The position numbers and the translations under genes are program-made. Shown here in pieces: positions 1 to 35,111 of a stretch of 35,111 nt of DNA. The stretch is from Candidatus Gastranaerophilales bacterium (GTDB lineage Bacteria; Cyanobacteriota; Vampirovibrionia; Gastranaerophilales; Gastranaerophilaceae), in contig CALUYX010000007.1 in the NCBI GenBank assembly GCA_944325115.1, forward strand, positions 1 through 35,111. The letters run 5' to 3'. Under the pieces are notes generated by a model. That model saw nothing but the letters and a program-made list of their open reading frames with translations, was not told the DNA's origin and made no database searches. Each line of letters starts with the position of its first letter. The stretch's first letter is position 1.

Positions 1-35
1 TTACAGTTGTGCGCTTATGTAGAAAGGAGTGTGCT

Positions 36-449
36 CTACGCTAAGGTTTTGTCATCCAGAATACCGCGATTTAATTGAGTATATGAGGTATCCTTTGAGT
101 TGAAGCATTTTTTCAAAAAGTCGTAAGCAACTTTAGGGTCGCATGCCTCACCACATGTAAACAAATCAACCGCAGCATAGCCCAACTCAGGCCAAGTGTG
201 GATTGCAAGATGACTTTCAGAAATTATAACTACCCCTGAAACACCATGTGGTGCAAAAAGATGAAAGCATTTGTTGACAATGGTTGCGCCGCATTCAAGT
301 GCTGCTTCTACCATATATTTTTCAACCAGCTTGGGGTTATTTAAAACATTGGGGTCGCATTCAAAAAATTCGGCAAGTATGTGTCTGCCAAGGTACTGCG
401 AATGGGTTTTAAGTGTTTGTTCGCGTGCTTCAAGAGTTGTTATCGCCAA
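36..449 (-). CDS. speH: S-adenosylmethionine decarboxylase proenzyme, bacterial (SpeH) type
   Basis: This 137-residue protein decarboxylates S-adenosylmethionine to give the aminopropyl donor for spermidine synthesis in the cytosol. It is a short prokaryotic AdoMetDC that cleaves itself to form a pyruvoyl group. The signature SESHLAIHTWPE is present: cleavage would fall between E78 and S79, with S79 becoming the pyruvoyl group, and H84 and C99 sit at the same offsets (5 and 20) as the catalytic His and Cys of the Thermotoga enzyme. The start is a TTG (447-449), preceded 8 bases upstream by AAGGAGG. A nearer ATG is in another frame and opens only four codons. The downstream partner (for example a spermidine synthase) would lie left of the window and is not seen. 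Identification is very secure. Confidence 0.96.
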   Translation of the reverse strand: MAITTLEAREQTLKTHSQYLGRHILAEFFECDPNVLNNPKLVEKYMVEAALECGATIVNKCFHLFAPHGVSGVVIISESHLAIHTWPELGYAAVDLFTCGEACDPKVAYDFLKKCFNSKDTSYTQLNRGILDDKTLA

Positions 450-498
450 TTCATAGTCCTCCTTATAGATTTGGTACAGATTTTTAATATGCTAGATA

Positions 499-527
499 AT
501 ATTACAACATAAGAAAAAAACGTACAA
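499..527 (-). promoter_or_regulatory. speH promoter
   Basis: On the minus strand a -35 box TTGTAC (522-527) is followed after 17 bases by a -10 box TAATAT (499-504). Transcription should begin near 492, leaving a leader of about 43 bases that contains the AAGGAGG ribosome binding site of speH. The spacer is T-rich. Confidence 0.65.
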
Positions 528-580
528 GTAATTTTTGTTTACTTTTTTGATTTTATTTTAACATTCTTTTACATTTTTTC

Positions 581-608
581 TTGATACCAAAAAACTATTT
601 TGTAATAA
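581..608 (+). promoter_or_regulatory. Promoter of the response regulator gene
   Basis: TTGATA (581-586), a 16-base spacer and TAATAA (603-608) lie just before the ATG at 618. Only 9 bases separate the -10 box from the start codon and there is no Shine-Dalgarno sequence, so the transcript is probably leaderless or nearly so. Confidence 0.6.
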
Positions 609-617
609 AATTTTGCT

Positions 618-1340
618 ATGAGTAAAATTCTTATAATAGATGACGATGAAGCAATATGCGAGTTAGTAAAGCTGACGCTTGAGCTTGCGGGTCATACCTG
701 CAAATACTCAATTGACCCGATTAAAGGGTATGCTCTGATTAAGCAGGATGCGCCCGATTTACTTATCTTAGATGTTATGATGGGTGAAGTTGACGGATAT
801 TCTCTGGCGCTTAAAATAAGACAAAACGAAAATACAAAAAATATCCCAATTATTATGCTAACCGCATTGGGCGAATTGCAGGATAAGCTAAAAGGCTTTG
901 ATTCAGGCGTAGATGATTATCTTACAAAACCTTTTGAGCCTGAGGAACTTAAGGCAAGAGTTCTTGCTCTTTTAAATCGCTCAGGGCTTGTTGCTCAATC
1001 TTTAAGGTATAAAGAAGTATTGACGCTTGGTGATATCACCCTAATTCCTGAAAGTTACAGTGTAAAAATTCTTGATAAAACGGCAAAACTAACCCCAATT
1101 GAGTTTGAAATTTTAAACGTACTTATGCAGCACCATGATGAAATGGTTCCCTCAAAAGTCCTTTTAAAGGAGGTTTGGGGATATCAGGGTGATGAGGATA
1201 TCGATACAATAAGGGTGCATATAAGACATTTGCGTACAAAAATCGATAAAATTTCTGATGAAAAAAATAAATACATCCAGACAATATACGGCGGAGGATA
1301 CAGGCTGGTTCCCACGGGTGTAAAATCTAATGATGAGTAA
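618..1340 (+). CDS. OmpR/PhoB-family DNA-binding response regulator
   Basis: A 240-residue two-component response regulator that would be phosphorylated by a sensor kinase and bind DNA. The receiver domain (about 1-120) has the acidic pocket D8-D9, the phosphoacceptor D52 in LLILDVMMG, T82 and K104 in DDYLTKPF. The winged-helix effector domain (about 133-235) shows LTPIEFEIL and ends in the typical YGGGYRL. The overall look is close to cyanobacterial RpaB/PhoB-like regulators, but the target genes cannot be read from the sequence. No histidine kinase is adjacent. The protease gene begins 12 bases downstream, so the two are probably cotranscribed. Confidence 0.93.
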   Translation: MSKILIIDDDEAICELVKLTLELAGHTCKYSIDPIKGYALIKQDAPDLLILDVMMGEVDGYSLALKIRQNENTKNIPIIMLTALGELQDKLKGFDSGVDDYLTKPFEPEELKARVLALLNRSGLVAQSLRYKEVLTLGDITLIPESYSVKILDKTAKLTPIEFEILNVLMQHHDEMVPSKVLLKEVWGYQGDEDIDTIRVHIRHLRTKIDKISDEKNKYIQTIYGGGYRLVPTGVKSNDE

Positions 1341-1352
1341 AGCGGATAGAAT

Positions 1353-2597
1353 ATGTTTAAAAAGTTAAGATTTAAACAGTTTACCATATTGTGTTTTTGT
1401 CTTGCCGTGCTTTTTGCGGTAAGTTTTCAAAACTATAAATACGCACAAATAGAGCGTATAAATGAGATATCTTCCAGTTCTTATATTAATGATGAAAAAA
1501 TCAGCCCGAAGGATTTGTTTTTGGAAAGCTGGCTTCTTATTAAGCAAAGCTATGCGGAGCCTGATTTAAATAATCAATCATGGTCAAGATGGAAAAGAAG
1601 ATATGCCAACAAAATAGAAGACAATGATGATGCTTATGTTGCGATAAATACTATGCTCTCAAGTCTTGATGACCCTTATTCAAGGCTCTTGTCAAAAGAA
1701 GAATTTTTGGAACAAAGTAATTCAATTGACTCTAAAATGTATGGCATAGGCGTAAATATTGCGTCAGTTTCGGGAAAAATTTATATTGTAAATGTCATAA
1801 AAGGTTCTCCTGCTGATTCTTCAGGCTTAAAGCAGGGCGATATGCTCCTGAGTGTCGATAACCACCAGATAAAGGGCAATTCTATTTTTCAGGTTGCTCA
1901 ATACATAAAAGGTGCAATAAATGAAACCGTTACGCTGGTTATTCTGCGAGAGGGGCAAAAAATTACAAAGAAAATTAAGCGTGCCGAAATTAAAGTTAAA
2001 ACAGTGGAGGCAAAAAAGCTTGATAAAAACACGGGCTATATACATATAATAAGCTTTATAGGAAACGAAACCCCGATTGAGTTTATTAATGCGCTTGATA
2101 AAATAAAGGACTCAAAAGGTCTTATATTGGATTTAAGAGGTAACACGGGAGGTTTGTTTCAAAACGCGGTATTTGTTGCAAATTTATTCCTGAAAAGCGG
2201 TGACATAGTAAATGTTATAGGACGCGACGGAGTGAGCAATTCATACAGGGTTCAAAACGCGGAATTTGTATACGACAAACCGCTTGTTGTTCTTGTAGAC
2301 GGTGACAGTGCCTCTGCTTCAGAAATTGTATCAGGTGCTCTTAAGGATAATAATCGTGCAAAGATAGTCGGTACAAGGACTTTTGGCAAAGGTGTAGTTC
2401 AGAAAATTTATGCTCTGCCAAATCAAATGGGAATGAATTTAACAATTGCCAAATACCTTACGCCTAACGGCTATGATATTAATGAAAAAGGTATAGAGCC
2501 TGATTATGAAATAACTTTCACAAGAGATGACGTGCAGAAAAATTTTGACAGGCAGCTTGAGTTTGCAAAAAATCTTGTTGCAAAGCAAATAAAATAA
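1353..2597 (+). CDS. Carboxyl-terminal processing protease, S41 family, with PDZ domain
   Basis: A 414-residue serine protease of the CtpA/Prc type, which trims C-termini of exported proteins. Residues 10-25 form a hydrophobic N-terminal anchor or signal, so the enzyme acts outside the cytoplasmic membrane. A PDZ domain (about 125-205) has the substrate-binding GIGVNI and GLKQGDMLLSVD motifs. The S41 catalytic domain follows, with LRGNTGG (262-268), catalytic S321 in GDSASASEI and K346 in RTFGKGVVQ. The Ser-Lys spacing of 25 residues matches plant and cyanobacterial CtpA. The length is normal for the family. It lies 12 bases after the response regulator; whether the two are functionally linked is an inference from position only. 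Confidence 0.93.
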   Translation: MFKKLRFKQFTILCFCLAVLFAVSFQNYKYAQIERINEISSSSYINDEKISPKDLFLESWLLIKQSYAEPDLNNQSWSRWKRRYANKIEDNDDAYVAINTMLSSLDDPYSRLLSKEEFLEQSNSIDSKMYGIGVNIASVSGKIYIVNVIKGSPADSSGLKQGDMLLSVDNHQIKGNSIFQVAQYIKGAINETVTLVILREGQKITKKIKRAEIKVKTVEAKKLDKNTGYIHIISFIGNETPIEFINALDKIKDSKGLILDLRGNTGGLFQNAVFVANLFLKSGDIVNVIGRDGVSNSYRVQNAEFVYDKPLVVLVDGDSASASEIVSGALKDNNRAKIVGTRTFGKGVVQKIYALPNQMGMNLTIAKYLTPNGYDINEKGIEPDYEITFTRDDVQKNFDRQLEFAKNLVAKQIK

Positions 2598-2616
2598 ATG
2601 CTTGAGATTTATTTTA
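2590..2616. terminator. AT-rich palindrome between convergent stops
   Basis: A perfect 10-bp inverted repeat (TAAAATAAAT at 2590-2599, ATTTATTTTA at 2607-2616) with a 7-base loop contains the stop codon of the protease gene in one arm and the tsaD stop in the other. It is placed like a bidirectional terminator, but the stem has no G or C, so its strength is doubtful. Confidence 0.45.
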
Positions 2617-3588
2617 GGCTCTTGAAAATACTTCAATTTCAAGCGGATTGTCGCATTTTATCGGATTAAAATAAGCACAAGAGCCTACCATAGCAGCATT
2701 ATCCGTGCAGTATTTCATCTGTGGTGCAAATGTTTTGTAGCCTTTTTCATTAAGTGCGAAAAGTTTTTTCCTAAGTTCTGAATTTGCAGCAACGCCGCCC
2801 GCTGTTACTATTGTTTTACAGTTGTATTTATCAGCCAAATTTAGTGTTTTTTTAATCAAAGTGTCTGAAACTCTTTCCTGAAAACTTGCACAAATGTCTT
2901 TTTGTGGCATTTCTTTACCCTGAAAAGATTGTGTGAGTCTTAGAAGGGCAGTTTTTAAACCGGAAAAACTAAACTCGTCCTCGCCTACTTTTGCCTCGGG
3001 CAACTTAAAGGCATTGGGGTTGCCTTCCTGAGCAAGCTTATCAAGCATAATGCCTCCGGGGTAAGGTAGACCCATAAGGCGCGCAACTTTGTCATAAACT
3101 TCTCCTACCGCATCATCGATAGTTGAGGCTACAATTGTTTGATTGTCAAAATCTTTTACATAGATTACCTGAGTGTGACCTCCTGATACCAAAAGACACA
3201 TAAATGGAGGTTTTAAATCTGTTTCAATAAAGTTGGCGCAAACGTGCGCTTGCAGATGGTTTACGGGTATATATGGTTTGTTGTGCACAAGAGATAGAGT
3301 CTTTGCGGCATTTAGCCCTACAAGTAAACATCCTACTAACCCCGGACCTGCGGTTGATGCAAAGGCGTCAATTTCATCAGGGCTTATTTTTGCCTGTTCA
3401 AAAGTTTCTTTTATAACGCTTCCTATTGACTCAAGATGTTCTCTTGCCGCAACTTCAGGCACAACACCGCCAAATTTCATGTGTGTCTTAATTTGTGAAA
3501 AAACAACATTGGACAGCACTTCGCGTCCGTCTTTTACTATGGCGCATGCGGTCTCGTCGCAGCTGGATTCTATTGCAAAAATAAGCAT
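2614..3588 (-). CDS. tsaD: tRNA N6-adenosine threonylcarbamoyltransferase TsaD
   Basis: A 324-residue universal tRNA modification enzyme that transfers the threonylcarbamoyl group to A37 of ANN-decoding tRNAs together with TsaB and TsaE. It has the ASKHA-fold motifs of the family: the metal-binding HxxxH (H111 and H115 in HLQAH), SGGHTQ (135-140), SFSGLKTAL (207-215), TAGGVAANS and D296 in TDNAAMVG. It opens with MLIFAIESSCDET. The length is typical. The start ATG is 8 bases after a TATAAT, so its message is likely leaderless. It shares a 40-bp divergent promoter with the TPR/NHL gene. Confidence 0.97.
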   Translation of the reverse strand: MLIFAIESSCDETACAIVKDGREVLSNVVFSQIKTHMKFGGVVPEVAAREHLESIGSVIKETFEQAKISPDEIDAFASTAGPGLVGCLLVGLNAAKTLSLVHNKPYIPVNHLQAHVCANFIETDLKPPFMCLLVSGGHTQVIYVKDFDNQTIVASTIDDAVGEVYDKVARLMGLPYPGGIMLDKLAQEGNPNAFKLPEAKVGEDEFSFSGLKTALLRLTQSFQGKEMPQKDICASFQERVSDTLIKKTLNLADKYNCKTIVTAGGVAANSELRKKLFALNEKGYKTFAPQMKYCTDNAAMVGSCAYFNPIKCDNPLEIEVFSRA

Positions 3589-3590
3589 TG

Positions 3591-3619
3591 TTGTATATTA
3601 TATCCTTTTTTGATATAAT
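3591..3619 (+). promoter_or_regulatory. Promoter of the TPR/NHL gene, back to back with the tsaD promoter
   Basis: TTGTAT (3591-3596), 17 bases, then a perfect TATAAT (3614-3619), 9 bases before the ATG at 3629. On the opposite strand another TATAAT (3602-3597) lies 8 bases before the tsaD start. The two -10 boxes lie inside a perfect 9-bp inverted repeat (3596-3604 and 3612-3620). Confidence 0.65.
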
Positions 3620-3628
3620 AATGGTACC

Positions 3629-4555
3629 ATGAAAAGAAAATTTTTCGGTTTATTTTTTTCCTTTTTTGCGCTAATAACCATTGCTTATCTAACGCCTGTG
3701 TATTCTTATACCTTGGATGATGCAACAGCGCTTTACAATATGGGTATAGACTACTATTCTCAAAATCAAGTCCAAAAGTCCATGGATTATTTTAAAAGGG
3801 CAATATCAATCGACCCTAAATTTTATGAAGCATACTATAATCTGGCACAAATTCAAGCATCATACGGTTACACGGATGCTGCCATAAAAAGTTACGAAAA
3901 AGTTGTCCAATTAAAGCCCGATGACTATGAAAGCGTCTATGAGCTCAGCAGATTATTGTACAAACGCGGTTATCTTTCACGCGCAATTACTTATCTTGAT
4001 AAAATTCCGACCGACTCGGATATTGTAACTCAGGCTACGACACTAAAGGGTAAAATTAAAAAAAGACAAGCAGAGCTTGCTTTAATTGCAAAACAAAAAG
4101 AAGAAAAAGCAAAACAAGAGGCTTTAGCTGCGGCATCTCAGAATAAAGAGGTGCAAGAAAATACGCAAACTCAAGAAAAGCTCCCTTCATTTGAGTCTTC
4201 AAGTATTGTAATTTCAATACAAGCACCCTCGGGTGTTGCGGCTGACAGCAAGGGTAATGTTTATGTGGCAAGTTTTTCTGAAAATAAAGTGTATAAAATT
4301 GACGAAAATGGCGAAAAAAGTGTCTACATATGGCCTGTGAATCTTGGCGGTCCGATAGGACTTGCAATGGATGAATCAGACAACCTCTATGTTGCAAATT
4401 ATACAAAAAATAACATACTAAAAGTTACTCCATCGGGCGTTATTAACGAGTTTGCAAAACTTAAAAAGCCATACTGTATTGGGGTAGATAATGTCAAAAA
4501 ACTTTTAATAATTTCAGAGCAAGACTCCAATAATGTTGTAAAATACAAGCTTTAG
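3629..4555 (+). CDS. Exported TPR and NHL/SMP-30-like repeat protein
   Basis: A 308-residue protein with a signal peptide (about 1-27, ending VYSYT), so it is probably periplasmic. Three tetratricopeptide repeats follow (about 32-133), recognisable from ALYNMGIDYY, AYYNLAQIQASYG and VYELSRLLYKRG, then a charged Lys/Glu/Ala-rich helix or coil (140-185). The C-terminal third (195-308) has beta-propeller-type blades with PSGVAADSKGNVYVAS and PIGLAMDESDNLYVAN, typical of NHL or gluconolactonase-like repeats. There are only about three blades, fewer than the usual six, so it may oligomerise or be an abbreviated propeller. A protein-interaction role is inferred; no enzyme residues are evident. Its TAG stop overlaps the convergent dnaA stop. 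Confidence 0.85.
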   Translation: MKRKFFGLFFSFFALITIAYLTPVYSYTLDDATALYNMGIDYYSQNQVQKSMDYFKRAISIDPKFYEAYYNLAQIQASYGYTDAAIKSYEKVVQLKPDDYESVYELSRLLYKRGYLSRAITYLDKIPTDSDIVTQATTLKGKIKKRQAELALIAKQKEEKAKQEALAAASQNKEVQENTQTQEKLPSFESSSIVISIQAPSGVAADSKGNVYVASFSENKVYKIDENGEKSVYIWPVNLGGPIGLAMDESDNLYVANYTKNNILKVTPSGVINEFAKLKKPYCIGVDNVKKLLIISEQDSNNVVKYKL

Positions 4556-5937
4556 TTCATAATAAACTTGTTTAATTCATCAAGTGTTTCGCAAAGTTTT
4601 TGGTCTACGGCTGCTTCTTTTTTAACTTTTTCCCAACTGTACAAAACCGTGGTGTGATTTTTGTCAAAAGCTGCACCTATTTCAGGCAGGCTCATCTGGG
4701 TTATTTCTCGAGAAAGATACATAGCCAGACGCCTTGCATTTGCTATATCTTTTGAACGTCCGCAAGAAAGCACGTCTTCTTTTTTTACGCCAAAGAATTT
4801 TGCGGTTTTGTCTATAATTTCATCAATTGTTACTTTTTTTGTTTGCGTGTTTAGGTTTAAGATTTTATTTGCAAGCTCAACCGTTGCTTCAACTCCTTGA
4901 ATTGAAGCATATGCGCTTAATTTGTTGTATGCTCCTTCAAGCTCTCTTATGTTTCTGTCGTATGTTTTTGCAAGCAACATTGCTACATCGTCAGCTATTT
5001 CAAAGTTTGAGCTGCGGGCGTGTTTTTTTATAATTTCAAATCTTGTGTTTAAGTCAGGTATTTGTATTTCTACATTTAAACCCCATTCGTATCTGCTCTT
5101 TAGTCTGTCAGGAGTGCACACAAGGCTGGATGGGGGTCTGTCTGAGGCAAAGACAATCTGTTTTCCGGCATGGAACAAAACATCAAAAATGTTAAAAATC
5201 TCTTCTTCCGTTCTTTGTTTACCTTCTGCAAATTGAATATCATCAAGCAAAAGTACATCAATGTTTCTGTAGCGGTCCCTTAATTTTTTCATTTTTGAGT
5301 TGCGCTCGGAGGCTACAATTCCCGATTCTGTCAGTTGGTTTGTTATCTCTTCCGCTTTTGCATATTTAACTTTAAGTGTAGGAAAGTTTTTTAAAATCTC
5401 ATGGCCTATAGCTTGCATAAGGTGAGTTTTGCCAAGCCCTACGTTACCGTGAATATATAAGGGGTTGTACTTTTGCCCAGGAGCCTGAGCTACGATTTTT
5501 GCAACATTATAGGCAAAGTTTGAATTTTCTCCGCACACAAAGTTGTCAAAAGTGTATTTTAAATTTAGCCCGCAAAAAGAGTGCATTTGCTTTAAGTTAT
5601 CAATTTGCTCTTGTACAAGAGTGTACTCCTGCGGCTGCTTGGGTGTTGACTGTTTTTTCTTTTGGGGTTTTTTTGTTTCATCAAGAACTATTCTGACGCT
5701 TCTTTTTAGTTGAGTAAATTTGAAAAGCGCTTCTTCAATTTCGCTTAAGTATTTTTGTGTCAGAACCTGAATACCAAAGCCTTGATTACTCTTTAGCAGA
5801 AATATTCCGTTTGCCGGCTCTTCGTACAACGGCAATGCCGGTTCAAGATTATTGAGCCAAGTGTGAGCTGTTTCGGGAATATTAACTTTTATTTCGTCAA
5901 TAACTTTTTGCCAGAGTTCAAGTTCTTCTTGTTTCAA
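4552..5937 (-). CDS. dnaA: Chromosomal replication initiator protein DnaA
   Basis: A 461-residue AAA+ ATPase that binds DnaA boxes and opens the replication origin. Domain I lies in 1-85, a Lys/Gln/Pro-rich linker at about 86-110, and the AAA+ core carries Walker A GNVGLGKT (164-171), Walker B VLLLDD (228-233) and the sensor region PDRLKSRYEWGL. The DNA-binding domain IV has the signature GAAFDKNHTTVLYSW (421-435); the usual GRDH is replaced by DKNH, a mild variation. The start is a TTG, with AGGAG 5 bases upstream and no better ATG in frame. It has no dnaN neighbour, and I see no cluster of TTATNCACA boxes nearby, so the origin is probably elsewhere. Confidence 0.97.
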   Translation of the reverse strand: MKQEELELWQKVIDEIKVNIPETAHTWLNNLEPALPLYEEPANGIFLLKSNQGFGIQVLTQKYLSEIEEALFKFTQLKRSVRIVLDETKKPQKKKQSTPKQPQEYTLVQEQIDNLKQMHSFCGLNLKYTFDNFVCGENSNFAYNVAKIVAQAPGQKYNPLYIHGNVGLGKTHLMQAIGHEILKNFPTLKVKYAKAEEITNQLTESGIVASERNSKMKKLRDRYRNIDVLLLDDIQFAEGKQRTEEEIFNIFDVLFHAGKQIVFASDRPPSSLVCTPDRLKSRYEWGLNVEIQIPDLNTRFEIIKKHARSSNFEIADDVAMLLAKTYDRNIRELEGAYNKLSAYASIQGVEATVELANKILNLNTQTKKVTIDEIIDKTAKFFGVKKEDVLSCGRSKDIANARRLAMYLSREITQMSLPEIGAAFDKNHTTVLYSWEKVKKEAAVDQKLCETLDELNKFIMN

Positions 5938-5997
5938 AGCTGCTCCTAGATACTAAAAAGTGTTTCAGCCATTCCTAAAATTTATAACGACTTTTAT

Positions 5998-6026
5998 TTT
6001 ACTATAAACATTTCCTGTAGTAAAAT
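5998..6026 (+). promoter_or_regulatory. Promoter of the radical SAM operon
   Basis: TTTACT (5998-6003), 17 bases, TAAAAT (6021-6026), only 6 bases before the ATG at 6033. No Shine-Dalgarno sequence is present, so a leaderless message is likely. Confidence 0.55.
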
Positions 6027-6032
6027 TAAGAA

Positions 6033-7139
6033 ATGAAAAATATTTTTGACTATTCATTTTTGTTTGATTTTTTCAGAAACACATATGCTGATTTTTCATA
6101 TAAAAAACCTTTAGGCGGGGCACTAATGCCTATCAGGTATTTCTTTGAACTTACTCACAGGTGCAACTTGCGCTGTCCGTATTGCTATGTGGGTGAAAAT
6201 AACTGTTCTGATGAACTTTCTTTTGATGATTGGGCAAAGATAATTTCTCAAATTCCTTTTTATTCTTTTGTTACTCTTGTGGGCGGCGAACCTCTTGTGA
6301 GAAAAGACTTTAAAGATATTTTGTATTTGTGTGCCAAAAAAACTCTTGGCAAAATGAATGTTGTTACAAACGGTATTTTAATGAATGATGAGATAATTGA
6401 TGCATTTATTAAATCAAAGATGATGCTCTTGAGTGTGTCACTTGACGGTTGGGGTAAAAACCATGACAAAAACCGTGCAAAAGAGGGTATATTTGACAAA
6501 ATTAAGAGCAATTTAGACAATCTAAACGATAGAAAAAAACGTCCCATGGTCGATATTAAAACCATTGTACTTAAAGACAATCTTGAAGATTTACTCAAAC
6601 TTTATGAATATTGTGATGTATCAGGGTTTGAATTTTTCTCGGTTTCTTTTTTAAGAAACAATAATTTGAAGCAAAATTCCTATTTGAGAGATGAATTCGG
6701 TGAAGAATTTTATAAAACAAACTATCCTGTTGAGCAATATTTTAATTTAGATGAGTTTGAGAAAATTTTTAGAGAAATAAATAAAATAAGAAAATATTCA
6801 AAAACTAAAATTCGTTTTTCTCCAAAGTTTGAGGACGAAGATTTTGAATTTGAACTAAAGAAAATAAGGGATTTTTTTACAAACAAAAAAAATACGCTGC
6901 CAAGAGATATTTACGAACCTTGTAAGTTTCCTTTTTCAAATATGTTTATAAATCCAAAGGGCGATGTTTACCCTTGTCTTTCTTTAAAAATAGGTAATGT
7001 TAAAGACAGAAAGATAATAGATGTGTTTAACGAAGCAAAGTTTAAATGTTTCAGAAATAATTTAAAATATTCAAAATCATTTACATCTTGTCAGATGTGC
7101 TGTGAGTTAAAAGTAAAAAATCAGGGGGATAACAAATGA
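6033..7139 (+). CDS. Radical SAM protein with C-terminal SPASM/twitch-type cluster domain
   Basis: A 368-residue radical S-adenosylmethionine enzyme. The CxxxCxxC motif (C44, C48, C51 in CNLRCPYCY) binds the catalytic 4Fe-4S cluster and GGEP (84-87) contacts SAM. The C-terminal part holds further cysteines (C297, C315, C353, C356, C357) in the arrangement of a SPASM or shortened twitch domain, with FINPKGDVYPCLSL and an ending CxxC-C group. Such enzymes usually modify peptides or proteins (PqqE, AlbA, anSME type). The substrate is unknown; no short precursor gene is apparent alongside. The next gene, an M16 peptidase, overlaps it by ATGA, so the two are translationally coupled, as in several peptide-maturation systems. 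Function beyond the family is inferred. Confidence 0.85.
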   Translation: MKNIFDYSFLFDFFRNTYADFSYKKPLGGALMPIRYFFELTHRCNLRCPYCYVGENNCSDELSFDDWAKIISQIPFYSFVTLVGGEPLVRKDFKDILYLCAKKTLGKMNVVTNGILMNDEIIDAFIKSKMMLLSVSLDGWGKNHDKNRAKEGIFDKIKSNLDNLNDRKKRPMVDIKTIVLKDNLEDLLKLYEYCDVSGFEFFSVSFLRNNNLKQNSYLRDEFGEEFYKTNYPVEQYFNLDEFEKIFREINKIRKYSKTKIRFSPKFEDEDFEFELKKIRDFFTNKKNTLPRDIYEPCKFPFSNMFINPKGDVYPCLSLKIGNVKDRKIIDVFNEAKFKCFRNNLKYSKSFTSCQMCCELKVKNQGDNK

Positions 7140-9787
7140 AATATGCAAAAAAAATAAGCACATTTTTACTGATACTTTTTGTATTTGCGTTCATTCCGCT
7201 TTCTTCTTTTGCAAAAGATTATGTTAGCGAGAAATTGAAAACAGGACAAAATGTTATCGTTAAAAAAGTAAGTGATAACCCGACTGTTACAATTGATACC
7301 TGGATAAAAACAGGTTCAATAAATGAAGATGACAAAAACTCGGGCGTTGCACATTTTCTTGAACATTTGTTTTTTAAAGGAACGGAAAAAAACCCGACAG
7401 GCACGTTTGATAGAGTTCTTGAAAGCAAGGGTGCAAATACAAATGCCGCTACAAGTAAGGATTTTACGCATTATTACATAACAATCCCCTCTAAAGATTT
7501 TGACCTTGCACTTTCTTTGCACTCTGATATGCTCCTAAATCCCCTTATTCCAAGAAAAGAGCTTGAAAAAGAGCGTCTTGTAGTGCTGGAAGAAATTTCT
7601 AAAGGAAATGACAGCCCTCAAAATGTTATGTGGGAAAATCTTTTTGCTCTGATATATGGACAAAATGAACCTAAGCACCCCTACTTTAGACCTGTGATAG
7701 GTAAAAAAGAAGTTATAGAAAAAATTACAAGAGAAGAGATTTTAGACTTCTATAATAAATTTTACGTCCCTGCGAATATGACAACTGTTATTGTAGGTGA
7801 TGTAGAACCTGAAGAAACAATAAGAAAAGTTGAAAAATACTTTGCTCCTCAAGGAGAAATAAAAGAATACCAAGAGCCTCTGTATCCTAAAATCCAACCG
7901 TTAAATAAAATTATTAGAGTAAATAAGGAAATGGATATAAACAGAGCTTATATGGCAATGGTCTTTAAAGCTCCAAAATTTAGAGAAGACAAGGATAACT
8001 ATGCACTTGATGTTTTAGCTACAATTTTAGGGGACTCAAAAAGCTCTAAACTTAATCAGATTTTAAAAGAACAAAAGCACCTTGTCTACAGCATAGACGC
8101 TTCTAATTCTACCTTTATGGATGATGGGTTATTTTCAATAACTGCAACACTTGACCCCAAGAACCTTGCAGATTGTGAAAAAGAAGTTCTGAATGAAATT
8201 AAGAAAATTCAAAACGGTGATGTTGCGCAGGCTGATATAAATAAAGCTAAAAATATGATTAAAACAGACACTTATTATTCTCGTGAATCAATTTCAAATA
8301 TTTCAAATGAAATAGGCTACTTGACATTGTTTTGGGGAACAACTGCATATTATGATAACTACTTAAATAACATAGATAAAGTTTCAAGAGCTGATGTTAT
8401 AAGAGTTGCAAAAAAATATTTGACACTAAATAAATTTGCGGTTTCAACAGTTGTACCAAAAGAAGACAATCTAAAAGAGGTGGCACACATTGCAGCGGCA
8501 GCAAAAATCCCCACTGAGCCTAAGATTCTCGAACAAAACAAAAACACTACAAAGTATCTTCTCTCTAACGGGGCTGAGCTTATAATAAAGAAAAACACTT
8601 CAAATTCAATTATAGCAATAGATATAGAGGCAAAAGGCTCTAAAATATTTGAAAAAACACCCTCAACAGGTTTGCTTGCGGCAGCTACCGTAAAACAAGG
8701 TACAAAAAAATACTCAAACTCCGAGCTTGCAAATCTTCTTGATGAAAAAGGGATAAAGCTTGGTTTGTCCTCAGGTGTCGATACTTTCTCTATTGCAATG
8801 CAGACAACCTCAAACGAGCTTGACAGTGCACTTAATGTGTTGGATGAGATTGTAAATAATCCTGTTTTTTCAACGTCTGAAACAGAAAAAATGAAATCCT
8901 TAAAAGAAGCTGACTTGAAAAAGGTTCAGGATAACGCTATGTCAATAGGGCTTGATGAATTTAAAAAGATAGCCTTTGGCGGCACATACTACGGTCAAAA
9001 TTCAAAGTATTTGCTTGAAAAAATTCCATCAATTACTCCTGATGATTTAAAAGAGTATTATGGCAACATTTTGGATGCAAAAAACATAGCAATAACCGTT
9101 GTGGGAAATGTTGACGATAAAAAAATAATTGAAAAAATGGAGTCTGTTTTTTCTTCTAAATCAGCAAGAAAAGTTGACTACAAAAGCGAAAAGATGAACA
9201 CTTTTGTGCCTCAAAAAAATGTTGATGCGGTTTTTATAAAACCTGATACTCAAACAGCGTGGGTCTTTGTGGGGTACAAAACTTGTCCTATATACAACGA
9301 AAAAGATATAGCAACTCTTAAAGTAATAAATGCAATTTTAGGTGAAGGTATGAGCTCAAGACTTTTTCAAAATCTAAGAGATGAAAAGGGTCTTGCCTAT
9401 ACTGTAGGCTCAACCGTTCTGCAGAATATCTTGGACGGTGTATTTATAGCGTACATTGGTACAAATAATCAAAGCGTAGATGTTGCAAAGCAAGGAATGC
9501 TAAATGAAATTGCCGCACTCAAAAGTGAATATGTAACGCAAAAGGAATTGCAGGAAGCTAAAGACAAAATTTTAGGCAACCTTGTGATTTCCATCGAAAC
9601 AAATATGGATGACGCTTCACTCCTTGGATATTGGGGTGTAAGCGGCAGAGATATTGATTACCTTGAAAAATACAAAAAACAAATAAGTGAAGTTAGCCAA
9701 AATGACATTTTGGAATTTGCAAATAAATATTTCTCAAAACCTTACATATCAACAGTTGTAAAGGCATCAGATTCTGTGTTAAAATAA
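7136..9787 (+). CDS. Exported M16 family zinc metallopeptidase, two-domain (PqqL/insulinase-like)
   Basis: An 883-residue peptidase with a signal peptide (about 1-26, ending SSFA). The first M16 half has the inverted zinc motif HxxEH (H73, E76, H77 in HFLEH) and the distal glutamate in VVLEEISKG (E152 or E153, about 76 residues later). The second half (about 470-883) lacks HxxEH but keeps the GMSSRLFQNLRDEKGLAY substrate-binding signature of the non-catalytic M16 lobe. The fused active plus inactive lobes form one clamshell enzyme that degrades or trims peptides in the periplasm. A GGGGG-type ribosome site lies 7 bases before the start. It overlaps the radical SAM gene by 4 bases and precedes the helicase by 7. 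Confidence 0.93.
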   Translation: MKYAKKISTFLLILFVFAFIPLSSFAKDYVSEKLKTGQNVIVKKVSDNPTVTIDTWIKTGSINEDDKNSGVAHFLEHLFFKGTEKNPTGTFDRVLESKGANTNAATSKDFTHYYITIPSKDFDLALSLHSDMLLNPLIPRKELEKERLVVLEEISKGNDSPQNVMWENLFALIYGQNEPKHPYFRPVIGKKEVIEKITREEILDFYNKFYVPANMTTVIVGDVEPEETIRKVEKYFAPQGEIKEYQEPLYPKIQPLNKIIRVNKEMDINRAYMAMVFKAPKFREDKDNYALDVLATILGDSKSSKLNQILKEQKHLVYSIDASNSTFMDDGLFSITATLDPKNLADCEKEVLNEIKKIQNGDVAQADINKAKNMIKTDTYYSRESISNISNEIGYLTLFWGTTAYYDNYLNNIDKVSRADVIRVAKKYLTLNKFAVSTVVPKEDNLKEVAHIAAAAKIPTEPKILEQNKNTTKYLLSNGAELIIKKNTSNSIIAIDIEAKGSKIFEKTPSTGLLAAATVKQGTKKYSNSELANLLDEKGIKLGLSSGVDTFSIAMQTTSNELDSALNVLDEIVNNPVFSTSETEKMKSLKEADLKKVQDNAMSIGLDEFKKIAFGGTYYGQNSKYLLEKIPSITPDDLKEYYGNILDAKNIAITVVGNVDDKKIIEKMESVFSSKSARKVDYKSEKMNTFVPQKNVDAVFIKPDTQTAWVFVGYKTCPIYNEKDIATLKVINAILGEGMSSRLFQNLRDEKGLAYTVGSTVLQNILDGVFIAYIGTNNQSVDVAKQGMLNEIAALKSEYVTQKELQEAKDKILGNLVISIETNMDDASLLGYWGVSGRDIDYLEKYKKQISEVSQNDILEFANKYFSKPYISTVVKASDSVLK

Positions 9788-9794
9788 AAAAACA

Positions 9795-12116
9795 ATGTAC
9801 GGATTTGATTTTGAGCTGGACGATTTCCAAAAAGAGGCAATCGAGCACATAAAAAACGGTAAAAGTGTTGTTGTCTGCGCCCCAACGGGTGCGGGCAAAA
9901 CTTGCATCGCACAAAGCGCTATTCACTTGGCTCTTGAAAATGGTACAAGAATTTTCTACACTACACCTCTTAAGGCTTTATCCAACCAGAAATATTTTGA
10001 TTTCTCACGCAAATACGGTGAAGAAAACGTAGGGCTTTTAACGGGTGATACAACAATTAACCGTGAGGCTCAAATTGTCGTTATGACAACTGAAGTCTTT
10101 AGAAATATGCTCTATGGTACAACTTTTGGTACACTAAAAGACAACTTAAAAGATGTCAGATATGTTGTCTTAGATGAAGTTCACTATATGAATGACGAGC
10201 AAAGAGGTACTGTATGGGAAGAAAGTATTATCTATTGCCCGACAAATATCCAAATAATAGCTCTTAGTGCTACTGTTCAAAATTCAAAACAGTTAACCAA
10301 CTGGATTAATACCGTTCACTCGGGAACAGAGCACGTATTTACCGATTTTCGCCCCGTACCTTTAAGGTTTTATTATTATGACAGCTCTAAACCCGATACC
10401 GTGCTGCCTCTTTTAACACCTGATGGCAAGTTGAATAAAAAAATTAAGCCTGAGAGCAAGTATAAGTATTTTAACAAGAAAAATACCGTTAAAAATCCTG
10501 TTGCGTCAATTACTATGGCGCTTAAAGAAAAAAATATGCTCCCTGCGATATATTTTACTTTTTCTCGCAAAAAATGTGATGAAAATGCTAAAAAATGTGC
10601 CACTCTTGAACTTTTAACAAAAGAGGAAAGCATTAAAATAAACACTCTTGTTGATGAATATATTAAAGAAAACCCATACCTTGAAAATAATCCTCAGGTT
10701 GAATTGATTAAAAAGGGTGTAGCCTCTCACCATGCAGGTTTGCTTCCGGGGTGGAAAGTCCTTGTAGAGCGTTTGTTCCAACAAGGGTTAATAAAAATGG
10801 TCTTTGCAACGGAAACTCTTGCTGCGGGAATTAATATGCCTGCTCGCACAACCGTTATAAGTTCAATCTCTAAAAGAACCGATGAGGGGCATAGAATGCT
10901 CAGCGCAAATGAGTTTTTGCAAATGTCAGGACGTGCAGGCAGACGCGGCATGGACGAGATTGGCTATGTTGTAATTGTGGGCACACCTTTTCAGACTCCA
11001 GAGGAAGTTGCAACATTAGCAACATCTGAAGCTAACCCTCTTGAGAGCAAGTTTTCTCCTTGTTATTCAATGGTGTTGAATCTCCTGCAGCGCTTTAGTT
11101 TGGATGAGGCAAAAGAGCTTATATTAAAGACTTTTGGCTATTATTCTTCATCAGATAGAATCTCTCCTCTTTTGGCGCAAATGGAAGAGTATAAAAATAT
11201 AACAGATGCCGCTAAAGACTATAAATGCCAATATGGTCTTAAAAATGAGGATTTTATAGAGTACAACAAATTAAAAAATATGTATGTTGAAACAAGGAGT
11301 ATTTTTAAAACTCTTAAAAGACAAGCGCACAAATCGGGCAAAAAAGACGCCCCCGAGGTTGCTGAGTTTGGCAGAAAATCAAAAGAGCTTTTAAGAAAAA
11401 TTGAACTCTTTGGCTGCAATGAATGCAAAGTTTATAAAAAACACAAAAAAGAACTTGAGCTTCTTGCACGCTATGAGAAGAAAATGCGCAACTTAAAAAA
11501 AGAAATAGAGTTTCAAAAAGACATATACTGGCAAAAGTTTCTTGCGCACAAAAGTATTTTAGAAATAACAGGAAATCTTGTTGATAATTTCCCAACCGAG
11601 CGCGGCAAGGTTACTATGGTGCTTAGGACAGAAAATGAACTTTATCTTTCCGAGATTATTTTAAGCGGGCTTTTAGATAATCTTGAACCGTATGAACTGG
11701 CATCTGTCATCTGTGCCATAGCTTGTGAAGAGATGAGAACTAAAGACGAGTGCGTGACAAATCCTCCAAGTCAAAATGTGAGAAAAGTTTTGAATAAAAT
11801 AAAAGATTTAAGAAGAAAAATCTTTATTCTTGAGCGCGATTATCATATAGAAAACCCTATGAATCTGCACTCACACTTCTGTTCTTTAATTGAATTTTGG
11901 GTAAATTCGGATAATGAAGATACATCTTCCATTGTTGCGTGGGATGAGATGTTTAAAGACAGTGAATTTTCGCAAGGTGATGTTGTAAGAGCATTCAAGC
12001 GCACAATTGACATCTTGCGCCAGATTACAATTATAGAAGGTATTAGCTCAAACCTTGTTGAAAATGCTAAAAAAGCAATTCGCTCAATAAACAGAGAACC
12101 TGTGAATGTAGATTAA
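9795..12116 (+). CDS. DExH-box RNA helicase of the Ski2/Mtr4 type with DSHCT-like C-terminus
   Basis: A 773-residue superfamily 2 helicase. Motif I is APTGAGKT (29-36), motif II DEVH (127-130), motif III LSAT, then FATETLAAGINMPART and motif VI QMSGRAGRRGMD. The region after about residue 450 is helical and basic, like the C-terminal part of DSHCT helicases. This is the family of yeast Mtr4/Ski2, actinobacterial HelY and plant ISE2, common in cyanobacteria, and is expected to act on RNA turnover or ribosomal RNA. It is the third gene of the radical SAM/M16 unit, 7 bases after M16, without a clear Shine-Dalgarno. It ends 4 bases from the convergent glmS, with no terminator between. Confidence 0.93.
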   Translation: MYGFDFELDDFQKEAIEHIKNGKSVVVCAPTGAGKTCIAQSAIHLALENGTRIFYTTPLKALSNQKYFDFSRKYGEENVGLLTGDTTINREAQIVVMTTEVFRNMLYGTTFGTLKDNLKDVRYVVLDEVHYMNDEQRGTVWEESIIYCPTNIQIIALSATVQNSKQLTNWINTVHSGTEHVFTDFRPVPLRFYYYDSSKPDTVLPLLTPDGKLNKKIKPESKYKYFNKKNTVKNPVASITMALKEKNMLPAIYFTFSRKKCDENAKKCATLELLTKEESIKINTLVDEYIKENPYLENNPQVELIKKGVASHHAGLLPGWKVLVERLFQQGLIKMVFATETLAAGINMPARTTVISSISKRTDEGHRMLSANEFLQMSGRAGRRGMDEIGYVVIVGTPFQTPEEVATLATSEANPLESKFSPCYSMVLNLLQRFSLDEAKELILKTFGYYSSSDRISPLLAQMEEYKNITDAAKDYKCQYGLKNEDFIEYNKLKNMYVETRSIFKTLKRQAHKSGKKDAPEVAEFGRKSKELLRKIELFGCNECKVYKKHKKELELLARYEKKMRNLKKEIEFQKDIYWQKFLAHKSILEITGNLVDNFPTERGKVTMVLRTENELYLSEIILSGLLDNLEPYELASVICAIACEEMRTKDECVTNPPSQNVRKVLNKIKDLRRKIFILERDYHIENPMNLHSHFCSLIEFWVNSDNEDTSSIVAWDEMFKDSEFSQGDVVRAFKRTIDILRQITIIEGISSNLVENAKKAIRSINREPVNVD

Positions 12117-12120
12117 TTAT

Positions 12121-13971
12121 TTATTCTACCGTTACAGATTTTGCAAGGTTTCTTGGCTGGTCGACATCTTTACCCAAGTATTCTGCTATGTAGTATGCAA
12201 GAAGCTGCAAGACTACTATGTTTAGAGCGGGAGATAAAGTGTCTGACACATCAGGTATTAAAAGCACATCGTCAAATAAGTCTTTGTGCTTTTTATCAAT
12301 GTAGTTTGATACGCCGATGAGCCTTGCTTGTCTTGCTTTTGCTTCTTCGCAGTTGGACATAACTTTATCGTATACAAGCCCTTTATTTAATATTGCAAGA
12401 ACAGGCATAGTTTCATCCAACATTGCTATAGGTCCGTGCTTTAATTCTCCCGCACTATAGCCTGTTGCATTGATATAACTTATTTCTTTAAGTTTTAGTG
12501 CGCCCTCAAGTGAAGTCGGGTAGTTGATGCCGCGAGCAATAAATATAAAATCTTTAAAGCTTGAGTACTTTTTAGCCACCGCTTTAATTTTTTCCGTGTC
12601 GTTTGTAACGGTTTCAATTTTATTTGGCAGCTCAAGCAGCTCTTGTTTAAGAGAGATTATTTCTTTGTCTTTAATGCTCTCGGGGTTTATTTTTTGTGTA
12701 ATAAACATTGTTAACAGATACAATGATAAAAGCTGTGCCATATAAGACTTCGTAGCTGCAACAGATACCTCAATGCCGGCGTTAACGGGCAGCAAACTAT
12801 CAGCTAATCGAGCCATTGTGCTGTCGGGTCTGTTTGTAATTATAACAACATGCGAGCCTTTTTCTTTTACCTGTTTAATTGCAGTAATTGTATCTGCAGT
12901 TTCACCTGATTGAGATATGCCTATTACAAGAGTGTTATTATCAGCTATTGTATCTCTGTAAATATATTCGCTTGAGGCTTCAACATCAGTTGGGATTTTA
13001 GCAAATTTTTCAAGAATGTATTTACCGACAAGTCCCGCATGTAGTGACGTTCCGCAAGCAATGATTTGAATTCTTTTTATGTTTTTTATTTCATTTTCGC
13101 TTAATTTCACATCTTGCAGAGTTATTTGAGATTTTGAGTCTTTTAATTTTCCGCTAAGCACATTTCTTGCAACGTCGCTTTGCTCGTGAATTTCTTTTAA
13201 CATGTAGTGCTTATAGCCCATTTTAGAAAGTGCTACGGGTTCAAAAGGCAGCATTTCAACCTTGTTTTCAAGGATGTTGCCGTTTAAGTCAGTTATTTTA
13301 ATAGAATCTTTTTTAACTTCTGCTACCTGATTGTCATTTAGGTAGATTGCTTTTTTTGTGTATTCAATAATGGCGGGGATATCACTTGCTATAAAGTTTT
13401 CACGCTCTCCAACACCAATGATTAGGGGGGCATTTTTTCTTGCAACAATTATTCTGTCGGGCAATGTTCTGTGCATAGCACAAAATGCATACGCGCCGTT
13501 AATTTTTTTAACGGCTGAGGTCATAGCTTTAAGCAGGTCTTTGCATTTAGAAAATTCATGCGCTATAAGATGAGCCGCAACTTCGGAATCGGTTTGAGAT
13601 TTAAACTCACAGCCGCATTTTTCAAGCTCTGCTTTTAGTTCTTTATAGTTTTCGATAATACCATTGTGAACCACAACAAGGCTGCCACAGTTGCAAGTGT
13701 GCGGGTGAGCGTTAAGCTCTGTAGGAAGACCATGTGTCGCCCAGCGAATGTGACCTATACCGCAAGTGGATTTGTTACAGATGTCTTGTACTGAGCTTAA
13801 AACATCCCTTAGGTTATTTAATTTCCCGGGTGCTTTAAAAATCTCTATTTTGTTTTTTGTCATAAGGGCAACGCCTGATGAGTCGTAGCCTCTGTATTCG
13901 AGATATGAAAGTCCCTTTAAAAGAACTTCGCTTGCTTTTGAATTTCCTATATATCCTACTATTCCGCACAT
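12121..13971 (-). CDS. glmS: Glutamine-fructose-6-phosphate aminotransferase (isomerizing)
   Basis: A 616-residue enzyme that makes glucosamine-6-phosphate from fructose-6-phosphate and glutamine, the first step toward peptidoglycan and lipopolysaccharide amino sugars. The N-terminal glutamine amidotransferase domain starts MCGIVGYIG with nucleophile C2. It is followed by two SIS sugar-isomerase domains (ACGTSLHAG, SGETADT, and KLKEISYINATGYSAGELKHGP) and the conserved C-terminal DQPRNLAKSVTVE. Length is normal. The ATG has AGGA 9 bases upstream. No glmS ribozyme could fit in its short leader, but an 8-bp palindrome covers the leader and -10 region. Confidence 0.98.
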   Translation of the reverse strand: MCGIVGYIGNSKASEVLLKGLSYLEYRGYDSSGVALMTKNKIEIFKAPGKLNNLRDVLSSVQDICNKSTCGIGHIRWATHGLPTELNAHPHTCNCGSLVVVHNGIIENYKELKAELEKCGCEFKSQTDSEVAAHLIAHEFSKCKDLLKAMTSAVKKINGAYAFCAMHRTLPDRIIVARKNAPLIIGVGERENFIASDIPAIIEYTKKAIYLNDNQVAEVKKDSIKITDLNGNILENKVEMLPFEPVALSKMGYKHYMLKEIHEQSDVARNVLSGKLKDSKSQITLQDVKLSENEIKNIKRIQIIACGTSLHAGLVGKYILEKFAKIPTDVEASSEYIYRDTIADNNTLVIGISQSGETADTITAIKQVKEKGSHVVIITNRPDSTMARLADSLLPVNAGIEVSVAATKSYMAQLLSLYLLTMFITQKINPESIKDKEIISLKQELLELPNKIETVTNDTEKIKAVAKKYSSFKDFIFIARGINYPTSLEGALKLKEISYINATGYSAGELKHGPIAMLDETMPVLAILNKGLVYDKVMSNCEEAKARQARLIGVSNYIDKKHKDLFDDVLLIPDVSDTLSPALNIVVLQLLAYYIAEYLGKDVDQPRNLAKSVTVE

Positions 13972-13987
13972 AAATTTAATTCCTCGC

Positions 13988-14014
13988 TGTGTAATTCAGT
14001 TATTTTATTACACA
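13988..14014 (-). promoter_or_regulatory. Operator-like palindrome in the glmS leader/promoter
   Basis: TGTGTAAT (13988-13995) and ATTACACA (14007-14014) form a perfect 8-bp inverted repeat with an 11-base spacer. It overlaps the likely glmS -10 box (ATTTTA on the plus strand, 14002-14007) and ends before the ribosome binding site. The position suits a repressor site; there is no T-run as a terminator would have. Confidence 0.45.
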
Positions 14015-14030
14015 AGATTTTTCTAATCAA
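14002..14030 (-). promoter_or_regulatory. glmS promoter
   Basis: On the minus strand TTGATT (14025-14030) and TAAAAT (14002-14007) are spaced by 17 bases. They sit just after the mtnA stop, so glmS can be transcribed separately from the ruvC-mtnA run. Confidence 0.55.
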
Positions 14031-14031
14031 A

Positions 14032-15090
14032 TTAAGATTTCATAAAGAGTTTATGAAGTTCGTTTGGCTTAAAAATACCCTCTTCCGTTATAATACCCTT
14101 AATAAGCTCGTTTGGTGTAACATCAAAGCTCGGGTTAATAACCTTTACACCCTCGGCGCAAATTCTTTTCCCGTTAATAACGGTTACTTCTTCTTCACTC
14201 CTTAGCTCAATCGGTATCTCATCTCCGCTTTTAATTGACATATCAATTGTAGATTTTGGTGCTGCGATGTAGAAGGGAACATTATAGTATTTTGCTGCTA
14301 TTGCAACTGTACAAGTTCCTATTTTATTTGCCGTGTCACCGTTTGCGGCAATTCTGTCTGCCCCGACTACAACAAGGTCTATCATGTCTTTTTTCATAAA
14401 ATAAGAGCACATGCCATCTGTTATAAGTGTAACAGGGATTCCGTCTTCAACAAGTTCAAAAGTTGTAATGCGAGCGCCTTGTTGCCTTGGACGTGTTTCA
14501 TCCGCAAAGACTTGAACAGTGTTGTCTTTAGCATAAGCACTTCTTACAACGCCAAGAGCCGTGCCGTATCCGACCGTTGCAAGAGCTCCTGCATTACAGT
14601 GAGTTAAAATTGTTGCGCCTTTAGGTACAATTTGCGCCCCAAAGTCACCTATTCTTTTGTTTATTTCAATATCTTCATTTTCAAGTTTTATGGCGTTTTC
14701 AATGAGCGCTTTTGTTATTTGCTCTTTTGTACCGCCTTTTTCAATTATTTTTAGCTGTTCGTTTAGTGCCCAGCTTAAATTTACTGCCGTAGGACGAGAA
14801 GAGTTTATATATTCTATTCCTTTTTTAAGTTCTTCAACAAAGTTTTGTTCTCCTTTTTCAAGAAGCTCTATAGCGCAAAGTGCAGCGCCGTGAGCGCCTG
14901 AGATACCAATAGCAGGTGCGCCTCGCACTATCATGGTTTTAATGGCGTCATACATTTGTTGTGTTGATGTTATGTCTACTTTTTTATATTCATATGGTAT
15001 TAAAGTTTGGTCAACCATGCGAGAAGCACCCTTTAGGTCGCCCGTTTTAACCCATTCAACAGTTTTTATTTTTGAATGAAATTCGCTCAT
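14032..15090 (-). CDS. mtnA: S-methyl-5-thioribose-1-phosphate isomerase
   Basis: A 352-residue enzyme of the methionine salvage pathway, converting methylthioribose-1-phosphate to methylthioribulose-1-phosphate. It belongs to the eIF2B-related family and shows RGAPAIGISGAHG, the catalytic C165 in THCNAGAL and D245 in GADRIAANGDTANKIGT, matching the Cys/Asp pair of the Bacillus enzyme. Length is typical. The start has AGGA 8 bases upstream and lies 9 bases after the stop of the membrane protein gene. Its substrate derives from methylthioadenosine released when the speH product is used for spermidine. The rest of the salvage pathway is not in the window. Confidence 0.95.
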   Translation of the reverse strand: MSEFHSKIKTVEWVKTGDLKGASRMVDQTLIPYEYKKVDITSTQQMYDAIKTMIVRGAPAIGISGAHGAALCAIELLEKGEQNFVEELKKGIEYINSSRPTAVNLSWALNEQLKIIEKGGTKEQITKALIENAIKLENEDIEINKRIGDFGAQIVPKGATILTHCNAGALATVGYGTALGVVRSAYAKDNTVQVFADETRPRQQGARITTFELVEDGIPVTLITDGMCSYFMKKDMIDLVVVGADRIAANGDTANKIGTCTVAIAAKYYNVPFYIAAPKSTIDMSIKSGDEIPIELRSEEEVTVINGKRICAEGVKVINPSFDVTPNELIKGIITEEGIFKPNELHKLFMKS

Positions 15091-15099
15091 TTTTGTTTC

Positions 15100-15606
15100 C
15101 TATTCTATTTTTATGTCTATTTCTTCAATGTCGTCAGGTCTTTTTTCAAACTGCTCAAGCAAAAATACTGCTCCCATAGCTGTTGTTGAGTTAGTAAGTG
15201 CTGCTACTATTGCTATCATTATTATGATTATGAAAAATAACCAAAGAGAATCAAACCTTATAAGATATTGCAGTCCATAGCCGTAATGGTAGCCGTTTAT
15301 GAAGGGTAATATTTTATTTATGAGCGGTGCAAGTTTTAGAAAAATTAAAGTAAGCGGAGTGAATATTAAAAAGAAACTTACTGTTGAGCAAAAACCGCAA
15401 AGTCCGCCAAGGGCTGCTGCCTGTTGGTTTTCAAGAAAACCTATTTTGTTTGTTTTTCTCATATACAGAATGACTGCAGGTGCACATAAAAGTGCAAGTG
15501 CAAATGTTACTAACCCTATAAGAAAGTTAAAAGACCCAAAAATTGCAAGTATTGCGCCCAGTATAACGCTGTAGAGCATTGCTTGTTTTGCAATTAAACT
15601 ATTCAT
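15100..15606 (-). CDS. Small integral membrane protein of unknown function
   Basis: A 168-residue hydrophobic protein that I do not recognise. It has about four membrane segments (roughly 9-28, 30-48, 64-90 and 119-150), a short basic loop (YMRKTNK) and an acidic cytosolic-looking tail (EKRPDDIEEIDIKIE). The glycine-rich ALGGLCGFCS stretch within the third segment suggests tight helix packing. The first eight bases of the gene overlap the end of ruvC, and mtnA follows after 9 bases, so it is in the ruvC operon. It could be a DUF4199-like or general polytopic protein; no function is claimed. Confidence 0.75.
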   Translation of the reverse strand: MNSLIAKQAMLYSVILGAILAIFGSFNFLIGLVTFALALLCAPAVILYMRKTNKIGFLENQQAAALGGLCGFCSTVSFFLIFTPLTLIFLKLAPLINKILPFINGYHYGYGLQYLIRFDSLWLFFIIIIMIAIVAALTNSTTAMGAVFLLEQFEKRPDDIEEIDIKIE

Positions 15607-16096
15607 TTATGCACTCCTTGTTTTTAATTTCTAAATTTCTGGCATGACATATGCCAATTGCTATTGAATCTATCGTATCATCAAGCTTTGTGTTGGGATT
15701 AAGTTCAACATATCTTCCCACCATTGATTTTACTTCATCTTTACTTGCTCTGCCATGGCCTGTGAGGACTTGTTTAACGACAATCGGAGTGTATTCTCCT
15801 GTTTCAACTCCTGATTCTTCTAATGCTGCAAGTATAACCCCCCGAGCTTGCGCGACAGGGATAATTGTCTTTTGGTTTTTAAAGAAAAAAAGCTGTTCTA
15901 TGGCAGCGCTTTGAGGACTAAATGACGAACATATCTGTTTTATGTCACGATAAATCTCCGCCAGTCTTTTTTGGTGTGGCAAGTCTTTATCCGTTTGAAT
16001 AGAACCGCATGAAACAAGGGTATAAGAGTCACCTTGTGCCTCGATAATACTGTAGCCTGTTATCCCAATACCGGGGTCTATTCCTAAAATCCTCAT
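15599..16096 (-). CDS. ruvC: Crossover junction endodeoxyribonuclease RuvC
   Basis: A 165-residue Holliday junction resolvase acting with RuvAB in recombination. The four acidic catalytic residues are visible at the positions expected from E. coli: D7 in LGIDPG, E67 in AIEQLFF, D140 and D143 in LDDTIDSIAIGICHAR. The motif GHGRASKDEV is also present. The ATG lies only 6 bases after a TATAAT and lacks a Shine-Dalgarno sequence, so the message is probably leaderless. The start codon is inside one arm of a perfect 13-bp inverted repeat. It heads the run ruvC, membrane protein, mtnA. Confidence 0.96.
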   Translation of the reverse strand: MRILGIDPGIGITGYSIIEAQGDSYTLVSCGSIQTDKDLPHQKRLAEIYRDIKQICSSFSPQSAAIEQLFFFKNQKTIIPVAQARGVILAALEESGVETGEYTPIVVKQVLTGHGRASKDEVKSMVGRYVELNPNTKLDDTIDSIAIGICHARNLEIKNKECINE

Positions 16097-16121
16097 AAGA
16101 CAATTATATTATGAGGATTTT
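16086..16121. repeat. 13-bp perfect inverted repeat over the ruvC start and promoter
   Basis: AAAATCCTCATAA (16086-16098) and its exact reverse complement (16109-16121) are separated by 10 bases. The left arm includes the ruvC ATG and next codons; the loop holds the -10 box; the right arm lies in the promoter spacer. It could be an operator. In a leaderless transcript only one arm would be transcribed from the ruvC promoter, so an RNA hairpin is less likely. Confidence 0.6.
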
Positions 16122-16130
16122 TATGGTCAA
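16103..16130 (-). promoter_or_regulatory. ruvC promoter
   Basis: On the minus strand TTGACC (16125-16130), a 16-base spacer and a perfect TATAAT (16103-16108) precede the ATG by 6 bases. This is the closest match to a consensus sigma-70 promoter in the window. Confidence 0.7.
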
Positions 16131-16161
16131 AATATTAATATAAATTTATAGGCAAAATAAA

Positions 16162-16186
16162 ATGCGACTTGTAAAACAAATCGCAT
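16162..16186. repeat. Small hairpin between ruvC and the beta-galactosidase
   Basis: ATGCGA and TCGCAT pair, then after one C/A mismatch TTGT pairs with ACAA around a three-base AAA loop. There is no following T-run, so it is not an obvious terminator. On the plus strand the same bases read as an eight-codon ORF, which is probably accidental. The wider gap 16097-16342 otherwise holds the two promoters and a Fur-box-like sequence (16212-16230). Confidence 0.4.
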
Positions 16187-16306
16187 AAGTCAAGAAAGGA
16201 ATGGTTAGACTATTAACGATTCTCATTATTGCACAAAAAGTATTACTATGCAAATTTCTTAATATATTTTAACGTTTCTTAAACAAATCCTGTAATAAAC
16301 AAATTG

Positions 16307-16335
16307 TTGCATAATTTTAAAACAGAAGTTAGAAT
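16307..16335 (+). promoter_or_regulatory. Promoter of the beta-galactosidase gene
   Basis: TTGCAT (16307-16312), exactly 17 bases, TAGAAT (16330-16335), then 7 bases to the ATG at 16343. There is no Shine-Dalgarno sequence. This spacing is why the start at 16343 is preferred to an in-frame TTG at 16304, which would lie upstream of the -35 box. Confidence 0.65.
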
Positions 16336-16342
16336 ATTACCT

Positions 16343-18775
16343 ATGGATGTAAAATTTGATAAATATTCGCTAATTGTTGACGGTGAAAGAAAATTTTTAA
16401 AATCAGGCACGCTTCACTATTTTAGAGTTTTTGGTGAGGATGAGTGGAAAGACAGACTCTCAAAAATGAAATCAGGCGGCTACAACTGTGTGGACTTGTA
16501 TTTATGCTGGTCTTTTCATAACCCGAGAAAAGATTTTTGGGATTTTGAAGGGTATAAAAATATAAGAACTCTTTTTCAAGTTGCAAAAGACTTGAATATG
16601 TTTATCATCCTGCGCCCCGGTCCTTATATTAACGCTGAAGTATCGGCAGGCGGGCTTCCTTATTGGCTGATGAAAGAAAAAGATGTTGTTTTAAGAAACA
16701 GAATTGATGGTGACTATACCTACTCAAGCGCTTATATGGAGCACCTTAAAAACTGGTATGGCAAGGTTTTACCCATAATAAAAGATTTTGATAATTTAAT
16801 TGCATTGCAGATTGAAAACGAGTATTCAACAAACGGCGGAGAAAATGAATACATAAAAGAGCTTTATCAAATTGTCCGCTCTTACGGTATTAATGTTCCG
16901 ATATTCCACAATGACGCCTATATTGCAGGACTTTACGCCGATGATGTAGATATTTACGCGTGTGATATTTACCCCTACATTAATCCGAAAACCAACTGGA
17001 GAGAGGAAACTTACGCATTTGATACTCTTGATAATCTTGAAGAAGTAGTCAGAATGTTTAAGGATAATGCTCCTTTGTTTATAGCTGAAATGCAGTCAGG
17101 CTGGTACGATAAGTGGCTTGGTTACGGCTATGACTACATTAGAGAAGATATGGGAACTTCTCATATTAATATAATGACAAAAACCGCACTCTCTCAAGGT
17201 GTAACAATGTTTAATCACTACATGTGCGCAGGCGGTACAAATATTCTTGATATGTCATCGGATGAAGTCTATACAAGCTATGACTTTGCATCTCCCATTA
17301 GCGAACTTGGTGTTGTTAAAGATAATTTTAAAAAAGCAAAAGAGATAAACTACTTTCTTGATGCTTTTAATTTGACTCAAACAGAAGCCGATGAGTGTAA
17401 TTTTGAAATTGAGCAAAACTGCTATGCTAAAGTTCGCAGAGATTTAATAAACAACTGTAAATGGCTCTTTTTAAGGAACTTTAACACCTGTGAAACAATG
17501 ATAAACGGGGTTAACCTTGACTCTTTTGATATGAAAATTCTCCCTCAAGATTTAAAACTAAAAGCTTGTACTATTGTAAAATCAGGCGTTGAGATATTTA
17601 CGCGCCTTGAGGATGATGACAAAGAAGTTGTATTTTTATTCTCTGATGAGAAAAACTCTATAACAATAGAAGATAAAAACGGAGTCCAAAAGACAATAAG
17701 CGCTGATAGAGAAGATTTTGAAGAGTTTTTATATGATTGTGAAAATAAAAAAACAACTTTTATTTTTGTTACAAGAAAAACCGCTCAAGACTGTTGGAAA
17801 CTTAACAATACTCTTATCTTTGGTGCAAAATTTATCTATCCTGACGGAAGGGTTGCACTTGAGGATGAAACTCTTGTTAAAACATTTGACTTGAATAACG
17901 GTTTTTGCGAGCAATGTTTCACTCCTCAAATTCAGTCAAAGAGGATTAAACTTACTGATTTTGATGTTTATTTCTGTGCTCCTGAAATTGAACCTGATTA
18001 TGATTATTCTTCTTGGAAGAAAATTAAACACAATGAAGATTTTAGCCTGCAGGACACTTTCTCATCTGATGTTTACTCTGAATTTGTCTGGTACAAGGGT
18101 AAAATTTCAAACAGGGTAAGAGAAATAGCAATCAGTGCAAGGCATATTTTTGCAATTTATATAAACGGTTTTGAAATCCTAAATCGTAACAGCTACAAAC
18201 ACGATAACCTTGCAACGATAGATGAGCACATCGTGCTTGATGTAAACTTAAAAGTGTTTAAGGAATCTGATAATGAAATTACCGTCCTTGTTCAAAATCT
18301 TGGTTTTGACAGAGGATTTACCAATAACATAGGTTCACCAAGAGGCTTAATTTACTTTAAAACTGATACAAATGAACTTATAGATTGGCACATAAGGGGC
18401 AGAATTACTCTTGATAAAAGAGAGGCAAGTGATACTCAAGCACCTTATCTTGCGTGCTTAGAGAAAGAATTTAGCATACCAAAAGAGTATTTTGACAAAA
18501 ACGTCTTTGCACCTTTTGTCCTTGATATGGAAAAAACGCCATTTAGGCGCGCAACTATATTTTTAAACGATGTAAAAATCGGGCGCTACATAAGACACAA
18601 TGCTAATCAGTCAAAGTTTTATCTTCCGAAAGAATTTCTTAAAGAAAATAATGAAATAAAAATTGTTATATGGGAAAAAAGCCACAGAATTAAGGGCGTA
18701 TGGGACTTTAAAAACTATTTAAAAAATGTTATAATAAATGTAGAGACCCATAAGGTTTATCAGCTTTTTAATTAA
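16343..18775 (+). CDS. GH35-like beta-galactosidase, cytosolic
   Basis: An 810-residue glycoside hydrolase with a clan-A TIM barrel at the N-terminus. Family 35 hallmarks are LHYFRV, RPGPYINAEVSAGGLPYWL (91-109), the acid/base glutamate E160 in QIENEY and the likely nucleophile E249 in FIAEMQSGW. Residues after about 380 form beta-rich domains, with a jelly-roll-like ending containing GPW-type substitutes (KGVWDF near the C-terminus). There is no signal peptide, so the substrate must be imported as a small galactoside or plant glycoside. The start was chosen from the promoter spacing and from the conserved sequence beginning after it. A small DUF6379-like gene follows 39 bases downstream. Confidence 0.88.
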   Translation: MDVKFDKYSLIVDGERKFLKSGTLHYFRVFGEDEWKDRLSKMKSGGYNCVDLYLCWSFHNPRKDFWDFEGYKNIRTLFQVAKDLNMFIILRPGPYINAEVSAGGLPYWLMKEKDVVLRNRIDGDYTYSSAYMEHLKNWYGKVLPIIKDFDNLIALQIENEYSTNGGENEYIKELYQIVRSYGINVPIFHNDAYIAGLYADDVDIYACDIYPYINPKTNWREETYAFDTLDNLEEVVRMFKDNAPLFIAEMQSGWYDKWLGYGYDYIREDMGTSHINIMTKTALSQGVTMFNHYMCAGGTNILDMSSDEVYTSYDFASPISELGVVKDNFKKAKEINYFLDAFNLTQTEADECNFEIEQNCYAKVRRDLINNCKWLFLRNFNTCETMINGVNLDSFDMKILPQDLKLKACTIVKSGVEIFTRLEDDDKEVVFLFSDEKNSITIEDKNGVQKTISADREDFEEFLYDCENKKTTFIFVTRKTAQDCWKLNNTLIFGAKFIYPDGRVALEDETLVKTFDLNNGFCEQCFTPQIQSKRIKLTDFDVYFCAPEIEPDYDYSSWKKIKHNEDFSLQDTFSSDVYSEFVWYKGKISNRVREIAISARHIFAIYINGFEILNRNSYKHDNLATIDEHIVLDVNLKVFKESDNEITVLVQNLGFDRGFTNNIGSPRGLIYFKTDTNELIDWHIRGRITLDKREASDTQAPYLACLEKEFSIPKEYFDKNVFAPFVLDMEKTPFRRATIFLNDVKIGRYIRHNANQSKFYLPKEFLKENNEIKIVIWEKSHRIKGVWDFKNYLKNVIINVETHKVYQLFN

Positions 18776-18814
18776 TAGAGCAATCTTCGCATACTAAATA
18801 TAAGGAGTTAAAAT

Positions 18815-19192
18815 ATGGCTGTTGTCCCTGATTTTTTAATCAAAAGGGTTTACAAAAAGGGTTCTCTGCGCTCATGTGATGAGGGAATTGAGTTTGACCT
18901 TAAAAATGTTCTTGGTCCCGGGGTGATTTGCGGACTTGAGTATGTTCAGATTAATGACCACAAGTTTACAAAAGATGCAATAAGCTTTATAACGCAAGGT
19001 GTTGAGCTTTTTGCAAATTCCGTAAGCGAAGTTAATCCGATTCGTTTTCGTCTTGGTCAAGAAGGCACAATGAAGCTTATGGAGCAGGTTGAATGTCTTA
19101 AAAACGGGGTGAATAAAATCATTATTGAGTTTTTAAATCCCGAAGCAGGCAGAATGAAAATTACCCTTGAAGATAATTTGAATCTTGCCTAA
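18815..19192 (+). CDS. Small protein resembling the C-glycoside deglycosidase beta subunit (DUF6379)
   Basis: A 125-residue beta-rich protein without signal peptide or membrane segment. The start VPDFLIKRVYKKGSLR followed by an FDLKNVLGPG-type segment looks like the family of small beta subunits that pair with a metal-dependent sugar-phosphate-isomerase-like subunit in bacterial C-glycoside deglycosidases (DUF6379). This is from memory of the family pattern, not a database hit. Its usual catalytic partner is not in the window; instead it lies 39 bases after a GH35-like enzyme, pointing to plant or host glycoside use. The start has AAGGAG 7 bases upstream. It could act as an accessory fold with another function. 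Confidence 0.6.
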   Translation: MAVVPDFLIKRVYKKGSLRSCDEGIEFDLKNVLGPGVICGLEYVQINDHKFTKDAISFITQGVELFANSVSEVNPIRFRLGQEGTMKLMEQVECLKNGVNKIIIEFLNPEAGRMKITLEDNLNLA

Positions 19193-19223
19193 ATAAAGAA
19201 TAGATAAAGATTGTATACTATGC

Positions 19224-19252
19224 TGGACAAAAATATTTTTTGGGTGTAAAAT
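19224..19252 (+). promoter_or_regulatory. Promoter of a small-ORF transcript
   Basis: TGGACA (19224-19229), 17 bases, TAAAAT (19247-19252), preceded by TG (extended -10). Transcription should start near 19259 and end at the terminator at 19390-19420, giving an RNA of roughly 160 bases. Confidence 0.6.
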
Positions 19253-19284
19253 ACTTAAGCTTTATTTAAGAGAAGGTATTTTAC

Positions 19285-19365
19285 ATGCTAAAAACTTTAT
19301 TTGAATTACTGCGACGTAGATTTTGCAAGTTACAGGAGGCTCGCATTTACGTTCGTATTGATTAA
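19285..19365 (+). CDS. Possible 26-residue basic small protein
   Basis: A short ORF starting MLKTLFELLRRRFCKLQEAR, too short for standard gene callers. It has its own promoter at 19224-19252, a GAAGG ribosome site 8 bases before the ATG and an intrinsic terminator 25 bases after the stop. Seven of 26 residues are Lys or Arg, and the first half could form an amphipathic helix. An AGGAGG sits inside the coding part (19334-19339), in the possible loop of a stem formed by ACGTA (about 19313) and TACGT, so the RNA itself may be functional. No homolog is known to me; it could be a regulatory RNA instead of a protein gene. Confidence 0.5.
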   Translation: MLKTLFELLRRRFCKLQEARIYVRID

Positions 19366-19389
19366 AATAAATAATTAAATATGAATTTT

Positions 19390-19420
19390 AAAGAGCCGCC
19401 AATAAGACGGCTCTTTTAGT
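19390..19420 (+). terminator. Intrinsic terminator of the small-ORF unit
   Basis: AAAGAGCCG (19390-19398) and CGGCTCTTT (19408-19416) form a perfect 9-bp stem with a 9-base loop, followed by a short T-run interrupted by AG. Confidence 0.85.
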
Positions 19421-19500
19421 TTAAAATTTTTAACAAAAGTGTATAAAATACGCAAAAAAATGTCATCACAAGTGTTAGTTAATAAGTGAAGGTTAAAATA

Positions 19501-19578
19501 ATGATAAAAAACATGCGACATACCTTACAGATTAATAAAGGGGTTCAAAGACTTATGAACCTTATTTGGGGACTATAG
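19501..19578 (+). CDS. Possible 25-residue small protein or leader peptide
   Basis: A short ORF beginning MIKNMRHTLQ and ending LIWGL, with GAAGG 8 bases before the ATG. A TATAAAAT stretch at 19442-19449 is a candidate -10 region. The stop lies 20 bases before the start of the 451-residue gene, so it could be a leader peptide or a translationally coupled small protein. The evidence is the ribosome site and position only. Confidence 0.4.
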   Translation: MIKNMRHTLQINKGVQRLMNLIWGL

Positions 19579-19598
19579 GAAATTTGTAGGGATAAGAA

Positions 19599-20954
19599 AT
19601 GTCAAATTTAAGCATAACAACAAAAATAATTCAACAACTAAGTAACAATAGCGGCTCTGTAGTACCGATTGCCGCAAAAGACACTTTAAGCAACTGTGCT
19701 ATTACCTATATTTACAACAAAGAAGCATCTAAAGAAGACGGCAAAGAAAGAGCAATAGAAGAGTTTGGAACGGAAGTTCTCTGGATTGGCGGTATACCGT
19801 TATTAAAAAAACTTTTTGACATAACGGTTTATAAATTTTTTAAAGCTGACCCCGATTTTGATATCAGAAATTTAAAGAAAAATGCGCAAGGCAATCTTGA
19901 AAGGCTCGAGTTTCTCGCAAAAAATGCGCCTGATATTAAACAAAAACAAGTTCTTGAAAATATTTTAAAAAATGAAAATGTTCAAAAACTCTACAAAAGA
20001 CTCCATGTTGCAAAGTTTATAACTGCAACGGCTGCAACTCTTGCGGGTTTGAGCGGGCTTATTATTTACAAACAAAAAACAACTCAAAAAGAACTTGAAC
20101 AAAAATATAAGAATAAAATGGAGCTTCAAAACGCTTGTAATAAAGAAGCAACAAAAAGTCCCGTATTTAATAAGTTTATGGGCAATAAAGAAACTTCCTT
20201 TAAAGGCGGCGGTATATCTAAATTTTTATCCGGATTTATGTATAACCCTGTTATGAATATGTCTATACTTGATGGCGGTATTACAGCTACAAGACTTGCT
20301 CAGGGCAGAAAGGGCGAAAGAGCTGAAATAGGCTTTAAGGAAGGATTTCAGATACTGTTTATTTACTGTTTAGCAGAGCCTATTCAAAAAGGGCTTGAAA
20401 CTCTGAGCGCTAAATTCTTAAAAACTCCAATAAAAAATGAATATCAGCTTTTAAGCAGCGATAAATTAAAAGAGCTTATTACATCAGATACTCTGAAAGA
20501 TTCTGTTGAAACCTTGATAAAAACTGATGATAACAAGGTTCTTGAATATTTATATAAAAATCAGGAAAATGCACTTGTAAAAATGCTTAAAATCTCCGGC
20601 GAGTTACCTACAATCAAGGGTAGCGATGCAATCGATGCACTTTCTTTTGTGGATGTTAAAAAGGTTAAAAATGCGGCAAAAAATATATCCGAGCTTGCTC
20701 AAAGTACAGCCGGAAAAGCTGATTTAGATAAATATTTATCAAAGGTTAAAAACATTAAAGGTGTATCCGTTATAGCAAATATTTTAATAGGTGCTGCAGC
20801 AATAGGCATATTGCAGCCGATGTTAAATATTATTCAAAGAAAGAAAAATAACAACGGCGAAACCATTAACCCCGCTATCAAAAAGCTTGAAAAAGATATG
20901 GAACAAAAATTTGCATTTAGCGGTACGGACGAAAAACTAAACCTCAATAAATAA
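19599..20954 (+). CDS. Unknown 451-residue protein with hydrophobic segments
   Basis: I do not recognise this protein. It lacks a classical signal peptide. There is one clear membrane-like segment (138-157, ITATAATLAGLSGLIIY), a second near the end (388-412, VSVIANILIGAAAIGILQP) and a weaker amphipathic one (246-262). Lys-rich helical stretches lie between (90-135, 158-185, 285-380). Short Phe-Gly motifs occur at TSFKGGG (199-205) and in the tail AFSGTDEK. AGGGA lies 6 bases before the start. It is probably lineage-specific, and a membrane-associated or structural role is only a guess. Its last 18 bases overlap the end of the convergent 78-residue gene. Confidence 0.75.
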   Translation: MSNLSITTKIIQQLSNNSGSVVPIAAKDTLSNCAITYIYNKEASKEDGKERAIEEFGTEVLWIGGIPLLKKLFDITVYKFFKADPDFDIRNLKKNAQGNLERLEFLAKNAPDIKQKQVLENILKNENVQKLYKRLHVAKFITATAATLAGLSGLIIYKQKTTQKELEQKYKNKMELQNACNKEATKSPVFNKFMGNKETSFKGGGISKFLSGFMYNPVMNMSILDGGITATRLAQGRKGERAEIGFKEGFQILFIYCLAEPIQKGLETLSAKFLKTPIKNEYQLLSSDKLKELITSDTLKDSVETLIKTDDNKVLEYLYKNQENALVKMLKISGELPTIKGSDAIDALSFVDVKKVKNAAKNISELAQSTAGKADLDKYLSKVKNIKGVSVIANILIGAAAIGILQPMLNIIQRKKNNNGETINPAIKKLEKDMEQKFAFSGTDEKLNLNK

Positions 20955-21173
20955 GCGTCTGCCTACGATGTTTGGCTTTCCGTTGTAATAGCCTGCAAAG
21001 TAGCCGCCGCTGACGGGAGTGTTTTTGCCATAGTTTTGTGAAGAATTAAAGCTTGAGCCTAAAAACGGGTTTTGGTCTTGTGCAAAAGGATTGTAGCTCT
21101 TTTTAGCACTCACGGGAGCGCTTTGTGTTGTTTGCATAGACTTTGTAATCATAGAAACAAGATTTGTCAGCAT
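20937..21173 (-). CDS. Unknown 78-residue low-complexity protein
   Basis: A short protein rich in Asn, Ser, Gly, Tyr and Phe, with no membrane segment. It contains NPFAQDQNPFLGSSF and GGYFAGYYNGKPN. AAAGGA lies 5 bases before the ATG, which supports a real gene. It faces the 451-residue unknown tail to tail, and the coding regions overlap by 18 bases. Candidate promoter elements upstream on the minus strand include TTGCAA, 17 bases, TATAGA. No function is proposed. Confidence 0.55.
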   Translation of the reverse strand: MLTNLVSMITKSMQTTQSAPVSAKKSYNPFAQDQNPFLGSSFNSSQNYGKNTPVSGGYFAGYYNGKPNIVGRRLFIEV

Positions 21174-21334
21174 ATCATTCCTTTCGCATGTTTATATGTT
21201 TTTTATAATGAAATTTTAAAATTTGTCTATATTTATTTTAGCGAATTATTGCAAATAAAATAAAATAAAATAATAAAAAATCATCTGTTTGAATGATATT
21301 TTAATTTTAAAAAATTTAATTTTAAAAATATCTC

Positions 21335-21363
21335 TGTTAAAAATCGCAATTTCATGCTAGAAT
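21335..21363 (+). promoter_or_regulatory. rny promoter
   Basis: TGTTAA (21335-21340), 17 bases, TAGAAT (21358-21363) with an upstream TG (extended -10). Transcription would start near 21370, just after an in-frame stop at 21369, which bounds how far upstream the coding sequence can start. Confidence 0.55.
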
Positions 21364-21404
21364 CTTATTAAACTGAAAAATATTCATATAAGAGGTACAG
21401 GAAG

Positions 21405-22937
21405 ATTAACTATATAGCATATATCGCGCTTGCGGTTTTGGCAGTTGCGCTTGTTGTTTCGGTTATTACAAATGCAAAACAAAAAACAAAACTGGAAGTC
21501 TTTAGCGAAAATGAGAAAAAATTACAAAAAGAGTTTGAGGAAAAGGAAAGCTTCTTAAAGAAAGAAGCGATGATTGCTGCAAAAGAACAGCTTCACTTTG
21601 AGCGCCAAAAATTTGACGATGAAGTGCGTGAAAGACGCTCTGAGATAAACAGACTTGAAAACTCTTTAATGAAAAAAGAAGAACAGCTTGAAGAGCGTGT
21701 TCAAAAAAATGTTGATAAAGAGCATGAGCTAAACAAAAAATATGACGAACTTCTTGATAAAGAAGATTATCTTGCGGAAATTGTTGCAAAGCAGCTTTCA
21801 GAGCTTGAGCGTGTTGCTCAAATGTCACGTGAAGAAGCAAAGAATATGCTTTTGGAGCAATTAAAGACAGAACTTGCTCAAGAGCAAATTCAATTAATTC
21901 GTGAAAATGAACAAAAAATAAAAGAAACGGCTGAAGAAAAATCAAGAGAGATTCTATCTCAGGTTATGCAAAGATGTGCTATTGAGCAAGTTATAGAATC
22001 TACAGTTTCTGTTGTGTCCTTACCTTCCGATGAGATGAAAGGTCGTATCATAGGGCGTGAAGGCAGAAATATCAGAACTCTTGAAACTCTGACGGGCGTT
22101 GACCTTATAATTGATGATACCCCTGAGGCTGTTGTATTATCTTCATTTGACCCTGTAAGGCGTGAGATTGCCCGACTTACAATAGAAAAACTTATTGCGG
22201 ATGGCAGAATTCATCCTGTCAGAATTGAAGAAGTTTACGAAAAATCTACAAAAGAAATTGAAAATAAAATGAGACAAGAAGGCGAGCGCGCAGCGCACGA
22301 CCTTGGAATTATGAACCTTAACAAAGAGCTTACCAAGACTCTTGGACGCTTATATTATAGAACAAGCTACGGACAAAATGTGCTAAAGCACTCGATTGAA
22401 GTAGCGCAAATTGCGGGAATGTTGGCATCTGAGTTGGGTGCTGACGTTAATCAGGCAAAACGCGCGGGCTTGTTGCATGATATCGGCAAAGCAGTCGATC
22501 AGGAGCAAGAGGGTACACACATTTCTTTGGGTGTCGAACTTGCAAGACGCTTTGGTGAAAAAGAAGAGATAGTTCATGCAATAGAAGCTCACCATGACGA
22601 TGTTCCGGCGCATACTTTGGTTGCTGCACTTGTAAAAATTGCAGACACTGTGAGCGCTGGCAGACCCGGTGCAAGACGTGATACGCTTGAAATCTATATT
22701 AAACGCCTCAAAAAGCTTGAAGAAATTGCAAGCAGTTATGAGGGTATTAAGCAGTCCTTTGCGGTTCAGGCAGGTCGTGAAGTTAGGGTTGTGGTTCAAC
22801 CTAATGTATTTGACGATGCTGCAAGCGCAAAATTGGCTCGTGACATAGCTAAACGCATTGAGGATGAACTTGAATACCCTGGGCAAATCCGTGTTACGGT
22901 TGTCAGGGAAGCTCGTGTTACCGAAATTGCAAAGTAG
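21405..22937 (+). CDS. rny: Ribonuclease Y
   Basis: A membrane-anchored endoribonuclease that begins mRNA decay. Domains in order are an N-terminal hydrophobic anchor, a long charged coiled coil (to about 190), a KH domain (GRIIGREGRNIRTLE) and an HD domain (HDIGKAVD) with a C-terminal extension. The best-known start codon in frame is TTG at 21438, but that leaves only about 11 hydrophobic residues. Reading back to an in-frame stop at 21369 gives no ATG or GTG. An ATT at 21405, 9 bases after AGAGG, would restore a full anchor and give 510 residues, near the family norm. The start is therefore uncertain; the identity is not. It is followed after 3 bases by ymdB. Confidence 0.92.
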   Translation: MNYIAYIALAVLAVALVVSVITNAKQKTKLEVFSENEKKLQKEFEEKESFLKKEAMIAAKEQLHFERQKFDDEVRERRSEINRLENSLMKKEEQLEERVQKNVDKEHELNKKYDELLDKEDYLAEIVAKQLSELERVAQMSREEAKNMLLEQLKTELAQEQIQLIRENEQKIKETAEEKSREILSQVMQRCAIEQVIESTVSVVSLPSDEMKGRIIGREGRNIRTLETLTGVDLIIDDTPEAVVLSSFDPVRREIARLTIEKLIADGRIHPVRIEEVYEKSTKEIENKMRQEGERAAHDLGIMNLNKELTKTLGRLYYRTSYGQNVLKHSIEVAQIAGMLASELGADVNQAKRAGLLHDIGKAVDQEQEGTHISLGVELARRFGEKEEIVHAIEAHHDDVPAHTLVAALVKIADTVSAGRPGARRDTLEIYIKRLKKLEEIASSYEGIKQSFAVQAGREVRVVVQPNVFDDAASAKLARDIAKRIEDELEYPGQIRVTVVREARVTEIAK

Positions 22938-22940
22938 AAA

Positions 22941-23747
22941 ATGTCTAAAGATTTTAAATTACTTTTTTTGGGCGACATTGTAGGTCGTCCCGGAAGAGAA
23001 GCAGTTAAGGATTTTCTTGATAACGACAAGATGGCAAAGAGCTGCGATTTTGTCGTTGCAAATGTTGAAAACGCTTCGCACGGTTTTGGACTGACTTTAA
23101 AAAACCATGATGAGTTTCTTGAATGGGGCATAAATTGTATGACATCAGGAAACCATATATGGGACAAAAAAGATGTCTATAGTTATATTGACAGCTCAAA
23201 AGCACTTATAAGACCTTATAATTACCCTGAAGCTCAGGGAGTGGGGTATAGAGTCTTTGACAATGGTGTAATTGTCATAAACTTACTGGGCAGAACTTTT
23301 ATGCCACCAATAGATTGTCCTTTTGCGGCTCTTAAAAAGATAGTCGATGAACTAAAAGACTCTTGCGATTTTGATAATATGATTTCTTTTGTTGATTTCC
23401 ACGCTGAAGCAACGGCAGAGAAGATATGTTTTGCAAAGTATGCCGCATCTTTAGGTATTAAAGCTGTTGTTGGTACTCATACTCATGTTCAGACGGCTGA
23501 TGAAAGAATTATAGATGATAAATGTGCCTATCTTAGTGATGCGGGTTTTTGCGGCTCATCAGATGGTGTTATAGGCATGGATTATCAAAGTTCGCTAAAA
23601 AGACTTACTACATCTATGCCCTCAAGATTTGATGTTGATGAGTCAGATTGTGTTCAAATTAATGCCTGTGTTATCTCTTTCGATAAAAAATCAGGCATAG
23701 CAAAAAAGATTCAAAGAATTAATTTTATTAGTGAGGTAAAGAAATGA
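22941..23747 (+). CDS. ymdB: YmdB-family metallophosphoesterase
   Basis: A 268-residue dinuclear metal phosphodiesterase (TIGR00282/YmdB family). Visible metal-site motifs are FLGDIVGRPGR (9-19), NVENASHGFG, TSGNHIWDKKD and VGTHTHVQTADE. In Bacillus, YmdB hydrolyses 2',3'-cyclic nucleotides and influences biofilm and motility choices, and its gene often follows rny, as here (3 bases between). No Shine-Dalgarno sequence is evident, which suggests translational coupling to rny. Confidence 0.93.
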   Translation: MSKDFKLLFLGDIVGRPGREAVKDFLDNDKMAKSCDFVVANVENASHGFGLTLKNHDEFLEWGINCMTSGNHIWDKKDVYSYIDSSKALIRPYNYPEAQGVGYRVFDNGVIVINLLGRTFMPPIDCPFAALKKIVDELKDSCDFDNMISFVDFHAEATAEKICFAKYAASLGIKAVVGTHTHVQTADERIIDDKCAYLSDAGFCGSSDGVIGMDYQSSLKRLTTSMPSRFDVDESDCVQINACVISFDKKSGIAKKIQRINFISEVKK

Positions 23748-23759
23748 TAGTGAGGTAAA
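23729..23759 (+). repeat. 12-bp direct repeat carrying a ribosome binding site
   Basis: TAGTGAGGTAAA occurs at 23729-23740, at the end of ymdB, and again at 23748-23759, just before the GTG of the PHP gene. The period is 19 bases. The second copy supplies the GAGG of the PHP gene. Confidence 0.8.
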
Positions 23760-23760
23760 A

Positions 23761-24612
23761 GTGAAGATTGACTTGCACATTCATACCACCTACTCGGATG
23801 GTGCTTTTTCTCCCGAGCAGGTGGTTGATACGGCGCTTGAATGTAATCTTGATGTGATTGCACTTACCGACCATGACAACATTTTGTCGCACAAAATTGC
23901 ATATGATTACGTCAACAAAAACGGTTATAAGCTTGAAATAATCCCGGGAGTTGAAATCAACACTATTTATAAGGGGTATGAAGTTCATATACTCGGATAT
24001 TTCATGGATACAGCAAATCCTGACTTTGTAAAACTCCTTAAAGAGCAACAACAGGCGCGTATTAATCAAACAACACAGATAGTTGAACTTTTAAATAAAA
24101 AAGCAGGTATAAGAGTCAAATTTGAAGACATAAAAGCTCTTGTTGCCCCAGGCGGCAGTATTGGTCGTCCGCATATTGCGCGCGCAATAACTTCTGCAGG
24201 CGGTGTAGCAAATGTCATGGAGGCTTACTCGAAGTACATAAACGATTCATCTCCCGTTTATGTAACAAGAAAAACCGTAAGTCCTCATGATGCCGTTGAA
24301 ATTATATATGATGCGGGCGGTATTCCTGTTTTTGCGCATCCTATTGATGTTGATATATCGGAAAAACTTATAAAAGAACTGACAGGTTTTGGACTAAGGG
24401 GTATTGAAGCATACCATAGGAAGCATTCTCCTGCGGTTGTTGAGTACTTTTCATCTCTTGCCGAGAAGTTTGGTCTTATTATAACGGGCGGTTCGGATTT
24501 CCATGCGCCATCTGTTAACCACGGGGCAATATTGATGGGTAAAAACTTTGTTCCCTCTTGGGTTTATGATGAACTCATAAAAGAGAAAAAAAGAATGGAA
24601 ATGTTGTATTAA
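23761..24612 (+). CDS. PHP-domain phosphoesterase
   Basis: A 283-residue protein of the polymerase and histidinol phosphatase (PHP) family, like YciV/RNase AM and other 3',5'-nucleotide phosphatases. Metal ligands are seen in DLHIHTTYSDG (3-13), LTDHDN, GVEIN, and the C-terminal GGSDFHAP. The middle insertion (about 90-165) is typical of the TrpH-like subgroup. The start is a GTG with GAGG 6 bases upstream. That ribosome site lies in the second copy of a 12-bp direct repeat. It is the last gene of the rny-ymdB unit and is followed by a strong terminator. The substrate is inferred only from the family. Confidence 0.9.
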   Translation: MKIDLHIHTTYSDGAFSPEQVVDTALECNLDVIALTDHDNILSHKIAYDYVNKNGYKLEIIPGVEINTIYKGYEVHILGYFMDTANPDFVKLLKEQQQARINQTTQIVELLNKKAGIRVKFEDIKALVAPGGSIGRPHIARAITSAGGVANVMEAYSKYINDSSPVYVTRKTVSPHDAVEIIYDAGGIPVFAHPIDVDISEKLIKELTGFGLRGIEAYHRKHSPAVVEYFSSLAEKFGLIITGGSDFHAPSVNHGAILMGKNFVPSWVYDELIKEKKRMEMLY

Positions 24613-24645
24613 GGCTCGTAAAATCGAGCCTTTTTTATCTTTTTG
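24611..24645 (+). terminator. Intrinsic terminator after the PHP gene
   Basis: AAGGCTCG (24611-24618) and CGAGCCTT (24625-24632) form a perfect 8-bp stem around a 6-base loop, followed by a run of Ts. It overlaps the stop codon region and closes the rny-ymdB-PHP unit. Confidence 0.93.
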
Positions 24646-24673
24646 TTAAGAAAACTTACGCTGTGTTACATAT

Positions 24674-24702
24674 TTGGACAATATGAAAATGCAAGGTAGA
24701 AT
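24674..24702 (+). promoter_or_regulatory. Promoter of the helical-protein/obgE operon
   Basis: TTGGAC (24674-24679), exactly 17 bases, TAGAAT (24697-24702). The leader is about 23 bases and contains GGGA before the ATG at 24732. Confidence 0.7.
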
Positions 24703-24731
24703 GTATATATGCACAAATATTAGGGATAATT

Positions 24732-25292
24732 ATGACAAAACTTGATACTCTAAATTCAATATTAAAATTCTTGGAACTTGCACTTAGCGAAGAAGGCTTA
24801 GAGTTTTTTCTTAAGATAAAAAAATCATTCAATTTTGACGAAGAAATGTTTTTTGATTTTCTTTTTGATTACCTGACCATACAAAAGGGAGGTAAACAGC
24901 CTCTTGCTGAAGAACTATATGTTGACTTTACTCTTTATTTTGACAGATTTGTTAAGATTCAGGGAGAGAAAAAGATTCTTGAGCAAATTGCTAAATATGC
25001 AAAATATTACCTTATGCTCAGGCTTGAATATATTGAAGATGGAGATTTTGCAAGGAGTATATCCGTAATTAACGCATATGAAGCATGGGATGTTTATCCG
25101 TTTTTACTTGAAGTAATGGATGATTGGGAAAATAAAAGAATAGATGACTCTGCGCTTTTAGATATGCTCAATATGGTTGAAGATTTGGCATATAGAAGGT
25201 TGCAAGGCGAAGAGGACATCGACTTTACTTCTCTTGGTTTGGATATAAACAAAATGTTATATTGTACTGATGCAAACAGGAGTGTCGGCTAA
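24732..25292 (+). CDS. All-helical protein resembling the helical region of DUF262 proteins
   Basis: A 186-residue acidic, mostly helical protein that I cannot name. The stretch from about 60 to 158 recalls the helical region that follows the ParB-like nuclease domain in DUF262 (GmrSD-type) proteins: KYAKYYLMLRLEYIEDGDF, then VYPFLLEVMDDWENKRIDDS, then EDLAYRRLQG. The nuclease domain itself is absent, and no frameshift remnant is visible. It has a good promoter and a stop that overlaps the obgE start (TAATG), so it is an intact, coupled gene. The resemblance is from memory and weak. Confidence 0.6.
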   Translation: MTKLDTLNSILKFLELALSEEGLEFFLKIKKSFNFDEEMFFDFLFDYLTIQKGGKQPLAEELYVDFTLYFDRFVKIQGEKKILEQIAKYAKYYLMLRLEYIEDGDFARSISVINAYEAWDVYPFLLEVMDDWENKRIDDSALLDMLNMVEDLAYRRLQGEEDIDFTSLGLDINKMLYCTDANRSVG

Positions 25293-26578
25293 TGGCAGCT
25301 TTTATTGATAAAGTTAAGGTAAAGGTTGTTTCTGGTCGAGGCGGAAACGGGTGCGTTGCTTGGCGAAGAGAAAAATTTGTCGATAAAGGCGGTCCTGCAG
25401 GCGGAGATGGCGGCTCAGGCGGAGATGTTATTTTTGTAGCCGATGAAAATCTCTCAACATTGCTCGATTTCACATACAAATCCGTATTTAGAGCTCAAGA
25501 CGGCGAAAACGGAAGAAATAAAAACCAACACGGTCATGGTGGCAAAAGCATCTGCCTAAAGGTTCCTGTCGGAGTTATTATTAAAGATTTAAAAACAGGA
25601 AGAGTTATAGCCGATTTAAATGAGCACGAAAAGAGTGTGATGGTTGCAAAAGGCGGGAGAGGCGGCAGAGGTAACGCAAGATTTGCAACTGCTCAAAAAA
25701 GAAGCCCTCAGTTTTGTGAACCGGGTGAAGCGCCTGTTGAAAGAGAGCTTGAACTTGAGTTAAAATTAATTGCCGACATTGGTTTGCTTGGTATGCCAAA
25801 TGCCGGTAAGTCAAGCTTTATAAGTTTAATAAGTTCTGCTCGTCCAAAAATTGCAGATTATCCATTCACTACCCTTACCCCTAATCTGGGTGTTGTAAAA
25901 AAACCTGACGGCGACGGCTTTGTAGTAGCAGATATCCCGGGTCTTATTGAAGGTGCATCAGAGGGTGTCGGACTTGGCTATGAGTTTTTGCGTCATGTTC
26001 AGCGCTGCAGATTTTTTGTGCATATGGTTGATATGAGCGCGCAAGACCCTATAGATAATTACATAAAAATTAATAATGAGTTAAAAAAATACGACGAGGA
26101 ACTTTCAAAAAGACATCAGGTGCTTGTTTTAAACAAGGCAGATATTGTTGATGAAGAAAAAGTTCAAAAGCTTGTAAATGACTTTAAGAAATATGACAAA
26201 GATTTGTTTGTAATCTCTTGTGCTGCATCAGATGGGCTAACACCCTTGCTAAATAGGCTCTATGCCCTTGTAGAGGAAATTCCAAGGCATATTATAGAAG
26301 TTAATGTTGAAGAGGATTTTGATTACAATAATAACGATGACTCTGCGTTTGAGATTACAAAACTTAATAAAAATACATATCTGGTTACGGGCGGAAAGTT
26401 GAAAAGATTGGTCGCCGTGACAGATATTCGCAATACTCAACAGGTGAGAAGATTATCCAATATTATGGATTCAATGGGTGTCTGGAGCGAGCTTAAGGAG
26501 ATTGGAATAAACAACGATGACACTGTAATTGTTGAAGGATTAGAGATGGTTTATGTGGATGAATATTTTTGCGAATAA
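25292..26578 (+). CDS. obgE: GTPase Obg
   Basis: A 428-residue essential GTPase involved in 50S ribosomal subunit maturation and the stringent response. The glycine-rich Obg fold occupies 1-158 (RGGNGCVAWRREKFVDKGGP). The G domain has G1 GMPNAGKS (167-174), PFTTLTPNLG, G3 DIPG (214-217) and NKAD. A C-terminal OCT domain (about 350-428) is present, so this is the long form. The ATG overlaps the previous stop by one base. Confidence 0.97.
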   Translation: MAAFIDKVKVKVVSGRGGNGCVAWRREKFVDKGGPAGGDGGSGGDVIFVADENLSTLLDFTYKSVFRAQDGENGRNKNQHGHGGKSICLKVPVGVIIKDLKTGRVIADLNEHEKSVMVAKGGRGGRGNARFATAQKRSPQFCEPGEAPVERELELELKLIADIGLLGMPNAGKSSFISLISSARPKIADYPFTTLTPNLGVVKKPDGDGFVVADIPGLIEGASEGVGLGYEFLRHVQRCRFFVHMVDMSAQDPIDNYIKINNELKKYDEELSKRHQVLVLNKADIVDEEKVQKLVNDFKKYDKDLFVISCAASDGLTPLLNRLYALVEEIPRHIIEVNVEEDFDYNNNDDSAFEITKLNKNTYLVTGGKLKRLVAVTDIRNTQQVRRLSNIMDSMGVWSELKEIGINNDDTVIVEGLEMVYVDEYFCE

Positions 26579-26671
26579 TTTGTTTGGATGATTTTTTACA
26601 AAATTTGACGACAAGAAGACATGAATATATGATAATAAATATTGAGTAAAAGTATACCTTTAATGTCACAT

Positions 26672-26679
26672 GGTAGAAT
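26672..26679 (+). promoter_or_regulatory. Candidate extended -10 promoter of the pilus operon
   Basis: TGGTAGAAT (26671-26679) is an extended -10 motif 28 bases upstream of the ATG at 26708. No good -35 box is at the right spacing, which extended -10 promoters tolerate. The gap 26579-26707 contains no clear terminator for obgE. Confidence 0.45.
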
Positions 26680-26707
26680 AGTTAACGGATAGTATTGAAA
26701 GAAACAA

Positions 26708-27916
26708 ATGTTTTTTGAAGACGAAAAAGAAAATATAGAGGATTATAACAGTTTGGATGAATTCGACATCAATTTGGATGAAGATATTGATGACGAAACA
26801 ATAAGCTGGGATGATTTACTTAAGGACGACAGTGTTTTACCTTCGGATTCATATTCACTAAAGCCTGCTGTGCAAAGTGAACCTGTAAAACCTCTTAATG
26901 TTACGACAGAAAAAGAGATAAAAGAGGAAAGCACTCAAGAGAGTATTTCTGATGAAATAGATGACTTGTATCAAGAAACAAGTGTTGATGAGCTTTCAGA
27001 TAACGTTGTTGAAAACGAAGCAAAAAAAGACGCTTTTGAAGTTTTTGGCGGAGATGTTAAGAATGATACAATCGAAGCCGATGATATATTGGATGATGAA
27101 AATCAAAGCATCCTTGATGAGCTTGATGATGTTGAAGTGTCAGACAACTTGGATGAATTGAGTCAAGACGAGACACAAGAAGCCTCAAATGATGACAGTG
27201 TTTCTGTTTCTCAGGGGCAAAAAAGAGGACTTGATATTCCTGTTATAGCAGGCATTGTTTTTGCTGCGGTATTAGTTTTGGGTTCGATAGTGTTTATTTT
27301 TATGGGACCCAAGAATTCTGCTTCAAATCAAGATGTTGTTGTTAATAATATGCCTCAGCAAAATCAAACAGTTGTAACTGACGAGCAGATAAATAAAAAT
27401 GTTAATTTGCCTGCAGGCGAGGGCGAAAATATCCCTGTAGTTAACGATAAAAGCGCAAAGAAACTGCAGCCTGAGAAAAAAGTTGTCGTTGATGTAGAAA
27501 GTGCAGGCAGAGTGAATCCGTTCTTACCTACATTTGACGGTTTTAACGGCAATTATTATGCAGGTATTCCGACTCAATCGCTTGTGCCGCCGGATAGCTT
27601 TGGTGATGACCAAGATGCACAGGAGCTTATGAGAGTTTCAGTTTCGGGTATTCTCTTTGATAATGTAAAACCGTCTGCAATTATCACCATAAATGATGTT
27701 GATTACTTTGTTCAAAAAGGTGATACGGTAGATGATTACAATGTTATTGATATAAATCGCCAATCAGTAGTTGTAAAAAAAGGTACAAATATCTATAAAG
27801 CAGGTGTTGGCGAAAGATTTAATCAAAAAATAGAAATTGATGGCAGCGCCGTATATGGTTCAGGCGGCGTAAGGCACTATACTTCGGCGTCAGATGTTGA
27901 AGTTGTTGCAAAATAA
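26708..27916 (+). CDS. GspC/PilP-like inner membrane assembly protein with acidic cytosolic domain
   Basis: A 402-residue bitopic protein. Residues 1-170 are extremely rich in Asp and Glu and are likely cytosolic and disordered. One transmembrane segment follows (177-199), then a periplasmic linker. The motif GRVNPFLP (267-274) and the beta domain from about 308 (VSVSGILFDNVKPSAIITI, VQKGDTV, VVVKKGTNIY) resemble the HR/PilP domain that links the inner-membrane platform to the secretin. As the first gene, directly before a secretin, this fits GspC/PilP. The long acidic cytosolic region is unusual for either family. Confidence 0.72.
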   Translation: MFFEDEKENIEDYNSLDEFDINLDEDIDDETISWDDLLKDDSVLPSDSYSLKPAVQSEPVKPLNVTTEKEIKEESTQESISDEIDDLYQETSVDELSDNVVENEAKKDAFEVFGGDVKNDTIEADDILDDENQSILDELDDVEVSDNLDELSQDETQEASNDDSVSVSQGQKRGLDIPVIAGIVFAAVLVLGSIVFIFMGPKNSASNQDVVVNNMPQQNQTVVTDEQINKNVNLPAGEGENIPVVNDKSAKKLQPEKKVVVDVESAGRVNPFLPTFDGFNGNYYAGIPTQSLVPPDSFGDDQDAQELMRVSVSGILFDNVKPSAIITINDVDYFVQKGDTVDDYNVIDINRQSVVVKKGTNIYKAGVGERFNQKIEIDGSAVYGSGGVRHYTSASDVEVVAK

Positions 27917-27953
27917 CGGATAAGAATAAAATAACCTAGGAGTTTAGATAATA

Positions 27954-29918
27954 ATGTTTACGCAAAAAGCAAAAAAAATAGTTCAAAAATTAACAGTATT
28001 TGTAATGTTATTCTCCCTTGTTCAGTCATCTTGGGCAGGTTTGAGTGTCAACTTGCAAAATGACAAAATAAGCGGTGAAAAAATTGCGTATTCAAATTTT
28101 AGCACACCTGCAAATTATTACTCCTCTGATTCAACAGATTCAAATATTTTAAACATAAATAATTATACTGATGAAAACCGTTATGGCGCGGTGAATTTAA
28201 ATCAGAGTGTTAAAATTACAAATTCAAATTCAAAAATTAATTTGTCACTTAGGGACTCTGATGTAAAGCAAGTTCTTAGAATGTTTGCTCAAAAAGCAGG
28301 TATTAACGTAATTTTCCATAGTTCAGTACAAGGAAAAGTAACTCTGGACTTAGTAAATGTTACATTAAATGATGCATTTTTAATGGTACTTCGTTCTGCT
28401 GAGTTGACATATGTTTTAGACGGCAAAAATCTTATCGTTGCCTCAAATGATGTTAATACAAAGCTTAGCTTTACAAAGCAGTCTTTGACAATAATTCCTG
28501 TTAAATACGAAAGAGCGCAGAATATTGCTGACTTCTTAAATAACAATATTTTCGGTACAAAAATTACCGGTCTTTCAAACGATAAAATTGTTACTTCAAA
28601 TCCCGCAACAAACGAATTGATGGTTTTTGGCTCGCAAAATGATGTTGAAGTAGCAAAAAGAATTGTTGAAAAACTGGATAGAAAACCAATGATTAACACA
28701 TTTAAAGTTAATCATACAACTCCAAAAGAAATGGCTATGTTGTTATGCAGCACTTTTGTTGAGATAAACAAAGAAGTTTCTTCCGAAAAAGAAGATGAAA
28801 TGGCTGATGATGACGACGAGGATGATACTGAAGACGATGATGAAGAAATTAAAAAAGTTAAGCTTGGAAGCGGAATTGTTGCTTGCCGTGCAACTCAAAA
28901 AGTAGTACAGGGTGATAACAATTCAAGCAGTTCTTTATCAAACTCTTCAAATGACAGTGCAATTGCTATGTTTGGTTCAGCACCGCTTGCTATTGTGTAC
29001 TTTCCTGAGTTAGGAACAATAAATGTTAACGGCGGTTCATATGAACAGATTAAAGTAATTAAAGAGTTTATTGAGCAGAATGATAAAAAGCAACCCATGG
29101 CTTATGTTGAAATGTCAGTTGTTGAGCTTAACGAAACAGGTTCAAAAGAATTTGCAAACGAGTGGAATCTTTGGACTCCTTTTATAAGCTTACAGTTTGA
29201 TACAGCACAAGGCTTGAGTTCAAGCGCTAATCACCCGACTTTCTTTATGGGCGATAAGTATGATGTAGTTGATTCTGCTAATCCCGGTACTGTTAAATAT
29301 ACGGTAGACAAGTATAGAGGTGATTCAACACTTGTTTACAGATTAAGATATCTTGTACAAAACGGTAAAGGTAGAGTACTTACAAACCCTAAAATCATGG
29401 TTACAAATGGTCAAAAATCTACAATTGATATGACTTCAGACTATGTAAAAACCGTTAAAACAGAGTTGATTACAACAATTGACAATGCTGGTATGTCAAG
29501 AACATATGAAATCGGAAACGATGAAGGTTTAAAAATTGAGCTTATGCCATTTATCAGCCCTGACGGATATGTTTCAATGAACATAAAACCTGAGTTTGCA
29601 ACTATTAAAGAAAGAGTATACGCGCCGGGTCAAAACGGTGAAGATGAACTGCAAGCGACATTGCTTCAAAGAAGAGACTTATCGCTCAATAATATAAGAA
29701 TTAAAGACGGTGAAACACTTATTCTTGCAGGTATGATTAAAGAAAACGAAACTCAACAAATTACAAAAATACCTGTCTTGGGCGACCTTCCTTTAGTAGG
29801 TGTTTTCTTTAGGTCTTCTTCTAACCAAAAATCTAAAGAAGAGTTAGTTATTATGATTACTCCTCACATAGTATATTCTTCAGATGAAATTGCTAACATA
29901 AAACCAATAGACTTATAA
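27954..29918 (+). CDS. gspD: Secretin of a type IV pilus/type II secretion system
   Basis: A 654-residue outer-membrane pore protein. A signal peptide ends near residue 28 (SSWAG). A short N-terminal STN-type domain (about 95-170) and an N1-like domain (175-245) follow. The C-terminal secretin domain shows MAYVEMSVVELNE, VLTNPKIMVTNGQ, LKIELMPFISPDG and the closing GDLPLVGVFFRS then KEELVIMITPHIV. Between the N-domains and the secretin core is an acidic stretch (about 278-298, many Asp and Glu). AGGAG lies 11 bases before the start. PilQ is an equally good name. Confidence 0.92.
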   Translation: MFTQKAKKIVQKLTVFVMLFSLVQSSWAGLSVNLQNDKISGEKIAYSNFSTPANYYSSDSTDSNILNINNYTDENRYGAVNLNQSVKITNSNSKINLSLRDSDVKQVLRMFAQKAGINVIFHSSVQGKVTLDLVNVTLNDAFLMVLRSAELTYVLDGKNLIVASNDVNTKLSFTKQSLTIIPVKYERAQNIADFLNNNIFGTKITGLSNDKIVTSNPATNELMVFGSQNDVEVAKRIVEKLDRKPMINTFKVNHTTPKEMAMLLCSTFVEINKEVSSEKEDEMADDDDEDDTEDDDEEIKKVKLGSGIVACRATQKVVQGDNNSSSSLSNSSNDSAIAMFGSAPLAIVYFPELGTINVNGGSYEQIKVIKEFIEQNDKKQPMAYVEMSVVELNETGSKEFANEWNLWTPFISLQFDTAQGLSSSANHPTFFMGDKYDVVDSANPGTVKYTVDKYRGDSTLVYRLRYLVQNGKGRVLTNPKIMVTNGQKSTIDMTSDYVKTVKTELITTIDNAGMSRTYEIGNDEGLKIELMPFISPDGYVSMNIKPEFATIKERVYAPGQNGEDELQATLLQRRDLSLNNIRIKDGETLILAGMIKENETQQITKIPVLGDLPLVGVFFRSSSNQKSKEELVIMITPHIVYSSDEIANIKPIDL

Positions 29919-29924
29919 TCAATT

Positions 29925-32255
29925 ATGACCAATGATTTACTAGATAAACTCATAAAAAAAATAAACTTTGAGCATGCCAACAATTTTGAGTTGGCAGTTG
30001 CAAAAGAGTATTCATTTGTGCCGATTAATGTGCAGGGCGAATCTTTCTTTGTTGCGGTTTCGCCTGAAGCTAACAAAGAAAAAATCATTGAGTACATTAA
30101 ACCTATTGTAAACAAAAAAATCGAGTTTATCTTTTTATCAAAACAAAATTTTGATACACTCTTTGAAGGTTTTTTAAAAAAATTCTCATCAACATTTGGT
30201 TCTGTCCTCTCTGAGGAAACTGCCACAAACCCCTTTGGTGATGTTGCATTTGAAAACAAACATGCTAATAAGGAGGAATCTGAACCGATTCTTTTAGATG
30301 ATTCTGATGATGATACTCTTGAACTTGATGATGAGGATTTTGAGGATGAGTCTTTGGATGATTCAATAACTTCTAAAGATGTTGATTCCGATTCAGTTGT
30401 TGATGCACATCAAGACAATCAAGTTAGCTCTGTCCATAATACTGAGAGTGTAGAGCAAAAGCAAGAGCAGATTGAAGAAAATAAAGACAATTCTCCTCAA
30501 AGAGGCGATATTCACTCTGTAAGTTCACCCTCAACAAAAAAAATTGGTGAGATTCTTATAGAAGAGGGTCTAATAAATGATAAGCAGTTAACCATGGCGT
30601 TAGCCGAAGCAAAAGTGCTTGGTATTCCACTTGGTTCTGTGCTTGTTAAAATGGGCTTTATTACTATTAAAGAATTAAAAGAAGCCCTTGGTGCGCAGAT
30701 GGGTGTAAAACTTGCTACCGCAGAACAATTGCGCGCTCTGCCAACTGCCATATCAATTCTTCCTGAGGATTTTGTCAGAGAAAACAAAGTTATTCCCTTG
30801 AGCATGACTGACAAATCTCTTGTTGTCGGTATGGTAAATCCCGGTGACTCAAAGGTTATAAATGAACTTGTTTATCAAACCGGTCTTAAGCCTACTGTAA
30901 TGATGGTTACTCATTATGAGTATGAAGCATTTTTAAAAACCTATTATGAAAGCGAAAGAGCAAGCGCAAATAAGTTAATTGAGCAAATTGCAAGTGAAAA
31001 AGCAGAGTCTGAAGAAGAAAACTCTCTTTGGGAACAAGTTGAAACAGAAATTCAAGATACAACAGGTACTGTTGCTAAGTTTGCAAACAAGATAGTAACA
31101 CTTGCAATTGACCAAAAAGCTTCCGATATTCACATTGAACCCCGTCTTGAAGGTTACGCCGTGCGTTTCCGCGTGGATGGTACATTAAGAGAAGTTTTAA
31201 AAATTCCTGCAAAAGTAGATTCTGCTGTTGTTTCGCGTTTTAAAGTTTTGGCACGTATGAATATTGCAGAGCACAGACGTGCACAAGATGGTAACTTTTC
31301 AATTAAATACAAAAAAAATCATCACGATTTTCGTGTAAATACTTTGCCTGTAGGCAATAAAGAAAAAATGGTTATAAGGGTCTTGGCGCCTGCGATTACC
31401 GACTCAAATAATGATAAGCAAATTAAAATTGACGGTATATCACCTGAAGATAAGAAAAAAATCGAGTACCTTATTTCTCTGCCAAACGGTATCGTGCTTA
31501 CCTCAGGTCCTACAGGTTCAGGTAAAACAAGTACACTGTATTCTCTCATAAGAACTCTGAATTCTGAAGATGTCAATATAACAACAATTGAAGACCCTAT
31601 AGAAATCAAAATGGATGGTGTAAACCAATCTGCGGTTAACCCAAAAGCAGGAATTACATTTGCAAGTTGTATGAGAGCTATTTTAAGGCAAGACCCTGAT
31701 ATTATTCTTGTCGGTGAGATTCGTGACTTTGAGACTCTTGAAGTTGCAATTTCAGCCTCGCTTACAGGTCACCTTGTGTTAAGTACAATCCACACAAACT
31801 CTGCTGCTGCTACCATAACAAGGCTTATTGAAATGGGTGCCAAAGACTATTTGGTTTCATCTACGGTAACCGGCATAATTGCTCAAAGGCTTGTGAAGAA
31901 ATTGTGTCCGCAGTGTAAAGTTGCATACAAACCTACGGAAGAAGAGGCAAGAAAGATTTTAACTAATCCGGAAGATATCAAAAAGCTGACCGAAACAACG
32001 ATTTACAAATCTTGCGGTTGTGCATTCTGTAATAATACAGGTTATCATGGGCGTACCGGTGTGTTTGAAATTATGCTTATAAATAAAGAGATGAAAAAAA
32101 TGATTGCCCAAAGAGCTCATGATGTCGAACTTGAAGAATATGCGGTTAATCATGGGATGAAGACTCTTAAAATGGCGTGTCTTGAGCATATTTTAAACGG
32201 TATAACTACAATAGATGAATTTGTAAGAATCTTGGGTCTTGCAAGTGAAGAGTAA
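29925..32255 (+). CDS. gspE: GspE/PilB-type assembly ATPase
   Basis: A 776-residue hexameric ATPase powering pilin or pseudopilin assembly at the inner membrane. Two T2SSE_N/MshEN-like N-terminal units are visible (about 5-85, degenerate, and 205-345), separated by a D/E-rich linker (about 124-160). The motor domain has Walker A GPTGSGKT (528-535), the Asp box, Walker B IILVGEIRD (593-601) and the His box (HLVLSTIHTN). A zinc site is given by C661xxC664 and C699xxC702. It starts 6 bases after gspD without a clear Shine-Dalgarno; a TATAAT lies 5 bases before its ATG. Confidence 0.95.
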   Translation: MTNDLLDKLIKKINFEHANNFELAVAKEYSFVPINVQGESFFVAVSPEANKEKIIEYIKPIVNKKIEFIFLSKQNFDTLFEGFLKKFSSTFGSVLSEETATNPFGDVAFENKHANKEESEPILLDDSDDDTLELDDEDFEDESLDDSITSKDVDSDSVVDAHQDNQVSSVHNTESVEQKQEQIEENKDNSPQRGDIHSVSSPSTKKIGEILIEEGLINDKQLTMALAEAKVLGIPLGSVLVKMGFITIKELKEALGAQMGVKLATAEQLRALPTAISILPEDFVRENKVIPLSMTDKSLVVGMVNPGDSKVINELVYQTGLKPTVMMVTHYEYEAFLKTYYESERASANKLIEQIASEKAESEEENSLWEQVETEIQDTTGTVAKFANKIVTLAIDQKASDIHIEPRLEGYAVRFRVDGTLREVLKIPAKVDSAVVSRFKVLARMNIAEHRRAQDGNFSIKYKKNHHDFRVNTLPVGNKEKMVIRVLAPAITDSNNDKQIKIDGISPEDKKKIEYLISLPNGIVLTSGPTGSGKTSTLYSLIRTLNSEDVNITTIEDPIEIKMDGVNQSAVNPKAGITFASCMRAILRQDPDIILVGEIRDFETLEVAISASLTGHLVLSTIHTNSAAATITRLIEMGAKDYLVSSTVTGIIAQRLVKKLCPQCKVAYKPTEEEARKILTNPEDIKKLTETTIYKSCGCAFCNNTGYHGRTGVFEIMLINKEMKKMIAQRAHDVELEEYAVNHGMKTLKMACLEHILNGITTIDEFVRILGLASEE

Positions 32256-32264
32256 GGTGAATTA

Positions 32265-33491
32265 ATGCCAACATTTTCTTATACAGCACTAAAAAATAAT
32301 AAGGATATAGTAAAGGGCAAGCTCGAAGCTCAAGACGCTCGCTCTGCACGTGCTGCACTTAAAAAAATGGGGTTGTTGCCTACAAAAATCACTGATGACT
32401 CTGTTGTTGATAAGTCGCTTGGTCAGGCTGTTAGTAAAAATATTCTCCCGACAAAAATCAAGTCTTTTTCTCTAAAGGATAAAATTGAGTTTACGCAGAC
32501 TTTGCAAATTCTTACTTCTACAGGTATTCCAATCATCGAAACGCTTGTATTCTTGGAAAATAATGCCGAGTCAAAAGCGATTCGCTCTGTTGCCCATGAA
32601 ATAAGACGAAACATTATCGCAGGCGGTTTAACATTGGCTGAGACACTGGAGAAACACCGCAAAATATTTGGCAGGGTTTTTGTCGGTCTTGTAAAAGCAG
32701 GTGAAGACTCAGGTGAACTTGATAGAACCTTGACACGTATGCTGGAACTTTTAAAGAAACAAGATGATATTAAAAGCAAGGTTGTAGGAGCACTTGTTTA
32801 TCCGATATTTGTAATTATACTTGCTTGTCTTGTAGTTACTGTAATGTTGGTCTTTGTATTTCCGGCATTCAAAGAAATGTTTGACAATTTAGGCAGAGAG
32901 TTGCCGCTAATGACTCAAATATGTATGTCATTAGGCTTGTTTATAAGAAAATTTTGGTTTGTGCCGATTATCTTTGTCACATTTTTAGTGTTGGCAATAA
33001 AACATATACTTGCAAATGATGTCACAAAAAGACCCGTGGACAAATTTTTCCTTGAAATACCACTTCTGTCGGACTTGTTAAGGTTTGCAAATTATTCAAA
33101 CTTTCTTGCAGTTCTTCAGGTTGCCTATGAAGCGGGTATTCCGATTGTTGATTGCTTGTACCTTGCTAATATGACTATCGATAACTTGGTTTTAAAGGAT
33201 GCAATTTTGGCTGCAACAACAAAAGTTCAACAAGGTGTGCATTTATCTGTTGCGCTAAGGCAGTCAAATCAAATTCCAAATATGATGACATTTATGATTG
33301 CAACTGGTGAACAATCAGGTAGATTGGGTGAGTTACTGCATCACTGTACGACATTTATTGACCAAAGATTAGATGGCATTATTGATAAGTTTACAAAACT
33401 TGTTGAGCCTGCAATGTTAATATTTATAGGTGCAATTGTACTGTTTTTGGCACTGTCACTATATATGCCGCTATTTGCCGCTTACGGCTAA
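32265..33491 (+). CDS. gspF: GspF/PilC-type inner membrane platform protein
   Basis: A 408-residue polytopic protein that works with the GspE ATPase to extract pilin subunits. It starts MPTFSYTALKNN, as the family does, and has two T2SSF repeats (about 65-190 and 270-395), each with an FTQ/LAVL-type start, and three membrane segments (about 172-196, 218-240 and 378-402). AAGGTG lies 7 bases before the ATG. It is the last gene of the operon; the structured noncoding element begins three bases after the stop. Confidence 0.93.
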   Translation: MPTFSYTALKNNKDIVKGKLEAQDARSARAALKKMGLLPTKITDDSVVDKSLGQAVSKNILPTKIKSFSLKDKIEFTQTLQILTSTGIPIIETLVFLENNAESKAIRSVAHEIRRNIIAGGLTLAETLEKHRKIFGRVFVGLVKAGEDSGELDRTLTRMLELLKKQDDIKSKVVGALVYPIFVIILACLVVTVMLVFVFPAFKEMFDNLGRELPLMTQICMSLGLFIRKFWFVPIIFVTFLVLAIKHILANDVTKRPVDKFFLEIPLLSDLLRFANYSNFLAVLQVAYEAGIPIVDCLYLANMTIDNLVLKDAILAATTKVQQGVHLSVALRQSNQIPNMMTFMIATGEQSGRLGELLHHCTTFIDQRLDGIIDKFTKLVEPAMLIFIGAIVLFLALSLYMPLFAAYG

Positions 33492-33498
33492 AGAACCT

Positions 33499-33541
33499 GC
33501 GAAGCTTGAATCGTGACGGTTACGTCCGATGAAAGCGAGCA
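33499..33541 (+). repeat. 43-bp direct repeat, copy 1
   Basis: Identical over all 43 bases to 33606-33648. In this copy the flanks CCT and GG extend the stem, making a closed 48-base hairpin. Confidence 0.95.
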
Positions 33542-33605
33542 GGCATAAGGATGTGAGCCCGAACGGGAAGGCGAGAGCCTTGCCGACAGGGCGAAACTCG
33601 ACTAG

Positions 33606-33648
33606 GCGAAGCTTGAATCGTGACGGTTACGTCCGATGAAAGCGAGCA
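33606..33648 (+). repeat. 43-bp direct repeat, copy 2
   Basis: Exact second copy, offset by 107 bases. The flanks do not extend the stem here, so copy 1 looks like the fuller version. Confidence 0.95.
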
Positions 33649-33664
33649 TATGAAATAATTTAAG

Positions 33665-33693
33665 TTTCTTAAACTCACTTTTTGTGCTATTAT
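33665..33693 (+). promoter_or_regulatory. Candidate tpiA promoter
   Basis: TTTCTT (33665-33670), 17 bases, TATTAT (33688-33693). The leader would be about 28 bases and holds AAGGAG (33715-33720), 7 bases before the chosen start at 33728. Confidence 0.45.
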
Positions 33694-33727
33694 TTGTATG
33701 TTGATACAAAAAATAAGGAGTTTAAAA

Positions 33728-34504
33728 ATGAGCAGAAGACCTATTATTGCAGGTAACTGGAAAATGCACAATAACCGTGAAGAAAGCAAAAACCTTGTTT
33801 GCGGTATTAAAGAAGCAATTAAAGATATTGACAAAGACGCGCTTCCTGAGGTTGTTGTAGCTCCCGTGTTTACTTCTCTTGGCGTAGTAGCTGATGAAAT
33901 TGCAAGCTGCGGTTGCGGAAAAATTAAACTTGCTGCACAAAATTGCTACTATGAAGCAAAAGGTGCTTTTACAGGTGAAATTTCAATCGATATGATTAAA
34001 GATTTTGACGCTAAATTTATTATCATTGGTCACTCTGAACGTCGTCAATTGTTTTCTGAAACAGATGAAATGATTAACAAAAAAGCAAAAGCTATAATAG
34101 AAGCAGGTCTAACTCCTATTATCTGCTGTGGTGAAACACTTGAGCAAAGAGAACTTGGCGTAACAGACTCTCATATTGCTTCTCAAATTGTAAAAGCTCT
34201 TGAAGGTATTGCACCGACTGACGTTGCAAACGTTGTTATCGCTTATGAACCTATCTGGGCAATAGGCACAGGCAAAACTTGTGACAGCACTGAGGCAAAC
34301 AGAGTAATTAAGGGCATTAGAGCTACTGTTGCTCAAGTTGCAGGCAAAGAAAATGCCGATAAAGTAAGAATTCTATACGGCGGTTCTGTTAAACCCGAAA
34401 CTATTAAAGAACAAATGGCTCAATCTGATATTGATGGCGCTTTGGTTGGCGGCGCAAGCTTGAAAGCTGACAGCTTTGCTCAAATCATCAAAGGTGCTAT
34501 GTAG
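33728..34504 (+). CDS. tpiA: Triosephosphate isomerase
   Basis: A 258-residue glycolytic enzyme interconverting dihydroxyacetone phosphate and glyceraldehyde-3-phosphate. Active-site residues are N10 and K12 in AGNWKMH, H102 in IIGHSERR and E174 in AYEPIWAIGTGKT. The phosphate-binding YGGSVKP and GGASLK are also present. An upstream in-frame ATG at 33698 would add ten residues that the family lacks and would lie before the AAGGAG; the start at 33728 is preferred. The gene has stronger codon bias features (few rare codons) than its neighbours, as expected for a highly expressed enzyme. Confidence 0.97.
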   Translation: MSRRPIIAGNWKMHNNREESKNLVCGIKEAIKDIDKDALPEVVVAPVFTSLGVVADEIASCGCGKIKLAAQNCYYEAKGAFTGEISIDMIKDFDAKFIIIGHSERRQLFSETDEMINKKAKAIIEAGLTPIICCGETLEQRELGVTDSHIASQIVKALEGIAPTDVANVVIAYEPIWAIGTGKTCDSTEANRVIKGIRATVAQVAGKENADKVRILYGGSVKPETIKEQMAQSDIDGALVGGASLKADSFAQIIKGAM

Positions 34505-34520
34505 TACAAGCCTTATAATT

Positions 34521-34555
34521 AAAACAGCCTCTTTTTAGGGGCTGTTTTTTATTTT
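34521..34555. terminator. Bidirectional terminator between tpiA and metW
   Basis: AAAACAGCCTC (34521-34531) pairs with GGGGCTGTTTT (34538-34548) around a 6-base loop, with one G-T pair. It is T-rich after the stem on the plus strand and A-rich before it, so it can serve both convergent genes. Confidence 0.9.
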
Positions 34556-35111
34556 GAAATTACAAAGACTACTTCTTCTGAGAAGAAATTTGTAATTGTT
34601 CTGATTAACAAACCGCTTCTCATTTTTTTTCTTGTTAAATAAATTGACTCTTCTATTTTAATGTTTCTTTTTTTGCAGAACTCAAAAAAGTCATTCACGG
34701 TTAAAAGGTGAATGTTTGGCGTATTGTACCATTCATAGGGAAGTGCTTTACTCTTTGGCATTTTACCTTTAAAGAACAAGTAAAACCTTACTTTCCAATA
34801 TGCAAAATTTGGGAAACTTACAATTGAGCGCTTCGCTACTCTTAGCATTTCATCAATTACAAGCTCAGGGTTATTTGTAGATTGCAATGTCTGATTTAAA
34901 ATTGCATAGTCAAAACTTTTGTCGGGAAACTGTTTTAGCCCTTCATCTAAGTCACCCTGAATAACGCTCAAGCCTTTTTCAAGTGCTTCAATGACGCAAT
35001 TTTCATCAATTTCAACACCCACGCCTTTGACCTTTTTTTCGTCTATGAGCATTTTAAAAAGCGCGCCCGAGCCACAGCCAAGGTCGAGGATTTTAGAGTT
35101 TTCTTTTACCA
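34549..35111 (-). CDS. metW: MetW-like methyltransferase-fold protein (partial, runs off the window)
   Basis: Reading continues in frame to the window edge, so the first few codons are missing. The SAM-binding motif I ILDLGCGSGALF is just inside the edge, followed by VEIDENC, GDLDEGLKQFPDKSFDYAIL, the hallmark VSFPNFAYWKVR and LPYEWYNTPNIHL. These are the defining motifs of MetW, which works with MetX (homoserine acetyltransferase) in methionine synthesis and activates it. metX would lie just to the right. At least 187 residues are in the window, close to the full family length. Confidence 0.92.
   Translation of the reverse strand, partial: VKENSKILDLGCGSGALFKMLIDEKKVKGVGVEIDENCVIEALEKGLSVIQGDLDEGLKQFPDKSFDYAILNQTLQSTNNPELVIDEMLRVAKRSIVSFPNFAYWKVRFYLFFKGKMPKSKALPYEWYNTPNIHLLTVNDFFEFCKKRNIKIEESIYLTRKKMRSGLLIRTITNFFSEEVVFVISK

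Follow-up and report, generated by a model that had tools for sequence, protein, structure and literature searches.

For the GC-rich island directly downstream of a pilus gene in the 35,111-nucleotide stretch of DNA analysed here (the window), an earlier note had proposed an undescribed structured RNA; a stand-alone RNA gene is not supported. The two kinds of hairpin in the island, A and B, belong to a family of dispersed hairpin repeats, able to nest in one another, of gut Gastranaerophilales. At this locus they form a resident A-B-A array, which is probably kept as a stability element in the 3′ UTR of the pilus-operon mRNA. The source organism is a Candidatus Galligastranaerophilus species. 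The features of the locus are as follows.

32265..33491, plus strand: gspF/pilC-like gene for an inner-membrane pilus protein (open reading frame; TIGR02120 GspF, E 1.1e-91, below the curated cut-off)
33496..33543, plus strand: hairpin A, copy 1, with outer stem CCTGC/GCAGG (from the fold; tandem GA/GA pairs and one bulged U in the inner stem)
33499..33541, plus strand: first copy of a 43-nt exact direct repeat (from the sequence)
33552..33597, plus strand: hairpin B (match to model R1; covariation)
33606..33648, plus strand: hairpin A, copy 2, identical with the second copy of the 43-nt direct repeat and without the outer CCTGC/GCAGG stem
33685..33693, plus strand: probable extended -10 promoter element of tpiA, TGCTATTAT (read from the sequence and from 15 orthologous gaps)
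33728..34504, plus strand: tpiA, triose-phosphate isomerase (TIGR00419, above cut-off)

The gap between gspF and tpiA measures 236 bp and has a GC content of 0.44, compared with 0.36 for the window. The gspF stop lies at 33491, the GC-rich non-coding block (33499-33648) starts a few bases later, and hairpins A, B and A lie within the first 160 bp of the gap. When 33480-33670 was folded, the plus strand formed three hairpins (-75.5 kcal/mol, shuffle z -5.67), as the earlier note had described for this block, and among 934 segments of 150 nt from both strands of this DNA the island was the most stable, whichever strand was considered. In the predicted fold, hairpin A is built as GCUU-GA-AUCG-U-GACG...CGUC-CGAU-GA-AAGC and hairpin B comprises the stems GCCC/GGGC, CGG/CCG and AAGGC/GCCTT together with a 3x3 internal loop, a G-G mismatch and a GAGA loop. 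Thus, the tandem G-A pairs and the GAGA loop noted earlier are both present. The GA pairs indeed favour the plus strand (-65.0 versus -46.8 kcal/mol for 33499-33648); however, the statement that they stabilise only that strand was too strong, since the island is palindromic and the minus strand of 33480-33670 also folds well (-60.0, z -4.60). Two facts had been overlooked: hairpins 1 and 3 are identical, and the same modules occur elsewhere in the genome. The outer CCTGC/GCAGG stem of hairpin A is unvaried in seven distinct type-2 orthologues, and the inner stem covaries.

A search of Rfam at gathering and relaxed thresholds yielded no match for the island, A or B, nor any meaningful weak match, in line with the earlier view that the element matches no familiar RNA family. 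No intrinsic terminator, defined as a GC-rich stem followed by a U run, was found in 33300-33900. A simple promoter scan did not detect the TGCTATTAT element, which is located upstream of tpiA and downstream of the island. The motif is, however, seen again in nearly all 15 congener gaps, hence tpiA probably has its own promoter.

Copies of the element are widespread within the genus. The exact B pattern was matched in 13 contig stretches, labelled as Candidatus Gastranaerophilales, Candidatus Galligastranaerophilus intestinavium or uncultured bacterium, and the island was matched somewhere in 14 of 15 genus genomes. Comparison of the gspF-tpiA gap in 15 congeners (G numbers denote genomes, C numbers contigs and L numbers sequence stretches) revealed a hairpin array in 12 species, a collapsed remnant in G009 and no array in G005 and G012; in all, 13 of the 15 have related modules at this site. 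The gspF island is therefore not essential, being missing in two of the 15 species and mostly lost in a third. R1, a model of B, matched 24 of the 239 genomes in a family sample, 13 of them in the genus; a single genome had as many as 11 matches. All nine matching genomes of an order-level sample (192 genomes, overlapping the family sample) belong to the same family. The B core pattern had no match in the viral contigs searched, and a limited literature search returned no description of such repeats in Gastranaerophilales.

The gspF arrays read A-B-A, A-B-A-B-A and so forth, the number of A-B units varying among species. Within a locus the A copies are identical or nearly so, and they differ between species. 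Type 1 A, with the inner stem GCTTGAAT..., is confined to one clade (G000, G002, G010, G011 and the G009 remnant), and the type 2 inner stem of the other species is mostly ATAAATTT...; the CCTGC/GCAGG base is common to both. Other copies of B follow typA, fabI and rnpB, and still others lie among ribosomal-protein genes in G096, next to a tRNA-Gly in G001 and at further sites. In the genome from which the window comes, an A-type array lies 3′ of yidC, a gene named by eye from its sequence. At gspF in G002 and at rnpB in G000, G002 and G009, B is interrupted by yet another module, C. Presence and absence could be followed at single sites: the typA 3′ end carries the island in four of 13 species, and at the rnpB 3′ end a lone terminator-like hairpin, X, in G005 is matched by X-B-X′ in five congeners, an empty and a filled site. 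In G007 the same site reads X then B and runs into the contig end. More generally, about half of the other loci checked have the layout (X-B)n-X, in which B is flanked by direct repeats of a local sequence X, ~17-60 nt long, and the rest do not; some of these direct repeats may be tandem duplications and not insertion marks. For the family, the earlier suggestion of a mobile palindromic unit has thus held up on multi-locus copies, nesting, presence and absence, and insertions within genes. Many contigs terminate in hairpin arrays, indicating that the repeats break assemblies; in two draft genomes rnpB itself is cut at contig ends.

Orientation was surveyed in ~825 kb of sampled DNA. Both orientations are present, and among loci between co-directional genes ~8 copies are sense and 4 antisense, which is not a significant difference. 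On this tally a strict sense orientation of the family was rejected, and given the mixed orientation the modules are primarily a family of DNA repeats. In G002, three identical copies that contain B (C7, C12, C21) were considered as definers of the element ends and were dismissed, because they fall within longer 3′ regions that are repeated among pilin-like genes. Near-identical 3′ regions (FTLAELLTAVLVISV) are common to several pilin-like genes in G002 (L152, L158, L159, L160), possibly a product of pilin gene conversion. A second, different dispersed repeat, CAGGGTGACGG... / GTCATGCTGAATTTATTTCAGCATC, forms large intergenic clusters on contig C1 of G008 (L080-L093; for example 99871-100256, 120991-121428 and 213541-213844).

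Modules have also entered genes. The P12 arm of the class A RNase P RNA is ~37 nt long in G000, G002, G009 and G011 and exceeds 200 nt in G005; in G003 and G012, whose rnpB sequences are truncated by the ends of contigs, it contains B itself. The RF00010 search found no rnpB in G008 and G006. Expansion of the P12 arm by mosaic hairpins was seen at L021, L028, L044 and L048-L050 (rnpB of G012, G003 and G005). In NrdJ, the vitamin B12-dependent ribonucleotide reductase, a linker carries one to several in-frame payload hairpins in G001, G003, G007, G008, G012 and G013 and is short, without payload hairpins, in G000, G002, G004, G009, G010 and G011; G005 and G014, with long reading frames, stand outside these counts. 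One of these payloads is shared with arrays at gspF (84% identity over 69 bp, E 5e-15). The linker lies near the C-terminus, and the parsed segment ranges from 70 to 178 aa between species, with repeats at L091:18838-18906 (G008) and L184-L188. The nrdJ module DNA differs by 0-3 of 50 bases, whereas in most pairs some 20-40% of the third positions that can be compared in its flanks differ.

At gspF, the 46-nt B differs between species by 9.1% on average, compared with 52.3% for four-fold sites and 21.5% for all sites of gspF; in three species the B of this locus is the same in all 46 nt. The B stem forms GCCC/GGGC and GCGC/GCGC follow a deep species split in the gspF-tpiA tree (support 99/98), and the type-1 form of A is a single clade in that tree (support 93/92). 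This low divergence of B, together with the match of stem and A forms to the tree, fits vertical inheritance under constraint and not recent re-insertion. The gspF element appears to be old within the genus and looks vertically inherited and constrained. Whether mobile or constrained, the modules are both, depending on the locus.

The earlier note had held that homologues lacking compensatory stem changes would refute an RNA; when homologues were examined, compensatory changes were found, and the proposal was not refuted in this way. Across three alignments, 11 stem pairs have changed on both sides and two show a one-sided G-U change, and in each alignment the covariation score lies above almost all shuffles and above every slid control. 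The hairpin shape is thus maintained, judging by covariation. In the elements, two-sided pair types number 12 and G-U types 2, and G-U pairs fill 2 of 441 cells, compared with 10 of 84 in helix P14 of RNase P RNA from the same species; this contrast reaches p 3e-7 by cells, which are not independent, and p 0.07 by distinct types, which is only suggestive. A single template-switching event during replication can alter both arms (PMC8794818). Since compensatory changes can also arise in this way, covariation alone is no proof of selection at the RNA level, and the near-absence of G-U pairs suggests that template switching also shaped the stems. As a separate observation, on contig C5 of G000 (~8668-8887, L112) a tRNA 3′ end is directly and inversely repeated around a hairpin, the pattern expected of template switching. 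On contig C7 of G008 (~7433-7755, L094) partial tandem copies of a tRNA 5′ half have small hairpins between them, as if a piece of a tRNA gene had been duplicated in a similar way.

Purely selfish or mutational palindromic DNA, which brings no benefit, spreads by transposition or hairpin template switching and lets one arm template the other, would account for much of this behaviour. Copies within RNase P P12 and inside nrdJ, the occurrence of both orientations and the nearly G-U-free stems are all in its favour, as is the known capacity of template switching for such changes (PMC8794818). It falls short at gspF, where B changes about six times more slowly than four-fold sites. Unbiased conversion or template switching does not lower the neutral rate, and unbiased correction of one arm by the other would not slow change, which calls for either selection on the sequence or a process biased towards GC. 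Moreover, an AT-rich genome should erode GC-rich DNA, yet B is kept. We regard this explanation as possible but unlikely. At the other extreme, a dedicated cis-regulatory or trans-acting RNA of the pilus operon, be it riboswitch-like or an sRNA, would fit the conserved position, sequence and covarying structure at gspF, but the same modules are also found next to genes with no relation to the pilus, within RNase P RNA and within a coding sequence, the number of A-B units varies between species and Rfam holds no relative. Such an RNA is improbable. For the family as a whole, the antisense copies found relative to neighbouring genes at several loci are a poor fit to any obligatory RNA role.

With respect to the mode of spread, short intergenic palindromes that are paired and arrayed recall REP/REPIN-type elements moved by a RAYT (Y1 transposase). 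This origin is very improbable, since Y1_Tnp (PF01797) is missing from 14 of the 15 congeners, and among the ten near-complete genomes from nine. A RAYT/Y1 enzyme as the mover is largely refuted, PF01797 being present in one of 15 genomes and absent from the window's own. A reverse transcriptase (PF00078) was likewise considered as a required partner and rejected: it is present in nine of 15 genomes, and is missing in several genomes with many copies (G002, G010, G011) and in the window's own incomplete genome. We also considered a distinct class of hairpin modules, which would insert beside or into resident hairpins, duplicate a whole hairpin to give (X-payload)n-X, do without a Y1 transposase and have its sequence selected wherever it landed, in 3′ UTRs, RNase P P12 or nrdJ. 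We hold this reading to be doubtful; if true, it would imply an as yet undescribed copying mechanism or a protein dedicated to hairpin binding.

The explanation that we favour is the resident array kept as a 3′-UTR stability element. According to this model, the family, which belongs to Candidatus Galligastranaerophilus and some relatives, spreads and rearranges as short palindromic modules nesting in each other, with the local sequence X left as direct repeats on either side of the payload hairpin. Replication template switching would help to keep the arms matched. The gspF island, lying in sense orientation directly 3′ of the stop, would be transcribed as the 3′ end of the pilus mRNA, where its GC-rich hairpins with GA pairs most likely block 3′ exonucleases between gspF and the separately promoted tpiA. 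Enterobacterial REP units stabilise upstream mRNA and slow 3′ exonucleases, and by analogy with them such a barrier is the most likely role at gspF. The earlier suggestion of a 3′-UTR stability or processing element thus receives indirect support, through the conservation and the compensatory stem changes at the gspF locus.

These modules add a palindromic-repeat family in non-photosynthetic relatives of cyanobacteria. It has entered three kinds of host, a 3′ UTR, a ribozyme arm and a protein linker. Both filled sites and empty ones occur among the 15 species, and the family's locus-wise conservation and nearly G-U-free compensation make it a good test case for RNA selection versus template-switch mutation. 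Like REP, BIME and REPIN sequences, the modules are intergenic palindromic units, often 3′ of genes, but they have no RAYT partner, are nested and multi-modular and also lie within genes. With MITEs they share the character of small, non-autonomous, dispersed repeats without genes. On the other hand, terminal inverted repeats like those of a known transposon were not seen, and where a flank is duplicated, at about half of the loci, the repeat measures 17-60 nt, often about a hairpin's length, in contrast to the 2-10 bp target duplication of MITEs.

In their behaviour alone, the modules are closest to the cyanobacterial STRR and SDR repeats and to the Rickettsia palindromic elements (RPE). STRR and SDR are reportedly small, nested and possibly mobile repeats. 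In heterocystous cyanobacteria the gene for RNase P RNA carries tandem repeats, much as Gastranaerophilales modules, including B, are found in P12, and the nesting of C within B is a further likeness. However, STRR are heptamer arrays and SDR measure 21-27 bp, whereas the modules described here are longer, GC-rich hairpins of conserved architecture; homology is not expected. RPE are short palindromic repeats, with several families per genome, that occur between genes and in frame inside unrelated protein genes (PMC10969869). They are ~150 bp long and encode a conserved peptide, whereas the Gastranaerophilales modules, from an unrelated phylum, are 45-110 nt long, tandem or nested and mostly non-coding. 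Akin to RPE, the modules are nevertheless also inserted in frame, in one gene only, within the linker of nrdJ.
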